Of a DNA stretch of 64,000 nt, positions 1-64,000 are shown in pieces. Below the pieces are notes generated by a model that was given only the letters and a program-made list of their open reading frames with translations, was not told the origin of the DNA and did no database searches. The stretch comes from an uncultured Eubacteriales bacterium (GTDB lineage: Bacteria; Bacillota; Clostridia; Christensenellales; Aristaeellaceae): NCBI GenBank assembly GCA_900315315.1, contig OMYT01000002.1, forward strand, positions 121,047-185,046. The letters run 5' to 3'. The number at the start of each line of letters is the position of its first letter. Position 1 is the stretch's first letter. Both the position numbers and the translations under genes were made by a program.

Positions 1-231
1 ACTGGACGAGTGCAAAAGACCGATAGCGCTCTTAAGCGCCAGAATGACCAGTCCCGGGACGGCACCCATGGAGAAGGCCCCCAGCAGGACCGGAATGTCG
101 GAAAGATCCAGCTTGTAGAAAGCGACAATCGGGATCTCAATCAGGAAAAGGATCGAAGCGATGGCGGCCAGAATCGCGATTCGGGTCATCACGCCGACGG
201 AAAAACGGGTGGCTGTCTTGGTATTGCTCAT
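1..231 (-). CDS. ribU: ECF transporter substrate-binding subunit RibU (riboflavin), 3' end outside window
   Basis: Seventy-seven codons of the N-terminus are visible; the gene runs off the left edge. The protein begins MSNTKTATRFSVGVMTRIAI, then a first hydrophobic helix (residues about 17-33) followed by FYKLDLSDIPVLLGAFSMG at about 35-53. The KLDLSDIP..LGAF signature is typical of RibU, the membrane S-component that binds riboflavin and works with the shared EcfAAT energizing module. The ATG at 231 follows GAAGGGAG. An FMN riboswitch lies immediately upstream on the same strand, which independently supports a flavin substrate. The energizing subunits are not in the window. Confidence 0.93.
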   Translation of the reverse strand, partial: MSNTKTATRFSVGVMTRIAILAAIASILFLIEIPIVAFYKLDLSDIPVLLGAFSMGAVPGLVILALKSAIGLLHSSS

Positions 232-276
232 AGATTACTCCCTTCTCATGCCTGAGGCATGAACCGAAATAATGCG

Positions 277-308
277 CGCCCCTCAAAGCAGCTTCACTTT
301 GAGGGGCG
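277..308 (-). terminator. Hairpin between FMN aptamer and ribU (expression platform)
   Basis: A perfect 12-bp stem (277-288 with 297-308, CGCCCCTCAAAG and its complement) around an 8-nt loop lies between the aptamer and the ribU start. No clear U-run follows in the direction of transcription, so whether it terminates transcription or acts on translation is open. Position between aptamer and start codon makes it the likely output hairpin of the riboswitch. Confidence 0.6.
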
Positions 309-347
309 GAGAGCAATGCGCTTCTGCGCTTTATTCACTCTGATCCG

Positions 348-476
348 TTCTTCTCTCATCCAGACTGTACTGTCGGCCCCGGAATCCAACCGGGTCGGCT
401 GAGCAGAGCTCAGTTCGCGGGCTTTACCGCCGGTAGGGAATTACACCCATCCCCGAAGAAGCTTTAAGCGGTACGC
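348..476 (-). promoter_or_regulatory. FMN riboswitch (RFN element)
   Basis: Read on the minus strand, the conserved RFN blocks occur in order: CTTCGGGGATGGGTG, AATTCCCTACCGGCGG, TAAAGCCCGCGA, GATTCCGGGGCCGACAGTA and AGTCTGGATGAGAGAAGAA. These are the invariant junction segments of the FMN aptamer. It sits between a strong promoter and ribU, so FMN is expected to switch off riboflavin uptake. Confidence 0.97.
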
Positions 477-489
477 AAGGTACGGGGTT

Positions 490-518
490 ATTATAGGGAG
501 TTTTATCAATTACGTCAA
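490..518 (-). promoter_or_regulatory. Sigma-A-type promoter for the FMN riboswitch/ribU transcript
   Basis: Minus-strand TTGACG (518-513) and TATAAT (495-490) are separated by exactly 17 bp, placing the start about 5-10 nt before the RFN element. The -35 box lies only a few bases from the stop codon of the next upstream gene on the same strand. Confidence 0.85.
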
Positions 519-520
519 GG

Positions 521-1306
521 TTATCTGAAGAACTCCGGCAGGGCGTTGAAAATATACCGCCGGATATCCGGATAATCGTGAACCCCGCCTTTCAGAACAC
601 TGTAATGCGTGTTCTTCCCGAAGACAAAGACATGCCTGAATTCCTTCATGGCCTGCATCTGCGGATCCAGGTTGGGGAAGGCGATATCCTCCGAGCCGGT
701 CAGCACATGCAGGTAGAATTCCCGGCCCTGAACCGTGTCACAGATCAGGCCGGCAGTCTGCCTCGGATGCTTGTTGCCGCCGATCTCACCGCAGATCCAG
801 CAGTCCCCGCTCAGGGGCATGAACCAGTGGAAAAGGTCCAGTCCGGCCATCAGGGCATACCATGTGGCCACGGCACCCATGGAGAAGCCGCCGATCCCGC
901 GGTGTCTTCGCTCGGGAACCGTGCGGTAGGACTGATCCACCAGGGGAATAATTTTCTCCATCATAATCGGACCGAAGTCTTTGACGGCTTCCGCGGAATA
1001 AGCAATCCCTTTTCCGCTGTATCCCGGCGGATAGTAAGTCGGCGCGACAACAATCAGGGGATCCATATCCCCTTTGTCGATCATGTGGTCGAGCATGTTT
1101 TTGAAAAGCCCGTCCTCCGAGAAAAAGGAATAGGGATTTCCGCCGCCGCCGTGCAGCAGGTAAAAGGTGCTGCAGGGCCTGTCACCATCATCGTACCCGA
1201 AGGGAAGGTAGACCGCGGCCGGGCTGTAGTCCGGGATCTGCAGTTCCTCCAATCTGCCCCCGTGCGCGCATTCCTTCAGGTATTCTTCAGGAATCGGCCG
1301 AATCAT
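521..1306 (-). CDS. Alpha/beta-hydrolase esterase, CE1/feruloyl-esterase-like
   Basis: The 261-residue protein has the esterase fold landmarks: an oxyanion-loop HGGGG at about residues 52-56, nucleophile elbow G-F-S-M-G with Ser near 142, an acidic residue in TGSED near 207, and the catalytic His in GGVHDY near 243. The overall length and spacing match the Esterase D / carbohydrate esterase family 1 domain that removes feruloyl or acetyl groups from plant polysaccharides. There is no signal peptide, so it would act on imported oligosaccharides or other esters in the cytoplasm. The ATG at 1306 follows GGGAGTG; a TTG one codon upstream is less likely. It is a single gene with no obvious partner. 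The exact substrate cannot be read from sequence. Confidence 0.85.
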   Translation of the reverse strand: MIRPIPEEYLKECAHGGRLEELQIPDYSPAAVYLPFGYDDGDRPCSTFYLLHGGGGNPYSFFSEDGLFKNMLDHMIDKGDMDPLIVVAPTYYPPGYSGKGIAYSAEAVKDFGPIMMEKIIPLVDQSYRTVPERRHRGIGGFSMGAVATWYALMAGLDLFHWFMPLSGDCWICGEIGGNKHPRQTAGLICDTVQGREFYLHVLTGSEDIAFPNLDPQMQAMKEFRHVFVFGKNTHYSVLKGGVHDYPDIRRYIFNALPEFFR

Positions 1307-1447
1307 CAATAAATCACTCCCGTAAAAAAGTGTATGGTAAAACCGAAACGGTTATGCAGGTTTTTGTTCCGGAACAGTATAGCACAAAGAAGGGAATTTG
1401 AACAGAGGAGGAATGTCACAATGGAAGGATGACAGATCATACACGCA

Positions 1448-1765
1448 TCAGAGCGTATCCTGGGATTTGCGGCCGACACCGGCAGGGAATTCCGGAAGGA
1501 TGGTCAGGCCGTCTGCCTCAAAGCGGGCGATGAAGCCTTCCGAGAAGCCGCGGATCTGTTCCCGGCCCTCAAACCGGCCCCACGGGGCATCCACGGCCGG
1601 CGGATTCTCTGAAAACCGGCATTTTTCCCGGAATAATGTTAGAACTTTCTCTGTGCTGCCTTCCGAGATATACTGCATCATGAGCAGCTCGGGGGAATCA
1701 TACCGGATTCCGGGCTGGGCTTCCGGATATAAAGCGTAGAGTTCCGCCATTTTTCTGATTTCCAT
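1448..1765 (-). CDS. NTF2/SnoaL-like small protein, possibly truncated
   Basis: The 105-residue product starts MEIRKMAELYALYPEAQPGI and contains an apparent SnoaL-like segment with WGRFEGREQIRGF in its middle, a motif common in NTF2-fold proteins where a helix follows the first strands. The family is usually 120-150 residues or longer; here the frame stops soon after a beta-strand-like TILPEF, so the C-terminal sheet seems missing. It may be a decayed gene or a short member. The start is well supported by TTAAGGAGA eight bases before the ATG. Function unknown. A repeat copy sits just upstream of it. Confidence 0.5.
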   Translation of the reverse strand: MEIRKMAELYALYPEAQPGIRYDSPELLMMQYISEGSTEKVLTLFREKCRFSENPPAVDAPWGRFEGREQIRGFSEGFIARFEADGLTILPEFPAGVGRKSQDTL

Positions 1766-1791
1766 AAAAATGTCTCCTTAAGTAATTAATT

Positions 1792-1824
1792 GGGAGCTTT
1801 CCGATCGCCCCCAAACCCCTTCGG
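1792..1824 (+). repeat. Palindromic CTTTCCGATCG repeat, copy 1
   Basis: GGGAGCTTTCCGATCG followed by CCCCCAAACCCCTTCGG. This is the generic layout of the repeat family found through this window: G-rich arm, CTTTCCGATCG centre, C-rich arm, short spacer, second C-rich arm ending in CTTCGG. It lies between divergent genes. Confidence 0.85.
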
Positions 1825-1881
1825 TTATTATGCACGTGAAAAGCAAGAAATACAAGGGAAAAAGGAGGATAAAATTTCCCT

Positions 1882-1910
1882 TTGACAGACGGGTGGGAAG
1901 TTGCTATAAT
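1882..1910 (+). promoter_or_regulatory. Consensus sigma-A promoter of amino acid ABC importer 1
   Basis: TTGACA (1882-1887), 17-bp spacer, TATAAT (1905-1910): a perfect consensus promoter upstream of the three-gene importer operon. Confidence 0.92.
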
Positions 1911-1921
1911 ACGCCCATGGA

Positions 1922-1945
1922 GTTTATCACGCTAAAGTGATAAAC
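1922..1945 (+). promoter_or_regulatory. 9-bp perfect dyad at the transcript start
   Basis: GTTTATCAC (1922-1930) and its exact complement GTGATAAAC (1937-1945) are separated by 6 nt and begin about 12 nt downstream of the -10 box. It could be a repressor operator or a 5' mRNA-stabilising stem-loop. Confidence 0.65.
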
Positions 1946-1975
1946 CAAGAAGGAATTTTGAGGAGGAAATGACTT

Positions 1976-2806
1976 ATGAAGAAACTGCTCGCTCTGGTCC
2001 TGGCCGTGATGATGATGGCCGGTCTGATCACCGGGATCGCCGCCGCGGAGGATTCCGACTGGGATTACATCTCCGGCAAGGGCAAGGTTGTCGTCGGCAT
2101 GACGCTGTTTGCCCCGATGAACTACTATGACGGTGACAAATTCGTCGGATTCGATACCGAGCTGACCACCGCCGTATTCAAAAAACTGGGCGTAGACGTG
2201 GAATTCGTTGAAATCAACTGGGATTCCAAGGAGATTGAACTGAACTCCAAGAACATCGACTGCATCTGGAACGGCATGTGCATCACCCCCGAGCGGAAAG
2301 AGAACATGTCCATGAGCAATGCCTATCTGTACAACACCCAGGCGATCGTCGCCAAGACTGACAAGATCAACGATCTGCTGGCCAACCTGGACGGCGTGAA
2401 CGTCGTGGCGGAGCAGGGGTCCACCGGTGAAGGCAAACTGCTGGGCACGATTGAAGACGACGAGACGGTGGAGGTTTCCGCGAAGGAATTCTTCTCCAAG
2501 AGCAATTACACGGCGGTTGACTCCATGGCCAAGGCCCTGATGGAAGTCAAGAGCGGCACGGCCGATATCGCTCTGGTGGACAGCGTTTGTGCGCTGGCGA
2601 TGGTGGGCGAAGGCACCGATTATGCCGACATGACCGTGAACCTGGACAATAATTTCGGCCTGCAGGAATACGGCATCGCGTTCCGCAAAGGCAGCGACGT
2701 AACCGAGAAGGTGAACCAGGCGATTATCGAGCTGACCAAGGACGGCACCGTGGCTGAGATCGCCGGCCGCTACGGCCTGACCGACGCGCTGGTTCCCGTG
2801 GAATAA
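1976..2806 (+). CDS. Polar amino acid ABC transporter, substrate-binding protein 1
   Basis: A 276-residue family 3 extracellular solute-binding protein. Residues 1-24 form a signal peptide (MKKLLALVLAVMMMAGLITG, then AAA/ED cleavage), with no lipobox cysteine. The two-lobe SBP_bac_3 pattern follows: KVVVGMTLFAPMNYYD, KFVGFDTELTTAVFKKLGV, then IDCIWNGMCITPERKENMSMS, where the arginine in TPER normally contacts the amino acid carboxylate. The gene is first in an operon with a permease and an ATPase, with AGGAGGA six bases before the ATG. It captures an amino acid outside the membrane; the exact ligand (polar or acidic) is not determined. Confidence 0.92.
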   Translation: MKKLLALVLAVMMMAGLITGIAAAEDSDWDYISGKGKVVVGMTLFAPMNYYDGDKFVGFDTELTTAVFKKLGVDVEFVEINWDSKEIELNSKNIDCIWNGMCITPERKENMSMSNAYLYNTQAIVAKTDKINDLLANLDGVNVVAEQGSTGEGKLLGTIEDDETVEVSAKEFFSKSNYTAVDSMAKALMEVKSGTADIALVDSVCALAMVGEGTDYADMTVNLDNNFGLQEYGIAFRKGSDVTEKVNQAIIELTKDGTVAEIAGRYGLTDALVPVE

Positions 2807-2834
2807 TTCCGAAGCCGTACCGGGCTTTACCGAA

Positions 2835-2875
2835 CCAGGCTTATCCGCCAGACCCCGGCGTAACCCGGGGCCTGG
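2835..2875 (+). terminator. Intercistronic hairpin between binding protein and permease
   Basis: CCAGGC (2835-2840) pairs with GCCTGG (2870-2875) and an inner CCCCGG/CCGGGG stem strengthens it. It is followed only by CTTTC, so it is probably a partial terminator or processing barrier that keeps the binding protein more abundant than the membrane subunits. Confidence 0.5.
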
Positions 2876-2902
2876 CTTTCGCTGTTTGAAAGGAAGCTTC
2901 TC

Positions 2903-3541
2903 ATGCAGGAAATCATCAGTGTTCTCTTCAGTGGATTCGGTGAAAATCTTCGGATCTTCGCCCTGACGCTGGCAATGGCCATTCCGCTGGGACTGGTTAT
3001 TACCTTCGGTTCCATGACAAAATTCAAACCCGTACGCTGGCTGACCCGGACGTTCGTCTGGATTATCCGCGGCACGCCGCTGATGCTGCAGTTGTTCGTG
3101 GTGCTCTACGCGCCCGGGTTGCTCTTCGGTATCCCGATGCGGGACCGGATGGCGGCGACACTGGTGGCTTTTGTGATCAACTACGCAGCCTATTTTTCCG
3201 AGATCTACCGGGGAGGCATTGAAAGTATCCCGAAGGGCCAGTACGAAGCCGGCGCGGTGCTGGGCATGACCCGGCGGCAAGTGTTCTTCAAGGTCGTGCT
3301 GCTTCAGGTGATCAAGCGCATCGTTCCTTCCATGGGCAACGAAGTGATCACGCTGGTGAAGGATACGTCCCTGGCACGGGTTATCGGCGTGGCGGAGATC
3401 ATCATGGTGGCGGAACGCTATACCAAGCAGGGCCTGATCGGGCCGCTGTTCTCTACAGGTCTGTATTTCCTGCTGTTCAACGGCCTGCTGACACTGCTGC
3501 TGGGCCGCATTGAACGCAAAATGGATTATTTCCGGGTATAG
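2903..3541 (+). CDS. Polar amino acid ABC transporter, permease 1
   Basis: A 212-residue HisM/GlnP-type inner membrane permease. Hydrophobic segments cover about residues 18-40, 55-75, 85-105 and 185-205. The EAA loop that docks the ATPase is seen in GQYEAGAVLGMTRRQVFFKV at about 113-132, and IRGTPLMLQLFV at about 53-64 is the hallmark N-terminal block of the His/Glu/Gln/Arg permease family. One permease gene is present, so the transporter is probably a homodimer in the membrane. It lies 96 bp after the binding protein and 13 bp before the ATPase. Confidence 0.93.
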   Translation: MQEIISVLFSGFGENLRIFALTLAMAIPLGLVITFGSMTKFKPVRWLTRTFVWIIRGTPLMLQLFVVLYAPGLLFGIPMRDRMAATLVAFVINYAAYFSEIYRGGIESIPKGQYEAGAVLGMTRRQVFFKVVLLQVIKRIVPSMGNEVITLVKDTSLARVIGVAEIIMVAERYTKQGLIGPLFSTGLYFLLFNGLLTLLLGRIERKMDYFRV

Positions 3542-3554
3542 GAAGGAGGGACGG

Positions 3555-4343
3555 ATGATGGCAATTCTGGAAGTGAGCAACATCGGCAAGAGCTTCGGGA
3601 AGACCGAGGTGCTGACGGACATCAGTTTCTCTCTGGAAAAAGGGGAATCCCTTGCGATTATCGGTTCCTCCGGCAGCGGAAAAACGACGCTGCTGCGCTG
3701 CCTGAACTTTCTGGAAACACCGGACCAGGGAACGATCCGGGTCGGAGACGAAGTGATTTTTGACGCGAGCCGGACGGAGAAACTCAGCAATGAGGAACTG
3801 CGGAAGAACCGGCTGCACTTCGGACTGGTGTTCCAGAATTTCAATCTGTTTCCGCAGTATACCGCGTTCCGGAACGTAACGCTGGCAGGCGAACTGCTGG
3901 CGAAGGAACGTCCGGACTACAAGGCCAACAAGACGGTCATCCTGGAAGAAATCCGGGAGCACGGACGGGAACTGCTTGCCTCGGTCGGCCTGTCTGCCAA
4001 GGCGGATAACTATCCTCACCAACTGTCCGGCGGACAGCAGCAGCGCGTGGCGATTGCCCGGGCGCTGGCACTGAATCCGGATATCCTGTGTTTTGACGAA
4101 CCGACCTCCGCGCTGGATCCGGAACTGACCGGCGAGGTCCTGAACGTGATCCGGTCCCTGGCTTCAAAGAAGACCACGATGATTATTGTGACACATGAGA
4201 TGGGCTTTGCACGGCAGGTGGCCGACAACGTCCTGTTTATGGACAAGGGCTTTGTGGTTGAATACGGCAGTCCCGCGGATGTGATTGACAACCCGAAACA
4301 CGAGCGGACAAAGAGATTCCTTGAGAACTATACCAATGCCTGA
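3555..4343 (+). CDS. Polar amino acid ABC transporter, ATP-binding protein 1
   Basis: A 262-residue ATPase with Walker A GSSGSGKTT, Q-loop VFQNFNLFPQ, signature LSGGQQQ, Walker [14 protein letters not shown] and H-loop VTHEMGFA, all in the order and wording of the GlnQ/HisP family. It powers the importer formed with the upstream permease and binding protein. The start was set at ATG 3555 because GGAAGGAGGG ends five bases before it; an upstream in-frame ATG inside the permease has no ribosome site. A rho-independent terminator closes the operon at 4356-4377. Confidence 0.95.
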   Translation: MMAILEVSNIGKSFGKTEVLTDISFSLEKGESLAIIGSSGSGKTTLLRCLNFLETPDQGTIRVGDEVIFDASRTEKLSNEELRKNRLHFGLVFQNFNLFPQYTAFRNVTLAGELLAKERPDYKANKTVILEEIREHGRELLASVGLSAKADNYPHQLSGGQQQRVAIARALALNPDILCFDEPTSALDPELTGEVLNVIRSLASKKTTMIIVTHEMGFARQVADNVLFMDKGFVVEYGSPADVIDNPKHERTKRFLENYTNA

Positions 4344-4355
4344 CATTGCAGGTAC

Positions 4356-4377
4356 CGGGGCTGCGGCCCCGTTTTTT
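4356..4377 (+). terminator. Rho-independent terminator of importer operon 1
   Basis: Stem CGGGGC/GCCCCG with a 4-nt loop followed by six T residues, directly after the ATPase stop codon. Confidence 0.9.
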
Positions 4378-4423
4378 ACCGGCGCGGGTATACAGCGCCA
4401 AAGCTCAGGCGGGAGGGCCGGCT

Positions 4424-4798
4424 ATGATGAACGAAAAGCAGACCGAACTGTATTATTTTTTTGAGGACAAGGCAAAGCGCCTGCAGCATGAGATCAACCT
4501 GGAGATCGCGAAAATCGGCGGGGAGGCAATGCTGCCATACCGTGTGGATCTGCTCTACTGGGTGGAAAAAAGCCGGGGACAGATTGAGAACTGCCGTTTG
4601 ATCTGCCGGCTGCTGGAGGACCGGGCGGAGGATGTCGATACGGAAACGGTCCTGCGGAAACTGCGGGAAACGATGGAATCGGATCAGGATTCCATTGCGG
4701 AGCTTCAGAGGAAGCGGGAGGATATTGATCAGACGCTGAAACAGCTGCACGAGGAAGCGGAGTATTATCAAAAAGCCCTGGAAGTCCTGGGCAGGTAA
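4424..4798 (+). CDS. Hypothetical coiled-coil protein
   Basis: I do not recognise this 124-residue protein. It starts at tandem ATGs (4424, 4427) behind GGGAGGG. The sequence is charged and helical throughout, for example MNEKQTELYYFFEDKAKRL at the start and AELQRKREDIDQTLKQL near the end, with heptad-like leucines, indicating a cytoplasmic coiled coil. There is no signal peptide or membrane segment. It lies between the terminator of the importer operon and the FAD oxidase, 40 bp before the latter, and could be co-transcribed with it. Confidence 0.65.
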   Translation: MMNEKQTELYYFFEDKAKRLQHEINLEIAKIGGEAMLPYRVDLLYWVEKSRGQIENCRLICRLLEDRAEDVDTETVLRKLRETMESDQDSIAELQRKREDIDQTLKQLHEEAEYYQKALEVLGR

Positions 4799-4838
4799 GA
4801 TTTGCCGTGATGAACTATTGCGAAAAGAGGACCGAGGA

Positions 4839-6416
4839 TTGAATCTGATTCGAAAAATGAGCGCGGAATACGCGGACTATCTGTTTGACGAGTCCAGGAC
4901 GATGGGCTCGGCGGACTATATCGCGTTTCCGGCAAACGAGGAGGAATTGGCGGAGGTTGTCCGCTGGTGCGCGGAGAAGCAGGTGCCGCTGACGGCTCAG
5001 GGCGCACTGACCGGCCTGGCCGGCGGGGCGAGCCCGGAGCGCGGGCTGGTCCTGAATCTGCAGCGGATGAACCGGATCCTCGGCATGCGGAAGGATTCGG
5101 ACGGCACATATTATGTGCGCGTGCAGCCGGGGCTCCGCCTGGCGCAGCTGCGCCGCGCGCTGGCGGTGAAGGCGTTTGACGTGGCGGGGTGGGACGAGGA
5201 ATCCATCGGGACGCTGAAGGAGATCGCCCCCGGGCAGCTGTTTTTCCCGCCGGATCCGACAGAACCGACAGCGAGCATCGGCGGTATGGCTTCCTGTAAC
5301 GCGTGCGGGGCACGCAGCGTTCAGTACGGCTGCACCAGGGCACATATCCATGCACTTCGGGTCGTGCTGGCGGACGGGCAGATCGCGGACCTGGAAAGAG
5401 AAAAACAGAAAGCGGACGGCAGGAAGATCCGGATGCAGACGACGGACGGGAATGTGCTGGAGACAACGCTGCCGTCATTTGAAACGCCGGAGATCAAGGA
5501 CGCCGGATTCTTTATCCGGCGGAATATGGATTTGCTGGATCTGTTTATCGGAAGCCAGGGAACGATGGGAATCATTTCGGAACTGGAACTGAAGCTGATG
5601 CCTGTGCCGAAGCATCTATGGGGTGTGACGGCCTTTTTTCCGGACGACGAATGCGCACTGGCATATGTGCGTGCCGTGAAGGGAAGACCGGATCCGGGCG
5701 TACCGCGCTTTCCGCGGCCGGCCGCGTCCATTGAATTCTTTGACAAAAATGCGCTGGATATGGTGCAGCAGCAGAAAGCCGTGACACCTGCTTTCCGTCA
5801 GCTTCAGGAACTGCCGGAGAATTACTGCAGCGCGGTATATGTGGAACTGAACGACGACGATCCGGGAGAAATACCGGAGGTGCTGACGGCGCTGGCGGAG
5901 GTGCTGACGGCGGTCGGCGGGGATCCGGACAGAACCTGGGTGGCCCGGGATGCGCTGGAGCTGGAGCAGCTGCTGTTTTTCCGCCACAGCGTACCGGAGA
6001 CTATTGACCTGATTGTGGAGGAGAACCGGAAGAAGGAACCGTGTATCACGATCCTGTCCACGGACATGGCGGTGGACGACGACCATTTCGATGAACTGTT
6101 CCATATCTACAAAAAGGACCTGCAGGCTTCCGACCTGCCGTGGATTATCTTCGGGCATATCGGGGAGAACCATGTGCATCCGAATATCCTGGCCAGGGAC
6201 CGGCGGGAGTATGAGCAGGGGCATCAGATCTTTGAAAAATGGGCGAGGGAAGTTCACCGGATGGGCGGGAGCATTTCCGCAGAGCACGGGGCCGGCAAGA
6301 TCAAACGGCGGCTGGCGCTGATCATGTATGGAGAAGAGCGGCTGAAGGAACTGTACGCGCTGAAACGCGCGTTTGATCCACAGGGGATTCTGGGGCCGGG
6401 GAATATATTTGAGTGA
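4839..6416 (+). CDS. FAD-linked oxidase, GlcD/lactate dehydrogenase family
   Basis: A roughly 525-residue flavoprotein. The N-terminal PCMH-type FAD-binding domain shows ADYIAFPANEEELAEVVRWC, PLTAQGALTGLAGGASP and the FAD-contacting PPDPTEPTASIGGMASCNACG; the C-terminal cap shows GHIGENHVHPNI (metal or substrate histidines) and SAEHGAGKIKR near the end. This is the architecture of GlcD, D-lactate dehydrogenase and the LctD subunit of lactate dehydrogenase/Etf complexes. The next gene encodes a fused electron transfer flavoprotein, so electrons from a 2-hydroxy acid probably pass to Etf. No good ATG with ribosome site exists: TTG 4839 behind AGAGGA is preferred, TTG 4818 and ATG 4857 are alternatives. 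Confidence 0.9.
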   Translation: MNLIRKMSAEYADYLFDESRTMGSADYIAFPANEEELAEVVRWCAEKQVPLTAQGALTGLAGGASPERGLVLNLQRMNRILGMRKDSDGTYYVRVQPGLRLAQLRRALAVKAFDVAGWDEESIGTLKEIAPGQLFFPPDPTEPTASIGGMASCNACGARSVQYGCTRAHIHALRVVLADGQIADLEREKQKADGRKIRMQTTDGNVLETTLPSFETPEIKDAGFFIRRNMDLLDLFIGSQGTMGIISELELKLMPVPKHLWGVTAFFPDDECALAYVRAVKGRPDPGVPRFPRPAASIEFFDKNALDMVQQQKAVTPAFRQLQELPENYCSAVYVELNDDDPGEIPEVLTALAEVLTAVGGDPDRTWVARDALELEQLLFFRHSVPETIDLIVEENRKKEPCITILSTDMAVDDDHFDELFHIYKKDLQASDLPWIIFGHIGENHVHPNILARDRREYEQGHQIFEKWAREVHRMGGSISAEHGAGKIKRRLALIMYGEERLKELYALKRAFDPQGILGPGNIFE

Positions 6417-6418
6417 TT

Positions 6419-6454
6419 GGGGGGCTTTCCGATCGCCCCCCAAGCCCCCTTCGG
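6419..6454 (+). repeat. Palindromic CTTTCCGATCG repeat, copy 2
   Basis: Six-G arm, CTTTCCGATCG, six-C arm, then AAG and CCCCCTTCGG. It starts two bases after the TGA of the FAD oxidase, inside the oxidase-Etf operon. Confidence 0.9.
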
Positions 6455-6487
6455 GTGGAAAAATAAGAAAACTAAGGGACAACACGG

Positions 6488-8350
6488 ATGAAGATTTATG
6501 TTTGTGTGAAACAGGTGCCTGCTTCCAATGAGACGCTGCTGGATCCGGTGACGCATACCATCATCCGGGAAGGGACGCAGTCCATCCTGAATCCTTTCGA
6601 CTCCTACGCGGTGGAAGAGGCGGTGCGGATCAAAGCCCGCTGCGGGGGAACGGTGACCGCTTTCACCATGGGCATTCCTTCGGCGGAAGGGACCCTGCGC
6701 AGGGTGATCGCGGTCGGCGCAGATGATGCCGTGCTGCTGACGGACCGGGCTTTTGCGGGATCCGATACGCTGGCTACAGCCCGGACGCTGGCCGCAGCGA
6801 TGAAGCGGAAGGGACTGCCGGATCTGATCCTTTGCGGGCGGATGGCGACGGACGGGGACACAGCCCAGGTCGGGCCGATGCTGGCAGAATGTCTGGATCT
6901 TCCGCATGTCAGCGACGTGGCGGAGATTGAAGAGGTGAAGGAAACGTACTGTGTGGTCCGGAAGATGACGGACGACGGCTATGTGCGCATGCAGGTGAAG
7001 CTTCCGGTGCTGCTGACGGTCCTGAAGGAAATCAATATTCCCCGGCTGCCTTCGGTCAGCGGGGTGCTGCGCGGAGAGAAGGCGGAGGTCGCCCGGATGA
7101 ACCGGGAGGATACGGAAATTGACGCCGGAAAGACCGGACTGAACGGGTCCGCCACGCGGGTAGTCAGGACGGAGCGACCGGTGATAACCCGGGAAACGGT
7201 ATGGATTGAGGGAACAGCAAGCGAGCAGGCAGAGAAACTGAAGGGATATCTGGAGAGCAAGACTGGGGATTCCACGGGTTTGACCGAAACGACAGAGAAG
7301 GAAAAATCAGCAACTCCGCTTCACCGCATTCAGGATGACAGGAAAACCGGAATAGCGCCGGGCGGCATATGGGTATACTGCGAACAGGGGCCGGACGAGA
7401 TCCGGTCGGTGGCTTATGAACTGCTGGGAAAAGCGTCCGAACTGGCCGGAGAAATGAAACAGACAGTAACGGCTGTGATGATCGGTGGAGCGGGAGAAGA
7501 GGCAACCTCCCTGACGGCCTGCGGTGCGGATCAGGTGCTGCTGGCGGAAATCCCGGCGGAAGAACTGCCGGATGAGCGGGTTCATACGGCTGCCCTGGAG
7601 AAACTGGTTGGAAAGTATGAGCCGTCGATCCTGCTGCTGGGCGCGACAGCCTTCGGGCGGTCGCTGGCACCGCGGCTGGCAGCCCGGCTGGAAACCGGTC
7701 TGACGGCGGACTGCACGGGGCTGGAGATTGATCCGGAGACGGGACTGCTGCGGCAGACAAGACCTGCGTTCGGCGGAAATCTGATGGCAACGATTGTATG
7801 CCCGGAGCATAAGCCGCAGATGGCGACGGTGAGGCCGAAAGTGTTCCAGAGGATCGGGGGGCAGGACACCTCATCCGGCCTTCGGCCACCTTCCCGTCAA
7901 GGGGAAGGCAATAAGGTGATCCGGGAAACGTTCGTGACGGCGGAAAGATGCTTTGAGTTTCTGGAACGGGTTCCTGCTGCGGAGGAGACAGATATCGGGG
8001 CGGCGGATGTGCTGATTTCCGTAGGACAGGGGATCGGCGGAGCAGAGAATATCGCGATGGCGGAGGAACTGGCCCGAAAGATGGGCGGAACGGTTTCTTC
8101 CAGCCGGCCGCTTGTGGACAGCGGCGTGATGCCCTATGCCCGGCAGGTGGGACAGACCGGGAAAACCGTGGCGCCGAAGCTTTACCTGGCGCTGGGGATT
8201 TCCGGGGCCATCCAGCACATGGCCGGCGTGGCGGCAAAGACGATTGTGGCGGTCAATACGGACCCGGACGCGCCGATCTTCGGCTGTGCCGATTTTGCCG
8301 TGCGCTGCGACTGCGGGGAGTTTCTGCGGGCAATGCTGGACAAGAACTGA
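6488..8350 (+). CDS. Electron transfer flavoprotein, fused beta and alpha subunits
   Basis: The 620-residue protein joins EtfB and EtfA, which are normally separate. Residues 1-260 are EtfB: MKIYVCVKQVPASNETLLDP, NPFDSYAVEEAVRIK, CGRMATDGDTAQVGPMLAE. EtfA begins near residue 295 (IWVYCEQGPDEIRSVAYELL) and includes the C-terminal FAD domain with SVGQGIGGAENIAMAEELA, SSRPLVDSGVMPYARQVGQTGKTV and YLALGISGAIQHMAGV. It carries electrons between flavoenzymes, here presumably the FAD oxidase encoded just upstream. A palindromic repeat unit (7867-7909) is inserted in frame between the two EtfA domains, adding residues reading DTSSGLRPPSRQGEGNK. The frame stays open across it. Confidence 0.93.
   Translation: MKIYVCVKQVPASNETLLDPVTHTIIREGTQSILNPFDSYAVEEAVRIKARCGGTVTAFTMGIPSAEGTLRRVIAVGADDAVLLTDRAFAGSDTLATARTLAAAMKRKGLPDLILCGRMATDGDTAQVGPMLAECLDLPHVSDVAEIEEVKETYCVVRKMTDDGYVRMQVKLPVLLTVLKEINIPRLPSVSGVLRGEKAEVARMNREDTEIDAGKTGLNGSATRVVRTERPVITRETVWIEGTASEQAEKLKGYLESKTGDSTGLTETTEKEKSATPLHRIQDDRKTGIAPGGIWVYCEQGPDEIRSVAYELLGKASELAGEMKQTVTAVMIGGAGEEATSLTACGADQVLLAEIPAEELPDERVHTAALEKLVGKYEPSILLLGATAFGRSLAPRLAARLETGLTADCTGLEIDPETGLLRQTRPAFGGNLMATIVCPEHKPQMATVRPKVFQRIGGQDTSSGLRPPSRQGEGNKVIRETFVTAERCFEFLERVPAAEETDIGAADVLISVGQGIGGAENIAMAEELARKMGGTVSSSRPLVDSGVMPYARQVGQTGKTVAPKLYLALGISGAIQHMAGVAAKTIVAVNTDPDAPIFGCADFAVRCDCGEFLRAMLDKN
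7867..7909 (+). repeat. In-frame insertion of a second palindromic repeat type inside etf
   Basis: The unit CACCTCATCCGGCC, TTCGGCC, ACCTTCCCGTCAAGGGGAAG is of a kind commonly seen between genes in gut Clostridia. It contains two hairpins, GGCC-TTC-GGCC and CCTTCCC-GTCAA-GGGGAAGG. Here it lies within the coding sequence at the EtfA interdomain linker. Confidence 0.75.
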
Positions 8351-8352
8351 CA

Positions 8353-8384
8353 GGAAAGCTTGCATAAAAACAAGCTTTCCTTTA
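8353..8384 (+). terminator. Terminator after the Etf gene
   Basis: GGAAAGCTTG (8353-8362) pairs perfectly with CAAGCTTTCC (8371-8380) over an 8-nt loop, followed by TTTAT; it starts two bases after the stop codon. Confidence 0.8.
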
Positions 8385-8389
8385 TACTT

Positions 8390-8522
8390 GGGGGGCTTTC
8401 CGATCGCCCCCCACACCCCCTTCGGTTTTTATATGTGTTGGGAGGCTTTCCGATCGCCCCTACACCCCTTCGGCTTTATATGTGTTGGGAGGCTTTCCGA
8501 TCGCCCCCCGAACCCCCTTTGG
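8390..8522 (+). repeat. Three tandem palindromic CTTTCCGATCG repeats, copies 3-5
   Basis: Copies at 8390-8425, 8440-8473 and 8487-8522, separated by related linkers reading TTATATGTGTT. Arms vary: the middle copy has GGGAGGC against GCCCC, and the last ends CTTTGG instead of CTTCGG. Together they fill the gap between the Etf terminator and the YhiN gene. Confidence 0.9.
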
Positions 8523-8566
8523 CTTAAGTGTGTGGGGCAAATGCGTACAGGAAACCGGAGGATTTC

Positions 8567-9829
8567 ATGGCGGATGTACTGGTCATCGGCGGCGGCGCCG
8601 CCGGGATGATGGCCGCGATCTTTGCAGCCCGGGCAGGGGCGGGTGTTACCCTGCTGGAACATAACGAAAAACTCGGAAAGAAAATCTATATAACCGGGAA
8701 AGGCCGCTGTAACCTGACCAACGACTGCACGATGGATGAGTTCCTGGCTCAGGTACCCCGCAATCCGCGGTTTCTATACAGCGCACTGACCTTTTTTGCA
8801 CCGCGGGACATGATGGCCCTGCTGGAAGAAAACGGATGCCCGGTGACTGTGCAGCGGGGGAGGCGCGTGTTTCCCTCAAGCGAAAAGGCCAGCGACGTGA
8901 CAAAGACGCTGACGGGCCTGATGCGGAAACTGGATGTCCGGGTGCGGCTGAATACAGGTGTTCGCGGCCTGCGAACGGACGGGGATACGGTGACCGGCGC
9001 GGAGCTGGAAGACGGCTCTTTTCTTGAGGCGGACAGCGTGATCCTGGCCTGCGGCGGACTGAGCTATCCGGCGACCGGATCGACAGGTGACGGATACCGG
9101 ATCGCGGAGGCGCTCGGACATACCATCGTTCCGACATCTCCGGTGCTGGTCGGGCTGGAAACAGAGGAAGACTGGCCCCGTACCCTGCAGGGGCTGAGCC
9201 TGAAGAACGTTACGCTGACGATGACAAACAGTAAAAAGACCCTGTACAACGAGCTGGGGGAACTGCTGTTCACCCATTTCGGAATATCCGGCCCGCTGGT
9301 GCTTGAAGCCAGCTGTCATCTGCCGGAGACAGCACACGGCGCTGCGCTGCAGCTGGACCTGAAGCCGGGACTGACCCGGGAACAGCTGGATGCTCGGCTG
9401 CGCCGGGATTTCCTTGCCTCGGGCAAAAAGCAGTTGTCGAACGTGCTGCCGGGACTACTGCCGGCAAGGCTGGCGGAACTTTTTCCCCGGCTGTGCAGCA
9501 TTCCGGAAAGCCTGGCATGCAACCAGGTGACGACGGCACAAAGGGAGACGCTGCTGAATATGCTGAAGGCGCTTCCGCTGACAGTGCGTGCGCCGAGGCC
9601 GATCGCGGAGGCCGTGGTGACCCGGGGCGGGGTCAGCGTGAAAGAAATCGAACCGGGGACGATGCGGAGCAGGAAATACGGAAATCTGTATTTTGCAGGA
9701 GAAATGATTGATGTGGACGCGCATACGGGCGGGTATAATCTGCAGATTGCGTGGTCAACAGGTGCCCTGGCAGGGGGAAATGCCTGTGGGGGCTTTCCGA
9801 TCGCCCCCACGCCCCTTCGGAATGAATAA
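8567..9829 (+). CDS. YhiN/HI0933-family NAD(P)/FAD-dependent oxidoreductase
   Basis: A 420-residue flavoprotein of the HI0933 family. It begins MADVLVIGGGAAGMMAAIFA, a Rossmann dinucleotide motif, followed by the family hallmark KIYITGKGRCNLTN at about residues 36-49. Later blocks include ACGGLSYPATGSTGDGY and, near the end, TRGGVSVKEIEPGTM and FAGEMIDVDAHTGGYNLQIAWSTG (in two pieces), typical of the C-terminal FAD contact. The physiological substrate of the family is not established. ATG 8567 follows CCGGAGGA. The last 14 residues (from GGFPIAPTPLRNE) are encoded by a palindromic repeat copy that overlaps the 3' end, so the original stop codon appears to have been displaced. Confidence 0.9.
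   Translation: MADVLVIGGGAAGMMAAIFAARAGAGVTLLEHNEKLGKKIYITGKGRCNLTNDCTMDEFLAQVPRNPRFLYSALTFFAPRDMMALLEENGCPVTVQRGRRVFPSSEKASDVTKTLTGLMRKLDVRVRLNTGVRGLRTDGDTVTGAELEDGSFLEADSVILACGGLSYPATGSTGDGYRIAEALGHTIVPTSPVLVGLETEEDWPRTLQGLSLKNVTLTMTNSKKTLYNELGELLFTHFGISGPLVLEASCHLPETAHGAALQLDLKPGLTREQLDARLRRDFLASGKKQLSNVLPGLLPARLAELFPRLCSIPESLACNQVTTAQRETLLNMLKALPLTVRAPRPIAEAVVTRGGVSVKEIEPGTMRSRKYGNLYFAGEMIDVDAHTGGYNLQIAWSTGALAGGNACGGFPIAPTPLRNE
9788..9820 (+). repeat. Palindromic CTTTCCGATCG repeat, copy 6, inside a coding sequence
   Basis: Five-G arm, CTTTCCGATCG, five-C arm, ACG, CCCCTTCGG. It supplies the C-terminal codons of the YhiN-type flavoprotein, which then stops at 9827-9829. Confidence 0.9.
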
Positions 9830-9867
9830 AAAAAGCTGAATGTTATTGTTAGAGGTATTGACACTTT

Positions 9868-10869
9868 ATGACCTATATTATTCTTGACCTGGAATGGAAC
9901 CAGCCTATCTCTTATCAGAGCCGGACATACCGGGAGGTAGGGGATAAGCTGATTTTTGAGATGATCCAGATCGGCGCGGTGAAACTGGACGCCGAGCTGA
10001 ACCCGGCCGATTCGGTTTCGATCCCGATTGCGCCGACCCATTACCTGCGGATCCATCCGCGGATCAAACGGATGACGGGGCTGGACTCGGAGACGCTGGC
10101 CGGAGCGCCGAACTTCCGGGAAGCGCTGGAACAGTTTGCCGGCTGGTGCGGTGAGGATTACGCGCTGCTGACCTGGGGGATTGACGACGTGAGTGTTCTG
10201 TACCAGAACATCCGCTTTTTCCACTGCGAGGATATCGCCCTGGCACCCCTGTATGACATCCAGAAGCTGTTCAGCCAGGTTCACAAGCTGAAAGACCGGG
10301 CCGGCCTGAAAACGGCGATGGAACTGACGGAGATCGAGCCGGATGAGAATATGGCTTTTCATAACGCGCTGAACGACGCATGGTACACGGCGCTCGTGTT
10401 CAAAACGCTTCCCGAACCTGATGCTGTGCTGAATTTCCCGCAGGAGCCGAAGGAACTGATTCATACCCGACGGGTTGCCCGGGAAAAGACGCCGGGGGAG
10501 ATCTTTGACTCCGTACGGGAGGCACTGGAGAGCGAAAGCGCAATTCATCCGACCTGTCCGCGGTGCGGAAGGGTTCTGACGATGGACGGCGAATATATTA
10601 AACAGAGTGCCGATAAATATATTGCTGTTGCCCGGTGCAAAAACCACGGCAGGATCCTGATCCGTCTGCGTTTCCGGATCGATGACGACGGGAAAAAGAT
10701 CATGACGCGTACCACCGCACCGGCGACCAACGCCAACGTGGCTTACGTTCATACCAAACAGCTGCAGATGCGTGAAAGACAGGCAAAATATCTGCAGGAG
10801 CACGGCTCTCTCCCTGATCCGGATGAAGAACTGCTGAACGCGGAAGTGTCCAGTATGCCGTTTGACTGA
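9868..10869 (+). CDS. DEDDh 3'-5' exonuclease with C-terminal zinc ribbon
   Basis: The 333-residue protein has the three exonuclease motifs of the RNase T/DnaQ/KapD superfamily: ExoI DLEWNQP at residues 7-13, ExoII in LLTWGIDDVSVL at about 107-118, and ExoIII HNALNDAWYTA at about 168-178 with the catalytic His of the DEDDh type. A C-terminal segment (about 228-262) has CPRCGR and a later ARCKNHGR, spaced like a small zinc ribbon that could bind nucleic acid. It is cytosolic and likely trims RNA or DNA 3' ends. It follows the YhiN gene by 38 bp and may be in its operon. The specific substrate is unknown. Confidence 0.87.
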   Translation: MTYIILDLEWNQPISYQSRTYREVGDKLIFEMIQIGAVKLDAELNPADSVSIPIAPTHYLRIHPRIKRMTGLDSETLAGAPNFREALEQFAGWCGEDYALLTWGIDDVSVLYQNIRFFHCEDIALAPLYDIQKLFSQVHKLKDRAGLKTAMELTEIEPDENMAFHNALNDAWYTALVFKTLPEPDAVLNFPQEPKELIHTRRVAREKTPGEIFDSVREALESESAIHPTCPRCGRVLTMDGEYIKQSADKYIAVARCKNHGRILIRLRFRIDDDGKKIMTRTTAPATNANVAYVHTKQLQMRERQAKYLQEHGSLPDPDEELLNAEVSSMPFD

Positions 10870-10933
10870 TTCAGAGTGGAGAGTTAAGAGCGGAGAGTGA
10901 AGTCCACAGAGTCCAGAATAAGGAGGGCTAAAG

Positions 10934-12580
10934 ATGATTATCCGGTCGATGAACAATGAAAAAGAGTTTCCGGAGGGCAGGACCGTTCAGGAGTGCCTGA
11001 AAGCGCTTGACGCGTTTCCGCGGGGAACGCTGGCGGCTCAGTCCGGCGGCGTGGTGCGGGAACTGAACGATTCGCTGAATCAGGACTGTACGCTGATTCC
11101 GCTGACGCTGGAGAATGAGGAAGGCCGCAGGATTTATGAGCGTTCCCTGCGCTTTGTGATGCTGCTGGCGCTGCGGCACCTGTATCCCATGCAGCGGGTA
11201 CGGATCGAGTATTCCGTGGGATACGGCGTGTTCGTACGGCTGCCGGGGATCGAACTGCACCGGCAGGATATCGTACGCATTGAAAACGAAATGAGGCGGC
11301 TGGCGGATCTGGATCTGGTGTTTGAAAAGAAGCGCTGGACAAAGGAAGACGCCATCCGGTATTTTGAGGAGGAGAAGCAGGAAGACAAGGTGGAACTGCT
11401 CCGCCGCCGCCCGGTGCCGTATTTCAACATGTATTCGATCGACGGCATGTGGGAATACTTCTACGGCGCGATGACGGTCTCAACCGGCTATGTGCGGGTC
11501 TTTACGATGTTCGAGCTGCGCGGCGGCTTTGTGCTGCAGCTGCCGGCCGGGGCGGACTTTGACCATGCCGCGCCGTATATCTACCGGCCGAAGCACCTGG
11601 AGGTGTTTGCACAGAGCGCGGACTGGTGCGAAATCCTCGGTGTAACCAACGTGAGCGACCTGAGCCGCATGATTGAGGATCACAGGCTGCGCCATTTCAT
11701 CCGGGTGAATGAGGCACTGCATGAAGCCGCGATCAACGAAATTGCCCGGAAGATCCATGAGCAGCACAAGCATGTGGTGCTGCTGGCCGGCCCGTCCTCC
11801 AGCGGCAAAACAACCTTTGCCGGACGGCTGGCGATTCACCTGCAGATGTACGGGCATCCCTGCCGGCGGATCTCCATGGACGACTTCTATATTAACCGCG
11901 AAGATCTCCCGATGCAGGTGGACGGCACCCGGGATTTTGACTCGCTGGAGGCGCTGGATGTGAAGCTGATGACAGATTCGCTGACCGGCCTGCTCAACGG
12001 CGAGGAAGTGTTCATGCCGAACTTTGACTTTGCCGCAGGTGTGAAGGATTACATGACGCCGCCGACGAAGCTGGAACCCGGGGAGATTATCATCCTCGAA
12101 GGCATTCACGGGTTGAATCCGGCAATTTCCGAAACCCTGCCGGCGGACGAGATTTACCGGGTATTTGCCAGCGCGCTGACCTGCCTGAACCTGGACGACC
12201 ACAACCGGATCCGGACCACGGACGTGCGTCTGCTGCGCCGTATTGTGCGGGACAACCAGTTCCGCGACTATCCGCCGGAGGAAACGCTGGCAATCTGGCC
12301 GAAGGTGCGCAGCGCGGAGGAAAAATACATCTTTACATATCAGGAAAACGCGGACAGCATGTTCAATACCGCGCTGCAGTATGAACTGCCGGTGCTGAAG
12401 CTGTTTGCCTATGACCTGCTGAAGGAAGTTTCTTCCGATTCACCGAATTATCTGCTGGCACGCCGGCTGATCAAGACGCTGAATTATCTGCCTGACCTCG
12501 ATCCGGAAGTGCTGGATGAGATTCCGCCGCTGTCGCTGCTGCGGGAGTTTATCGGGGGCTGTACATTGGAAGATGCGTAA
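10934..12580 (+). CDS. Nucleoside (uridine) kinase-like protein with N-terminal TGS-type region
   Basis: A 548-residue modular protein. Residues 1-60 resemble a TGS domain and 60-230 resemble the second additional (editing-like) domain of threonyl-tRNA synthetase. From about 270 there is a phosphoribulokinase/uridine kinase domain: Walker A GPSSSGKTTFAGRL, RRISMDDFYINREDLP and a Walker B-like EIIILEGIHGLNP. Clostridia commonly carry such proteins annotated as nucleoside kinases. It would phosphorylate a nucleoside with ATP in the cytoplasm; the tRNA-synthetase-like half suggests RNA or nucleotide sensing, which is inference. ATG 10934 sits seven bases after AGGAGGG. Confidence 0.88.
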   Translation: MIIRSMNNEKEFPEGRTVQECLKALDAFPRGTLAAQSGGVVRELNDSLNQDCTLIPLTLENEEGRRIYERSLRFVMLLALRHLYPMQRVRIEYSVGYGVFVRLPGIELHRQDIVRIENEMRRLADLDLVFEKKRWTKEDAIRYFEEEKQEDKVELLRRRPVPYFNMYSIDGMWEYFYGAMTVSTGYVRVFTMFELRGGFVLQLPAGADFDHAAPYIYRPKHLEVFAQSADWCEILGVTNVSDLSRMIEDHRLRHFIRVNEALHEAAINEIARKIHEQHKHVVLLAGPSSSGKTTFAGRLAIHLQMYGHPCRRISMDDFYINREDLPMQVDGTRDFDSLEALDVKLMTDSLTGLLNGEEVFMPNFDFAAGVKDYMTPPTKLEPGEIIILEGIHGLNPAISETLPADEIYRVFASALTCLNLDDHNRIRTTDVRLLRRIVRDNQFRDYPPEETLAIWPKVRSAEEKYIFTYQENADSMFNTALQYELPVLKLFAYDLLKEVSSDSPNYLLARRLIKTLNYLPDLDPEVLDEIPPLSLLREFIGGCTLEDA

Positions 12581-12600
12581 TATCAGGTTCTGAACCATAT

Positions 12601-12661
12601 CAGCGACAATTACACACTGGAAAATGAATAGAAATCACTGAGAACTGTCTTTTTGTCGCTG
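12601..12661 (+). other. Long-range 9-bp dyad in the leader of the D-lactate dehydrogenase gene
   Basis: CAGCGACAA (12601-12609) and TTGTCGCTG (12653-12661) are perfect complements separated by 43 nt, ending just before the ribosome site of the next gene. A GGTT-CT-GAACC mini-hairpin precedes it. A regulatory leader fold is possible; no known class was recognised. Confidence 0.4.
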
Positions 12662-12683
12662 AATCATGAAGGAGATGAAATCA

Positions 12684-13721
12684 TTGACAAAGGTTGCGTT
12701 TTTTGACACAAAGGCATATGACAAACCGTCTTTTGAACAATACGGAAATCAGCATGACATCCGGTTCCGCTTTCTGGAAACAAAACTGAATGAGGATACG
12801 GTTGATCTGGCCAAAGGATGCGACGCGGTCTGTGTTTTCGTGAATGACACGGTCAATGCCGCAGTGATCGATAAGCTGTATGAATACGGCGTCAAAATCA
12901 TTGCACTCCGCTCTGCCGGCTATAATAATGTGGATCTCCGGTCAGCGTACGGGAAAATCCATGTGGTACATGTTCCTGCTTATTCCCCGTACGCGGTTGC
13001 GGAGCACGCCATGGCGCTTCTGCTGACTTCCGTCCGGCGTATCCACAAAGCTTATAACCGGACAAGGGAATTCAATTTCTCACTGAACGGGCTGACCGGA
13101 TTCGATTTGCACGGCAAGACAGCCGGTGTGATCGGTACCGGCAAAATCGGCCGGATCTTTATTGACATCTGCCGCGGATTCGGCATGAAGGTGATTGCCT
13201 ATGACCTTTTCCCGGCAATGGACAGCGGCATTGAATATGTTCCATTGGAGACGCTCTTTGAGCATAGCGATATCATTTCCCTGCACTGCCCGCTGACGGA
13301 TGATACCCGGCACATGATCAACGCGGCTGCTATTGAAAAGATGAAGAAGGGCGTTGTGATTGTCAACACTTCCAGAGGCGGACTGATCGATGCGGAAGCA
13401 TTACTGGAAGGAATCAAGGCCCGGAAGATCGGCGCAGCCTGTCTGGACGTATACGAGGAAGAAGCGGACATTTTCTTTGAAGACCGGTCCGGGCACATCA
13501 TGGACGACGATCTCCTGTCCCGGCTGATCTCCATGCCGAACGTGATTGTCACTTCTCACCAGGCCTTCCTGACGGAGGAGGCATTGAACAATATTGCTGA
13601 AACGACAGTGAACAATATCCGTTCCTGTTTTGAGAACGACGGAATCTGTGACAATGAATTGTGTTACCGCTGCGGAAATATTGAGCAGTGCAAAAAAGTA
13701 AGAAAGCAGCGCTGCTTTTGA
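12684..13721 (+). CDS. D-lactate dehydrogenase (2-hydroxyacid dehydrogenase family)
   Basis: About 345 residues. It starts MTKVAFFDTKAYDKPSFEQ, the standard N-terminus of fermentative D-LDH, and this sets the start at TTG 12684, nine bases after AAGGAG; ATGs at 12666 and 12675 overlap the ribosome site. Catalytic residues are seen: Arg in SRGG region and the substrate Arg in IIALRSAGYNNVDL, NAD motif GVIGTGKIGRIF, Glu in DVYEEEAD and catalytic His in VTSHQAFLT. It reduces pyruvate to D-lactate with NADH. The C-terminus carries an added Cys-rich tail of about 24 residues (CDNELCYRCGN, then C and RCF), possibly a metal or redox site. Confidence 0.92.
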   Translation: MTKVAFFDTKAYDKPSFEQYGNQHDIRFRFLETKLNEDTVDLAKGCDAVCVFVNDTVNAAVIDKLYEYGVKIIALRSAGYNNVDLRSAYGKIHVVHVPAYSPYAVAEHAMALLLTSVRRIHKAYNRTREFNFSLNGLTGFDLHGKTAGVIGTGKIGRIFIDICRGFGMKVIAYDLFPAMDSGIEYVPLETLFEHSDIISLHCPLTDDTRHMINAAAIEKMKKGVVIVNTSRGGLIDAEALLEGIKARKIGAACLDVYEEEADIFFEDRSGHIMDDDLLSRLISMPNVIVTSHQAFLTEEALNNIAETTVNNIRSCFENDGICDNELCYRCGNIEQCKKVRKQRCF

Positions 13722-13955
13722 TCTGGGACAGAATCAGGGAAAACTGGCCTGCGTATAATAAGGCAATTACGCCTGCCAATAGGATGGGGGCTGTTGCAGA
13801 GATGTTCCGTTCGCGGCCGGGAGCGGAACCGAATTAAAAATCTTGAAGCAGCGCGAACTGGTGGATTTCGCAGTTGAGTGGATTGAAAACAACAGAAGGA
13901 ACAGAACAAAAGAGACCGCGGAAAACGGTTAAAATGAACAGGAGTTGAAACAGAA
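13722..13955 (+). other. Intergenic stretch with two short coding-like frames
   Basis: No complete gene is present. One open frame overlapping the D-LDH stop reads LIWDRIRENWPAYNKAITPA and ends at an AATTAA near 13836. A second (13843-13932, from TTG) reads LKQRELVDFAVEWIENNRR and ends in TAA. Both have protein-like composition and may be remnants of deleted genes or tiny proteins. I do not recognise a family. Confidence 0.3.
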
Positions 13956-14846
13956 ATGGCAGCAATTCCTTATTTCAAAGCTGAAAAGATCGCAGACGGG
14001 AGCTGGATGATCAAAAACGCATTTGTGGATCAGTCTTACGCGATCTGCTATCTCATCGAAGGCAGGGATTTCGCCCTTCTGATTGATTCAATCATCGGAC
14101 TGGGGAACCTGAAAGCATTCTGCGGAACTCTGACGGATAAACCTGTCAAACTTGTCAACACGCATGCGCATTCCGATCATGTCGGAGGCAATTTCCATTT
14201 TGACGAGTGCTGGATTCATCACCGGGACATCGGCTTTTTCCAGACCTGTATCGGCATCAGGAAAGAGCAGCTTTTTGAAATGGCAAAGCAGACATCCCTG
14301 CCGGAATACCGGGATCAGATTGAACCGGACGACAATTTCGCGGACTGGAATCCCATGAAGGTTTTTCCGCTGTACGACGGCGATGTTTTTGACCTGGGAG
14401 ACCGGACCATTGAAGTGGTCGAGGTGGGAGGACATACCGCCGGATCCATCGTCCTGATTGATCATAAAACCCGGATTGCCTATACCGGAGACGCCTGTAA
14501 CGGAAACACACTCCTGGAGTTTTCCAATTCGCTCCCGATTATTTCCTATATGAGGAATCTGCTGCACCTGAAAGAACATCAGCAGGAATTTGATCAGATG
14601 TACGGCGGGCATGAGACCTTCGATGCTTCCCTGGTGGACGAAGCGATTGAAACAGTCGCGAAAGTCATTGCCGGCACAGATGACCGCTGTGAGAGGACAG
14701 GAATCCTGGGCGGACCGGTGCTCTATGCCGCGGAGAAGGTGATGGACGGATATGAACGGGTGGACGGGAAGCGCTTTAATATGAGCTATATTCCTTCAAA
14801 GGTGCTGTCCGGCGGGGAAACCAGGCAGGTTATCCGGGCAGAATAA
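13956..14846 (+). CDS. MBL-fold metallo-hydrolase
   Basis: A 296-residue metallo-beta-lactamase-fold protein. The zinc motif HAHSDHVGG lies at about residues 69-77, further ligands in GGHTAGSIVLID (about 160-171) and YTGDACNG (about 177-184), with a final candidate His in MYGGHETFD (about 216-224). No signal peptide, so it acts in the cytoplasm on an unknown substrate such as a thioester or phosphodiester. ATG follows CAGGAG at 13-18 bases. The GNAT gene starts 25 bp after its stop and is probably co-transcribed. Confidence 0.88.
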   Translation: MAAIPYFKAEKIADGSWMIKNAFVDQSYAICYLIEGRDFALLIDSIIGLGNLKAFCGTLTDKPVKLVNTHAHSDHVGGNFHFDECWIHHRDIGFFQTCIGIRKEQLFEMAKQTSLPEYRDQIEPDDNFADWNPMKVFPLYDGDVFDLGDRTIEVVEVGGHTAGSIVLIDHKTRIAYTGDACNGNTLLEFSNSLPIISYMRNLLHLKEHQQEFDQMYGGHETFDASLVDEAIETVAKVIAGTDDRCERTGILGGPVLYAAEKVMDGYERVDGKRFNMSYIPSKVLSGGETRQVIRAE

Positions 14847-14870
14847 AAGCATATGACAGGAGCGCCTGCA

Positions 14871-15377
14871 ATGGAACTGCGGAAAATCAATCCGGAGGAT
14901 GCAGTGGTCCAATGGGAATATACAACGATGCTTCCGTCGGATGAGAACGGGCTGACAAACCCATATCACGGTGTTTCATATGATGAATACAAAGAACACG
15001 TGCTGCCGACGCTGATTTCATATGAACATCCGGTGAATATGCCGGAATGGTTTGTTCCGGAATCATATTACTATCTCTGGGACGGGAATCGCCTTGTAGG
15101 CGAATTCAGGATTCGCCACTACCTGACAGAAGCCCTTCGGAAAGGCGCCGGCCATATCGGTTACAGCATCCGCAGGGATGAGCGCGGCAAAGGCTATGGA
15201 ACGGAAGGCCTGAAACTGACCCTTCAGATTGCAAAAAGCATTGTCCCGGAGGAAGAAATCTACTTCCGGGTCAATAAAGACAATATTGCTTCCCAAAAGG
15301 TAATGCTGAATAACGGAGCATACCGGGCAGGCGAAGATGAATTGCATTATTTCATGCGAATTCCGAAGGATTCATAG
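14871..15377 (+). CDS. GNAT-family N-acetyltransferase
   Basis: A 168-residue acetyltransferase. The acetyl-CoA pyrophosphate loop is visible in GYSIRRDERGKGYGTEGLKL (about residues 96-115), followed by EIYFRVNKDNIASQKVMLNN (about 131-150), the typical GNAT strand-helix with a Asn-x-x-S that packs on CoA. ATG 14871 is chosen because AGGAG lies eight bases upstream; an ATG at 14853 has no ribosome site. The acceptor amine is unknown. It follows the MBL hydrolase closely. Confidence 0.88.
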   Translation: MELRKINPEDAVVQWEYTTMLPSDENGLTNPYHGVSYDEYKEHVLPTLISYEHPVNMPEWFVPESYYYLWDGNRLVGEFRIRHYLTEALRKGAGHIGYSIRRDERGKGYGTEGLKLTLQIAKSIVPEEEIYFRVNKDNIASQKVMLNNGAYRAGEDELHYFMRIPKDS

Positions 15378-15542
15378 CCCGGAAACCCAGTGGCAAAGGC
15401 ATCAAGGCGGAGGGATGATGAGATAGTCCTTTTTTTCAATGATGATAAGCTTGTTTCCGTCATCGGTCTGCCGGGAAAGAGAAGAACGGCGACACGGAGG
15501 AAGCATGATTTATGGAAAAACAGGCGAAGAACAATCCGGAGG

Positions 15543-15571
15543 TTGACAAACGGATTGGAACAGAGTAACCT
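15543..15571 (+). promoter_or_regulatory. Promoter of the Trp T-box transcript
   Basis: TTGACA (15543-15548) and TAACCT (15566-15571) with a 17-bp spacer, placed directly before the first conserved T-box stem. Confidence 0.7.
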
Positions 15572-15584
15572 TTTTGCAAACCTG

Positions 15585-15855
15585 TGAGGGAGAAGAGTAG
15601 CTTCCCCGCAGCACGTGACAGGGAGCCGCCGAGAGTGGAACGGCGGTACGTGCGGAGGATGTGAATGGGCTCCTGAGGGCGCTCCGAAAGGATTCGAGTA
15701 GGAAGCGACGGGGGACGCACCCGTTATCAGGGCGGCACGTATCAGGGGTACGTGATGAAGAGATGACTTTTCCCGACAGGGAAAAAGTCAAGCTGAGTGG
15801 CACCGCGAAATGATCGCCTCAGCGCGCAGGGAGAAGCGCGCTGAGGCTTTGTTTT
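15585..15855 (+). promoter_or_regulatory. T-box riboswitch with tryptophan specifier
   Basis: Stem I features AGAAGAGTAG (15591-15600) and GGGAGCC pairing with the segment after GTGAATGGGCTCC (15661-15673). The specifier triplet TGG at 15666-15668 follows the usual GAA, giving Trp. The T-box bulge is GAGTGGCACCGCG at 15795-15807; its TGGC pairs with a GCCA tRNA end, matching the G discriminator base of bacterial tRNA-Trp. The terminator stem is GCCTCAGCGCG (15816-15826) with CGCGCTGAGGC (15837-15847) and TTTGTTTT. Uncharged tRNA-Trp should turn on the ABC importer downstream. Confidence 0.95.
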
Positions 15856-15899
15856 ACGGCTCAAAAGATCCCCCCTGGATTTCAAAAACCCGGATGAAG

Positions 15900-15928
15900 G
15901 AGATCCCTCGACTTCGCTCGGGATGACA
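15900..15928 (+). repeat. Short palindromic repeat in the trpX leader
   Basis: GAGATCCCTCGACTTCG followed by CTCGGGATGACA forms an ATCCC/GGGAT hairpin. Sequences of this type are dispersed in many bacterial genomes. It lies after the T-box terminator and about 20 bp before the trpX start. Confidence 0.6.
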
Positions 15929-15950
15929 TGATGAAAGGAAGGACAAGACA

Positions 15951-16967
15951 ATGAAAAAGATGATGGCACTGGTACTCTCCCTGATGATGGTATTCTCCAT
16001 GGTTTCCCTGGCTTCCGCGGAAGCAAAGACGAACTTCAAAGTCGGCATCTGTAACTTCGTGGACGACGCGAGCCTGAACCAGATTATCCAGAACATCCGG
16101 GAGCGGCTGGATGAAATCGGGAAAGACAAGGGCGTGACGTTTGAGATCAATGAAGACAACTGCAACCTGGACAGCAGCGTAATGCAGCAGATTATCGCGG
16201 ACTTCATCGCGGATGAGGTTGACCTGATGGTCGGCGTGGCAACGCCTGTAGCCATGACGATGCAGGGCATGACCGAGGACAACGGGATTCCGGTGGTCTT
16301 CGCCGCCGTTTCCGATCCGCTGGGCGCGGGACTGGTACAGAGCCTGGGGGCTCCCGGAGCGAACATTACCGGCACCTCCGATTATCTGGATACCGCGGCT
16401 ATCCTGAACCTGATCTTTGCTGCCAACCCGGACGCGAAGAAGATCGCCCTGCTGTACAACCCCTCCGAAGATGCCTCCACCGCACCGATCGCTGCGGCGA
16501 AGGAGATTCTGGGCGCGAAGGGTATGGAAGTGAAGGAATACACCGGCACCAATGCTTCCGAGGTTATGCAGGCGGCGGACGCGATTGTCAGCGATGAGAT
16601 GGACGCGGTGTTCACCCCCACGGATAATACGATCATGAGCGCTGAACTGTCCATCTATGAAAAGCTGGCGGAGGCAAAGATTCCGCATTACACGGGCGCG
16701 GATTCCTTCGCCCTGAACGGGGCCTTCCTGGGATACGGCGTGGATTACGCGAACCTGGGCCGGGAGACCGCTGATATGATCGCCGAGATTCTGGTGAACG
16801 GCGCGAAGCCGGCGGAGACGGCTGTCAAGACGTTTGACAACGGTACGGCTACTGTCAATACCGAAACCTGTGCGGCGATCGGTTTCGACTTCGAGAAGAT
16901 TAAGGAGGCGTTTGCGCCGTTCTGCACGCAGGTGAAGGAGATCAAAACTGCTGAGAGTTTTGAATGA
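15951..16967 (+). CDS. trpX: Tryptophan ABC transporter, substrate-binding protein (TrpX type)
   Basis: A 338-residue ABC_sub_bind protein (PF04392 type). Signal peptide residues 1-23 end in ASA/EAK, with no lipobox cysteine. Family landmarks are KVGICNFVDDASLNQIIQNI, DLMVGVATPVAMTMQ, PVVFAAVSDPLGAGLV, NITGTSDYLD and KIALLYNPSEDAS. The family binds aromatic amino acids in several Firmicutes. The Trp T-box in front makes tryptophan the likely ligand; this assignment rests on regulation plus family, not on binding residues. The ATG follows GAAAGGAAGG. Two palindromic repeats lie between it and the permease. Confidence 0.88.
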   Translation: MKKMMALVLSLMMVFSMVSLASAEAKTNFKVGICNFVDDASLNQIIQNIRERLDEIGKDKGVTFEINEDNCNLDSSVMQQIIADFIADEVDLMVGVATPVAMTMQGMTEDNGIPVVFAAVSDPLGAGLVQSLGAPGANITGTSDYLDTAAILNLIFAANPDAKKIALLYNPSEDASTAPIAAAKEILGAKGMEVKEYTGTNASEVMQAADAIVSDEMDAVFTPTDNTIMSAELSIYEKLAEAKIPHYTGADSFALNGAFLGYGVDYANLGRETADMIAEILVNGAKPAETAVKTFDNGTATVNTETCAAIGFDFEKIKEAFAPFCTQVKEIKTAESFE

Positions 16968-16973
16968 GCATAA

Positions 16974-17075
16974 GGGGGGCTTTCCGATCGCCCCCCTTGC
17001 CCCCCTTCGGCCTGCATGTGTGGGTGAAGGATGAATATAAGGGGGCTTTCCGATCGCCCCCTTAAACCCCTTCGG
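16974..17075 (+). repeat. Two palindromic CTTTCCGATCG repeats, copies 7 and 8
   Basis: Copies at 16974-17010 (six-G arm) and 17041-17075 (five-G arm). Each is preceded by ATAA. They fall between trpX and trpY, within the operon. Confidence 0.9.
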
Positions 17076-17144
17076 CACATGCGTGTTTGGAACTGAAAGG
17101 GAAAGTGTGCTAATACGAATTGAAAGTTGGTCAGAAGATAACCT

Positions 17145-18086
17145 ATGACTTTGGATAAGTTTCTGGCGCTGGGACAGACGGCGATGGAACTGGGGCTGGT
17201 GAATGCCCTGACGGTGCTGAGTCTGTTCCTGAGCTATTCAATGCTGAATGTTTGCGACCTGAGCACGGACGGATGTTTCACGCTCGGCGCAGCAGTGGGC
17301 GCGCTGGTAGCGATTGCCGGGCATCCCTGGCTTTCGCTGCCGGCCGCCATGCTGGCCGGGATGATCTCCGGCTTTGTGACGGCGACACTGCAGACGCGGA
17401 TGGGCGTGCAGAGCCTGCTGGCCGGAATCGTGGTCAACACCGGACTGTATTCGGTCAATATGCTGCTGACCGGCAACAAGGCAACCTTGCCGATGAACAA
17501 GGTGCCGACGATTTTCACCATGGCGAAAGACCTGCTGAAAGGGACGCCGCTGGCCGGACAGAGCACCCTGCTGGTGATGCTGGTGATCGTTGCGCTGGTG
17601 GTGGTTTTCCTGTGCTGGTTCCTGAAGACAAAGCTGGGGCTAGCGATCCGGGCGACGGGCAGCAACGCGGACATGGTACGTTCCTCCTCCATCAATCCCA
17701 CGTTCACGACGACCGTGGGCCTTTGCATTTCCAACGCGTTCACCGCCCTGAGCGGCTGCCTGATGGCGCAGCAGCAGAAGAACTTTGAAATCAACATGGG
17801 CAGCGGCATGGTGACGGTGGCGCTGGCAAGCCTGCTGATCGGCGGCGTATTTTTCGCGAAACACAGGCCGATCCCGCTGCGCGCGGTCGGAGCGGTGCTG
17901 GGCGCCTTCCTGTTCCGGCTTGTCTACGGGCTGGCGCTGCGACTGGATATGCCGGCCTTTATGCTGAAACTGGTTTCCTCGGTGATCGTGGTGATCGCGA
18001 TCTCCGGTCCTTATCTGCGGAAACAGCTGCCGCTGATGATCCGCCGCTGGCGGATGGCGCGGGGAGGGAGGGAGGACGATGCTTGA
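17145..18086 (+). CDS. trpY: Tryptophan ABC transporter, permease (TrpY type)
   Basis: A 313-residue BPD_transp_2 permease with about eight or nine hydrophobic segments. It shows GLVNALTVLSLFLSYSMLNV, LSTDGCFTLGAAVGA, AGIVVNTGLYSVNMLL and GLAIRATGSNADMVRSSSIN, the last being the cytoplasmic coupling region of the branched-chain/TrpY permease group. It forms the membrane channel for the TrpX substrate. Its 3' end overlaps the ATPase start by 8 bp, showing translational coupling. Confidence 0.9.
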   Translation: MTLDKFLALGQTAMELGLVNALTVLSLFLSYSMLNVCDLSTDGCFTLGAAVGALVAIAGHPWLSLPAAMLAGMISGFVTATLQTRMGVQSLLAGIVVNTGLYSVNMLLTGNKATLPMNKVPTIFTMAKDLLKGTPLAGQSTLLVMLVIVALVVVFLCWFLKTKLGLAIRATGSNADMVRSSSINPTFTTTVGLCISNAFTALSGCLMAQQQKNFEINMGSGMVTVALASLLIGGVFFAKHRPIPLRAVGAVLGAFLFRLVYGLALRLDMPAFMLKLVSSVIVVIAISGPYLRKQLPLMIRRWRMARGGREDDA

Positions 18087-18879
18087 ACTGAGAAACGTCT
18101 GCAAGACCTTCAGCGCGAGCACGCCGGACGAAAAACGGGCGCTCACAGACGTCTCCCTGAAGATTGAGGACGGAGATTTTGTCAGCATTATCGGCGCGAA
18201 CGGCGCCGGGAAATCGACCCTGTTCAACGCGATCTGCGGCAGTTTTCCGCTGGATTCCGGCACGGTATGGCTGGACGGGAAAAACGTGACCATGATGCCC
18301 GAACATCAAAGGGCGAAGCAGATCGGGCGCCTGTTTCAGGATCCGATGCGCGGCAGCGCGCCGGATATGAGTATCGAAGAGAACCTGACCCTGGCGGCCG
18401 GCAAGGGAGGCTGGCTGAGCCGCATTTCCGCGGCAGACCGGAATGCTTTCCGTGACCGGCTGAGCCTGCTGGGTATGGGGCTGGAAGACCGGATGCGCCA
18501 GCCGGTGGGCCTGCTCTCCGGCGGACAGCGGCAGGTGCTGACACTGCTGATGGCGACATACCAGGTGCCGAAGGTGCTGCTGCTGGACGAGCATACGGCA
18601 GCGCTGGATCCGGGGACGGCGGAAAAGGTACTGGAAATGACTAAAATCATCGTGGAAAACAACCGCATCACCTGCCTGATGATTACCCATAACATGCAGA
18701 ACGCACTGGATCTGGGCAACCGGACATTAATGATGGACCGGGGCAGGGTGATCTACGACGTGACAGGTGAGGAAAGAAGCAGGCTGACCATCGGCGACCT
18801 GACGGACAAGTTCCGCCAGCTCAGCGGCCGGACACTGGACAACGACCGGATGCTGCTGGGAATTGAAAAAGCAGAATAA
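18079..18879 (+). CDS. trpZ: Tryptophan ABC transporter, ATP-binding protein (TrpZ type)
   Basis: A 266-residue ATPase with Walker A GANGAGKST at about residues 38-46, Q-loop GRLFQDPMRG, signature LSGGQRQVLTLLMAT, Walker B VLLLDEHTAALDP and H-loop LMITHNM. The H in DEHTAALDP instead of DEPT is the usual form in this transporter group. It drives import with TrpX and TrpY. It ends the operon before a terminator hairpin. Confidence 0.92.
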   Translation: MLELRNVCKTFSASTPDEKRALTDVSLKIEDGDFVSIIGANGAGKSTLFNAICGSFPLDSGTVWLDGKNVTMMPEHQRAKQIGRLFQDPMRGSAPDMSIEENLTLAAGKGGWLSRISAADRNAFRDRLSLLGMGLEDRMRQPVGLLSGGQRQVLTLLMATYQVPKVLLLDEHTAALDPGTAEKVLEMTKIIVENNRITCLMITHNMQNALDLGNRTLMMDRGRVIYDVTGEERSRLTIGDLTDKFRQLSGRTLDNDRMLLGIEKAE

Positions 18880-18887
18880 GCATGATG

Positions 18888-18922
18888 AATCCGCCGGTTT
18901 CGGATCCCGAACCGGCGGATTC
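18888..18922 (+). terminator. Terminator hairpin of the trpXYZ operon
   Basis: GAATCCGCCGGTT (18888-18900) pairs with AACCGGCGGATTC (18910-18922), a 13-bp stem, followed by CTGTTT. The T-run is weak. Confidence 0.75.
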
Positions 18923-18943
18923 CTGTTTGGTATATAAAATGGC

Positions 18944-18972
18944 TTGTCATGAGGTCGATTATCTGAGATAAT
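18944..18972 (+). promoter_or_regulatory. Promoter of the glgX/cellulose synthase operon
   Basis: TTGTCA (18944-18949), 17-bp spacer, GATAAT (18967-18972), about 44 bp before the debranching-enzyme ATG. Confidence 0.75.
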
Positions 18973-19015
18973 AGAAAGGATAGAACGGAATAGCACCTGA
19001 TCAGGAGGAAAAACA

Positions 19016-21121
19016 ATGCACGGAGCATATCGGGCTGATACTTTTCCGACCCACAGGATGGGGGATCTGAGATATCGCGTGGGTCGGGTGTTTCCTTTCG
19101 GCGCCACGATCCAGGACGGCGGAGTCAACTTCAGTGTATACTCGAAGGAGGCCACGGGATGTACGCTGGTGCTGTATCACTACGGCCAGACGGAACCCTT
19201 TGTGGAAATTCCGTTTCCGGACAGCTTCCGGATCGGGGACGTGTATACGATGCTTGTTTACGGCCTGAATATCGAGACGGTGGAATACGGTTACCGTTTT
19301 GACGGCCCCTGGGAACCGCATAAGGGTTACCGGTTTGATGATTCACGGGTTGTGCTGGACCCTTACGCGAAATCTATTTCCGGGCGCTCTGTATGGGGCA
19401 GGCGGGATTCGGGCGATTCCGACTTTGTCCACAGGGGACAGATCATCCCGGAGGATTACGACTGGCAGGGAGACACGCCTCTGGATCCGATTAAGAACGA
19501 CCTGATCATCTATGAACTGCATGTCCGTTCCTTTACAAAACACGCATCTTCCGGCGTCCATTATCCCGGCACCTATGCCGGGCTTACGGAAAAAATACCT
19601 TATCTGAAAGAACTGGGAGTCAACTGCGTTGAACTGATGCCGGTGTTTGAGTTTGACGAGTTTGAAAACTCACGGGAAGTGAACGGGAACCGGCTGCTGA
19701 ACTATTGGGGATATTCGACTGTCGGTTTCTTCGCGCCCAAGGCCGGCTATGCCGCTACCGCACCTTTCGGAATGGAAGCGGACGAACTGAGAAATATGAT
19801 CAGGCTGCTTCACCGCAGCGGAATCGCAGTTGTCCTGGACGTGGTGTTCAACCACACGGCGGAAGGCAACGAGCAGGGACCGACCATCTCCTTCCGGGGG
19901 ATCGACAACCGGACCTATTATCTTCTGACCCAGGAAGGATACTATTACAATTTCAGCGGCTGCGGAAACACGATGAACTGCAACAACGCGGTGGTCCGGA
20001 GCATGATCAGGGATTGTCTCCGCTACTGGGTATCCAATTACCATGTGGACGGATTCCGGTTTGATCTTGCATCCATCCTGACCCGGGGTGAGAACGGTGA
20101 GCCGCTGGTCGCCCCTCCGCTGCTGGAATCGCTGGCGCGGGATCCGGTGCTGGGAAGGACCATGCTGATCGCTGAAGCCTGGGACGCGGGCGGACTGTAT
20201 CAGGTCGGCAGTTTTCCTTCCTGGCATCGCTGGTCCGAATGGAACGGGAAATACAGAGACTGCGTGCGCAGGTTTATGAAAGGGGAGGGACAGGCGGCGC
20301 CGGAACTGCTGCAGCGGATCAGCGGGTCTCCGGATCTGTACGAAGGACGGGGACCGCTCTCCTCGATTAATTTTATTACGTGCCACGACGGGTTTACCCT
20401 GCACGATCTGGTTTCCTACAACTGGAAGCATAACAAAGCCAACGGGGAGGATAACCGGGACGGAAGCAACGATAACCTCAGCTGGAACTGCGGACAGGAG
20501 GGGAAAACCGATAACCGGGAGGTGCTGGACCTGCGCTTCCGCCAGATGAAGAACTTTCTGACGGTGCTGCTGATGAGCAGGGGAGTGCCGATGCTGCTGT
20601 CGGGAGACGAGTTTGCCAATACGCAATACGGCAACAACAATGCCTACTGCCAGGATAATGAGGTATCATGGCTGGACTGGAGCATGCTTGAAGAGAACCG
20701 GGATCTGTTTGAGTATGTGAAAAAGCTGATCGCTTTTCGAAAAAAACATCCGGTTCTCTCTGCGCGGCAATATGATTTCGGGCATAACGGGACGGGCTAT
20801 CCGGAACTTTCCTTCCACGGTTTAACCCCCTGGGGGCATGACTGGAACATGAACACGCTGACGGTTGCCTGCCTGTGGGCGGAAGACCATAAAAAATACG
20901 GGACCAAAAGGGATGCGTTCCTGTATCTGGCCGTCAATGCGCACTGGGAGGATCATGAGTTCCGGCTGCCGGTTATTCCGGACGGCTTCCAATGGCAGAC
21001 GGAGGCGGTCTCTTCCCCGTACGGCCGGATGACGGAGACGGGAGTCTATGTTCCGGCAAGATCCGTGATGCTGCTGCTCGGGGAAAAGCATCGCAAGCAT
21101 GCCTCAAACGCACAAAGCTGA
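19016..21121 (+). CDS. glgX: Glycogen debranching enzyme, GlgX/isoamylase type (GH13)
   Basis: A 701-residue enzyme with an N-terminal CBM48-like domain (GATIQDGGVNFSVYSKEA at about 28-45) and a GH13 barrel from about residue 165. Catalytic motifs are VVLDVVFNHTA (about 274-284), the nucleophile Asp in DGFRFDLAS (about 347-355), the acid/base Glu in MLIAEAWDAGG and the third Asp in NFITCHDGFT. Lacking a signal peptide, it would hydrolyse alpha-1,6 branches of glycogen or limit dextrins in the cytoplasm. The ATG follows AGGAGGAAAAAC. The fused cellulase/cellulose synthase gene starts 43 bp after the stop, so the two are probably one transcript. Confidence 0.93.
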   Translation: MHGAYRADTFPTHRMGDLRYRVGRVFPFGATIQDGGVNFSVYSKEATGCTLVLYHYGQTEPFVEIPFPDSFRIGDVYTMLVYGLNIETVEYGYRFDGPWEPHKGYRFDDSRVVLDPYAKSISGRSVWGRRDSGDSDFVHRGQIIPEDYDWQGDTPLDPIKNDLIIYELHVRSFTKHASSGVHYPGTYAGLTEKIPYLKELGVNCVELMPVFEFDEFENSREVNGNRLLNYWGYSTVGFFAPKAGYAATAPFGMEADELRNMIRLLHRSGIAVVLDVVFNHTAEGNEQGPTISFRGIDNRTYYLLTQEGYYYNFSGCGNTMNCNNAVVRSMIRDCLRYWVSNYHVDGFRFDLASILTRGENGEPLVAPPLLESLARDPVLGRTMLIAEAWDAGGLYQVGSFPSWHRWSEWNGKYRDCVRRFMKGEGQAAPELLQRISGSPDLYEGRGPLSSINFITCHDGFTLHDLVSYNWKHNKANGEDNRDGSNDNLSWNCGQEGKTDNREVLDLRFRQMKNFLTVLLMSRGVPMLLSGDEFANTQYGNNNAYCQDNEVSWLDWSMLEENRDLFEYVKKLIAFRKKHPVLSARQYDFGHNGTGYPELSFHGLTPWGHDWNMNTLTVACLWAEDHKKYGTKRDAFLYLAVNAHWEDHEFRLPVIPDGFQWQTEAVSSPYGRMTETGVYVPARSVMLLLGEKHRKHASNAQS

Positions 21122-21164
21122 TGAATGTTCAAACCCTACATCGGACGAGGAGGCCGGATACTCC

Positions 21165-24100
21165 ATGAAAAAGCTGATTGCACTGGCTGTCTGCGCAGCG
21201 ATGCTGCTGTGTGCTGCTGTTTCCGTATGCGCGGAAACGGCGGTGGTTGAAACAGCCAGGCCTTCCGCAAACGGACGTCTTCATACGGAAGGAACGCAGC
21301 TGACGGATGCTGCCGGAAAGGCGGTGCAGCTGCGGGGCGTGAGCACGCACGGATTGCTGTGGTATCCGAGAATAATCAGCGAAAACCTGTTCAGGCAGGT
21401 TTCCGAAGACTGGAGCGGCAACCTGATCCGGCTGGCCATGTACTCGGAACAGTACTGTGAGAATGACAATCTGCGCAGCAAAAGCCTGGAACTGATGCGC
21501 AAGGGCATTGACGCGGCAATCGCCGCCGACATGTATGTGCTGGTGGACTGGCATATTATGAACGACAGCGATCCGAATGAGCATAAGGAAGAGGCAAAAG
21601 CATTCTTTGACCTGATTGCCTCCGAATACAAGGACAGCCCGAACCTGATCTTTGAGATCTGCAACGAACCGAACGGTGAAACGACCTGGGCAGACGTACG
21701 GAGATACGCGGAGGAGGTTATCCCGGTCATCCGCAGACACATTCCGGACGCCCTGATCCTGGTGGGTACACCGGAATATGACCGGAACCTGGGGGACGCT
21801 GTGCTGCGGCCGCTCAATACGGAAAACGTCATGTACGTCCTGCATTTCTATGCGGCCACTCATCAGGGAGGACTGCGCGAAGAACTGACTTCGGCGCTGG
21901 ACGAGGGGCTGCCGGTGTTTATCAGCGAATGCGGCATCAGCGAATCCAGCGGCGACGGGACACTCGACTTTGCCGACGCGGCGAAGTGGTTTACACTGCT
22001 GAATGAAAAAAAGATCAGCTACGCGGTGTGGAGCCTTTCGGACAAGGAAGAATCCTCCGCTTTTTTCCGGAACAATTTCGACCCGGAAGGGGAGATCCGG
22101 GATGAGGACCTGACCCTCTGCGGAACGTGGGTCCGTGAACTGATACGGGGAGCGGATCCGAAGACGATTCCGGTGTCTGCGGCACAGGTGAAACAGACCG
22201 CAGCGGACCGGATCATGAGCTGGATCGCCAAGTCGCTCGGCGACCGGGGCGACCGGGAACTTTCCGAATGGCTGCTGTTCGCCGAGATCGCCGCAGGCAT
22301 CCTGCTGGCCGGTCTGATCGCCTGGATCATCGTCCGCCGGAAAGAAAGCAAAAAACGCCTGACCTACAGCGATATTGTCGATCCGGACAACACGCGCCTG
22401 AAAAAAGGCAGCCTGGCAGGACGGATCTGCCTGATTCTGGGAACCTGGTTCACCCTGATCTACCTGTGCTGGCGGATTGTGTTTTCCGTTCCGTTTGACG
22501 CAGGCGTGCTCGCGGTGATCGCGAACCTGCTGCTGCTGATTGTGGAGATCGTGGGCTTCCTGGAATCCCTGATTCTCTATCGCAACCTGATGGGTAAACG
22601 GGATTATCCGCTGCCGGAGATTCCGGATGATGCCTGGCCGGACGTGGACATCTTCATCGCAACGTATAACGAACCGACGGAACTGCTGCGCAAAACGCTC
22701 AACGGCTGCGTTCACATGAAATACCCCGATCCTGCGAAGGTGCACATCTGGCTGTGCGATGACAACCGCCGGCCGGAAATGCGCGCACTGGCGGAGGAAA
22801 TGGGGGTAGGCTATTTTGACCGGCCTGACAACGAGGGAGCGAAAGCCGGCAACCTGAACCATGCCCTGAGCCTGACCAGCGCGCCCTATGTCGTGACTTT
22901 AGACGCGGATATGATTCCCCGGAGCAATTTCCTGCTGAAGACGATTCCGTATTTTGTGGACGCAGAACTGCGCGAACAGAACAGGCCGGAAGAGGAGCGG
23001 CTGCACCTGGGCCTGCTGCAGACGCCCCAAAGCTTCTACGATCCGGACGTGTTCCAGCATGCGCTGTACTGCGAGAAACGCGCGCCGAACGAGCAGGATT
23101 TCTTCTACCGGACAATTGAACCGGCGAAGACCGCCACAAACAGCGTCATCTACGGCGGCTCCAACACAATCCTTTCGCGCAGAGCGCTGGAGGATATCGG
23201 CGGCTTCTATACGGGCTCCATCACCGAAGATTTTGCCACGGGCGTGCTGATTGAATCGGCAGGCTATGTCAGCCTTGCCCTGCCGGAACCGCTGGCCAGC
23301 GGACAGACGCCGCACACCTTCCGGGAACATATCCAGCAGCGTACCCGCTGGGGCCGCGGCGTGATCGTTACGGCCCGGAAACTGAAAATCCTGAAACGGA
23401 AGGAACTGACGACGGCCCAGAAGGTCAGTTACCTGAGTTCGGTTTCCTACTGGTACTCCCCGCTGAAGAACCTGATCTATATCCTTTCCCCGCTGATGTT
23501 CGCAACATTCCTGATTCCGGTGTTCCGCTGCAACTGGCTGGAGCTGCTGGTGTTCTGGCTGCCGATGTTCATCCTGCAGGATCTGTGCCTGCGGCTGAAC
23601 AGCCGGAACACAATCTCCGTGAAATGGAGCGGCATATATGAGACCAGCGTGATGCCGCATCTGCTGATCCCGATTCTGAAGGAAACGCTGGGGAGCACCC
23701 TGTCCACGTTTAAAGTGACGGACAAATCCGGCACCGGAGGACAGCGCAAGCGGGATGTCCGGGCGATGCTGCCCTTTATCTTCCTGATTGTGCTCTCTGT
23801 GGCCGGGATTGTACGCGTGCTCTGGAACTTTAACGTGATGCAGACGGTCAGTCTGCTGATTCTGCTGTTCTGGATTGTCCGGAATCTGTATTACCTGGTG
23901 ATGGCCCTGTTCCTGATCGACGGGCGTGATTATGACGGGGAAGTTGTCCGGGTCAATGACGCCGAGATTGTTCAGGTTTCCGACGGTACCAGGAAATATG
24001 ACGGTGTGACGACGCTGCTGACGGAGCACAACCTGACGGTGTTCCTGGATGAGGCGAAAGAGCTGAGGATCGGCACGCCTGTGGATACAGAGATCTTCCG

Positions 24101-24335
24101 GGAAGGAACCGCTGTCGTTGTGAGCGGCGTTGTAACAGCTGTCAGGGAATCCCGCCGCGGTACATCCCGCACCCACACGATTGAAATCCTGGACAACCAC
24201 GGAAACCGGATGGAATACCTGCAGGTGCTGTATGACCGGATTCCGTCGCTGCCGCAGTCGCTGCACGGGGATTACGGCGCATTGTTCGATTTGTGGCAGA
24301 ATATTGCGCACCGGGTTGCGAGAACAATGAAGTAG
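21165..24335 (+). CDS. Fusion of secreted GH5 endoglucanase and BcsA-type cellulose synthase
   Basis: A 1,056-residue fusion. A signal/anchor sequence (1-24) precedes an extracellular GH5 domain with acid/base Glu168 in FEICNEPNG and nucleophile Glu255 in PVFISECGIS. A membrane helix (about 369-390) ending in RRKESKKR enters the cytoplasm; two more helices (about 420-468) precede a GT2 domain with ATYNEP (499), CDDN (531), DAD (580), TED (687) and QQRTRW (724), the full cellulose synthase set. Further membrane helices follow, then a PilZ-like beta region (about 920-1035) without a clear RxxxR c-di-GMP motif. It would polymerise UDP-glucose into beta-1,4-glucan and trim it outside. In Clostridioides difficile the equivalents are separate (CcsA, CcsZ). 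ATG 21165 has GAGGAGG upstream. Confidence 0.92.
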   Translation: MKKLIALAVCAAMLLCAAVSVCAETAVVETARPSANGRLHTEGTQLTDAAGKAVQLRGVSTHGLLWYPRIISENLFRQVSEDWSGNLIRLAMYSEQYCENDNLRSKSLELMRKGIDAAIAADMYVLVDWHIMNDSDPNEHKEEAKAFFDLIASEYKDSPNLIFEICNEPNGETTWADVRRYAEEVIPVIRRHIPDALILVGTPEYDRNLGDAVLRPLNTENVMYVLHFYAATHQGGLREELTSALDEGLPVFISECGISESSGDGTLDFADAAKWFTLLNEKKISYAVWSLSDKEESSAFFRNNFDPEGEIRDEDLTLCGTWVRELIRGADPKTIPVSAAQVKQTAADRIMSWIAKSLGDRGDRELSEWLLFAEIAAGILLAGLIAWIIVRRKESKKRLTYSDIVDPDNTRLKKGSLAGRICLILGTWFTLIYLCWRIVFSVPFDAGVLAVIANLLLLIVEIVGFLESLILYRNLMGKRDYPLPEIPDDAWPDVDIFIATYNEPTELLRKTLNGCVHMKYPDPAKVHIWLCDDNRRPEMRALAEEMGVGYFDRPDNEGAKAGNLNHALSLTSAPYVVTLDADMIPRSNFLLKTIPYFVDAELREQNRPEEERLHLGLLQTPQSFYDPDVFQHALYCEKRAPNEQDFFYRTIEPAKTATNSVIYGGSNTILSRRALEDIGGFYTGSITEDFATGVLIESAGYVSLALPEPLASGQTPHTFREHIQQRTRWGRGVIVTARKLKILKRKELTTAQKVSYLSSVSYWYSPLKNLIYILSPLMFATFLIPVFRCNWLELLVFWLPMFILQDLCLRLNSRNTISVKWSGIYETSVMPHLLIPILKETLGSTLSTFKVTDKSGTGGQRKRDVRAMLPFIFLIVLSVAGIVRVLWNFNVMQTVSLLILLFWIVRNLYYLVMALFLIDGRDYDGEVVRVNDAEIVQVSDGTRKYDGVTTLLTEHNLTVFLDEAKELRIGTPVDTEIFREGTAVVVSGVVTAVRESRRGTSRTHTIEILDNHGNRMEYLQVLYDRIPSLPQSLHGDYGALFDLWQNIAHRVARTMK

Positions 24336-24372
24336 GGGAAATCGGGATAGGCTTTTTGCAGAAAGGAAATGA

Positions 24373-24507
24373 ATGTCACCTCAAATCATATTCAGTGATG
24401 TGGATGGTACCCTTCTTAACAGCGATCACAAAGTCTTGCCCGGAACTCTTTATGCAATCCGGGAACTGCAGGACAAGGGCGTTCCTTTTGTGATCATTTC
24501 CGGCAGA
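24373..24507 (+). pseudogene. N-terminal remnant of a Cof-type HAD hydrolase
   Basis: Forty-five codons read MSPQIIFSDVDGTLLNSDHK and continue through GVPFVIISGR, the first quarter of a Cof-like HAD phosphatase (motif I DVDGT and motif II S). At that point the sequence changes without a frame break into the signal peptide of an unrelated MBL-fold protein, so the rest of the HAD gene has been lost. Confidence 0.75.
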
Positions 24508-25655
24508 AAGGTCTTGCTTTCCTTCTGCATCTTTCTTATCACGCTGATGATGTGTGTCAGCGGGACCTTCTCGTATGCAGAAGATGAAGATTATTCACAG
24601 GACTTTTATCAGTCGCAGACGATTGTTGCTGAGAAATGGGCTCAGTTTGAAAACTGGATCTGGACAGCGGATGGTTTACCGGATACAGATTGCCGGAAGA
24701 CGTCTACGCATTCTTTGAAATGCCGTATGAGCAGGATGACTGTTGTTTCTTAATCCTCGGAAAAGAAAAAGCGCTTCTTTGGGATACCGGAATAGGGATT
24801 GATCATCTGCGGCCTTTGGTGGAAAAAATCACGGATCTTCCTGTCACTGTGCTGATTTCTCATGATTATTTTGACCACATTGGAGGAAACGCTGAGTTTG
24901 ACGAGGTTTGGTGTTATGATATCGATACCGCCATCAGCCACCTTACTGACGGTCCGACAGCAGAAGAAATGGAAGAACTGAAAACCGAGATGCAACTCCT
25001 TTCAACCGTCATGGATATATCCGGTATAACAGTTCCGGATCATATCCCCGGAAAAGCTCCAACCGGAACCGTGAAGGACGGACAATTGATTGATCTGGGG
25101 GGAAGAATCCTGGAGGTACTTTATACCCCCGGGCATTCAACTTCCAGTATTATGCTGCTGGACAGTGAAAACAAACTGCTGTTTACCGGAGATATGTACT
25201 ATCCCGGCCCTCTCACGGCGATAGATGAAGACTCATCCTTTCCGGACTATGTTGCCAGTATGCGAAAGGTTGCGGATCGGGCTGCCGATGAAAAAATAGA
25301 ATGGGTCTATTGTTCTCATAAGTATGGGAAATATGTGGAGGGTGCCGTGACGGTGACCAAGCCTGCTGCTGAAAAGCAGACTGCCAACGGCACCGGTGAA
25401 ACTGCTTCCGGAACCGATCTGACCTCCTGGGCCACGCTGAATGAGGATGGCAAGGTATCCTTCTCCCTGGCTGATGCTGCGGCTTACCGGACCAAAGGAG
25501 CGAGTAAAGCGACTCCCGGTTTTGACGTCATCGACTACGGCCAGGAAGACTATGTGTTCGGTGACAGTGATTCCAACGCCCGGCACTGGAGTGTCTGGGT
25601 ACTGAAAGCCCTACAGGAAAACGCTGACGTGCTGGAGGCATTGTTCAATCAATAA
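24508..25655 (+). pseudogene. Secreted MBL-fold hydrolase gene, fused to HAD remnant and frameshifted
   Basis: The first part (24508-24690) encodes a signal peptide, KVLLSFCIFLITLMM and on to FSYAEDED, in frame with the HAD fragment. The MBL domain is in another frame, from about 24690 to 25655: LPEDVYAFFEMPYEQDDCCF, zinc motif SHDYFDHIGGN, PGHSTSSIMLLD, FTGDMYYPGPL. A frameshift between about 24665 and 24690 separates them. A C-terminal region of about 85 residues beyond the MBL core is of unknown nature. Translation of the MBL part alone from TTG 24690 is possible, but then no export signal would be present. Probably inactive, unless a sequencing error explains the shift. Confidence 0.7.
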
Positions 25656-25663
25656 ATATACTG

Positions 25664-26563
25664 TTACCGGCGATCCGGTACTTCAAACTGCTGTCTGATA
25701 CGCCGAAGAAAAAGCTCTGCCGCCGGAGAGAAGATCTGATATTTCTTCCAGGCCAGCCGCAGGCGATTTAGTGCTGCCGGGTACAATGGCCGGAAAGTCA
25801 GCCCTGTATGTTCTGTAGTATCTGCCAGATGATCCAGGCAAAGCGCGATTCCCATGCCTTGTTCTACCATCACGGCAGCATTGAACAGAAGATTATAGTG
25901 ACAGACAATGTTCAGGCAGCCTGGATCAAAATCCAGATTCATCAGAGACGCAGATGACGAAACGGACTGGCCCTGGCTTGGGACAATTAAGGGAACGCCA
26001 ACAACATCTTCCATCCGGAGGGCTTGTTTTTGAGCCAGCGGATGTGACTCCTGCATCAGAAAACCGATGGTGTCAGCAAAAGGCAGCGGAAGCGTGTCAT
26101 ATTTCCGGATATCATAGGGTTCAAACAACAAGCCGAAGTCCAGCAGGCCTTTATCCAGACGATCCGCAACATCATCCGCGTTTCCGCTGTACAGATTGAA
26201 ATGAATTCCGGAATGCTCCTGCTGTAAAGGGATCATTACCCTGGCGATTTCCCGCATGATCTGGGTTTCTCCGCAGCCAATGTATATCTCACCAGAAATC
26301 TCACCTTCCAGGCTGGAGAATTCCGCCTGGGTCTTTTCCATCAGGTCAACAATCTCCTGTGCACGTTTACGCAGCCGCTGCCCCTCCGGCGTCAGGATCA
26401 CATTCCGGTTTGTCCGTGTGAAAAGCCGGACTCCCAGTTCGTCTTCCATGTCTTTGATCTGCCGGGAAAGCGTAGGCTGCGACAGAAACAGCGTTTCCGC
26501 TGCCCGGGAAAAGCTTTCTTCTCTTGCAACCGTCAGGAAATAACGTAATACGCGAATGTCCAC
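25664..26563 (-). CDS. LysR-family transcriptional regulator
   Basis: A 299-residue regulator. The N-terminal winged helix reads DIRVLRYFLTVAREESFSRA, AETLFLSQPTLSRQIKDMED, typical of LysR, with the C-terminal effector-binding domain starting at GEISGEIYIGCGETQIM. GTG 26563 is preferred as start, seven bases after GGGAGG; an ATG at 26581 overlaps that site. It is divergent from the MATE exporter, and LysR regulators often control the adjacent divergent gene. The 150-bp intergenic region contains an AT-rich dyad ATATGATTAATAGATAT near 26616. The effector is unknown. Confidence 0.92.
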   Translation of the reverse strand: MDIRVLRYFLTVAREESFSRAAETLFLSQPTLSRQIKDMEDELGVRLFTRTNRNVILTPEGQRLRKRAQEIVDLMEKTQAEFSSLEGEISGEIYIGCGETQIMREIARVMIPLQQEHSGIHFNLYSGNADDVADRLDKGLLDFGLLFEPYDIRKYDTLPLPFADTIGFLMQESHPLAQKQALRMEDVVGVPLIVPSQGQSVSSSASLMNLDFDPGCLNIVCHYNLLFNAAVMVEQGMGIALCLDHLADTTEHTGLTFRPLYPAALNRLRLAWKKYQIFSPAAELFLRRIRQQFEVPDRR

Positions 26564-26718
26564 GGGCACACCTCCCGGCATCAGTATAGCAAAGCCAGGT
26601 ATGCGTGTAAAGCATAACTAAATATGATTAATAGATATTGGACATTATAAGCTGCTGAATATATCTTATGAAACGAAAAGAGCCGGGAGACGGAGACCAT
26701 GAAAAGGAGATGCCGCTG

Positions 26719-28089
26719 ATGAATACCGCTGAAAACAGACTGGGCACTGAAAAAATAAACACGCTACTGCTGAAGACCGGCATTCCGCTGATGCTGAGCC
26801 TGCTCATCAACTCACTGTATAACTTTGTGGATTCTGTATTCGTCTCCCGTGTAGCGGAGGACGCGCTGACCGCGCTGTCCCTGTCATCTCCGGTGCAGAT
26901 CCTGGTTTCCGCACTGGGCCTGGGGAACGCGGTCGGGCTGAATGCCGTCATTTCCAAAGCAATGGGAGAAAAAGACCGGGACAAGGTTCATAAAACAGCC
27001 AGCGCGGCAATCTTCCTGGCCGTATGTGCCTGGATCCTGATTTCAGTTACCTGTGTGATCGGAATCGGCTGGTACTTTGACTGGCAGAGCAAAGGAAACG
27101 AGGCTATTGCCGCTTACGGCCGGGATTACCTGAGCATCTGCATGCTGTTTTCCCTGGGGCAGATGGGCCAATGGGTCTTTGACCGCTTTGTGATTGCAAG
27201 CGGGAAAAGCCACCTGTTCCTGTTTACGCTGTCCGCCGCTTCCATTACCAACCTGATTCTTGATCCGATCTTTATTTTCAGCCTCGGTCTTGGAACGAAA
27301 GGCGCAGCGATCGCTACAGTCATCGGACAGTTCATGGGAATGTTTGCCGGGATCCTGATTAACCGCAGGTGGAACAGGGAAATTACATTCTCCTTCACAC
27401 TACGTCCGGACTGGAAGAGCGTGCGGGACATACTGAAGGTCGGCATTCCTTCCACGCTCGTACAGGTGCTTACATCCTTCGTGTCTGTTATCATGAATTC
27501 GATTCTTCTTGCGTTTTCCTCTACGGCGGTTGCGGTATACGGCGTATGCTCCCGCATGATGGGTTTGTGCACAGTTGGCGTGCATGGGATTGACAACGGC
27601 CTGATCCCCATTGTAGCATTCAATTACGGAGCGAAAAAACCGGACCGGATCCGGGCCGCAGTCAAATGGGCAATGATCTATTCCGGCCTTTTCTATCTCC
27701 TGTTTCTGCTGGTCCTGGAATGCTTCCCTGAGACAGTACTGCACCTGTTCAATGCATCAGGCCATATGCTGGAAATCGGCATTCCGGCAGTACGTATCCT
27801 TGCCATCAGCTGGCTGATCGCAATTCCAAGCCTGGTTATCTCGGCTTCTATGCAGGGCCTGTCCCTTGCGCGTCCAAGCATGCTGCTGACTATGCTTCGC
27901 CAGGCTATTCTGCCGGTTTTGCTGGCATTTGTTCTGTGCTTTACGGGTAATCTGAACCTGATCTGGATTTCCTTTGTGCTTGCAGAAGCGTTGAGCATAC
28001 CAACAGCAATTCAGTTATGGAAGAAAAAGTCCGGTCCGGCGGTTGATGCATTTCAATGGAATAACCGGCACCGCCTTCAGACTTCTTGA
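26719..28089 (+). CDS. MATE-family multidrug/solute exporter
   Basis: A 456-residue membrane protein with twelve predicted helices in two repeats. It starts MNTAENRLGTEKINTLLLKT with the MATE N-terminal GIPLMLSLLINSLYNFVDSV, followed by ALGLGNAVGLNAVISKAMGE. The second half contains GIPSTLVQVLTSFVSVIMNS and GLIPIVAFNYGAKKPDRI. It would export cationic compounds using a sodium or proton gradient. ATG 26719 has AAAGGAG ten bases upstream; ATG 26710 lies too close. The divergent LysR gene is the likely regulator. The substrate is unknown. Confidence 0.92.
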   Translation: MNTAENRLGTEKINTLLLKTGIPLMLSLLINSLYNFVDSVFVSRVAEDALTALSLSSPVQILVSALGLGNAVGLNAVISKAMGEKDRDKVHKTASAAIFLAVCAWILISVTCVIGIGWYFDWQSKGNEAIAAYGRDYLSICMLFSLGQMGQWVFDRFVIASGKSHLFLFTLSAASITNLILDPIFIFSLGLGTKGAAIATVIGQFMGMFAGILINRRWNREITFSFTLRPDWKSVRDILKVGIPSTLVQVLTSFVSVIMNSILLAFSSTAVAVYGVCSRMMGLCTVGVHGIDNGLIPIVAFNYGAKKPDRIRAAVKWAMIYSGLFYLLFLLVLECFPETVLHLFNASGHMLEIGIPAVRILAISWLIAIPSLVISASMQGLSLARPSMLLTMLRQAILPVLLAFVLCFTGNLNLIWISFVLAEALSIPTAIQLWKKKSGPAVDAFQWNNRHRLQTS

Positions 28090-28116
28090 CTGCAAGTAAA
28101 CTTTAAAGTCTATAGT
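28086..28116 (+). promoter_or_regulatory. Promoter with 19-bp spacer and central dyad (MerR type)
   Basis: TTGACT (28086-28091) and TATAGT (28111-28116) are separated by 19 bp. The spacer contains the palindrome ACTTTAAAGT (28100-28109). Overlong spacers with a central dyad are typical of promoters activated by MerR-family proteins. The -35 box overlaps the stop codon of the MATE gene. Confidence 0.7.
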
Positions 28117-28156
28117 AAACAGACAAAAGGCATTTCAGAAAGTGAGGAGTAACAGA

Positions 28157-29284
28157 ATGAAACCGAAAAAGCTTGGATTTGGTCTCATGAGACTGCCGAT
28201 TCTGGACCCAAAGAATGCTTCCAGCGTAGATATTGAACAGATGAAACAGATGGTGGACCTCTTCATGAGCAGAGGCTTTACCTACTTTGACACAGCAATC
28301 ATGTACAATGGATTCGCCAGCCAGCGTGCGGCAAAGGAAGCGCTGGTGGACCGGTATCCCCGTGACAGCTTCACACTGGCAACCAAGCTACATAACGCTT
28401 TTTTTGACTCACTGGAGGGCCGAGACAAAGTGTTCAATGAGCAGCTGGAGCAAACCGGCGCCGGATACTTTGACTATTACCTGATCCACGGGATAGAGGC
28501 GGGAAGCTGGCCGAAGTATGAGAAATACGATTGCTTCAACTGGCTGCTGGAAAAGAAAGCGCAGGGACTGGTAAGGCATGCCGGTTTTTCTTTTCATGAC
28601 ACGCCGGAACTGCTGGATCAGATCCTGACAAAGTATCCGGAAATGGAGTTCGTTCAGCTCCAGATCAATTACCTGGACTGGGAAAGCGAATGGATACAAT
28701 CCAGGGCGGTATATGAAGTCGCCCGCAGACACAACAAACCGATTATTGTGATGGAACCGGCAAAAGGCGGTACGCTGGCAAATGTTCCGGAAGAAGCGGA
28801 AAAGCTGCTGAAAGAAGCGGAGCCGGACATGTCGGTCCCGTCCTGGGCCATTCGCTTTGCTGCTTCTCAGCCCGGTGTGATGATGGTCTTATCAGGCATG
28901 AGCAACCTGGATCAGGTAGAGGATAATACGGGTTATATGGCGGATTTCCAGCCGCTGACAGAAAAAGAGATTCAGCTGACACATAAGGTTGCGGAGATTA
29001 TTAATGCACAGATTGCCGTCCCATGTACCGGATGCTCCTATTGTACGGAAGGATGCCCGATGAATATCCCGATCCCCAAGTATTTCTCCCTGTATAACGA
29101 AGATATGCGGGAAGACCTGGCACAAAAAGGCTGGACAGTCAATTTCTCCAATTACGGAAATCTGACGGAAAGTTTCGGGAAAGCCGCGGACTGTATCGCC
29201 TGCGGGCAGTGTGAAGGAGTATGTCCTCAGCATTTGCCGATTATTGACCTGATGAAAAAAGTCTCAGCACATTTTGATCATTGA
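28157..29284 (+). CDS. Aldo/keto reductase with C-terminal 4Fe-4S domain
   Basis: A 375-residue protein with an aldo/keto reductase barrel: KLGFGLMRLPI at the N-terminus, Asp in YFDTAIMYNG (about 46-55, also giving the catalytic Tyr), Lys in TLATKL (about 80-85) and His in YYLIHGIEAG (about 110). The C-terminal domain has two clusters, CTGCSYCTEGCPMNIPIP and CIACGQCEGVCPQHLPI, which should bind two 4Fe-4S clusters. Such fused enzymes are common in anaerobes. It probably reduces an aldehyde or quinone-like substrate; the exact one is unknown. ATG 28157 follows GAGGAG. Confidence 0.92.
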   Translation: MKPKKLGFGLMRLPILDPKNASSVDIEQMKQMVDLFMSRGFTYFDTAIMYNGFASQRAAKEALVDRYPRDSFTLATKLHNAFFDSLEGRDKVFNEQLEQTGAGYFDYYLIHGIEAGSWPKYEKYDCFNWLLEKKAQGLVRHAGFSFHDTPELLDQILTKYPEMEFVQLQINYLDWESEWIQSRAVYEVARRHNKPIIVMEPAKGGTLANVPEEAEKLLKEAEPDMSVPSWAIRFAASQPGVMMVLSGMSNLDQVEDNTGYMADFQPLTEKEIQLTHKVAEIINAQIAVPCTGCSYCTEGCPMNIPIPKYFSLYNEDMREDLAQKGWTVNFSNYGNLTESFGKAADCIACGQCEGVCPQHLPIIDLMKKVSAHFDH

Positions 29285-29343
29285 ATCTGAATTCTTCCGT
29301 GTGATTCCATCCTCCAGGAGGTCTCCATAACTATTAGTGAACG

Positions 29344-29376
29344 AAAAAGGCTGCTTCAGCGCGAAGCAGCCTTTGA
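29344..29376 (+). terminator. Bidirectional terminator between convergent genes
   Basis: AAGGCTGCTT (29347-29356) pairs with AAGCAGCCTT (29364-29373); A-rich sequence on the left and T on the right give a U-tail on both strands. It serves the aldo/keto reductase and the minus-strand ATPase-like gene. Confidence 0.8.
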
Positions 29377-29396
29377 TATGATGCCCGAAAAGGATA

Positions 29397-29933
29397 TTAT
29401 GCGAAGTTTTTGATGATGGTCATTTCGACATCATTGCCGCGAATTCCGATCTTGATCGTGTCCGCAAGGCGGCGGAGGGTGGACTGCTCATAGCCGTCCC
29501 ACTCGGCATCCGTGCATTCGATGACATGATTTGCCAGATCGTCCATCACGTCTTCCGGGTATTCTTCGTTGTGGTCCGGCGAACCAGCCATGGCACCTTC
29601 AAACATGTCCCGCAGTGCCCCGAGAAAACTGCCGGCTTCTTCATTTTTCCTGGAGGAGGCAGCTCCCAGCAGGAGAGCGCGTTTTTCCCTGTCCATGACG
29701 GTCTTCGTCGACAGGTGAAGCGTGTACTGCGTCTTGTCCCGCTCGATCCAGAAGGATGCCTGCATTTCCCCGGTGATGCTGCGGGCCATGCTCAGCAGTT
29801 CTTCGGATATAAGCTGCAGACGGATCGCGTCCTTATCATGCAGCCCAGTATAGTCGCAAACCTTTTTCGTCTCCAGGATCGCATCATCATAGCCGTGACC
29901 CTGATTATCAATCATGATGATATCTGAAACCAT
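29397..29933 (-). CDS. ATP-binding protein of serine kinase-like type, partner of STAS protein
   Basis: A 178-residue protein beginning MVSDIIMIDNQGHGYDDAIL. Residues 20-60 (VCDYTGLHDKDAIRLQLISE and on) resemble the N-terminal helix of HATPase_c switch kinases, where the E-x-x-L segment contains the Bergerat-fold N box; the C-terminal IKIGIRGNDVEMTIIKNF closes the fold. The glycine-rich ATP lid is poorly conserved. The gene is directly downstream of a STAS anti-anti-sigma gene on the same strand, a pairing known from partner-switching systems. No sigma factor is nearby. Its role as an anti-sigma or phosphorelay component is inferred. Confidence 0.6.
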   Translation of the reverse strand: MVSDIIMIDNQGHGYDDAILETKKVCDYTGLHDKDAIRLQLISEELLSMARSITGEMQASFWIERDKTQYTLHLSTKTVMDREKRALLLGAASSRKNEEAGSFLGALRDMFEGAMAGSPDHNEEYPEDVMDDLANHVIECTDAEWDGYEQSTLRRLADTIKIGIRGNDVEMTIIKNFA

Positions 29934-29993
29934 TTTCTTTCTCCTTTTCCTGATTTTTTAATATTCTGTTACTGAAAATACCAAGCTGGAAGA

Positions 29994-30287
29994 TTATTCC
30001 ACCGTGATAATATCACCGAACCCGGTAACGTCGAAGACTTCCCGGACGACCTCATTCGCCTTTATCAGCTTCACGGGTTTGCCGTCCATCTTCTGCTGGA
30101 TCGCCAGGAGAACCCGCAGGCCGGCGGAAGAGATGTAGTCCACCTTTTCAAAATCGAACACAAGCTCGTTCACGTTGGCCAGACTTCCGCTGACTTCTTT
30201 TTCCAGATCGGGAGCCGTAAGCGTATCCAGCCTTCCCTCAAGGGCGATAATCAGCTTATCTCCGTCCAATGTCTTAGAGATGGTCAT
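29994..30287 (-). CDS. STAS-domain anti-anti-sigma factor-like protein
   Basis: A 97-residue single-domain protein: MTISKTLDGDKLIIALEGRL, then LDTLTAPDLEKEV and VDYISSAGLRVLLAIQQKM. The SSAGLR segment contains the serine phosphorylated in SpoIIAA/RsbV-type proteins. ATG 30287 follows AAGGAGG. It probably binds or is phosphorylated by the ATP-binding protein encoded next on the strand. A promoter overlapped by a perfect dyad lies upstream. Confidence 0.9.
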   Translation of the reverse strand: MTISKTLDGDKLIIALEGRLDTLTAPDLEKEVSGSLANVNELVFDFEKVDYISSAGLRVLLAIQQKMDGKPVKLIKANEVVREVFDVTGFGDIITVE

Positions 30288-30308
30288 GATATGCCTCCTT
30301 ATTTGATT

Positions 30309-30352
30309 GATTATGCTGACCATAATCTACCATATACCCGGTGCTTTTTCAA
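30309..30352 (-). promoter_or_regulatory. Promoter and overlapping operator of the STAS/ATPase operon
   Basis: On the minus strand TTGAAA (30352-30347), 17-bp spacer, TAGATT (30329-30324). A perfect 7-bp dyad, GATTATG (30309-30315) and CATAATC (30321-30327) with 5-nt gap, overlaps the -10 box and could bind a repressor. Confidence 0.65.
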
Positions 30353-30477
30353 GGGGTTTTTGCTTTATTCGGCGGTTCTCCCGAAAACAAACGGACGAAA
30401 TACATATTGCGTCTGAAGCCCGGATTGCATTATTATATAGACACAAGGACACTGGGAAAGACAAACGGGCGAAAGGG

Positions 30478-30999
30478 ATGAAGCAGACTGTGAAAAGCAA
30501 GGGCGCGGGACCGCAGGAAAAGATGCGCGTCTCCTTCGACCTGGACGAGGTGCTGTTTGTATCCCCGAAGACACATAAAACCGAGCCTCCGCTGAAGTTC
30601 CCGTTCAACAAGATCTATAAGGAGCGGCTGCGCCTGGGGACGCCGGACCTGATCAAATCGCTTCAACGGATGGGCTATGAGGTATGGGTTTACACATCCT
30701 CTTTCCGCTCGGAACGGTATATCAAAGGGCTGTTCCGGATGTACGGCGTCCGCTTTGACGGGATTGTTAACGGAACCCGGCATCTGAAAGAAGTTCAGCG
30801 GAACAACAAGACGACGCTGCCGCAGAAACTGCCGAACCGGTACCGGATATCGCTGCATATTGACGACGAGGAAGTGATTTGCTCCCTGGGACACCAGTAC
30901 GGGTTCAAGGCTTATCAGCTGTATGCAGATGATGACGAGTGGAAAGAAAAAATCATCCGCCGGGCCGAAGAGATCCGGAAGATGACCGAATCAGCGTGA
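30478..30999 (+). CDS. HAD-superfamily hydrolase-like protein
   Basis: A protein of about 173 residues with HAD motif I DLDEVLF (near residue 20), motif II in VWVYTSSFRS (about 69-78) and the acidic motif ISLHIDDEEVICSLG (about 124-138). This is a capless HAD fold; the second Asp position in motif I suggests phosphatase activity but the substrate is unknown. Start is uncertain: ATG 30478 or ATG 30523 are possible. Its 3' end overlaps the convergent queH gene by 9 bp. Confidence 0.7.
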   Translation: MKQTVKSKGAGPQEKMRVSFDLDEVLFVSPKTHKTEPPLKFPFNKIYKERLRLGTPDLIKSLQRMGYEVWVYTSSFRSERYIKGLFRMYGVRFDGIVNGTRHLKEVQRNNKTTLPQKLPNRYRISLHIDDEEVICSLGHQYGFKAYQLYADDDEWKEKIIRRAEEIRKMTESA

Positions 31000-31584
31000 A
31001 TAGAGGCAGCCGCAATAATCCTGACGGTACAGGCCGTATTCTTTTGACAACTGCAGGGAACGGAGATATCCGTTCTTTTTTTTGAAATCCGCGAAGAGGT
31101 ACCGGACGCCGTGACGCTCTCCGGCTTCGGCGCCGATGCGGTTGACATTATCCGCATTCTTGTGAGGGCTGACGGAGAGTGTGGTGGTAAAGTACTCAAA
31201 CCCATGCTGCTTCGCCAGCTCCGCGGTACGGTTCAGGCGCAGGGCAAAACAGGCCAGGCATCGCTCTCCGCCTTCCGGTACGTCAGCCAGGGCCGGAGCA
31301 AAGACGGCAAAGGATTCATGATCATAATCGCAGGGGAGGAGAGGGAAATCCCCCGGCAGAAGGGAAAGGAGCCGTTTCTGCTCCGAGAGGCGGTGAAGAT
31401 ATTCCTCCTCCGGCTCGATGTTGGGATTGTAGTAGAGAACGGTAACGCGGAAATGCTCCGCCAGGCGTTCCAGGACCGCGCTGGAGCAGGGACCGCAGCA
31501 ACTGTGGAGCAACAGGGACGGGCGGCGGCCGTCCAGCCGAGCAATCTCCGCTTCCATCTCCAGTTGGTAATTACGCTTCTCCAT
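30991..31584 (-). CDS. queH: Epoxyqueuosine reductase QueH
   Basis: A 197-residue protein matching QueH (formerly DUF208): LLLHSCCGPCSSAVLERL, LPCDYDHESFAVFA, EGGERCLACFALRLNRTAEL, TTLSVSPHKNADNVNRIG, FADFKKKNGYLRSLQLSKEY and DYCGCLYS. The cysteine pairs bind a 4Fe-4S cluster and perform the last step of queuosine formation in tRNA, converting epoxyqueuosine to queuosine. ATG 31584 is preferred over upstream in-frame starts because GGGAGC precedes it. No other queuosine genes are in the window. Confidence 0.95.
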   Translation of the reverse strand: MEKRNYQLEMEAEIARLDGRRPSLLLHSCCGPCSSAVLERLAEHFRVTVLYYNPNIEPEEEYLHRLSEQKRLLSLLPGDFPLLPCDYDHESFAVFAPALADVPEGGERCLACFALRLNRTAELAKQHGFEYFTTTLSVSPHKNADNVNRIGAEAGERHGVRYLFADFKKKNGYLRSLQLSKEYGLYRQDYCGCLYSR

Positions 31585-31649
31585 CTTCTTCAGCTCCCGG
31601 TTTGATGGGGATATCTTACAGCGGAGGGGATTGAACGTCAACAGGCAAG

Positions 31650-31733
31650 CCTGACGGAACGCTTCCCGTCAGGTGTTATTTCGTGTAAGGAATGCCTTTC
31701 AGGGACCGCAGCAATTTTGCTGCGGTTCTTTTG
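31650..31733 (+). terminator. Two hairpins upstream of the NUDIX gene
   Basis: Hairpin one: CCTGACGG (31650-31657) with CCGTCAGG (31666-31673). Hairpin two: ACCGCAGCAA (31705-31714) with TTGCTGCGGT (31717-31726) followed by TCTTTT, a good rho-independent terminator. No plus-strand gene ends just before them, so they may end a small RNA or leader. Confidence 0.6.
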
Positions 31734-31734
31734 C

Positions 31735-31763
31735 TTGATGAAATCAGCGGGGCATGGTATGCT
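31735..31763 (+). promoter_or_regulatory. Promoter of the NUDIX hydrolase gene
   Basis: TTGATG (31735-31740), 17-bp spacer, TATGCT (31758-31763), 34 bp before the ATG. Confidence 0.6.
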
Positions 31764-31796
31764 TGAGGCAGGCGGAGGCCGGAAAGGAAAAAGACG

Positions 31797-32390
31797 ATGG
31801 CAGAAGAAAAAAACCGGGCCGATGACAGGGAACTGGCCTGGGAAGAAGTGCGGACGGAGCACGTGATCCGGGACAGATGGATCGATCTGCGCCGGTCTGC
31901 GTTCCGGTATCCGGACGGAAAAATCTGGGAACCGTATTATAACTATACCCGCCGGGATTACGCGATTGTCGTGGCATCGGACGAGGAAGGGAACTATCTG
32001 TGCGTGCGGCAGTTCCGGCAGGGAATCCGGAGAGTGACGACGGAGTTTCCGGCCGGCGGACTGGAACGTGAAGGCGCGGATGTGTTCAGCGGAAGCACTG
32101 CGGAAGAAGCACTGAAAGCAGCCAAGCGGGAACTGCGCGAAGAAACGGGATATGAGTCGGACCAGTGGACCTATCTGATGCGGGTGCCGGCGAACGCGAG
32201 CCTGTCGGACAACTACGCGTTTCTGTTTGCGGCGGAAAACTGCCGGAAGATAACGGAGCAGAAGCTGGATGAGATGGAACTGTTGCAGGTGGAAAAGCAT
32301 ACGGCAGCGGAGATTGAAGAAATGATCCGCCGGGAAGAGTTTCCGCAGACGGATCATATTTTGGCCTGGTATTTGTGGAAAAACAAATAA
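31797..32390 (+). CDS. NUDIX hydrolase, ADP-ribose pyrophosphatase-like
   Basis: A 197-residue enzyme whose NUDIX box spans about residues 95-120 (GSTAEEALKAAKRELREETG), matching Gx5Ex7REUxEExGU. Preceding RRDYAIVVASDEEGNYLCVR and QFRQGIRRVTTEFPAGGLER are typical of ADP-ribose pyrophosphatases. It hydrolyses nucleoside diphosphate compounds in the cytoplasm. The ATG is preceded by GGAAAGGAAA. Three palindromic repeats start at the first base after its stop codon. Confidence 0.9.
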   Translation: MAEEKNRADDRELAWEEVRTEHVIRDRWIDLRRSAFRYPDGKIWEPYYNYTRRDYAIVVASDEEGNYLCVRQFRQGIRRVTTEFPAGGLEREGADVFSGSTAEEALKAAKRELREETGYESDQWTYLMRVPANASLSDNYAFLFAAENCRKITEQKLDEMELLQVEKHTAAEIEEMIRREEFPQTDHILAWYLWKNK

Positions 32391-32520
32391 GGAGGCTTTC
32401 CGGTCGCCTCCTTAAACCTCTTCGGCCAAAGGGCTTTCCAATCGCCCTCCTGACTCCTTTGGTATGAGATTTCGCGTCTGCGGACGCGACCAGAGCTTTC
32501 CGATCGCCCTGGACCTTCGG
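32391..32520 (+). repeat. Three palindromic repeats (copies 9-11) between convergent genes
   Basis: Copy 9 (32391-32425) has arms GGAGGC and GCCTCC and tail CCTCTTCGG; copy 10 (32431-32462) has GGGC/GCCC and ends CTTTGG; copy 11 (32468-32520) is the longer type with a leading GATTTCGCGTCTGCGGACGC stem before CCAGAGCTTTCCGATCG and CCCTGGACCTTCGG. Copy 9 begins at the base after the NUDIX stop; copy 11 ends at the base before the stop codon of the minus-strand gene. Confidence 0.9.
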
Positions 32521-33645
32521 CTATTTCCAGCGATTTCGGAAATACGCGATCAGACAACGGATATCCTTGATGGTGGTACCCTGCAGGTTGGCCCGGAAGG
32601 CGCCGACAAGGACGGACATCATGACAGGGCCGCCGATCAGGCCCAGGATGCCGCCGATGCGCATGCCTACAAACATGCCGATCAGGCTCTGCAGCGGGGT
32701 GATCCCGATGGAATCGGACATGAGTTTCGGCTCCAGAATCCGGCGCAGCAGCTGCAGCCCCAGGGTCAGGCCCAGGAGCTGGAAACCGGCGGTGGGATTG
32801 CCGAGGAGGAACTGCAGGATGCTCATGACGATATAGGGCAGGCCGCTGCCGATCATGGGGATCAGCTCCATGATTCCCATGAAGAAGGCCGTGATGGCGG
32901 AATAACGGAAATTGAAGATGGACAGGACAATCCAGGAAATAATCCAGACGATCAGCCCGAAGGTACACTGCACCCGGAGATAACCGGTCAGGCTCCGGAT
33001 ACCGGACTTGGTCAGCCGGGTGGTATTGCTGTTCTGGTTTCTCCGGCTGCCGCCGGGCAGGTGACTGCGGATCTCGTCATAATTGTAGGCAATGAAATAC
33101 AACCCCATGACAAGAAAACTGATATAGATAATGATAAAAGGCATGGAGGTCGCCAACTGAACAGACCAAGCGACCAGAACGTTCGCTGCGTCGGAAGCCC
33201 AGTCCCCCAGGCCGTTGACCATATTGTTGACGGCGTTGCGGAGCCACTTTTCCACCCCCGGGCCGGCTGATTTGCCGATCCCTTCCAGCAGATTGTTCAT
33301 GGCGGTGTTGATGGACTTGATACTGTCACTGACGATGTCCCCGGAGTTATTGACGATATTGGAAACCTGCCCGATGCCGAAGGTGAAAAGCCAGATCAGT
33401 ATGGTGAGCACAACCGCCGTCAGCACGAGGACCAACATCAGCGTGGCGAGGCCGCGCTTAAACTTCAGTTTTTTCTGAAAAAAGGCGATGAGCGGCTGCA
33501 GGAGGGCAGCCAGCGGGACCGCGATGATGAACGGGGAAAGCATGTCCCAGGCCATCGGGACGACCCAAATCATGGCGAAAATGATGAGCAGAAGACAAAT
33601 AAACCTAAAGGTAAGACGCTCAGCGGCTTTCCTCTCTTCTGTCAT
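32521..33645 (-). CDS. AI-2E family/YtvI-like membrane transporter
   Basis: About 374 residues with seven or eight hydrophobic segments, including FICLLLIIFAMIWVVPMAW and the C-terminal family block GLPYIVMSILQFLLGNPTAG, then EPKLMSDSIGITPLQSLIGM, where EPKLMSDSIG.. is diagnostic of the AI-2E transporter family. Sporulation permease YtvI and TqsA belong here. The transported compound is not known. ATG 33645 was taken; a GTG three codons upstream is an alternative. It stands alone. Confidence 0.9.
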   Translation of the reverse strand: MTEERKAAERLTFRFICLLLIIFAMIWVVPMAWDMLSPFIIAVPLAALLQPLIAFFQKKLKFKRGLATLMLVLVLTAVVLTILIWLFTFGIGQVSNIVNNSGDIVSDSIKSINTAMNNLLEGIGKSAGPGVEKWLRNAVNNMVNGLGDWASDAANVLVAWSVQLATSMPFIIIYISFLVMGLYFIAYNYDEIRSHLPGGSRRNQNSNTTRLTKSGIRSLTGYLRVQCTFGLIVWIISWIVLSIFNFRYSAITAFFMGIMELIPMIGSGLPYIVMSILQFLLGNPTAGFQLLGLTLGLQLLRRILEPKLMSDSIGITPLQSLIGMFVGMRIGGILGLIGGPVMMSVLVGAFRANLQGTTIKDIRCLIAYFRNRWK

Positions 33646-33741
33646 TTTTCTCACCGTCCCGGCCCGGGATAGCCCCGTTAGTTCTTATATTTTACGCTTT
33701 TTATCAGGGGTTTGCAAGACGGCCTTCCGTTTTTTTTCGGC

Positions 33742-33770
33742 TTGTTCATCCCGAACGAATCGTGTATAAT
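33742..33770 (+). promoter_or_regulatory. Promoter of the membrane sensor/purA region
   Basis: TTGTTC (33742-33747), 17-bp spacer, TATAAT (33765-33770). A small hairpin with eight T (ACGG-CCTT-CCGT, 33724-33738) lies just before it. Confidence 0.75.
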
Positions 33771-33821
33771 AAATCTATCTGTGGGCTTTATTCAGGAAGA
33801 AACGGAAAAGGAGCGACAGAC

Positions 33822-34697
33822 ATGACGAAAAAGGCAAACCAGGGAGCGGGTATTTCCATCAAGGTAGTGCATGCGGCGATGCTGGTGCTGGGCTTGCTGC
33901 TGATCCTGCTTCTGATTTTTTCCAGCTATAAGAACACCAATGTTTTCACGCGGCTGAACAAGGAAACGGGAAACTATATCGTTCGCCAGAAGGCGGCTCA
34001 CGACCTGATGGAAGCCTCCGACTATCTGACGGAGATGACACAGCGCTTTACGCTGGAAGGGGACACACAGTACCTGGACAAGTACTTTGAGGAAGCCTTC
34101 GGCAACCAGCGCCGGGAAGCCGCCATCACCTCCATGGCGGAGAACGAAGCGGAGCAGACTCTGGTCAACCAGATCCAGGAAGCCCTGAACGAGTCCAACA
34201 AGCTGATGTACCGCGAGTATTACGCGATGAAGCTGGTGATCGACGCGAAAGAGATCAAAACCTATCCGGACAAGCTGCGGGGCGTCGAGCTGAAACCCGA
34301 GGATATGAACCTGAACGCGGAAGAAAAGATGGATCTGGCCCAGAAAATGGTGATGGGTACGGAATACTACGCGCAGAAGGAACTGATCCGGAACGACCTG
34401 AAGGCGGGCCTGAACACGCTGGACAACATAATGACAACCGCCCGGACGGAAACAACGGCGCAGCTGAACAGCGAAATGAACACGGTGCGGATCTTCATTA
34501 TCATCGTGAGTGTACTGCTGCTGATCATCATCGCCCTGTCGGCTTATCTGGGCACGATCCCGCTGATCAAGGCGGCAAAGTGCGCACAGAACGGCGAGGC
34601 AATACCGGTGACCGGCGCGAAGGAATTCAGATATCTGGCGAGCAGCTACAATAAATTGACCGGCGCGAAGGAAAACAACGAAGACGACGATGACTGA
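33822..34697 (+). CDS. Membrane protein with extracytoplasmic helical sensor domain, no output domain
   Basis: A 291-residue protein with helix one about residues 15-36 (VVHAAMLVLGLLLILLLIF), an extracytoplasmic helical region of about 190 residues (ETGNYIVRQKAAHDLMEASD and on), helix two about 226-250 (VRIFIIIVSVLLLIIIALSA) and a short cytoplasmic tail. This is the layout of the sensory half of chemoreceptors or diguanylate cyclases, but no HAMP, kinase, GGDEF or methyl-accepting segment follows. ATG 33822 follows AAAAGGAG. It starts 25 bp before purA begins, on the same strand. It may act through a partner; function unknown. Confidence 0.7.
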   Translation: MTKKANQGAGISIKVVHAAMLVLGLLLILLLIFSSYKNTNVFTRLNKETGNYIVRQKAAHDLMEASDYLTEMTQRFTLEGDTQYLDKYFEEAFGNQRREAAITSMAENEAEQTLVNQIQEALNESNKLMYREYYAMKLVIDAKEIKTYPDKLRGVELKPEDMNLNAEEKMDLAQKMVMGTEYYAQKELIRNDLKAGLNTLDNIMTTARTETTAQLNSEMNTVRIFIIIVSVLLLIIIALSAYLGTIPLIKAAKCAQNGEAIPVTGAKEFRYLASSYNKLTGAKENNEDDDD

Positions 34698-34722
34698 GCG
34701 ACGGGACCGGAGGAAATCTGAC

Positions 34723-35997
34723 ATGGCATGCACAGCAATTGTGGGAATCAACTGGGGCGATGAAGGCAAAGGACGGATGGTCGACCTGCTGACGGAGCAG
34801 TTTGACATCGTGATCCGCTATCAGGGCGGCGGAAACGCCGGCCATACGGTGATCAATGAATACGGCAAGTTTGCGCTGCATCTGCTGCCTTCCGGGATCT
34901 TCCGGAAAGGCGTGGTCAACGTACTCGGAAACGGCGTGGCGATGGATCCCGAAAGCCTGATGAAAGAGATCAGGGACGTGACGGCAAAAGGCGTGGCGGT
35001 GACCCCGGAAAACCTGAAGATCAGCGACCGGGCAAGCCTGCTGCTGCCCTGGCACCGGAGGCTGGACGAGCTGGAGGAACAGCGCCTGGCGGACAAAAAG
35101 TACGGCTCCACCAAGCAGGGCATTGCTCCCTTCTACAGCGACAAGTATCAGAAAAAGACGATCATGGCCGGGGAACTGTTCTATCCGGACGTGCTGGAAG
35201 CGCACCTGAAGGACCTGATGGAGTGGAAAAACCTGACCCTGAAGGGCGTATACGGCGCCGAGCCTTATACCTGGGAAGACCTGAAACAGTGGCTGGACAC
35301 CAGCTGCGAGGCGATCAGGCCCTTTATCTGCAATACGGGCGCCATGCTCCGGAAGGCGCAGAAGGACGGGAAGCGGATCCTGTTTGAAGCGCAGCTCGGC
35401 TCCCTGCGGGATCTGGACTACGGCATTTACCCGATGACGACCTCTTCCAACACGATCGCATCATTTGCGCCGGTGGGCAGCGGCCTGCCGGGAGCAAATA
35501 TCGAGCGGATCATCGGCGTGGTGAAAGCCTACTCGACCTGCGTAGGCGAGGGACCGTTTGTATGCGAGATGTTCGGCGAAGAGGCGGAGCAGCTGCGGGA
35601 AGCCGGGAGCGAATACGGCGCGAAGACCGGACGGCCCCGCCGCGTGGGCCCGATCGACCTGGTGGCGACACGGTACGGCGTGGAAGTGCAGGCGGCAACG
35701 GAGATTGCCCTGACGAAGCTGGACGTGCTTAGCGACCTGGATGAGATTCCGGTATGCGCGCGGTATTCCCTGGACGGGGAGGAGACAGATGAGTTCCCGT
35801 TCCCGTCAGCGCTTTCAAAGTGCAAGCCCGTGATGACGAAAGTGCCCGGCTGGAAGAGCGACATCAGCAAGATCCGGAAATGGGAGGATCTGCCGGAAGC
35901 GGCCCGGAACTATGTGGAGATGATTGAAAAGGCGATCGGCTGCCCGGTGAAATGGGTCAGTGTGGGGCCGGAGAGGGAAAGTATCATATGTAAATAA
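34723..35997 (+). CDS. purA: Adenylosuccinate synthetase
   Basis: A 424-residue enzyme joining IMP and aspartate with GTP on the way to AMP. Signature blocks are AIVGINWGDEGKGRMVDLL at the N-terminus, RYQGGGNAGHTVINEYGKFA, SDRASLLLPWHRRLDELEEQ, GSTKQGIAPFYSDKYQKKT and GPIDLVATRYGVEVQAATEI. All are complete. ATG 34723 follows GGAGGA; an in-frame upstream ATG overlaps the previous gene. A palindromic repeat starts at the first base after the stop codon, and purB follows 71 bp later, so consecutive steps of AMP synthesis are clustered. Confidence 0.97.
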   Translation: MACTAIVGINWGDEGKGRMVDLLTEQFDIVIRYQGGGNAGHTVINEYGKFALHLLPSGIFRKGVVNVLGNGVAMDPESLMKEIRDVTAKGVAVTPENLKISDRASLLLPWHRRLDELEEQRLADKKYGSTKQGIAPFYSDKYQKKTIMAGELFYPDVLEAHLKDLMEWKNLTLKGVYGAEPYTWEDLKQWLDTSCEAIRPFICNTGAMLRKAQKDGKRILFEAQLGSLRDLDYGIYPMTTSSNTIASFAPVGSGLPGANIERIIGVVKAYSTCVGEGPFVCEMFGEEAEQLREAGSEYGAKTGRPRRVGPIDLVATRYGVEVQAATEIALTKLDVLSDLDEIPVCARYSLDGEETDEFPFPSALSKCKPVMTKVPGWKSDISKIRKWEDLPEAARNYVEMIEKAIGCPVKWVSVGPERESIICK

Positions 35998-36032
35998 GGG
36001 GGCTTTCCGATCGCCCCCTTAAACCCCTTCGG
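35998..36032 (+). repeat. Palindromic CTTTCCGATCG repeat, copy 12
   Basis: Five-G arm, CTTTCCGATCG, five-C arm, TTAAA, CCCCTTCGG. It begins at the base after the purA TAA, between purA and purB. Confidence 0.92.
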
Positions 36033-36068
36033 GCAGATAAAAAAAATAGGAAATGATTGGAGAGCAAC

Positions 36069-37484
36069 ATGACCCAATACTATGAAACGCCCCTGAGTTC
36101 ACGGTATGCTTCGAAATATATGCTGGAGCTTTTTTCTGCAGATACCCGGTACCGGACGTGGCGGAAGCTTTGGGTGGCCCTGGCGAAGGCGGAGATGGAG
36201 CTTGGCCTGCCGGTGACGCAGGAGCAGGTGGATGAGCTGGCGGCGCACATTGACGATATCGACTACGAATGCGTACGGCAGCGGGAAAAGGAAGTCCGGC
36301 ACGACGTGATGGCGCACGTCTATGCTTACGGCAAAGCGGCGCCCGGCGCGGCGGGGATTATCCATCTGGGAGCGACCAGCTGCTATGTGACGGACAACGC
36401 GGACCTGATCATCTACCGGGACGGACTCCGGTATCTGCGCGGAGCGCTGCTGGGCGCGATGAAGAGCCTGTGTGATTTCGCGGAGAAATATAAGGACCTG
36501 CCGACACTGGGCTACACCCATTATCAGCCGGCCCAGCCGGTGACGGTCGGGAAGCGCGCTTCCCTGTGGCTGCAGGACTTTGCTTCCGATCTGGAAGAGA
36601 TTGATTTTGTGATCGATCATCTGCGCTTCCTGGGATGCCGGGGAACCACCGGCACGGAAGCGAGCTTTATGGACCTGTTCGAGGGCGATGAGGCGAAGAT
36701 TGACGAGATGAACCGCCGGATTGCCGGGACGTTCGGATTCGGGGAGTGCTTCGCGGTCAGCGGCCAGACCTATCCGCGCAAGGCGGACAGCCGGATCCTG
36801 AATGCATTGAGCGCCATTGCCCAGAGCAGCTACCGGATGGCAAACGATATCCGGCTGCTGCAGCACGACCGGCAGATTGACGAACCGTTTGAGGAGAACC
36901 AGATCGGGTCTTCCGCGATGGCCTACAAGCGGAACCCGATGCGCTGCGAGCGGGTCTGCTCCCTGGCGCGTTACCTGATGGCGGACGCGGCGAACGCGCC
37001 GATGACCGCCTCGGTGCAGTGGATGGAGCGGACGCTGGACGACAGCGCCAACCGCCGGATCTCCATTCCGGAAGCCTTCCTGTGCGCGGATGCGATCCTG
37101 AAGCTGATCCGGAACATTGCGGGCGGCCTGCGGGTCAACGAAAAGGTGATTGACAAGACCCTGCGGGAGTATATGCCCTTCATCGCAACGGAGAACCTGA
37201 TGATGGAAGCGGTGAAGCGCGGCGGGAACCGGCAGCAGCTGCACGAGATCATCCGGAGGTGCTCCATGGCGGCCACGGAACGGATGAAGCAGGGAGAATC
37301 CTGCGACTTGCTGGCCCGGCTGGCTGCCGAGAAGGAATTCGGCATGACGGAGGAGGAAATGAGGGCTGTACTCGAGCCGGCCAAGTATACAGGACGGTGC
37401 GGGGCGCAGGTGATGGCCTTGACAGCGAAGCTGCGCCCGCTGCTCAAGGATGCTAATGAGAATTCGGAACAGATTGAACTGTAA
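36069..37484 (+). CDS. purB: Adenylosuccinate lyase
   Basis: A 471-residue fumarase/aspartase superfamily enzyme. It begins MTQYYETPLSSRYASKYMLE and contains HDVMAHVYAYG, GIIHLGATSCYVTDNADLII, TLGYTHYQPAQPVTVGKRAS and the superfamily signature GSSAMAYKRNPMRCE with the catalytic serine loop. It splits adenylosuccinate to AMP and fumarate and also acts on SAICAR. ATG 36069 follows TTGGAG; an ATG at 36057 is less well placed. It follows purA. Confidence 0.96.
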   Translation: MTQYYETPLSSRYASKYMLELFSADTRYRTWRKLWVALAKAEMELGLPVTQEQVDELAAHIDDIDYECVRQREKEVRHDVMAHVYAYGKAAPGAAGIIHLGATSCYVTDNADLIIYRDGLRYLRGALLGAMKSLCDFAEKYKDLPTLGYTHYQPAQPVTVGKRASLWLQDFASDLEEIDFVIDHLRFLGCRGTTGTEASFMDLFEGDEAKIDEMNRRIAGTFGFGECFAVSGQTYPRKADSRILNALSAIAQSSYRMANDIRLLQHDRQIDEPFEENQIGSSAMAYKRNPMRCERVCSLARYLMADAANAPMTASVQWMERTLDDSANRRISIPEAFLCADAILKLIRNIAGGLRVNEKVIDKTLREYMPFIATENLMMEAVKRGGNRQQLHEIIRRCSMAATERMKQGESCDLLARLAAEKEFGMTEEEMRAVLEPAKYTGRCGAQVMALTAKLRPLLKDANENSEQIEL

Positions 37485-37502
37485 TCAATCTATTCAAATA
37501 AA

Positions 37503-37622
37503 GAATTTCGCGCCTGCGGGCGCGACCAGGGGCTTTCCGAGTGCCCGGGGCTGCCGCCCGTTTCTTACTAAAAACGAGCCACTGGCTCGTTTTCCGGGCG
37601 TGCGAAACCCCTGGACCTTCGG
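37503..37622 (+). repeat. Composite palindromic repeat with nested insert, copy 13
   Basis: The long form: GAATTTCGCGCCTGCGGGCG leading stem, CCAGGGGCTTTCCGAG, then an inserted hairpin block including AACGAGCCACTGGCTCGTT and GCGAAACCCC, and the usual CTGGACCTTCGG end. It lies between purB and trmB. Confidence 0.88.
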
Positions 37623-37645
37623 CCAGAGGCAGAGGTTTGTTGATT

Positions 37646-38374
37646 ATGCATATGAGGACCAAGAAATGGGCGAGACCTGAGCTTCAGGCCTGCCCTTTCT
37701 ATATTAATTCCATCAAGGGACCGGACTCAGAGGACGGTATCCTGAAGGGAACGTGGCGGAAACGCTTCGCGAATCCGGATCTGCCGCTTCACCTGGAAAT
37801 GGGCTGCGGGAAAGCGGTCAGCACGGCGAAAATGATCGCGGACAACCCGGGCGTAAACTATGTTGCCGCCGACCTGAGCGCGGACGTGCTGGGCGTGGCC
37901 CGACGCAATATTGTTTCCGCATGCGGGGAGAACCCGGGGAACGTGCAGCTGCTGATGGCGGATATCTGCTTTGTGGACAAGATTTTCGGGCCGGAAGACG
38001 CGCCGGAGCGCATTTACATCCATTTCTGCAATCCGTGGACTGAACACCTGCGGCATGAAAAGCGCCGCCTGACCCATCCGCGGCAGCTGATGCAGTACAG
38101 GAGCTTTCTGAAGGAAAACGGGGAGATCTGGTTCAAGACAGATGATGATACGCTGTTTGACGATTCGCTGGTGTATTTTGATTTGTGCGGATTTGAGCCG
38201 GTTGTGATGGGGAGAGACCTGCACGCGGACGGTTTCACGCCGAACTGGGTGAGCGAGCACGAGGAAAAGTATATGGCGCTGGGTGTGCCGATCAAATACG
38301 GTATCTTCAGGATGAAGAAAGAAGAGCCGGCAACGGACTTTGACCCGCTGCGGTATCACCTGAAAAGAGAATAA
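37646..38374 (+). CDS. trmB: tRNA (guanine-N7-)-methyltransferase
   Basis: A 242-residue SAM-dependent methyltransferase. It has SAM motif LHLEMGCGKAVSTAKMIAD, then NYVAADLSADVLGVARRN and the TrmB catalytic block HFCNPWTEHLRHEKRRLTHP (family NPWpK-x-RRL). It methylates G46 in the tRNA variable loop. ATG 37646 or 37652 is the start; the open frame continues upstream into the repeat, but that part is not conserved in kind. It follows purB and may share its transcript. A GH9 gene ends four bases beyond its stop in the other direction. Confidence 0.93.
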   Translation: MHMRTKKWARPELQACPFYINSIKGPDSEDGILKGTWRKRFANPDLPLHLEMGCGKAVSTAKMIADNPGVNYVAADLSADVLGVARRNIVSACGENPGNVQLLMADICFVDKIFGPEDAPERIYIHFCNPWTEHLRHEKRRLTHPRQLMQYRSFLKENGEIWFKTDDDTLFDDSLVYFDLCGFEPVVMGRDLHADGFTPNWVSEHEEKYMALGVPIKYGIFRMKKEEPATDFDPLRYHLKRE

Positions 38375-38378
38375 AACA

Positions 38379-40877
38379 TCAGGATTTTTCGGGCCTGTTC
38401 CGCATCAGTTCCTGAACCGCCAGCACCAGGAACATAAAGCGGGAAGAGCCGCCTCCCAGGACATATTCCGTTTGCTGCCACAAATAAGGCCATTCCTTCA
38501 GTTCCGGAAAATCAGGACGGATCAGTGCTGTGCCGGATACAACGCCGCCCGGAAGGAAGGAGGCGTCAGCCCGGTTGAATCCGTAGGCGGCAGTGACACT
38601 CTCCGCACCGATTCCCGAAGCGAAGGAAACGCTCTTTCCCGGATGGCAGCCGAGAATAAAGCTGAGCGCGTTACAGCATATATCCGGAGTGAAGATCTCA
38701 GGGAATGCGCGGTGAAGGAAATAGTGTTCGCAGCCAAGCCGCTGGATTTCCCAGCCGGCACCCCAGATAAAAGGTTTGTAGGGTACTCCGTAGGGAGTCT
38801 GGGAGATTTGTTCGCCTATCTGCTGTTTATACTTCAGCAGGCTTTTTTTAATTTTCCGCGTAAATTCCTCATTCTCCAATTTATCCGCAATGCGGGCGGC
38901 TATCCAGCCCAGGCGCCCGGATTCCGAACAGAAGAGATCCGTTTCCTGCAGGACGGCGTCCCGATAGATCTGCTCTCCGGTGCTCAGGAACAGTTCGGCC
39001 GCTGCGTGAACCCGGGAGACCCGGGGAAGCGGATCGTCTCCGAACCGTGTTTCCGCAAACAGGGTCCGGGCCGCATCCAGTGCTTCCGCGGACAGATCCG
39101 GATTGAATTCTTTCAATACCCGGGAGACTGCCGCCAGATGCGCCGCGACCATGAATTCGCGAAACGGGTTATCCTCCGTAAAGACCCAGCGGTCGTCCCC
39201 GTCACCGGGAACCCCGGCTGTCATATCGGCCGCATCACCCAGCATTACATACTGTCTCAGCCGGGCCGCGATGATTCCTCTGTAAAGCCTGCCGAGCGAC
39301 TTCCAGCCGCCCAGGACTGACAGGGCGCCGTGCTCGACCTGCTGAAGCAGATCGTTTTTTCCGTCCGGCTGATGGATCTCCACGGTTTTCGTCTGCTGAT
39401 CAATGGTCGTGGAATCCCATTCCACATGAAAGGTTTCATAGGTCAATGCCAGCAGATACGCCTCACCTGACTGGGATTCCACGCGCAGATCAAAGTCACC
39501 CGCGTCATGCCAGCCGCCGCAGTTGAGACCGGGCACGCAGTCCCCCGGGGCAAAGCGGGTCAAGGTTGCGCTTCCCTGATGATACCCGTCAAAATGGTTC
39601 CAGTTTACGGGAGCCATCCGCGCGTCATCCAGGTGACACCTTCCGTGCCATACCCTATATTTTTCATTTACCCGCATATGACACATCTGCACAGGCAGAA
39701 AATACTCCAGCACCGGCTGCCATACCCCGCGCTCGAAAACATCCGGCGCGATGCGAAAGACGGAGGACCGGGTTTCGCCATAGCTGATCTGGTAAAGACC
39801 GGGCTGCGTAATCCCCGTGAAGTCATAGCTCAGGTAACGGTAACGAAGGAAACGGCCCCGGCCGGTCCCGCTTCCGCTGCAGACGGGAGACGTTCCCGCC
39901 GGACTGATTTTCCACAATGTGAATGTTTTCTCTTCCGTGTCATTCCGGTCCAGTTCCGCTACCGCCGTCTTCGGCTGGCCCGGCAGGTATCCGGCCTGAG
40001 AAATCTGGACCTTTGGCGGGTCAATCCAGCCCTCAACGACGTTCGGGGTGACAAGCCATTCCACAGCGTGCGGTTTTTCCGCGGAGAAAGGACTGCTCAG
40101 AACGAACCAGCCGTTGTTATGGCTGAGGCGCCCGTCATAAAGCTCCAAATCAGCGCCCAGGCTTTCCACGGTAACGCGCAGCAGCGGGTCATCCGGGCAG
40201 AGGGTGAAAGAGCGGCCGGAAGCATAGGGAAGCGCTGCTTCCTCATCTCCCCGCATCGGGCTGCAGACGCTGTCCGTTTCCATCAGAGATGCGGTATATC
40301 CCTCCGGAAGTTCGGGATCATCTCCGATTCCGCTCATGTAAACAGAAGGGCGGGTGATAACAGGACCGACAGGATGCAGAGGAAACAGGCCCTGCTGCTC
40401 ATCCAGGATCCAGGGCTTTCCGAAAAGCAGGCCGGGGAACCATTCCAGATTAAAGCGCAGGCGGGAAACCCATTCCGCGGGCAGGGCTGAATCCGGATCC
40501 ACGGTGATCCGCAGGGAGGATCCTTCCGCCTGTACAGTCACGGTATAGTCAAAAGCGCAGGCCGGATAGACCATCGGATTGAAACCGCGAAGATGACGCT
40601 CTTTATCCGGATACCGCAGGCGGGTGACAATCTGCCCGCGCTCCGGATCCACGCGGCGCTCCAGATGCTCAGGCACAGGCTGCCACTGGCCGGGAGCCGG
40701 ATCAAACCGGACATCGCCGTTTGTGGCAATCCTTTCCCCATGCATCAGCAGAGTCACACCTCCCTGATGACCTTCCGGATAGATATCCTCGAAAGCCATT
40801 ACGTTGACTCCCCGGTTTATGAAATATCCGGGTTCCTTTTCCAGGCGGAACCCGGCCGTATCCATGTGTTTGTCCAT
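38379..40877 (-). CDS. GH9 glycoside hydrolase, cytosolic
   Basis: An 832-residue enzyme. Residues about 1-290 are an N-terminal beta region ending with WLVTPNVVEGWIDPP; 295-385 is a CelD_N-type immunoglobulin-like domain (VQISQAGYLPGQPKTAV); the GH9 barrel follows, with catalytic Asp motif LNCGGWHDAGDFDLRVES and a C-terminal QTEYVLGGGSSRFMF containing the likely proton donor Glu. No signal peptide: it should act on imported cello-oligosaccharides, which are split by intracellular GH9 enzymes in some cellulolytic Clostridia. ATG 40877 follows GAAGGAG by five bases. A cre-like operator is 64 bp upstream of it, pointing to carbon catabolite control. Confidence 0.9.
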   Translation of the reverse strand: MDKHMDTAGFRLEKEPGYFINRGVNVMAFEDIYPEGHQGGVTLLMHGERIATNGDVRFDPAPGQWQPVPEHLERRVDPERGQIVTRLRYPDKERHLRGFNPMVYPACAFDYTVTVQAEGSSLRITVDPDSALPAEWVSRLRFNLEWFPGLLFGKPWILDEQQGLFPLHPVGPVITRPSVYMSGIGDDPELPEGYTASLMETDSVCSPMRGDEEAALPYASGRSFTLCPDDPLLRVTVESLGADLELYDGRLSHNNGWFVLSSPFSAEKPHAVEWLVTPNVVEGWIDPPKVQISQAGYLPGQPKTAVAELDRNDTEEKTFTLWKISPAGTSPVCSGSGTGRGRFLRYRYLSYDFTGITQPGLYQISYGETRSSVFRIAPDVFERGVWQPVLEYFLPVQMCHMRVNEKYRVWHGRCHLDDARMAPVNWNHFDGYHQGSATLTRFAPGDCVPGLNCGGWHDAGDFDLRVESQSGEAYLLALTYETFHVEWDSTTIDQQTKTVEIHQPDGKNDLLQQVEHGALSVLGGWKSLGRLYRGIIAARLRQYVMLGDAADMTAGVPGDGDDRWVFTEDNPFREFMVAAHLAAVSRVLKEFNPDLSAEALDAARTLFAETRFGDDPLPRVSRVHAAAELFLSTGEQIYRDAVLQETDLFCSESGRLGWIAARIADKLENEEFTRKIKKSLLKYKQQIGEQISQTPYGVPYKPFIWGAGWEIQRLGCEHYFLHRAFPEIFTPDICCNALSFILGCHPGKSVSFASGIGAESVTAAYGFNRADASFLPGGVVSGTALIRPDFPELKEWPYLWQQTEYVLGGGSSRFMFLVLAVQELMRNRPEKS

Positions 40878-40940
40878 GAAGGCTCCTTCTTCCATAGCAT
40901 CGCAGATTCAGGTTCAGAACAGCGAAGAAGTTTCAGATAG

Positions 40941-40958
40941 TTTGCAAACGTTTACAAG
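40941..40958 (-). promoter_or_regulatory. cre-like LacI/CcpA operator upstream of GH9
   Basis: TGCAAACGTTTACA (40943-40956) with flanking TT and AA matches the Firmicutes cre consensus WWTGNAARCGNWWWCAWW at all but one position. It sits upstream of the GH9 start, so CcpA or a LacI-family repressor may control it. Confidence 0.7.
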
Positions 40959-41039
40959 CATTTCTGTTACGATTCTAGTGCTTCCGTTTTCCCTGCGTCA
41001 ATAAGCTGTTTGTTTTTTCTTTGTTTTTTGGGTCAATTG

Positions 41040-41069
41040 TTGATTTTATGGGCTTAACGGTGATAGAAT
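41040..41069 (+). promoter_or_regulatory. Promoter of the HD-GYP/GGDEF gene
   Basis: TTGATT (41040-41045), 18-bp spacer, TAGAAT (41064-41069). A dyad TGATAG-AATAA-CTATCA (41061-41077) overlaps the -10 box and could be an operator. Confidence 0.6.
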
Positions 41070-41126
41070 AACTATCATCGACAGTGTGTAAATAAATTGA
41101 ACAGAAGATCGACGGGGGATTATGGT

Positions 41127-43415
41127 ATGAATCCGATGGAAGACAAGGAAGGAAAGCGCTCGCTGAAGGAATGGTGGGCGCTCCTGGGCAGGCCGATCTT
41201 TGTGGGCGACCGGCTGAAAGCCAACCTGATGGCACTGACGGCGGCGAGCGTGCTGACGATGATTCTGGGGCTGGTGCTGCTGGTCATGAATGTGCTGCAG
41301 CCGGAGATCAGCGTTCCCAAGATCATCATGAGCGTTGTGACGCTGCTGGCCGGCGCCGGGTGCGCCTATCTTTCCTATTTCCGGAAGGACCGGAAAAAGG
41401 CGATCATCATTCCCACACTGTTCTGCTGCGTTGTGTTCACTTTCTATGCCCTGACCGGCTACCTGGAGGGGACGGGCATTCTCTGGTCCATTCTGCTGCC
41501 CATCGGCATGTGCTATTTTGTCGGGATCCGGCAGGGTTTTGTCCTGTCCGTTTACTATTCCATTCTTTACGCTGTGGTTTTTTTCACACCGCTCGGCGAT
41601 AATCTCCGGATTTATTATACAGACGCGTTCTGTGTGCGCTTCCCGATGATGTACGCGGCGCTGTCCGCCTTCACCATCGTGGCGATGGTGCAGTACCACC
41701 GGACGGCCCTGTTCGAGATCGACTATACCAACCGGCTGAACGAGGAAGTCGAAAAGCAGACGGCCGTGGCGGAGGAACGGAGCCGGAAGATCGAGCAGAT
41801 GTCCTTCCAGACGATCCAGACGCTGGCCAACGCCATCGACGCCAAGGACCCGTATACCAAAGGCCATTCCACGCGGGTCAGCCTGTACTCGGTGGCGGTG
41901 GCGGAGGAACTGGGCTGGGACAGGGAACGGGTGAACGACCTGCGCTACGCGGCGCTGCTGCACGACATCGGGAAGATCGGCGTGCCGGACTCGATCCTGA
42001 ACAAACCCCGGAAGCTGACAAATGTGGAATATGACATCATCAAATCCCATACGACCATGGGCGCGGATATCCTGCGGGACAGGATCATCATCGAGGGGGC
42101 GGAGGACGTCGCCCGGAGCCATCACGAACGGTATGACGGAACGGGCTATCCGAACGGGCTGAAGGGAGAGGGAATCTCCGAGGAGGCAAGAATCGTCGCG
42201 ATCGCGGATGCTTTTGACGCGATGAACTCCAACCGCGTGTACCGGAAAGCCTGTGACCGGGAGTATATCCTGCGGGAGATGACGGCAGGGAAAGGGAAAC
42301 AGTTCGATCCGCACTTCACGGACGTGTTCCTGAAACTGTGGACGGAAGGAAAGCTGGACACGATCCTCACGAATGAGGGACCGGAGGACGCGGGCCTGGA
42401 GATGGAAGCTTCCTCGGCGCTGCTGCAGGAAGTGATGGAAGCCTTCGCGAGCCAGACCGCGGCGGACCAGACGGACGTGACCACCGGCCTGATGAACCGG
42501 ACAAGCGGCGAAACCGCAATCGCCGGGAGCATGAAGGAAAACGCCGGCTGCCTGGTGTTCTTCGACATGGATAACCTCAAACGGATCAACGACACCAACG
42601 GGCACGAAGCCGGGGACCGGGCGCTCCGCCTGATGGGTGAAATCCTGCAGGAAAATGGCGAAGGCTGCCTCTGCTGCCGGCTGGGCGGGGACGAGTTCCT
42701 GTTCTTTATGAAAAACGTGACGCGGGAAGAAGCGGAAGAAAAGGTCCGGAAGATTATCGGAGCATTCAACGAAAAGAAGAACGCAGATCCCGGGATCTCC
42801 GCGGCGTCCCTGTCCGCCGGGATGGCAATGTGCACGCCCGCCGATTCCTATACGACGACGTACAACAGGGCGGACAAGGCGCTGTATCACGTGAAGCAGA
42901 ACGGCAAGAGCGACTGCAGTTTCTACAACGATGAGGCGGATTCCTTCGGGAACAGGCTGGTAGACGTGAACAGCCTGGTCCGCGGCATCCGGGACAGCGG
43001 ATGCTATCAGGGCGCCATGGACGTGGAATACCGGCAGTTTGCAAAGCTGTATGAATATGTCACGAATCTTGAAAAGCGCTTTGACCAGCATTTCCGGCTG
43101 ATTATGATCACGATGGAGAATTCGGCCGGAGATGACATCCAGCTGGAGGAACTGGAAAAGGCGATGTTCTGCATGGAACAGGCGATCCGCCAGACGATCC
43201 GGAATGTTGACGTGCTGACACGGTACAGCCGGCAGCAGTTCCTGATCATTCTGCTGGGAACGGATCCGGAGGGCGTGCGGATCGCGGTGGACCGGATTTT
43301 CAAAGGATATTACAAGATGAACGGCGGCAGCGCCTTCACGCCGGCCTGGTCCGCGGCGGACGCGATGGAGGAAGCCGGGCAGGACCCCGACGGAGAGGGG
43401 GATGCCTGTGCATAA
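41127..43415 (+). CDS. HD-GYP/GGDEF cyclic-di-GMP protein with membrane sensor
   Basis: A 762-residue protein. Five or six hydrophobic segments occupy about residues 30-195. An HD-GYP phosphodiesterase domain follows (KDPYTKGHSTRVSLY, HDIGKIGVPDSIL, HHERYDGTGYPNGL), complete for metals and GYP. A GGDEF domain comes next (LVFFDMDNLKRINDTNGHEA, CRLGGDEFLFF), with an intact active site. A last domain (about 600-740) looks like a degenerate GGDEF (DVLTRYSRQQFLIILLG). It can in principle both make and degrade c-di-GMP. ATG 41127 follows GGGGGA. The TetR gene overlaps its 3' end by 14 bp. A cellulose synthase, a typical c-di-GMP target, is elsewhere in the window. Confidence 0.93.
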   Translation: MNPMEDKEGKRSLKEWWALLGRPIFVGDRLKANLMALTAASVLTMILGLVLLVMNVLQPEISVPKIIMSVVTLLAGAGCAYLSYFRKDRKKAIIIPTLFCCVVFTFYALTGYLEGTGILWSILLPIGMCYFVGIRQGFVLSVYYSILYAVVFFTPLGDNLRIYYTDAFCVRFPMMYAALSAFTIVAMVQYHRTALFEIDYTNRLNEEVEKQTAVAEERSRKIEQMSFQTIQTLANAIDAKDPYTKGHSTRVSLYSVAVAEELGWDRERVNDLRYAALLHDIGKIGVPDSILNKPRKLTNVEYDIIKSHTTMGADILRDRIIIEGAEDVARSHHERYDGTGYPNGLKGEGISEEARIVAIADAFDAMNSNRVYRKACDREYILREMTAGKGKQFDPHFTDVFLKLWTEGKLDTILTNEGPEDAGLEMEASSALLQEVMEAFASQTAADQTDVTTGLMNRTSGETAIAGSMKENAGCLVFFDMDNLKRINDTNGHEAGDRALRLMGEILQENGEGCLCCRLGGDEFLFFMKNVTREEAEEKVRKIIGAFNEKKNADPGISAASLSAGMAMCTPADSYTTTYNRADKALYHVKQNGKSDCSFYNDEADSFGNRLVDVNSLVRGIRDSGCYQGAMDVEYRQFAKLYEYVTNLEKRFDQHFRLIMITMENSAGDDIQLEELEKAMFCMEQAIRQTIRNVDVLTRYSRQQFLIILLGTDPEGVRIAVDRIFKGYYKMNGGSAFTPAWSAADAMEEAGQDPDGEGDACA

Positions 43416-44055
43416 TCCGGAAAAGGATGCGCTGCAGATGGCCGCCAACCGGGAAAAACTGCTGGAGGCGGGCTACCGACTGTTCCATACGCGGACGATC
43501 GAAAGCGTTTCCATGGAACAGGTTGCCAAAGCCGCCGGGATCGGGGTGGCTACGCTGTACAGGTATTTCGGGAACAAAACGGACCTGGCGATTGCCATTT
43601 CCGTATGGAAATGGAATGAATACCTGCAGGAGCTGGCGCTTTTGCCCGGTGCCGACGGACGGGGGATGACCGGCGCGGAACACTTTGCTTTTTATCTGAA
43701 TTCCTTCCTGGAAATGTACCGGGATCACCGGGAGATGCTCCGCTATAATCAGTTTTTCAATGTATATATTCAGGGAGCGGGAGCGGACAAAGCGCGCATG
43801 GCCTCTTACGAACAGGTGATCGGCCGGTTTGCGGACCGGTTCCGCCTGATCTGGGAAAAAGGGGAAAGGGACGGCACCCTGCGAACAGAGATTCCCTGGA
43901 AAAAGGCCTTTTCCGCGACGCTGCATGTGATGCTGGCGGCGGTGACGCGCTATGCCGTAGGCCTGGCGTATCAGCCGGAGGAAGGGACCAGGCCGGAGGA
44001 GGAACTGGCAATGCTGCGGGATATGATGATGAGACAGTACAGCAGTGTTGCATAA
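43402..44055 (+). CDS. TetR-family transcriptional regulator
   Basis: A 217-residue regulator. The N-terminal HTH reads ANREKLLEAGYRLFHTRTIE, SVSMEQVAKAAGIGVATLYR, YFGNKTDLAIAI, a textbook TetR DNA-binding region. The rest is the helical ligand domain. It overlaps the upstream HD-GYP gene by 14 bp, so it is translationally coupled to it and might respond to the same signals. Its target and ligand are unknown. Confidence 0.93.
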   Translation: MPVHNPEKDALQMAANREKLLEAGYRLFHTRTIESVSMEQVAKAAGIGVATLYRYFGNKTDLAIAISVWKWNEYLQELALLPGADGRGMTGAEHFAFYLNSFLEMYRDHREMLRYNQFFNVYIQGAGADKARMASYEQVIGRFADRFRLIWEKGERDGTLRTEIPWKKAFSATLHVMLAAVTRYAVGLAYQPEEGTRPEEELAMLRDMMMRQYSSVA

Positions 44056-44090
44056 AAAACGCTGAAACGCCTGTATATCCGTTGTATTTA

Positions 44091-44135
44091 TGCATAATAT
44101 ACATTCATTAATCAAAAAACATGCATAAAAATGCA
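44091..44135 (+). promoter_or_regulatory. TGCAT-type repeats upstream of importer 2, possible ArgR-like sites
   Basis: TGCATAATATACATTCA (44091-44107) and the dyad TGCAT-AAAA-ATGCA (44122-44135) lie just before the -35 box. Firmicute ArgR boxes have similar TGCATA/ATTCA half-sites. The assignment is tentative. Confidence 0.4.
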
Positions 44136-44144
44136 AAAAATCTA

Positions 44145-44173
44145 TTGACAAGGGAAAAAGCCGGTGTTATACT
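44145..44173 (+). promoter_or_regulatory. Promoter of amino acid importer 2
   Basis: TTGACA (44145-44150), 17-bp spacer, TATACT (44168-44173). Confidence 0.9.
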
Positions 44174-44211
44174 GACGCCATTCCACAGGAGACAAGGATT
44201 TTGAGGAGGAA

Positions 44212-44955
44212 ATGAAGATGAAAAAACTGATTGCTCTGCTGGTTGCACTGATGATGCTGGGCACTGCTGCCGCCGCGATGGCGGAAACCCTGACCATGGG
44301 AACCAATGCCAGCTTCCCGCCCTATGAGTTCTATGAGAACGAGAAGATCGTTGGAATCGACGCCGAGATCGCCGCTGCCATCGCCGAGAAGCTCGGGATG
44401 GAACTGAAGATCGAGGACATGGAATTCAAGGCCATTATCCCCGCCGTCACCACCGGCAAGATCGATTTCGGCATGGCCGGCATGACCGTGACCGAAGAGC
44501 GTCTGCAGAGCGTGAACTTCTCTGAGACCTATGCAACCGGTATCCAGGCGATTATCGTCAAGGAAGGCTCCGAGATCAAGAGCGTTGACGATCTTTACGC
44601 TGAAGGCGCGACCTGGAAGGTCGGCGTGCAGGATGCTACCACCGGCGACATTTACTGCACGGATGATTTCGGTGAGGACCGTGTTTCCAAGTTCCCCGTC
44701 GGCGCGGACGCCGTGGAAGCGCTGAAGACCGGCAAAGTGGACTGCGTCATCATCGACAATGAGCCCGCGAAAGCGTACGTGGCCGCGAACGAAGGCCTGA
44801 CCATTCTGGACACCCAGTATGCGGTGGAAGACTATGCCATCGCGGTAGCCCTGGAGAACACGGAACTGCTGGAGAAGATCAACGGCGCGCTGAAGGAACT
44901 GATCGATGACGGTACCGTGAAGACCATCATTGAAAAGTATATCCCGGCGGAATAA
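44212..44955 (+). CDS. Amino acid ABC transporter, substrate-binding protein 2
   Basis: A 247-residue family 3 solute-binding protein with a signal peptide (MKKLIALLVALMMLGTAAAA, cleavage after AMA) and no lipobox cysteine. Core motifs are LTMGTNASFPPYEFYENEKI, VGIDAEIAAAIAEKLGMELK and IDFGMAGMTVTEERLQSVNF, matching glutamine/arginine/cystine-type binding proteins. It is first of a three-gene operon with a permease and ATPase and has GAGGAGGAAATGA before its start. A hairpin after it likely lowers expression of the next genes. The ligand is not proven; ArgR-like sites hint at arginine or lysine. Confidence 0.93.
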   Translation: MKMKKLIALLVALMMLGTAAAAMAETLTMGTNASFPPYEFYENEKIVGIDAEIAAAIAEKLGMELKIEDMEFKAIIPAVTTGKIDFGMAGMTVTEERLQSVNFSETYATGIQAIIVKEGSEIKSVDDLYAEGATWKVGVQDATTGDIYCTDDFGEDRVSKFPVGADAVEALKTGKVDCVIIDNEPAKAYVAANEGLTILDTQYAVEDYAIAVALENTELLEKINGALKELIDDGTVKTIIEKYIPAE

Positions 44956-44978
44956 GGTTCCATATGCCATGAAACAGC

Positions 44979-45011
44979 AATACGGGAGCGAGCAGTCGCT
45001 CCCGATTGCTT
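44979..45011 (+). terminator. Hairpin between binding protein and permease of importer 2
   Basis: CGGGAGCGA (44983-44991) pairs with TCGCTCCCG (44996-45004), extended by CAAT/ATTG, followed by CTTGTT. Probably a leaky terminator. Confidence 0.7.
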
Positions 45012-45039
45012 GTTATAAACAGGACACGGAGAGAAGCGG

Positions 45040-46368
45040 ATGAAGAGTAAAACCAGGAGATGGCTCAAAATCGGTGTTGCGGTGGCGGTTGCGGCTGTCA
45101 TCGCTGTCATCATTTATTTCACCTCCTTTTATCATGCGGATGTACTGAAGATCGAGAACGGAAAGGTCAAGGGCATCAAACCGACGTGGCTGGTCGGACA
45201 GAGCAGCGAAGACGGTGGGGATGCCTATGTGAAACTGGCTGACGTTTCCGCGCCGAAGGATTACAAAGCGGACAGCAGCGCGGCGGATCCGGACGGAGAC
45301 CCGATCACGACCTTTTTCCTTTTTCGCGGAAAAGATACGGAGAAGAATCCCGGGGAAGTGCTGGTTACCCCTGAACGGATAACGCTGAAAGAGGCCTCCG
45401 CGATGGACGGCGCGTCCCCCTGCGGGATTCTGGCAACGGATACGAAGGACGCCGAAGGACAGGAGGAGAAGACCTCCTGTGTCCTGGTCAGGGAAAAGAA
45501 GGACGGGGAGCAGGCGGTGAGCCTTTACCTGGCCTCCCCGTATCAGGACGCATGCATCGGCGTGCATGTTTCCATGCCGGAGACTTCCACGGAAGACGAG
45601 GCGGTGGCGCTTGCGCAGGCGGCGGCCGCAAAGGTTACGCCCGGCAAGCAGATGAGTCCGCTGGCGGCGGATTTCAAGCTGAACTTTCTGGATGACAACC
45701 GGTGGACTTACCTGCTGAACGGCCTGATCGTCACCCTGGAAATCACGCTGGCAGCCGTGGTGATCGGTGTGGTGATCGGTATCCTGGTGGCTACCGTCCG
45801 CTCCACGTGGGACCAGAACAGCGAAAACATGCGCAAAGGCGCGGGGAAAACCATTCTCGGCTGCCTGAACAGCGTGTGCAAGTTCTATCTGACCGTGATC
45901 CGCGGAACGCCTGTGGTCATCCAGCTGATGATCATGTATTACATCATTTTCGCCAGCAGCCGGAACGGTGTCCTGATCGCCATGCTGGCCTTCGGAATCA
46001 ACAGCGGCGCCTATGTGGCGGAAATTATCCGCGGCGGCATTATGAGCGTGGACCGCGGACAGCTGGAGGCCGGACGGAGCCTGGGCTTCAACTATGTGCA
46101 GACGATGCGGCATATCATTATCCCCCAGGCGATGAAGAGCGTGCTGCCGGCGCTGGCAAACGAGTTTATCGTGCTGCTGAAGGAAACCTCGGTTTCCGGC
46201 TATGTGGCGGTGAAGGATCTGACCAAGGGCGGAGATATCATCCGCGGTGTGACCTATTCCGCGTTTATGCCGCTGATTGCGGTCGCGCTGATCTATCTGG
46301 TCATGGTTATGTTCTTTACCCGGCTGGTCGGGAAGCTGGAAAGGAGGCTGCGCGCCAGTGACCACTGA
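45040..46368 (+). CDS. Amino acid ABC transporter permease with extracytoplasmic N-terminal domain
   Basis: A 442-residue protein, about twice the size of a usual GlnP/HisM permease. A membrane anchor (about residues 9-29) is followed by a soluble domain of about 190 residues predicted outside the membrane ([39 protein letters not shown]), then the permease: [40 protein letters not shown], the EAA loop [20 protein letters not shown]. The added domain is not recognised; it might help hold the binding protein. The gene starts 84 bp after the binding-protein gene and overlaps the ATPase gene by 11 bp. Confidence 0.88.
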
Positions 46369-47116
46369 GAATCATTCAAACGAGGTCATTATCTCCGTCC
46401 GGGGACTGAAAAAGTATTTCAACGGCGGGGAACTGAAGGCGCTGCGCGGCGTGGACACGGATGTCCATCGCGGCGAGGTGCTGGTGGTGATCGGTCCGTC
46501 GGGAAGCGGCAAAAGTACCTTCCTCCGCTGCCTGAACCTGCTGGAGATGCCGACGGACGGCGTGATTACTTTCGAGGGCGTCGATATCACCGACCCGAAT
46601 GTGAACATCAACATACACCGGCAGAAGATGGGCATGGTTTTCCAGCATTTTAATCTTTTCCCGCATATGACGGTGCTGAAAAACATGACGATCGCGCCGA
46701 TTCAGCTGCTGAAAAAGAGCAAGGAAGAAGCGGAAGAGAAGGCCATGGGTCTGCTGGAACGCGTGAACCTCAAAGACCGGGCCAATGCCTATCCGAGCCA
46801 GCTGTCCGGCGGGCAGAAGCAGCGGATTGCCATCGTGCGGGCACTGTGCATGGAGCCGCAGGTGATGCTTTTTGACGAACCGACATCCGCGCTGGATCCA
46901 GAAATGGTGGGCGAGGTGCTGGACGTGATGAAGGGACTGGCGAAGAGCGGCATGACGATGGTCTGTGTGACGCATGAGATGGGGTTTGCCCGCGAAGTGG
47001 GGGACCGGGTGCTGTTCTTTGATGAAGGGAAGATCGTGGAAGAGGGGACGCCCGCTGAGATCTTCACCGCGCCGAAGGAGCAAAGAACGAAGGATTTCCT
47101 GAATAAAGTATTGTAA
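46358..47116 (+). CDS. Amino acid ABC transporter, ATP-binding protein 2
   Basis: A 252-residue ATPase with Walker [13 protein letters not shown]-loop [11 protein letters not shown], signature [15 protein letters not shown], Walker [14 protein letters not shown] and H-loop CVTHEMGFA, typical of GlnQ/ArtP. It starts with GTG overlapping the end of the permease gene, ten bases after GGAGG. A perfect dyad overlapping its stop codon (AATAAAGTAT and complement, 47102-47125) may act as terminator or stabiliser. Confidence 0.95.
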
Positions 47117-47125
47117 TACTTTATT
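47102..47125 (+). terminator. Dyad over the stop codon of importer operon 2
   Basis: AATAAAGTAT (47102-47111) pairs with ATACTTTATT (47116-47125). A second dyad, TTATTCA-GAA-TGAATAA, follows at 47121-47137 and recurs in front of each of the next repeats. Confidence 0.55.
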
Positions 47126-47138
47126 CAGAATGAATAAG

Positions 47139-47448
47139 GATTTCGCGGCTGCGGCCGCGACCAGGGCTTTCCGATCGCCCTGGACCTTCGGGTAAATGGA
47201 TTTATTCAGAATGAATAAGGATTTCGCGGCTGCGGCCGCGACCAGGGCTTTCCGAGTGCCCGGGGCTGCCGCCCGTTTCTTACTGAAAACGAGCCACTGG
47301 CTCGTTTTCCGGGCGTGCGAAACCCCTGGACCTTCGGGTAAATGGATTTATTCAGAATGAATAAGGATTTCGCGGCTGCGGCTGCAAGGAGTCGCACGCG
47401 CACCGCGTGCGGAAGGACCAAGGTTTTCCGAGTGCCCTGGACCTTCGG
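47139..47448 (+). repeat. Three long-form palindromic repeats in tandem, copies 14-16
   Basis: Copies at 47139-47191, 47220-47337 and 47366-47448, each preceded by the linker TGGATTTATTCAGAATGAAT, so the unit including linker has been duplicated. Copy 15 holds the same nested insert as the purB-trmB copy (AACGAGCCACTGGCTCGTT). Copy 16 has a different insert with a GCACGCG-CACC-GCGTGC hairpin. Together with short gaps they fill the 358 bp between the importer operon and the next gene; no other feature is seen there. Confidence 0.9.
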
Positions 47449-47475
47449 GCAATGTGAGATGAGAGGTTATTTGGA

Positions 47476-48204
47476 ATGTCCGTATTAGAGAAAGTCCTTT
47501 CGCTGGCGGCGGCGGGAACGATGCTGGTTTCCGGCGCGATCAACAAGGGCGCGCCGCAGAACGATGCCGACGGGAACCTGTTCCTGGTGAACCGGCAGTG
47601 GATGGTGTCGGAGACCTATGAGCCGGCGGAACTGGACATGAGCGACGTGCTGGGACAGGTGCGGAAGATGCGCCCGGAGGCCGCGGAGGCCCTGCGGGAG
47701 ATGTTTGCCGCCTGCAAGGAGGAAACCGGCAAGACGCTGCTTTCCATCAGCGGGTACCGGTCCTATGCGAAGCAGGACGGGCTGTTCCAGCATAAGCTGC
47801 GCAACGTGAAGAAGAACGTTGAGAAAGCCATGGAATATGTGGCGCCGCCCGGCGCCAGCGAACACCAGACAGGCCTTGCAATGGACATCGGGCAGAAGCA
47901 TAAGGAAACGCTGGAAGTTTCCTTTGCGAAGACGGAAGGCGGCATCTGGTGCCGGGAAAACTGCTGGCGCTTCGGGTTCATCCTGCGCTACGGCGAAGAA
48001 TGGGAAGATGTGACCGGATACAAGTATGAGCCCTGGCATTTCCGGTATGTGGGGAAGGAATTCGCAAAAGAGATCCATGACGCGAATATTCCCTACGAGA
48101 CCTGGCTGGCAGAATATCGTGTGAAAGTGCTGAAGGAACTGCTCGGCAGGGATACGGGAATCAAAAAGAGCTGGACCGTACAGGAGGAGGAAACCGCTGA
48201 ATGA
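47476..48204 (+). CDS. D-alanyl-D-alanine carboxypeptidase, M15/VanY type (1)
   Basis: A 242-residue M15B peptidase. Zinc and active-site motifs are ISGYRSYAKQ (about 94-103), SEHQTGLAMDIG (about 131-142) and KYEPWHFRYVGKEFA (about 178-192), giving the H-D-H zinc triad. A weakly hydrophobic N-terminus (residues 5-21) may be a signal or anchor. It trims the terminal D-Ala from cell-wall peptides. The next gene encodes a second enzyme of the same family and overlaps by 4 bp. Confidence 0.9.
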   Translation: MSVLEKVLSLAAAGTMLVSGAINKGAPQNDADGNLFLVNRQWMVSETYEPAELDMSDVLGQVRKMRPEAAEALREMFAACKEETGKTLLSISGYRSYAKQDGLFQHKLRNVKKNVEKAMEYVAPPGASEHQTGLAMDIGQKHKETLEVSFAKTEGGIWCRENCWRFGFILRYGEEWEDVTGYKYEPWHFRYVGKEFAKEIHDANIPYETWLAEYRVKVLKELLGRDTGIKKSWTVQEEETAE

Positions 48205-49049
48205 AACGGATCATCTGTCTGCTGCTGGCGCTGATGCTTGTGCTGCCGATTGCGGCAAGCGCCGAGGACGACGAGCTGGATATTGAGGAGACCATTGAGG
48301 ACAGCGAACCGGAAGCCGGCGACGCGGCCGAACCCGAATGGAACTTTCCGCTGGCCCTGGAGGATATGGACCCGGAATATATCATCCTGGCGAACAAGCA
48401 CTATCTGCTGGACAAAAAATACGTTCCGAAGGATCTGGTGAAGGTGCCGAGCAAGCCGAAGAACGGCGGCATCTACTGGGCAGTCAAGCCGAAGGACGGG
48501 CAGAAGCTGCGCCAGGTCTGCGCCGACGCCCTGTGCGCAATGAACCAGGCGATCATGGACGACGCGCCGGAATACGGCTACAGGCCCTTGTATCTCAAGA
48601 GCGCCTACCGCTCCTACTCCACCCAGAAAACGATGTACAACAACCGCCTGAAGAAGAACCACGGCAAGGATGACGGCTGGGTTTCCAAACCGGGCGCCAG
48701 TGACCACCAGACGGGACTGGGCTGCGACGTGGTGCCGAAAAACTGGAAAGACAAGGCCATGAACGACAAGATGATGAAGGAGCCGGAATGCCAGTGGATG
48801 GCGGAGCACTGCTATGAGTTCGGCTTCATCATCCGGTATCCCGCGGACAAGCAGGACATCACGGAGATCAACACGGAGCCGTGGCACCTGCGCTATGTGG
48901 GGATTCCGGTGGCGACTTATATCTGGCAGAACGGCCTGTGCCTGGAGGAGTTTACGGAACAGCTGCAGCAGGCAATTGCGGAATATATTGCCGCCGGCGG
49001 GGATAGGAGTAAGGTGGAGGCGTATATTCAAACGCCTACGGAGGAATAA
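48201..49049 (+). CDS. D-alanyl-D-alanine carboxypeptidase, M15/VanY type (2)
   Basis: A 282-residue M15B peptidase with a clear signal peptide (MKRIICLLLALMLVLPIAAS, AEDD after cleavage), an acidic stretch (about 22-45), then LKSAYRSYSTQKT, GASDHQTGLGCDVV and INTEPWHLRYVGIPVA. The zinc triad is intact. The start codon overlaps the stop of the first carboxypeptidase (ATGA), so they are translationally coupled paralogues with different export signals. Two palindromic repeats follow from the first base after the stop. Confidence 0.93.
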   Translation: MKRIICLLLALMLVLPIAASAEDDELDIEETIEDSEPEAGDAAEPEWNFPLALEDMDPEYIILANKHYLLDKKYVPKDLVKVPSKPKNGGIYWAVKPKDGQKLRQVCADALCAMNQAIMDDAPEYGYRPLYLKSAYRSYSTQKTMYNNRLKKNHGKDDGWVSKPGASDHQTGLGCDVVPKNWKDKAMNDKMMKEPECQWMAEHCYEFGFIIRYPADKQDITEINTEPWHLRYVGIPVATYIWQNGLCLEEFTEQLQQAIAEYIAAGGDRSKVEAYIQTPTEE

Positions 49050-49175
49050 GGGGGCTTTCCGATCGCCCCCTTAAACCCCTTCGGGCAGAATGCTCAGATT
49101 GAGGAAAATGGGGGGGCTTTCCTTCCCTTCCAACAAAGGCGCCACTGGCGCCTTTGCCCCCCATGCCCCCTTCGG
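49050..49175 (+). repeat. Two palindromic repeats, copies 17 and 18
   Basis: Copy 17 (49050-49084) is the short form directly after the TAA. Copy 18 (49110-49175) has seven G, CTTTCC, then a nested hairpin CAAAGGCGCCACTGGCGCCT and the usual CCCCC, ATG, CCCCCTTCGG end. Confidence 0.9.
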
Positions 49176-49211
49176 CTTCGGATTCGGAGAGAAAATAGAA
49201 CTGTAAGGATA

Positions 49212-49892
49212 ATGTTTTTTATGAAACTACTGATTGTGGACGATGAGGCGCGGATCCGTGCTTTGATCGCAAAATACGCTGCCTTTGAGGGATATGAGAC
49301 CGATGAGGCGGAGAACGGCATGCAGGCGATTGAGAAATGCCGGGAAAACCATTACGACCTGATCATCATGGATGTGATGATGCCGGAGCTGGACGGGTTC
49401 TCCGCGGTGCGTGAAATCCGGAAGAACGATAACGTGCCGGTGATCATGCTGTCGGCCCGGGGGGAGGAATACGACCGGATTCACGGGTTTGAGCTCGGCA
49501 TTGATGACTATGTGGTGAAACCTTTCTCCCCGAAGGAACTGATGATGCGCGTGGGCGCGGTGCTCAAGCGCAGCGGGGAAGCCGCGAAGAAGGAAGACGA
49601 GACGATTACCGTCGGCGGCATCACAGCCGATTTTACCGCCCGGCGCGTCCTGATCGACGGGGAAGAGGTTGAACTGAGCCCGAAGGAATACGACCTGCTG
49701 TTCTACATGATCCGGAACCGGGGCATTGCCCTGACCCGGGAGGCCCTGATCAGCGACGTCTGGGGGTACGATTTCTTCGGCGACGACCGGACGCTGGATA
49801 CGCATATCAAACTGCTCCGGAAGCAGCTGGGGCCGTACGCGAACAAGATCACTACGCTCAGAGGGGTAGGCTATCGCTTTGAAAAAGAATGA
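49212..49892 (+). CDS. OmpR/PhoB-family response regulator
   Basis: A 226-residue regulator. The receiver domain has LLIVDDEARIRALIA, phospho-acceptor Asp in DLIIMDVMMPELDG (about residue 54) and Lys in DDYVVKPFSPKEL. The DNA-binding winged helix reads VELSPKEYDLLFYMIRNRGI and DRTLDTHIKLLRKQLGPYAN. It is paired with the histidine kinase gene, which overlaps by 14 bp. Starts at 49212 (AAGGA five bases before) or 49221 are both possible. Confidence 0.94.
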   Translation: MFFMKLLIVDDEARIRALIAKYAAFEGYETDEAENGMQAIEKCRENHYDLIIMDVMMPELDGFSAVREIRKNDNVPVIMLSARGEEYDRIHGFELGIDDYVVKPFSPKELMMRVGAVLKRSGEAAKKEDETITVGGITADFTARRVLIDGEEVELSPKEYDLLFYMIRNRGIALTREALISDVWGYDFFGDDRTLDTHIKLLRKQLGPYANKITTLRGVGYRFEKE

Positions 49893-50985
49893 CCTGGCTT
49901 TCCGGGAGCAGTTCCTGGCCGGAAGGCTGGGAATCCGGGCCAAGATCCTGATCTATCTGGCGGTGCTGGCGGGTTTCATCATCTCCGCCGTATGGATGCT
50001 GCAGGGAGTCCTGTTCCGCGGGCTGTACCGCGGGGCTACGGTGGCTCAGCTCCAGAGCGCGGTGACCACACAGTTCGTCCTGACCATCGGGGCGATTCTG
50101 CTGGCAACGGCCCTGCTGGGCTTTGCCATGGCGAAAAGCATCTCCGAGCCCATCATCGAAACCAACCGGGCGGCCAGGGAACTGAGCCGCTCGCGCTATA
50201 CCCGGCCGCCTCACAGCGGCGGATACCGGGAGATCGCGGAGCTGAACGATACCCTGATCCGTGCCGCGGAGGACCTGGGGAAGGTCGAAGACCTGCAGCG
50301 GGAGCTGATCGCCAATATCAGCCACGACCTGCGGACCCCCCTGACCATGATCGGCGGATATGCCGAGGCGATGCGGGACATTCCGGAGGAGGCGACGCCG
50401 GAGAACCTGCAGATCATCATCGACGAAACAAACCGGCTCAGCTCCATGGTGAACGAGGTGCTCGACTTCTCCCACCTGAGAACGGGCAATCTGGAGCTGG
50501 AGCAGACGGACTTCAATCTTACGGAAGAGATCCGGGAAATCGTGGGCCGGGTCAGCAAGATGACCGCGGTTGACGGCTATAAGGTTGTGTTTGAAGAGAC
50601 AGAAGACCGGTTTGTTCACGGGGACAGCAAACGGATCAGCCAGGTGATTTACAACCTGCTGGGAAACGCGCTGACCTATACCGGAGAGGACAAGACGGTC
50701 CGACTGACCCAGAAAGCCATCGGGTCCAACGTCCAGGTCAGCGTTTCCGACAGCGGGGAGGGAATTCCGGAGGCAGATCTTCCCTATATCTGGGACCGGT
50801 ATTACAGAAGCCGGGACAACCACCGCCGGGCGGTGATCGGCAGCGGCCTGGGGCTGAACATCTGCCGCGGGATCCTGGAAAAGCACGGGGCCCTCTACGG
50901 CGTTCAGAGCGAGATCGGAAAGGGGACGACTTTCTGGTTCCGGCTGCCGGGGGCATCAAACCCGACGAAGGATCCGGAAGAGTAA
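49879..50985 (+). CDS. Sensor histidine kinase
   Basis: A 368-residue kinase. Two membrane helices (about residues 20-42 and 57-80) flank a very short loop, so little extracellular sensing is possible; a HAMP region follows. The H box ISHDLRTPLTMIGGYAEAMR carries the phosphorylated His; N box VIYNLLGNALTYTGEDK, G1 VSVSDSGEGIPEADL and G2 IGSGLGLNICRGILEKHG are complete. It phosphorylates the response regulator encoded just upstream. The start is TTG 49879 within the regulator gene. The signal is unknown. A terminator follows the stop codon. Confidence 0.93.
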   Translation: MKKNDLAFREQFLAGRLGIRAKILIYLAVLAGFIISAVWMLQGVLFRGLYRGATVAQLQSAVTTQFVLTIGAILLATALLGFAMAKSISEPIIETNRAARELSRSRYTRPPHSGGYREIAELNDTLIRAAEDLGKVEDLQRELIANISHDLRTPLTMIGGYAEAMRDIPEEATPENLQIIIDETNRLSSMVNEVLDFSHLRTGNLELEQTDFNLTEEIREIVGRVSKMTAVDGYKVVFEETEDRFVHGDSKRISQVIYNLLGNALTYTGEDKTVRLTQKAIGSNVQVSVSDSGEGIPEADLPYIWDRYYRSRDNHRRAVIGSGLGLNICRGILEKHGALYGVQSEIGKGTTFWFRLPGASNPTKDPEE

Positions 50986-50990
50986 AAAAA

Positions 50991-51019
50991 CGGCCGATGC
51001 ATATGCATCGGTCGTTTTT
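50991..51019 (+). terminator. Bidirectional terminator between kinase gene and tRNA array
   Basis: CGGCCGATGCA and TGCATCGGTCG form an 11-bp stem with TTTTT on the plus side and seven A at 50984-50990 on the other, serving both convergent units. Confidence 0.85.
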
Positions 51020-51022
51020 GCG

Positions 51023-51094
<72 letters not shown>

Positions 51095-51099
51095 AATGG

Positions 51100-51172
51100 A
51101 GCGGTAGACGGGACTCGGACCCGCGACATCCACCTTGGCAAGGTGGCACTCTACCAACTGAGCTACTACCGC
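51100..51172 (-). tRNA. tRNA-Gly (GCC)
   Basis: GCGGTAG acceptor stem, anticodon loop TTGCCAA between CCACC and GGTGG, T-arm with GGTCCGAGTCC. Confidence 0.96.
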
Positions 51173-51186
51173 ATAAGGGAAAACCG

Positions 51187-51267
51187 TGCGGACGAAGAGA
51201 CTCGAACTCTTACGCCTCTCGGCACCAGATCCTAAGTCTGGCGCGTCTGCCATTCCGCCACGCCCGC
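51187..51267 (-). tRNA. tRNA-Leu (TAG)
   Basis: GCGGGCG acceptor stem (pairs with CGTCCGC with one G-U), anticodon loop CTTAGGA, long variable arm as in class II tRNAs, T-arm GAGTTCGAGTCTC. Confidence 0.95.
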
Positions 51268-51297
51268 AGACCAGGCACGGCGAAAAGCAGAAGGAAG

Positions 51298-51370
51298 TGA
51301 CCCATTGGAGATTCGAACTCCAGACACCTTGATTAAAAGTCAAGTGCTCTGCCAACTGAGCTAATGGGTC
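51298..51370 (-). tRNA. tRNA-Lys (TTT)
   Basis: GACCCAT acceptor stem, anticodon loop CTTTTAA between CTTGA and TCAAG, T-arm GGAGTTCGAATCTCC. Confidence 0.96.
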
Positions 51371-51376
51371 ATAAAG

Positions 51377-51448
51377 CTGGGGTGGCAGGGCTCGAACCTA
51401 CGAATGCGGGAGTCAAAGTCCCGTGCCTTACCACTTGGCTACACCCCA
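51377..51448 (-). tRNA. tRNA-Gln (TTG)
   Basis: TGGGGTG acceptor stem, anticodon loop CTTTGAC between CGGGA and TCCCG, T-arm AGGTTCGAGCCCT. Confidence 0.96.
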
Positions 51449-51492
51449 ACGTAGGTAAATCTGCCAGCTTGACGCCGAAGCCGGGAAAATGG

Positions 51493-51567
51493 GGTGAGTA
51501 GTGGGACTCGAACCCACGGTCTTCAGAGCCACAATCTGACGCGTTAACCAACTACGCTATACCCACC
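51493..51567 (-). tRNA. tRNA-His (GTG)
   Basis: Acceptor stem with the extra G at -1 pairing C73, anticodon loop TTGTGGC, T-arm GGGTTCGAGTCCC. The sequence after C73 happens to read CCA. Confidence 0.95.
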
Positions 51568-51577
51568 ATGTGATTGG

Positions 51578-51651
51578 CGCGCCTGGAGGGACTCGAACCC
51601 CCGGCCCACGGCTTAGAAGGCCGTTGCTCTATCCAACTGAGCTACAGGCGC
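51578..51651 (-). tRNA. tRNA-Arg (TCT)
   Basis: GCGCCTG acceptor stem, anticodon loop CTTCTAA between ACGGC and GCCGT, T-arm GGGGTTCGAGTCCC. First gene of the array after the promoter. Confidence 0.96.
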
Positions 51652-51724
51652 ATGCCGCAGGACGGCTTTCCAAAGTACTTTGGCGCTCCCAGAGGAAAGC
51701 CCCGCTTTCCGCTGACAGATAGAA

Positions 51725-51753
51725 ATTATATCACCGCGGAAAGCCTGTGTCAA
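51725..51753 (-). promoter_or_regulatory. Promoter of the seven-tRNA array
   Basis: Minus-strand TTGACA (51753-51748), 17-bp spacer, TATAAT (51730-51725): perfect consensus, as expected for stable RNA. Confidence 0.93.
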
Positions 51754-51775
51754 CCGGTTTTTTCACATCGCAGCG

Positions 51776-51804
51776 TTGACAAAAAACCCTGAAAGGCATA
51801 TGCT
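51776..51804 (+). promoter_or_regulatory. Promoter of rnpB
   Basis: TTGACA (51776-51781), 17-bp spacer, TATGCT (51799-51804). Divergent from the tRNA promoter; the two -35 boxes are 22 bp apart. Confidence 0.88.
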
Positions 51805-51810
51805 GTCAGA

Positions 51811-52136
51811 CGTGCGAGGTGAACAGACGGTCGCAGGCCTTCGGGCGTGAGGAAAGTCCGGGCACCGCAGGGCAAGGGTGCCGGCTAACGGCCGGCGGAG
51901 GCGACTCCAGGGAAAGTGCAACAGAAATAAACCGCCGTCCCTCGGGGCGGTAAGGATGGAAAGGCGAGGTAAGAGCTCACCCGCCCGCCGGGAGACCGGA
52001 GGGCGCTGTAAACCCCACCCGGTGCAAGATGCAACGGAGGCAAGCCGGCGGCCCGCCGCGTTCTCCGCAATCGCTTGAGCCGCGCGGCAACGCGCGGCCT
52101 GGATAGATGACCGTCCAATACAGAACCCGGCTTATG
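51811..52136 (+). ncRNA. rnpB: RNase P RNA, bacterial class A
   Basis: The universal conserved blocks are present: GAGGAAAGTCCGGGC (51850-51864), ACAGAAATAAACCGCC, GGAAAGGCGAGGTAAGAGCTC, GGTGCAAGATGCAACGG-type P10/11 region and the 3' block GGATAGATGACCGTCC, then CAGAACCCGGCTTAT. It is the catalytic RNA that matures tRNA 5' ends. It sits next to a tRNA array transcribed from a divergent promoter. Ends are set from the promoter and the conserved 3' block and may shift by a few bases. Confidence 0.96.
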
Positions 52137-52155
52137 GTCACGCTCGCACTTTCAA

Positions 52156-52180
52156 AGCTCCCGCAGGGGAGCTCGTTTTA
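52156..52180 (+). terminator. Terminator of rnpB
   Basis: AGCTCCC (52156-52162) pairs with GGGAGCT (52167-52173), followed by CGTTTTATTT. Confidence 0.85.
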
Positions 52181-52193
52181 TTTCCGTCCTTTT

Positions 52194-52649
52194 TTACGGC
52201 CGCAGCCTGGAAAAACTTTGCTTCAGCAGGGCGCGGCATTCTTCCTCCGGGCCGCCCTGTTCCCAGCGCGTCCCGGCGTGCAGGGCAGAATCCGCGGGCA
52301 GGTCATAGACACTTCCGCAGCAGCCCATATCCGGATCCGCCGCGCCGAAAACACAGCGGCCCAGCCGGCTCATTACCAGGGCGCCGGCGCACATGGGGCA
52401 GGGCTCCAGCGTAACATACAGGGTACAATCGGACAGCCGCCAGTCCCCGAAGGCTTTTGCGCCGTTTTGCAGGCAGAGGATTTCGGCATGGGCGGTGGGA
52501 TCATGAAGCTGCTCCCGGCGGTTATGATCTGCCCAGAGCAGGGTATCCCCGTGAACCAGGGCGGCGCCGACGGCAATCTCGCCCTCCGACAAAGCCTTCT
52601 CCGCTTCCTGCAGCGCGATCCGCATAAATGAGTGATCAAGATCGTTCAT
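52194..52649 (-). CDS. tadA: tRNA-specific adenosine deaminase
   Basis: A 151-residue deaminase with the zinc motif in DPTAHAEILCLQ (about residues 52-63) and TLEPCPMCAGALVMSRL (about 81-97), the H-A-E and PCxxC that bind zinc. TadA converts A34 of tRNA-Arg(ACG) to inosine. Start is put at ATG 52649 (MNDLDHSFMRIALQEAEKAL), the family N-terminus; the open frame continues upstream through a repeat-like palindrome but lacks family similarity there. It converges on rnpB. Confidence 0.93.
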   Translation of the reverse strand: MNDLDHSFMRIALQEAEKALSEGEIAVGAALVHGDTLLWADHNRREQLHDPTAHAEILCLQNGAKAFGDWRLSDCTLYVTLEPCPMCAGALVMSRLGRCVFGAADPDMGCCGSVYDLPADSALHAGTRWEQGGPEEECRALLKQSFSRLRP

Positions 52650-52661
52650 GATGCCTGAGTC

Positions 52662-52689
52662 GGGGGCCGGCCCCCAGAACCTCCTTCGG
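52662..52689 (+). repeat. Decayed palindromic repeat, copy 20
   Basis: GGGGGCCGGCCCCC followed by AGAACCTCCTTCGG. The CTTTCC centre is lost but the arms and the CTTCGG end match the family. It lies in the leader of tadA. Confidence 0.55.
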
Positions 52690-52819
52690 TCATTCTGTCC
52701 GGGCTTTTCCGATATCTTCATTATTATAAAGGCAGGCCGGATTGTCAATATTCAGCCGAAACAGAGAGAACAGAAAAAGAACAAAATGACATCTGAAACA
52801 TGAAAGTTTTTTCAATATG

Positions 52820-52851
52820 TAACCGGATATATAACCGAATTATGGTAGAAT
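52820..52851 (+). promoter_or_regulatory. Promoter with tandem TAACCG direct repeats (surface gene 1)
   Basis: TAACCG at 52820-52825 and 52832-52837, 12 bp apart, end 8 bp before a TAGAAT -10 box (52846-52851). The -35 position has CCGGAT, far from consensus. The layout matches promoters that need a SARP-type activator, and the -35 replacing repeats are shared with the promoter at 55368. Confidence 0.7.
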
Positions 52852-52914
52852 AGTAGTGCAATCAGGGGAACGGACCCCTGACACAGGAAGACCGGAAGGA
52901 GAGGACGGCCCTTT

Positions 52915-53760
52915 ATGAATAAGAGCAAGAAGCTGACGAGACTGGCAGCGTTCCTTGTTATCCTGGCCATGCTGCTCGCTTCGTTCTCTGCAGTATATGG
53001 CGACGAATTCGAGGTAACTGAGGAGCCGGCGGTCGAGGTTTACGAAGTAACCGAACCGGAGCCCGCGCCCGAACCGGAACCTGTGCCGGAACCTGAACCG
53101 GAACCGGAACCTGAACCCGCGCCGGAACCTGAACCGGAACCGGAACCTGAACCCGCGCCGGAACCTGAACCCGAACCGGAACCGGAACCGGAACCGGAAC
53201 CCGAACCGGAACCGGAACCGGAACCCGAACCGGAACCGGAACCGGAACCGGAACCCGAACCAGAACCGGAACCGGAACCGGAACCCGAACCGGAACCCAT
53301 CGTGATCGAAGTCGAACATGATGACGATGTCCAGATCGAGGAACAGGGCTGGGCCGATGACGATGACGAAGATTTCGGAGACGAGTCGGATGATTTCGGC
53401 GGCGACGATGATCTGGTTGAATTTGACGAATGGGACGCCGGCGCAGTGTCGGAGGATCTGCTTTCGCAGTTCAACAACCCGGATAATTTCGAAAAGGTCG
53501 AGTTTACCGGCAGCGCGGATATCCGCCTGAAGAATGCCGATGAACTGTTTGATGACGGATGGGACGGAACTGTGACCTTGGCAGCGCAGGTGCGCGAGGC
53601 CAGCCTGAGCTACCGTCTGGTATGGGAAGCCAATGACCATGACGACCGCGGGTGGTTCACCGTGGGAAGCGGTGATGAATACAGTTACACCATGACCCGC
53701 GAGATTGCGGAGCGTGAAGCCAATCGCGAGTACCGCGTCGTGATGTTCACAGTAGACTGA
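52915..53760 (+). CDS. Secreted Glu-Pro-repeat surface protein 1
   Basis: A 281-residue exported protein. Signal peptide residues 1-29 ([20 protein letters not shown] and on to YG). Residues about 47-128 are a Glu-Pro dipeptide tract of about 41 units with occasional Ala or Val. Then comes a strongly acidic linker ([19 protein letters not shown]) and a C-terminal beta domain of about 100 residues with [33 protein letters not shown] and YRVVMFTVD, an Ig-like appearance. There is no LPXTG motif or anchor. It is a paralogue of the gene at 55454. The Glu-Pro tract could span the cell wall. Function unknown. ATG follows GGAAGGAGAGGAC. Confidence 0.85.
53053..53298 (+). repeat. Glu-Pro coding microsatellite 1
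   Basis: An in-frame 6-bp repeat, GAACCG/GAACCC/GAACCT, about 41 units. Variation is confined to third codon positions and a few Ala/Val codons, as in a slippage-prone repeat kept open by selection. Confidence 0.9.
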
Positions 53761-53795
53761 CATTTCCTTCTTCTTCATATTCTATCCTCCTTTTT

Positions 53796-53837
53796 CCGAC
53801 ATATTCCCACCAGGGAATATGTCGGTCCTCTTTTTAT
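53796..53837 (+). terminator. Terminator after surface gene 1
   Basis: CCGACATATTCCC (53796-53808) pairs perfectly with GGGAATATGTCGG (53813-53825), followed by TCCTCTTTTT. Confidence 0.93.
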
Positions 53838-53866
53838 AGAAAAGCTATTTTTTTCAAAATAAATAC

Positions 53867-53895
53867 TTGTCAAACAGGCAAAAGCCTGTTAAACT
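53867..53895 (+). promoter_or_regulatory. Promoter of the SARP regulator gene, with spacer palindrome
   Basis: TTGTCA (53867-53872), 17-bp spacer, TAAACT (53890-53895). The spacer contains AACAGGC-AAAA-GCCTGTT (53873-53890), a perfect dyad that may be an operator. Confidence 0.65.
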
Positions 53896-53896
53896 G

Positions 53897-53921
53897 TAAC
53901 CGAATTTGGGAAAAGTAACCA
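53897..53921 (+). promoter_or_regulatory. TAACCG/TAACCA sites downstream of the regulator promoter
   Basis: TAACCG (53897-53902) and TAACCA (53916-53921) start two bases after the -10 box. Their match to the promoter repeats of the neighbouring surface genes suggests autoregulation; the spacing (19 bp) differs. Confidence 0.4.
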
Positions 53922-53998
53922 AATTATTACGCAATGACACAGATATGAAACAAAAATGAACCAATTAACAGGGGCAAAGTAACACAGGAGGAGAAATC

Positions 53999-55231
53999 AT
54001 GGCGGACAGCATCCGGATCCAGATGATGGATCACTTCCTCATTTATATTGATGAAAAGAAAACGGATCATCTGGCGGCAAAGTCCAAGAAGGGCGCTGCA
54101 CTGGTGCAGTATCTGATCCTGAACGAAGGAGAACCCGTTCCGAACCAGAAACTGCTGGCAGCCCTGTGGGATGAGGAAAAAAGTACTAATCCCGAGAACG
54201 CGCTGAAAACGCTGGTCAGCCGTCTGCGCGTCCTGCTGAACCAGATCGACCCGAGCCTGGGCGCCTGCGTGGTGTCCGACCGCGGGGCGTATCACTGGGA
54301 AAAGACGGAAGGGATGACCATCGACCTGTATGAGATCGATGCGATCTTCGAGCGCCTTGCGGAAAACAACGTACCGGTTCCCGAGCAGCGGAGACTGTAT
54401 AACCAGCTGCTGGAAAAATACCAGGGCGACCTGCTTCAGCACAGTGAACAGAACGAATGGGCGCTGGCCAAGGCTACCACGCTGCACAACAAGTATATGG
54501 CAGCGATTTATGCCTATATCGAACTGCTGAAGTCCAAGGCGCAGCACGCCGACATCGTGAGCGTTTGCCGCCGGGCACTGGATATCGATTCCTTTGACGA
54601 CCGGCTGCATATGGAGCTGATGTCCGCCCTGATCAAAATCAACCGGACCGGCGAAGCCATGGTGCAGTACAAGCACGTGGTCCAGCTGAATTACCGCTAC
54701 CTCGGCGTCCAACCCAGCGAGGATCTGCAGGAATTCTACAAGCAGATCGTTTCCGCGGGCAAAACATTGGACTTCAACCTGGAATCCATCCGCAACGAAC
54801 TGCGGGAGAGCGGTGACCGCCGCGGCGCTTTCGTGTGCGAATATACCGTGTTCAAGGAAATCTTCAACCTGCAGATGCGCAACCTGGAGCGCCTGGGCGC
54901 AACGATGTTCCTGGCGATCATCATGGTCTCCCCCTATAACGACAAGGAGATCGATTCGATGCGGCAGGACAACATCATGAGCGGCCTGCTGGAAATCCTT
55001 AAAAAGAATCTGCGCAAGGGCGACACAATCACCCGCTTCGCGCCGACTATCTTCGCGCTGCTGCTGCCCACGGTGAACTACAACACGGGCGGCATGGTGC
55101 TGGAACGCATCAAGCGCGTTTTCTACCGGAGTTTCCCCAACAGCAATATCGTGTTCAACTACCGTGTCGGACCGCTCAGCTCCCAGGGCATGCCCCTGCA
55201 GGATCCCGCGCTGGAGCCCAGAACGGAGTAA
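53999..55231 (+). CDS. SARP-type transcriptional regulator with BTAD and C-terminal GGDEF-like domain
   Basis: A 410-residue cytosolic regulator. Residues 1-100 are an OmpR-type winged helix (KGAALVQYLILNEGEPVPNQ, LLAALWDEEKSTNPENALKT, LVSRLRVLL). Residues 105-255 are a BTAD helical-repeat domain (YEIDAIFERLAENN, LLEKYQGDLLQHSEQNEWAL, DIVSVCRRALDIDSFDDRLH, VQLNYRYLGVQPSEDLQEFY), the SARP signature. Residues 275-400 resemble a degenerate GGDEF domain (LLEILKKNLRKGDTITRFAP, FALLLPTVN) without GGDEF itself. SARPs activate promoters by binding direct repeats near -35; such repeats precede both flanking surface genes, the likely targets. ATG follows CAGGAGGAG. Confidence 0.88.
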   Translation: MADSIRIQMMDHFLIYIDEKKTDHLAAKSKKGAALVQYLILNEGEPVPNQKLLAALWDEEKSTNPENALKTLVSRLRVLLNQIDPSLGACVVSDRGAYHWEKTEGMTIDLYEIDAIFERLAENNVPVPEQRRLYNQLLEKYQGDLLQHSEQNEWALAKATTLHNKYMAAIYAYIELLKSKAQHADIVSVCRRALDIDSFDDRLHMELMSALIKINRTGEAMVQYKHVVQLNYRYLGVQPSEDLQEFYKQIVSAGKTLDFNLESIRNELRESGDRRGAFVCEYTVFKEIFNLQMRNLERLGATMFLAIIMVSPYNDKEIDSMRQDNIMSGLLEILKKNLRKGDTITRFAPTIFALLLPTVNYNTGGMVLERIKRVFYRSFPNSNIVFNYRVGPLSSQGMPLQDPALEPRTE

Positions 55232-55235
55232 GGGC

Positions 55236-55273
55236 GGGGGGACTTTCCGATCGCCCCCCCGAACCCCCTTCGG
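55236..55273 (+). repeat. Palindromic CTTTCCGATCG repeat, copy 19
   Basis: GGGGGGACTTTCCGATCG, seven C, GAA, CCCCCTTCGG. An A is inserted after the G arm. It starts four bases after the regulator stop codon. Confidence 0.88.
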
Positions 55274-55308
55274 CCGAGTATTTGTTATGGTAGTAATGGA
55301 TAAAAGGC

Positions 55309-55335
55309 AACGCCCTGCGAATGCGGGGCGTTTTG
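55309..55335 (+). terminator. Terminator after the SARP gene
   Basis: AACGCCC (55309-55315) and GGGCGTT (55326-55332) with inner TGC/GCG pairing, followed by TTTT. Confidence 0.75.
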
Positions 55336-55367
55336 TCAAATCAAAACATTCTTTATTTCGGCCTATG

Positions 55368-55400
55368 TAACCGTATATATGACCGGGAATGTGATATAAT
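55368..55400 (+). promoter_or_regulatory. Promoter with tandem TAACCG-type direct repeats (surface gene 2)
   Basis: TAACCG (55368-55373) and TGACCG (55380-55385), 12 bp apart, end 9 bp before TATAAT (55395-55400). The expected -35 position reads CGTATA. The block TATGTAACCG, one base, ATATAT, one base, ACCG is shared with the promoter at 52820. Confidence 0.72.
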
Positions 55401-55453
55401 AACACCGTAATAAGGGAAAAGCACCCGAGAGAAACGAAAGGAGGGGACGGGCT

Positions 55454-56260
<807 letters not shown>

Positions 56261-56275
56261 TCCAACCAAAGACTT

Positions 56276-56304
56276 AATGCACTGCTTCGGCAGTGCATTT
56301 TTAC
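56276..56304 (+). terminator. Terminator after surface gene 2
   Basis: AATGCACTGC (56276-56285), loop TTCG, GCAGTGCATT (56290-56299), then TTTAC. A TTCG tetraloop makes it stable. Confidence 0.92.
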
Positions 56305-56482
56305 ATGGGATTCTCAATATTCCCCCAATGATCCGATCATAACGGGAAAGGATCATATTTTTCTTCTGACAGGGAAATAAAGGACGGTATCTTTCGGAGG
56401 TAACTCTGTTTTTCGGTTCGTTCCCGGGGTATGCTTTTCTCACGGTGAGGGAATCACCGGGAATAACAGGAGGAGAGAGAAG

Positions 56483-57058
56483 ATGCTTCAGCTGCTTGGC
56501 TTACTGTCACTGGGTAATCTGTTGTTCGGGGGACGGCATCATCGCCGGATGCTGCGCAGAGGGCTTTTCTTCGGCGCGATTCTGGGATATCTGGCCCATA
56601 AGGATTTTGACATGGAGCAGGTGGAAGAGGATGCCCGCAAAGCGGCCCGGACCGTCAAAAGGACCGTTCATGAAGCGGCAAGGGCAGCAAAGAGGGAAAT
56701 CCGGGATGCCAGAAGGGCTGAACATTTCAGCAAAGTTCATGCCGATGTTGAGGCCAGAAAGGCGGAGCATGACCGGCGGATGGCGGAGTGGATGGATGCA
56801 ATCTATGCGGAAGCCGAAGCCCGGAGAGCTGCCAGGGAAGCCCGCAAATCCGCACATGAAATGCGGAATGCCGAAACTGTGTATAAAGTCCATGCGTTAC
56901 CGGAATGTGATACCCGGGAAGCAAAGGCCATTCGCGAACTGACGGAAGATCTGGAGCGGGATGCCCGGACAGCCGCGATGGCTGCTGATGTCCCGACCAT
57001 TCAGTTTCCGGAAGACGATGAGAAATATTATTCTTCCCGGAAATACGGGTATGTGTAA
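56483..57058 (+). CDS. Membrane-anchored alanine/arginine-rich coiled-coil protein
   Basis: I do not recognise this 191-residue protein. It starts MLQLLGLLSLGNLLFGGRHH, a short hydrophobic helix, followed by a second weak one (RGLFFGAILGYLAHKD), then a long helical region of Ala, Arg, Glu and Lys (ARKAARTVKRTVHEAARAAK, AYAEAEARRAAREARKSAHE type) and a tail ending EDDEKYYSSRKYGYV. It looks like a membrane-bound coiled coil exposed to cytoplasm or wall. ATG follows CAGGAGGAGAG. A competing overlapping frame (56445-56942) is rejected. It lies between secreted surface genes. Confidence 0.75.
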   Translation: MLQLLGLLSLGNLLFGGRHHRRMLRRGLFFGAILGYLAHKDFDMEQVEEDARKAARTVKRTVHEAARAAKREIRDARRAEHFSKVHADVEARKAEHDRRMAEWMDAIYAEAEARRAAREARKSAHEMRNAETVYKVHALPECDTREAKAIRELTEDLERDARTAAMAADVPTIQFPEDDEKYYSSRKYGYV

Positions 57059-57091
57059 GAAATGCGGTATCGTAGCAGATAAATCATTATC

Positions 57092-57118
57092 AAGTCTGGT
57101 TTCGGCCGGACTTTTTGT
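57092..57118 (+). terminator. Terminator after the coiled-coil gene
   Basis: AAGTCTGG (57092-57099) and CCGGACTT (57106-57113), one mismatch-pair, followed by TTTTGTTT. Confidence 0.85.
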
Positions 57119-57240
57119 TTGCAAAAACTTCCCGAATAATGATTTCAGGTAACTCTGAGGCCCTCAAAATCGAGTAACCGGTATGCTTTCAAACAGCACA
57201 CAAAGAAGTTGAAAAAATATGTCAGAAATGGCCTGAGATA

Positions 57241-57269
57241 TTGAAAATCAAGCGTCCGAGTGGTATAAT
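57241..57269 (+). promoter_or_regulatory. Promoter of the Glu-rich surface gene/adhesin operon
   Basis: TTGAAA (57241-57246), 17-bp spacer, TATAAT (57264-57269). The leader of about 110 nt contains TAACAA, AAACCG, TAACCG and TAACGC at 57308-57344, and another TAACCG lies upstream at 57175, which resemble the regulator sites nearby but without regular spacing. Confidence 0.65.
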
Positions 57270-57381
57270 ATATCTTACGATTTGGCTTATGGATTTTTGA
57301 GACGATGTAACAATTTTTATGAAACCGTGTAACCGATATAACGCACTTTTTTCAGACCCCAGAAAATGAAAGGAAAAGACC

Positions 57382-59046
57382 ATGAAAAACCTGCTGAAGA
57401 AGACTTTTTCTCTCCTGATCGCACTGACAATCCTGCTGAGTGGAATCTCCGCTATTGCTGATGACGGAGACGAAGCAAACGAGGCGACTGTTTTGACTCT
57501 TGAAGTCGGAAAGGGAATCAGCGGCACACTGCAACCGGACTCTGCCACGGAGATCCGGGCTTATGCCGGCAGAAGCGGAGAAGTCAGATTCACACTGACG
57601 CTGACAGATGACTGCGGTCCCGCTATCACTGTCAATGGCAGCAGCGTTTCCGTTGCACGGCAGAATGACAGCCTTCCGGTCTACACTTTCACCATGCTCT
57701 TTGCCGGAGGCGAAAGCAAAACCATTTCGCTGACCGCAAATGCATTATCGGGCTATTCGATGATCAGCGAAATGATCCCTGAGGAAACAGAAACAAAACC
57801 GGAAGAGCCTGCTCCGATACCGGCCCCTGCGACAGCCCCTGCAGAAGAAGCCACAGAAGAAGCCACAGAAGAGACCATAGAAGAGACCATAGAAGAGACC
57901 GAAGAAAAAACGAACCCGGAAGGAGAAACCGGACCGGAAACGCAGGAGCCTGCGACAACGGAGCCCGAACCCGCAGAGGAACCGGCAGCAGAATCCGCAG
58001 ATGCACCGGAAGAGGAGACGATGAAAGAAACAACGGTTCCCGAAGAAAAAACCGGACCGGAACCGCAGGATCCTGCGGCAGCGAAAGAAGAACCCAAGGA
58101 AGAGACGGCAGAACCGGCCGAAGCGATTAACCCCGATCCGGAATCCGTGGAATCCGAACAGCATAATGAGCCGGAAAGCATTCCTGAATCAGAAGAAAGC
58201 GGGAACCAGCAGACAGAGGAACTGCCGGAAGGACAGGAAGCTGAGCAACAGACAGAATCAGAAGAGCAGGAGCCTAAGCAACAAACAACCGAAGAGCAGG
58301 AAGCTGAACAGCCGAAGACCGAAAACTCTGAAGCTGCGGCTGACAGCGTGGAAATCATCATCGCGAAGTCCCTGACACCGGATGAAAGCTGGAAAGGCAC
58401 GGTCCGGAAAACTAAACCGACCATTTTGAAACTTGATGTAGCTGACTCCAGAATGATCCACCTGTTCGTCGAGGGAAAGGATGTTCTTTATTCCGTCCAG
58501 AAGTCTGACCGGATAACGGAAGACGCCGGTTACGTGCTGACAGACACAGCAACCAATCACAGCATCACCTCCTGGGCAGCCGAACCCGGATCCTACCTGA
58601 TCAGCATCCGCGCAGGCGAGAGCAGCATGGGAGCCAGAGTCACCATCAGCTTCAAAAACGACGAAGAGTTTGCTGCCTGGGAAGAAGAACAGGCAGCATT
58701 GGAAGAAGAATCAGACACACAGGAAAGTGAAACTCCGGAGGAAACCGAGAAGACTATCGAACCTATCTCTGAAGAAAAAAAAGAGCCGGAAACGGAGAGA
58801 TCTATAGATTATGAACTGACTTGGGATACAGATGATCCTGTTATCGGCGACACGGCGCATTTTAACGCTAAACTGATCGGCTATGAAGGATTGACTTATA
58901 CACTCCAATGGCAAATGAGCCCGGACAAAGTTCATTGGACAGACATTGAAGGCGAGACAAATAACACAATGGATATTGTCATCACGCCGGAAAGAAATGA
59001 GACGTACTGGCGTCTGACGGTCTACCTTGAACAACCGCAGGAATAA
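57382..59046 (+). CDS. Secreted Glu-rich surface protein with beta-sandwich domains
   Basis: A 554-residue exported protein. Signal peptide 1-26 (MKNLLKKTFSLLIALTILLS and on). Residues about 30-130 form a beta domain (GRSGEVRFTLTLTDDCGPAI). Residues about 135-325 are a low-complexity Glu/Pro/Thr/Ala/Gln region with imperfect repeats such as EEATEEATEETIEETIEETE. Residues 330-430 are a second beta domain (ESWKGTVRKTKPTILKLDV), then another Glu-rich linker and a C-terminal Ig-like domain (YTLQWQMSPDKVHWTDIEGE). No anchor motif. The last domain resembles those of the two Glu-Pro proteins. It is followed 70 bp later by the giant adhesin with no terminator, so they are likely one operon. Confidence 0.82.
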   Translation: MKNLLKKTFSLLIALTILLSGISAIADDGDEANEATVLTLEVGKGISGTLQPDSATEIRAYAGRSGEVRFTLTLTDDCGPAITVNGSSVSVARQNDSLPVYTFTMLFAGGESKTISLTANALSGYSMISEMIPEETETKPEEPAPIPAPATAPAEEATEEATEETIEETIEETEEKTNPEGETGPETQEPATTEPEPAEEPAAESADAPEEETMKETTVPEEKTGPEPQDPAAAKEEPKEETAEPAEAINPDPESVESEQHNEPESIPESEESGNQQTEELPEGQEAEQQTESEEQEPKQQTTEEQEAEQPKTENSEAAADSVEIIIAKSLTPDESWKGTVRKTKPTILKLDVADSRMIHLFVEGKDVLYSVQKSDRITEDAGYVLTDTATNHSITSWAAEPGSYLISIRAGESSMGARVTISFKNDEEFAAWEEEQAALEEESDTQESETPEETEKTIEPISEEKKEPETERSIDYELTWDTDDPVIGDTAHFNAKLIGYEGLTYTLQWQMSPDKVHWTDIEGETNNTMDIVITPERNETYWRLTVYLEQPQE

Positions 59047-59116
59047 AAAAGAACATCAATGAATTGATGCTTGTCTGATGAATCAGAGCCAACTGTCTGA
59101 AAGGAAGCAGGGAAAG

Positions 59117-62100
59117 ATGAGATTTACACTGAAAAAGCTGGTTTCAGTTTTGCTGATAATGTTTATGTTGATGAACATAATGCCGATGTCATCATTTGCC
59201 GATACGGAAGAACCTTATCCATTTATTAAACTGAGAGGTGCGGGGTCGAAAGGGACTGTTGAATGTACGGTCGCTATAAATGTGCCGAATGGATTTCCGG
59301 CTACAACACAGAATCCTAATCATGATGATAGATATTATATCATTGCTGTTGAAAATGGGAAGGGATTTGCATATGCTCCTATAGATGAATCGGTAGATTC
59401 AGTTGAATTTTATAAGCCGGCTTCTCATTATGAAAACCCGAAAATTTTAGCCACTACACAGTTTTTAATATATTATGGCAACGGCGCAAATTCATTTGCG
59501 GATAGTTTTTCGGGAAAAATACAAACACCTAATGCAATTGATAGTAGCGGCAAACTCGGGGAGTACTATTTTTCCTGGAACAATATACCGGAAGAACAAG
59601 TATTCCATATTTCGGCATATAAAAATGCCACGGAAAGTATAGCATCAGTTAGTTTTATAGATAAAACAGGAACCGTTGTTTCGAATCCGAGCATACCAGC
59701 AAATTACTACATTGTTGCATCATACAACAACGTAAGAGAGTGCTTTGCGCCAATAACAGCAAATACAACCAAACTGGAATTTACAGATGGCATAAATTCA
59801 TGCGCTCTTGATAAGAATAAGCTGTATTCATTCGATTTGATCCGGTATACCGGTGATTCATTAACCTATGCTCTACTTAATTCGGAAACATGGAATTACG
59901 ATTCTACCGGTTCATTGACTAAACCTTACGACAAAATGTTGGGTGCATATCTGTTAACACTTCCAACTTCTCAAGATTCAGATGGCAACTATTCGATAAC
60001 AGCGACAAAACAAGAAATGTATTCGGTGAACATTACTTCACAAACGGAAACTCTTCCTACTGGTAACTGGCGTGTATATGCTACTTTCACCGGAGATAAT
60101 GGAACCGTTTACCATGCAATAAAAACCCCGACCTTTACGAATGGTACGGCAACAGTTGAATTCTATAAATTTGGCAGCGATATGACGGACAATGGTGTCG
60201 GAGGCCAGACAGTCGACTATTCAACGAATTACAATGTGACCGCATCCCTTCTATACAGCAAAGAGCAAAATTTTATTGAAGGCGGAAAGATTCATCAGAA
60301 GGCTGAAATAATACCCAATGGTGGAAAAATCGGTGCATATACTTTTTCATATACACAAACTTCTCCAAATGTATCGACAACAATAACAGCGACTAAGGAT
60401 GCACCTTATCGATATATACTGGAACTGCTTGATAAAAATGGCGTACAAAAAGCGGCAACAGAACTTGGATTATCCGGAACAGTCAGTCTGGTAGCAAGTA
60501 TAAAAAAAGGGAATAATACCGATTACTGTCAAGAAAGTTCACAGATCGACCTTGGAACAATTACAGACACCAACAAAACGATTTCAGGAAGCTTTGATGG
60601 TGAATATAATCCGACCACCTATACGGATCCTCAGGATTATATTGCAGGTGAAACAGTTAATGTTTCGTTAAAAAATGCTGGGAATAATTACTCGAACGGT
60701 GCAATATTCGATAATAAGTATCAGATTCATGTTGCAGCAGATACAGCAAATGGTATATCGAAAGTTTCAATCCAGGAGCTTCCCAAATACAAGGTATATT
60801 TACAAAAAACTGCCAACACAAATAATACAGAAAAATATTCGCTGAGTACTGATTATTCCGTGGTAGGAACGATTGAACGAGATGGGAAAAAATACATATG
60901 TTCAAAACCAATGCCAATGCCTTCAGATGAAACACAATGGGTAGAATTTGATACTTTCAGTGCATCAGATTCAACGTCAACAGTATTTACCCAGAGTGAC
61001 GTAATCACAGTCAGCCTGCAGAGAGGGTCAAATTCCTTCTGCCATGGAGATATTACTGAAGGGTATCAGCTCAGCTTTGATAACAGGGTCTCATATCAGA
61101 CAACGATCGACTTCAACGAACTGCGGAAACTCCAACTGGACAGGGTGTACGTTGATACTGAAGAAAACAATGAGGAAGATATCTCTGGTATCAATAATTA
61201 CAATATCCTTGTTACAATGAAGGATTCAAAGGGGAATACATCGTATGCTGTCCTTACCCCTGATGGGAAAAATCCATCTACAATCATTGAGATCGGTGGG
61301 TTTACAACCACAGAATCAAAACAACAATATTATACCGGAACAGAAGACCTCAGTATAGAGCTTGTAACAGCGACGGACATTCAAAGTATATCGAATGGAC
61401 AAAGATACGCTGAAGGATCTATTATTCCTGAACTTTATTCTGTCAATAAAGTGCTTGATTTAGACAATTACAGGATAACGGCAAAACTTAAGGAGGTCAC
61501 CAATGAAGGTATAAAACATGATATCCATATAGAGTTCTTCGATACTCAAAACGGTACTGCTTATAACAGTACTGATAACACAATGCCAGCCACTTCTCTA
61601 TCAGGTGAATATTTCTTCCGCCTTCGCCTGAAACACGATGGCAATGTGGTTGCATATGCATTTGTCCCCGCAACAAGCTTTGCTACGGATGCATTGGCAA
61701 CAGGGAAATATGACCTTGAGATTGCTGATAATCAGCTGTTCAATTTGGTTGATTCTTCCGGCGAAACAATCAGGAATAGTGATTGGACACCCAAAACTGT
61801 TAAATATGATCCCAATGTATATGATATCGATGTTCGCATGTATCAGGCGAAAAATGCATCTATGCATGATCTTAATAGCGTTACTCCTGATAAAGTGAAG
61901 GATTATGGCATCGATGAAATTCAGAATTATGATATCTGGAGCAACAATACAAACAAAAACAAGGATGAGAACAACGTAATCATTAGTTCTGAAACAACCA
62001 TAAGGCTCTATGGAGCATATAAGAAGATCTATCAGGTAATGTTTGAAAGCGATTTAGCAGTAACATTTACCGACAATAGCAATTTATTTCTTGATATTTC

Positions 62101-64000
62101 TGCTGCGCATAGCACGACAGGTACAGACACATATAACAAGAAAGTTGGTATCAATAATTTATCATCAGCATTTATAGTCATTCAGGATCAGAGAGAAAGT
62201 TCTGAAAAAAACGAATGGCAAGATGGTGAGGATAAACCCCGGAGTGTGAGCGGTAACGAGACATTCATAATTAAACTTATACAGGACAGCGTTGAAATTT
62301 TAGAAGGATATCCTGTTAAGGATGACAATGGGAATTATTTCCTGGTGCATTATGATGATTATGATTCACAGAATGATCCCGTTTATGATGATGTAAACAA
62401 AACGAAAACCATTACTCAAAAAATCATATTGACAAAATTTACAGGCACCAGAGCACTCACTCCTTATGATGTATTGCAGGAAGGTGCGGAATATGGTGTT
62501 ATCGCAGATACATATCATCAGCATCAACATACTGAAACCAACTTTGCGGCAAAGACATACGGCAATATTGGTGACAACGGTCTGGAAGTGGATGCAAGCG
62601 GTGGAGGGTATATTCCTTTCTATGTTGGGAATATAGATGAGGGCAGATTGCGCTTCGGCAATAAAAACACTTCATCGCCTGATGTCTATCTCAATAATAA
62701 ACTGGATCAAAATACATACATTCATCAGGATTCCACGCAATATACTGTAAATGTTATTCCGACAGAGCAATCCGTAATCAATGACAAAGTCAATGAATTG
62801 ATTTCCGTTTTCCAAGCTAATTCTACTTCATATACTACCCGAAATATGATGAAGCCATCAGGGCGAGTGGTTGACACCACAATGTTTCCTGACAATATAA
62901 CCATTTATATTGACGCGACTGACTTTAATCTTTATGAAGCCGGCTGGACGATCAGAAAACTGGAAGGGCAGACTCTGGTATTTAATATACCAGGCAAAAA
63001 AGTCAAAATAGCGAAACAATATGTGACAGTTCTTAATGCAAACAAACAAACCATTGTAGAAAATCTGGAGTCAAACACGAGCGGAAACGGCGGCAGTGCA
63101 GAAGATAATAAAAAAGTTGAAAAGTATATTCTGAACCATGTTGTGTTTAATGCCTATGAGGCCAGTGAACTTGAAGTGAGCAATGGACCTGCAGGCTTGT
63201 TCCTTGCACCGCAAGGTAATGTTGTGGAGAGAGAAGGCTCCGGCACGGGTTGGATCGCAACAAGCGGAACCTTTGAACAGTATGGAAGTGAGTGGCATTT
63301 CTTCCGTATTCAACGCAGTTATACAGGAACGCATACAGGCTTTGAGGCTTCGAAAAAGATGCGGTTGGCAGGCAGCAATGAATTAAGCACGCCGACAATA
63401 AGCCAGAGATACACTTTCACAATGGAAGAACTTGACCGAACTACAGGTGATTGGGTAGAACGGGCGACCATCGTTAATAACGGCGAAACAATAAAATTCC
63501 CGGAGATTGCCTTTAATAATATCGATGATCAGGGAGAACACGATTACAGGATTAAAGAAATTGACGGTGATGACACGAAACAATATATTGTTAAAGCTGT
63601 AGTGAATATTGATACTGCAAACAACAGTTCGACAACGACCAATAGCTATTGGTATCTTACAGATAATGCAACAACAGATCCGGAATTAGTGGAACAATAT
63701 TCCGCAACTATATACAAAGTGGATTCCGAAGGGAAATTAATTGTTGTATCAAACGATCCAATTACTTATCAGCAGGAAAATGTAACATGGTATCATGTCA
63801 AGCAGGATAAGCTGACAAGTGCAGCAGATTCAATTGACGGGACAACAACTAAGGAATCCTCTGAGGTTATCAGATTCATTAATGAGTATATGCAGGAACT
63901 AAGCGGCGAGGCGACGCTGCAAGTCACGAAGAAGATCACAGGCGATGTAGACCGGATGAGCGATACCGACAAAGCCAAGACTTACACGTTTGAGATGGAT
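59117..64000 (+). CDS. Giant AT-rich surface adhesin/pilin-like protein, 3' end outside window
   Basis: An open frame of 1,628 codons with no stop, continuing past the window. It has a signal peptide (MRFTLKKLVSVLLIMFMLMN and on to SFA), then about 1,300 residues of Asn/Thr/Ser/Tyr-rich beta sequence with repeated modules of the form NWRVYATFTGDNGTVYHAIK and ENGKGFAYAPI. Around residues 1335-1405 a choice-of-anchor A-like block appears: NHVVFNAYEASELEV, PAGLFLAPQGNVVE, GSGTGWIATSGTF. The last visible part, ATLQVTKKITGDVDRMSDTD then KTYTFEM, is the start of a Gram-positive pilin-type isopeptide domain. ATG 59117 follows AAGGAAGCAGGGAAAG. GC content is visibly lower than in all neighbours until the final 100 bases. 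Confidence 0.85.
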   Translation, partial: MRFTLKKLVSVLLIMFMLMNIMPMSSFADTEEPYPFIKLRGAGSKGTVECTVAINVPNGFPATTQNPNHDDRYYIIAVENGKGFAYAPIDESVDSVEFYKPASHYENPKILATTQFLIYYGNGANSFADSFSGKIQTPNAIDSSGKLGEYYFSWNNIPEEQVFHISAYKNATESIASVSFIDKTGTVVSNPSIPANYYIVASYNNVRECFAPITANTTKLEFTDGINSCALDKNKLYSFDLIRYTGDSLTYALLNSETWNYDSTGSLTKPYDKMLGAYLLTLPTSQDSDGNYSITATKQEMYSVNITSQTETLPTGNWRVYATFTGDNGTVYHAIKTPTFTNGTATVEFYKFGSDMTDNGVGGQTVDYSTNYNVTASLLYSKEQNFIEGGKIHQKAEIIPNGGKIGAYTFSYTQTSPNVSTTITATKDAPYRYILELLDKNGVQKAATELGLSGTVSLVASIKKGNNTDYCQESSQIDLGTITDTNKTISGSFDGEYNPTTYTDPQDYIAGETVNVSLKNAGNNYSNGAIFDNKYQIHVAADTANGISKVSIQELPKYKVYLQKTANTNNTEKYSLSTDYSVVGTIERDGKKYICSKPMPMPSDETQWVEFDTFSASDSTSTVFTQSDVITVSLQRGSNSFCHGDITEGYQLSFDNRVSYQTTIDFNELRKLQLDRVYVDTEENNEEDISGINNYNILVTMKDSKGNTSYAVLTPDGKNPSTIIEIGGFTTTESKQQYYTGTEDLSIELVTATDIQSISNGQRYAEGSIIPELYSVNKVLDLDNYRITAKLKEVTNEGIKHDIHIEFFDTQNGTAYNSTDNTMPATSLSGEYFFRLRLKHDGNVVAYAFVPATSFATDALATGKYDLEIADNQLFNLVDSSGETIRNSDWTPKTVKYDPNVYDIDVRMYQAKNASMHDLNSVTPDKVKDYGIDEIQNYDIWSNNTNKNKDENNVIISSETTIRLYGAYKKIYQVMFESDLAVTFTDNSNLFLDISAAHSTTGTDTYNKKVGINNLSSAFIVIQDQRESSEKNEWQDGEDKPRSVSGNETFIIKLIQDSVEILEGYPVKDDNGNYFLVHYDDYDSQNDPVYDDVNKTKTITQKIILTKFTGTRALTPYDVLQEGAEYGVIADTYHQHQHTETNFAAKTYGNIGDNGLEVDASGGGYIPFYVGNIDEGRLRFGNKNTSSPDVYLNNKLDQNTYIHQDSTQYTVNVIPTEQSVINDKVNELISVFQANSTSYTTRNMMKPSGRVVDTTMFPDNITIYIDATDFNLYEAGWTIRKLEGQTLVFNIPGKKVKIAKQYVTVLNANKQTIVENLESNTSGNGGSAEDNKKVEKYILNHVVFNAYEASELEVSNGPAGLFLAPQGNVVEREGSGTGWIATSGTFEQYGSEWHFFRIQRSYTGTHTGFEASKKMRLAGSNELSTPTISQRYTFTMEELDRTTGDWVERATIVNNGETIKFPEIAFNNIDDQGEHDYRIKEIDGDDTKQYIVKAVVNIDTANNSSTTTNSYWYLTDNATTDPELVEQYSATIYKVDSEGKLIVVSNDPITYQQENVTWYHVKQDKLTSAADSIDGTTTKESSEVIRFINEYMQELSGEATLQVTKKITGDVDRMSDTDKAKTYTFEMD

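Follow-up and report, generated by a model that had tools for sequence, protein, structure and literature searches.

A SARP-type regulator with a degenerate GGDEF domain and its candidate tandem operators at promoters of predicted secreted proteins in Clostridia

SARPs are known as activators of antibiotic genes in actinomycetes. AfsR of Streptomyces coelicolor has a SARP domain, and its afs box, two direct repeats that overlap the -35 region, extends from -40 to -19 (PMC10936776). According to the same source, EmbR of Mycobacterium tuberculosis carries an FHA domain in addition to its SARP domain. PelD, a membrane protein of polysaccharide export, is a degenerate-GGDEF receptor for c-di-GMP (PMC7288161).

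Within the 64,000-nt stretch of DNA analyzed here (the window), the gene located between GP1 and GP2 (Table 1) had been proposed from the letters alone to encode a SARP. This assignment held up in Pfam searches, in which both BTAD (63.6 bits, E = 3.5e-17) and Trans_reg_C (34.4 bits, E = 2.3e-8) exceeded the cut-off, and AfsR was the best PDB match of the regulator by sequence as well as by fold. As in AfsR, an OmpR-type winged helix is followed by a BTAD domain, and the operator box at the GP1 and GP2 promoters runs from about -40 to -21, which nearly reproduces the published AfsR arrangement. The base-contacting residues T88 and R92 of AfsR align with T71 and R75 of the regulator, which are kept in all 80 regulator sequences compared, and W57 (W74 in AfsR) is kept in 77 of them. 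Not all DNA-contact residues agree, as R87, K95 and Q48 of AfsR correspond to K, V and K in the regulator. Further differences lie in the period of the repeats, which is 11 for AfsR and mostly 12 here (unit TGTAACCG), and in the C-terminal region, where AfsR has NOD and TPR domains and the regulator a degenerate GGDEF domain. The targets are predicted secreted proteins, and the hosts are Clostridia rather than actinomycetes. The customary, non-structural SARP context of actinomycete antibiotic clusters was not found around related SARP genes; the records are mostly titled Clostridia or Clostridiales MAGs, and the neighbors are genes for secreted proteins. Like EmbR, to which its match is weaker (E = 0.011), the regulator joins a SARP-type DNA-binding part to an additional, here predicted, C-terminal sensory domain, which is FHA in EmbR and degenerate GGDEF in the regulator. 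It is the only BTAD match in its own genome (89% complete).

Table 1 Features of the regulator locus, numbered from the first nucleotide of the window
Feature	Position	Strand	Description
GP1 tandem operator (candidate)	52818..52837	+	unit 1 TGTAACCG 52818-52825, unit 2 TATAACCG 52830-52837
GP1 -10 box TAGAAT	52846..52851	+	TG one base upstream (extended -10)
GP1	52915..53760	+	signal peptide by eye, Glu-Pro repeat, acidic stretch, C-terminal Ig-like domain
Regulator promoter TTGTCA-17-TAAACT	53867..53895	+	canonical; -10 at 53890-53895
TGTAACCG unit, proposed autorepression site	53895..53902	+	first base coincides with the final base of the regulator's -10
SARP-type regulator, 410 aa	53999..55231	+	winged helix ~1-100, BTAD 129-250, degenerate GGDEF ~276-396
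GP2 tandem operator (candidate)	55366..55385	+	unit 1 TGTAACCG 55366-55373, unit 2 TATGACCG 55378-55385
GP2 -10 box TATAAT	55395..55400	+	TG one base upstream
GP2	55454..56260	+	signal peptide by eye, Glu-Pro repeat, C-terminal Ig-like domain

At both the GP1 and the GP2 promoter, paired TGTAACCG-type units recur with a period of 12 bp and end 8 bp (GP1) or 9 bp (GP2) before the -10 box, just as the sequence-only reading had described. Also in agreement with it, no -35-like hexamer was present 17 bp before the -10 box, where the sequences are CCGGAT (GP1) and CGTATA (GP2); the direct repeats occupy this place instead. The exact 22-mer TATGTAACCGNATATATNACCG matched the 4,258,947 bases of the genome only twice, at the GP1 and GP2 promoters (reversed control, 0), whereas the looser pair TRACCG-N6-TRACCG was unspecific, with seven of nine exact matches lying elsewhere. 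Allowing up to one mismatch, this pair occurred at 169 places genome-wide, compared to 58 for the reversed control.

We then compared the locus with 79 related ones. A repeat pair followed the regulator within about 350 bp on the same strand in 28 of these loci, 21 of which belong to genomes that contributed no training sites; at the threshold of this count, shuffled DNA had a mean of about 0.4 sites over the entire 632 kb. Matches of at least 22 bits numbered 33 (18 in loci outside the training-site genomes) versus none in three Markov shuffles, and because of this conservation chance can be excluded as their origin. Since sites of this type served to train the matrix, and since both the loci and the target genes are related, the p values overstate independence. 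A count of spacings made without the matrix gave 12 in 20 cases and 11 in three, with every other spacing from 7 to 30 occurring once at most. Direct repeats near -35 at a short, fixed distance to the -10 box are a feature of both promoters and of the 28 loci. The GP1 operator is kept in orthologous GP1 promoters, and site and regulator are retained together down to 41% protein identity. Across the genus, 14 of the 26 regulator-bearing genomes had sites, compared with 2 of the 19 without the regulator. Against the link between SARP and operator counts that in 51 of the 79 loci the regulator is not followed by a site. A looser scan of the genus (3 mismatches) returned 32 rows versus 3 control matches; some of its matches lie inside coding frames (L212, L214), and it is drawn on for named cases only. 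Unit pairs at other spacings, taken as background, gave 0 and 2 matches. The operator is specific enough for parts of the regulon to be read from genomes.

The same sites identify the likely targets. A recognized secreted gene, counted from + strand starts with a Shine-Dalgarno sequence, follows in 27 of the 28 loci with a site and in 16 of the 49 judged loci without one, the latter counting against the link. An earlier version of this test, which showed no association (Fisher p = 0.22), had taken antisense ORFs opposite the repeats and was replaced. Among the strict sites in the genus, 22 of 26 precede a secreted protein. The circuit is not merely local, as had been assumed: further sites lie upstream of secreted genes elsewhere in the same genome (C80:12884 and, with 3 mismatches, C138:57995). 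Nor is the Glu-Pro repeat, after which the sequence-only reading had named both genes, a common feature of the targets; they share a signal peptide and, in many cases, a C-terminal Ig-like domain. These domains are homologous in GP1 and GP2 (57% identity). They gave no Pfam match above the cut-off in the seven proteins searched, and a fold search returned nothing at E ≤ 0.001, its best rows comprising a designed protein and, for the most part, Ig or FNIII domains.

The regulator's own promoter differs from those of GP1 and GP2 in having a -35 box. The sequence-only reading had noted sites there as a hint of autoregulation, placing them just after the -10 box. Since a unit covers the -10 and start region of this canonical promoter, with GTAACCA following downstream at 53915-53921, the arrangement suggests autorepression. 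Among the 79 related loci, 13 have a unit that overlaps the -10 box of the regulator gene (shuffled mean 0.05).

Leaving a ligand aside, we think it probable that the SARP-type regulator acts through the tandem operators on the predicted secreted targets. Two SARP protomers would occupy two neighboring TGTAAC(C/T)G-type units, spaced by 11-12 bp and centered near -30, and would bring RNA polymerase to the -10 in lieu of a -35 box. The genes controlled in this way would encode predicted secreted proteins, many of them ending in an Ig-like domain, and would include GP1 and GP2 as well as genes at other places of the genome; the regulator would repress itself via the unit on its own -10 and start region. 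From the computed sequence, spacing, position and conservation of the sites and from the type of target we infer binding, activation and autorepression.

It is conceivable, but unlikely, that the repeats are bound by another winged-helix regulator, for example the OmpR-type response regulator at 49212-49892, and that the SARP gene is a mere neighbor. Direct repeats with a spacing of about 11 bp are bound by OmpR-type regulators, too, and one with at least 79% identity is found no more than about 10 kb from the SARP in 11 of 33 neighborhoods, our own included. In addition, site-like promoters precede secreted genes in three incomplete genomes without a detected SARP; BTAD gave no match in G012 (93% complete) and G004 (88%) and only a weak one in G011 (63%). 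Repeats unlinked to the regulator, which the sequence-only reading had named as evidence against its proposal, thus occur in a weak form. However, an OmpR-type response regulator is present in the flanks (up to 4 kb) of only 1 of the 31 site-bearing loci examined, whereas the SARP gene has the site next to it in the 28 loci mentioned above, and the box takes the AfsR-like position.

Slightly less likely still, the SARP might bind the sites and repress GP1 and GP2, as the sequence gives no direction of control and a bound protein could hinder sigma contacts. Activation is favored at these promoters because a -35 box is absent and the position is AfsR-like; the regulator's own promoter, the proposed target of repression, does have one. 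That the shared repeats merely arose through duplication of a secreted-gene unit, with no regulator bound, is very improbable: GP1 and GP2 are indeed homologous in a domain common to many targets elsewhere, but across regulators 41-72% identical to the product of 53999-55231 the units and the -10 are conserved while spacers and most flanks are not (a contrast partly built in, as the sites were picked by matrix), and the promoter of the regulator gene has the unit as well.

SARP control remains the preferred reading, and it extends a SARP promoter logic with a conserved, readable operator to secreted proteins of uncultured Clostridia from the gut, which form a large group. How the regulator might be switched is suggested by its C-terminus, which the sequence-only reading had overlooked and which is a degenerate GGDEF domain. 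Foldseek matched it to 6khu and 3ign (E = 0.0055 for the alignment to 3ign), while Pfam GGDEF reached only E = 0.01, below the cut-off. The GG(D/E)EF motif of active diguanylate cyclases is found in none of the 80 regulator sequences. Of the c-di-GMP inhibitory site, R339 and D342 are present in all 80 sequences and R370 in 79, and their offsets of 3 and 28 (RxxD plus a distal Arg) are the same as in PleD. As in PelD, the catalytic motif is gone and inhibitory-site residues are kept; unlike in the membrane protein PelD, the GGDEF domain is joined to a DNA-binding part, and its ligand is putative. From domains and conserved residues, which are computed, we infer the ligand, and the regulator may be a c-di-GMP-sensing SARP. 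Whether the dead domain gates its activity by binding c-di-GMP at the inhibitory-site residues is, on this sequence evidence, an even bet; RxxD also occurs in 6 of 7 ordinary GGDEF proteins of the genus, which counts against a ligand. If the dead domain does bind c-di-GMP, second-messenger signaling would be joined directly to a SARP activator. The chances are equally balanced that we are dealing with a new class, in which an autorepressed SARP activator with a dead, c-di-GMP-sensing GGDEF domain switches a secreted, largely Ig-like regulon in gut Clostridia. Among the matches listed from the open-access literature (titles and beginnings of abstracts), none described a SARP with a degenerate GGDEF domain. 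A search of the 64,000-nt window with Rfam at the gathering threshold gave no c-di-GMP riboswitch. In favor of c-di-GMP sensing, the regulator's own genome contains 45 GGDEF matches.

The tandem repeats that the sequence-only reading had described at the promoters of both Glu-Pro repeat genes, GP1 and GP2, which flank the SARP-type regulator gene, are real, and the two layouts are almost identical. The 8-bp units (TGTAACCG then TATAACCG at GP1, TGTAACCG then TATGACCG at GP2) start 12 bp apart, the second ends 8 bp (GP1, TAGAAT) or 9 bp (GP2, TATAAT) before the -10 box, and neither promoter has a -35-like hexamer 17 bp upstream of the -10. A plain TRACCG pair turned out to be common (9 exact matches), whereas the 22-base string given in that reading matched only twice in the 4,258,947-base genome, both times at GP1/GP2 (reversed control, 0). 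Specificity is thus carried by the longer TGTAAC core plus the -10.

Positions of features within the window
Feature	Position	Strand	Remark
OmpR-type response regulator gene	49212-49892
Seven tRNA genes and RNase P RNA	51023-51651 and 51815-52150	tRNA genes -	upstream of the locus
GP1	52915-53760
Long antisense ORFs	52840-53778, 53040-53477, 55363-55812		opposite Glu-Pro repeats
Perfect inverted repeat	53873-53890		AACAGGC-aaaa-GCCTGTT
SARP-type regulator gene	53999-55231	+
GP2	55454-56260
Leader of gene 57382	57220-57345		TGTAACC at 57328
Gene 57382	57382-59046

The SARP reading of the regulator held up largely as well: its top match by both sequence and fold search was the SARP domain of AfsR, and the base-contacting T88 and R92 of AfsR correspond to T71 and R75, present in 80/80 sequences (79 loci and our own). 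With transcription assumed to start 7 bases past the -10, the box of GP1 runs from -40 to -21; for AfsR, PMC10936776 describes the afs box, a pair of 11-bp repeats, as lying at -40 to -19.

A search with the regulator against 100 genomes, our own included, gave matches in 40, and 33 neighbourhoods (own included) were fetched for comparison. GP1, regulator and GP2 are adjacent, in this order, in three related genomes (G038, G040 and G031); in a fourth, G017, the GP2-like gene sits roughly 5 kb beyond. The repeats are present at the two promoters in each of these four genomes, with two mismatches in the case of G040 GP1, and G006, G013 and G010 have, downstream of the regulator, versions spaced 11 bp. 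Scanning all 45 genomes of the genus with a strict pattern (TGTAACY-N6/7-TDACC-N8/11-TANNNT) returned 27 rows, or 26 distinct places in 16 genomes, compared with 9 for the reversed pattern. By eye, 22 of these places lie upstream of a gene for a signal-peptide protein; the remaining four fall within another reading frame (locus L105), at a contig end (L099), where no gene is recognised (L114) and ahead of what we take to be a signal-peptidase-like gene (L124). Strict sites occur in 14 of the 26 genomes having the regulator versus 2 of the 19 without it (Fisher p 0.004, or 0.009 without G008, whose match sits inside a frame). Site-like sequences precede presumed signal-peptidase-like genes in both G038 and G039 (L124, near 1501; L210, near 1501).

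The wider sample consisted of the best 79 of 118 candidate loci (regulator identity 38-97%), whose record titles mostly name MAGs of Clostridia or Clostridiales, with ruminants as the source of many. Trained on 22 genus sites, a weight matrix found 33 places scoring at least 22 bits in the 632 kb of these loci and 0 in three Markov shuffles; 15 lie in the 11 loci from genomes that had supplied training sites, 18 in the other 68. A second matrix, retrained on 34 sites from the 79 loci, detected a site within about 350 bp downstream of the regulator on the same strand in 28 loci, 21 of them non-training loci, and none downstream of the regulator in 51; at its threshold, shuffled DNA gave a mean of 0.4 sites in all 632 kb. 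Period and gap to the -10 were 12/8 in 22 of these sites, 12/9 in three and 11/8 in three. A matrix-free count of TGTAAC followed by TRAC downstream of the regulator gave 20 cases at spacing 12, three at 11 and at most one at every other spacing from 7 to 30. In the main class (22 sites), units and -10 hardly vary, in part because the matrix selects for this, and the 4-bp and 8-bp spacers are unconserved except for one G forming an extended -10. Three consecutive 12-bp TGTAACC units precede TATAAT in L194 (about 5221-5266).

Downstream of the regulator, a recognised secreted gene was found in 27 of the 28 site loci versus 16 of the 49 judged loci without a site, the other 33 having none (Fisher p 1.3e-8, which overstates independence because the loci are related); the test covered the 77 of 79 loci with at least 300 bases to judge. 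The product of the one site locus missed, L140, is secreted by eye, and a faulty gene-picking variant of the test, misled by antisense ORFs, gave p 0.22. The Glu-Pro repeat is not what the targets share, as L138, L140, L141 and L142 encode just a signal peptide and one domain. In an alignment of thirteen such domains, including those of GP1, GP2 and gene 57382, a single Trp and a single Arg are invariant, and the domain is modelled mainly as beta strands; since its weak fold matches are mostly Ig or FNIII domains, we call it "Ig-like". Not every target could be seen to have this domain at its end: L101 and L110 stop with the fetched stretch and L108 with its contig. The circuit, which had been regarded as local, extends in our own genome to C80:12884 and probably C138:57995 (contig and position; the latter with 3 mismatches), both ahead of a protein ending in the Ig-like domain. 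The leader of gene 57382 contains a TTGAAA-17-TATAAT promoter with TGTAAC sequences further down, possibly another form of control.

Site-like promoters were also seen where no clear regulator gene was detected. Site-like promoters precede secreted genes in G011 (strict) and in G012 and G004 (2-3 mismatches), and no BTAD match was found in G012 (93% complete) or G004 (88%), while the only match in G011 (63%), to a frame of 1103 residues, is weak. Another regulator could be involved at the repeats, with the OmpR-type response regulator as the obvious candidate; it is encoded (at least 79% identity) in 11 of 33 wider neighbourhoods, but in just 1 of 31 site-bearing loci (flanks up to 4 kb), and the three assemblies are incomplete.

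The promoter of the SARP-type regulator itself (TTGTCA-17-TAAACT) also has a TGTAACCG unit, whose first base is the final one of the -10. Among the 20 neighbourhoods whose regulator is more than 70% identical, 17 show TGTAACY, by eye, directly after the regulator -10; it was not seen there in G041, G010 and G024. A fixed pattern located a unit overlapping the -10 up to 250 bp upstream of the regulator in 13 of 79 loci (shuffled mean 0.05), and 12 cases elsewhere, in the other 1.23 Mb on both strands. The overlap was found in 13 of 18 loci at 70% identity or above and in 0 of 61 below, so that this overlap is lineage-restricted. Protein bound at this unit should block transcription start, from which we infer autorepression. 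The inverted repeat between the regulator -35 and -10 has no counterpart at this position in the 19 further orthologous promoters that were compared.

What the sequence-only reading, right on the promoters and largely so on the SARP part, had missed is a conserved, catalytically dead GGDEF domain. The regulator C-terminus has a weak Pfam GGDEF match (E 0.01, below cut-off), aligns (E 0.0055) to the c-di-GMP-containing GGDEF structure 3ign, and as a model matches 6khu (E 2.9e-4, TM 0.70 of target; whole regulator, pLDDT 80.7, pTM 0.56), which together point to a GGDEF domain. The catalytic-motif position reads APTIF, and GG(D/E)EF occurs in 0 of the 80 sequences. R339, D342 and R370 are retained in 80, 80 and 79 of 80 (median column of the domain, 71%) and belong to a small conserved set with equally conserved residues such as R298, C280 and F285. 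Their offsets, 3 and 28, are those of R359, D362 and R390 in PleD, a described c-di-GMP inhibitory site. As RxxD is also present in 6 of 7 ordinary GGDEF proteins encountered across eight loci, ancestry accounts for part of this retention; the argument for a candidate c-di-GMP site is that the residues outlast the decay of the active site. GGDEF matches number 45 in our own genome and are found in 44 of the 45 genomes of the genus, which makes the presence of c-di-GMP signalling likely. Because the domain is dead but conserved, the most interesting reading is that the regulator may be a c-di-GMP-gated SARP.
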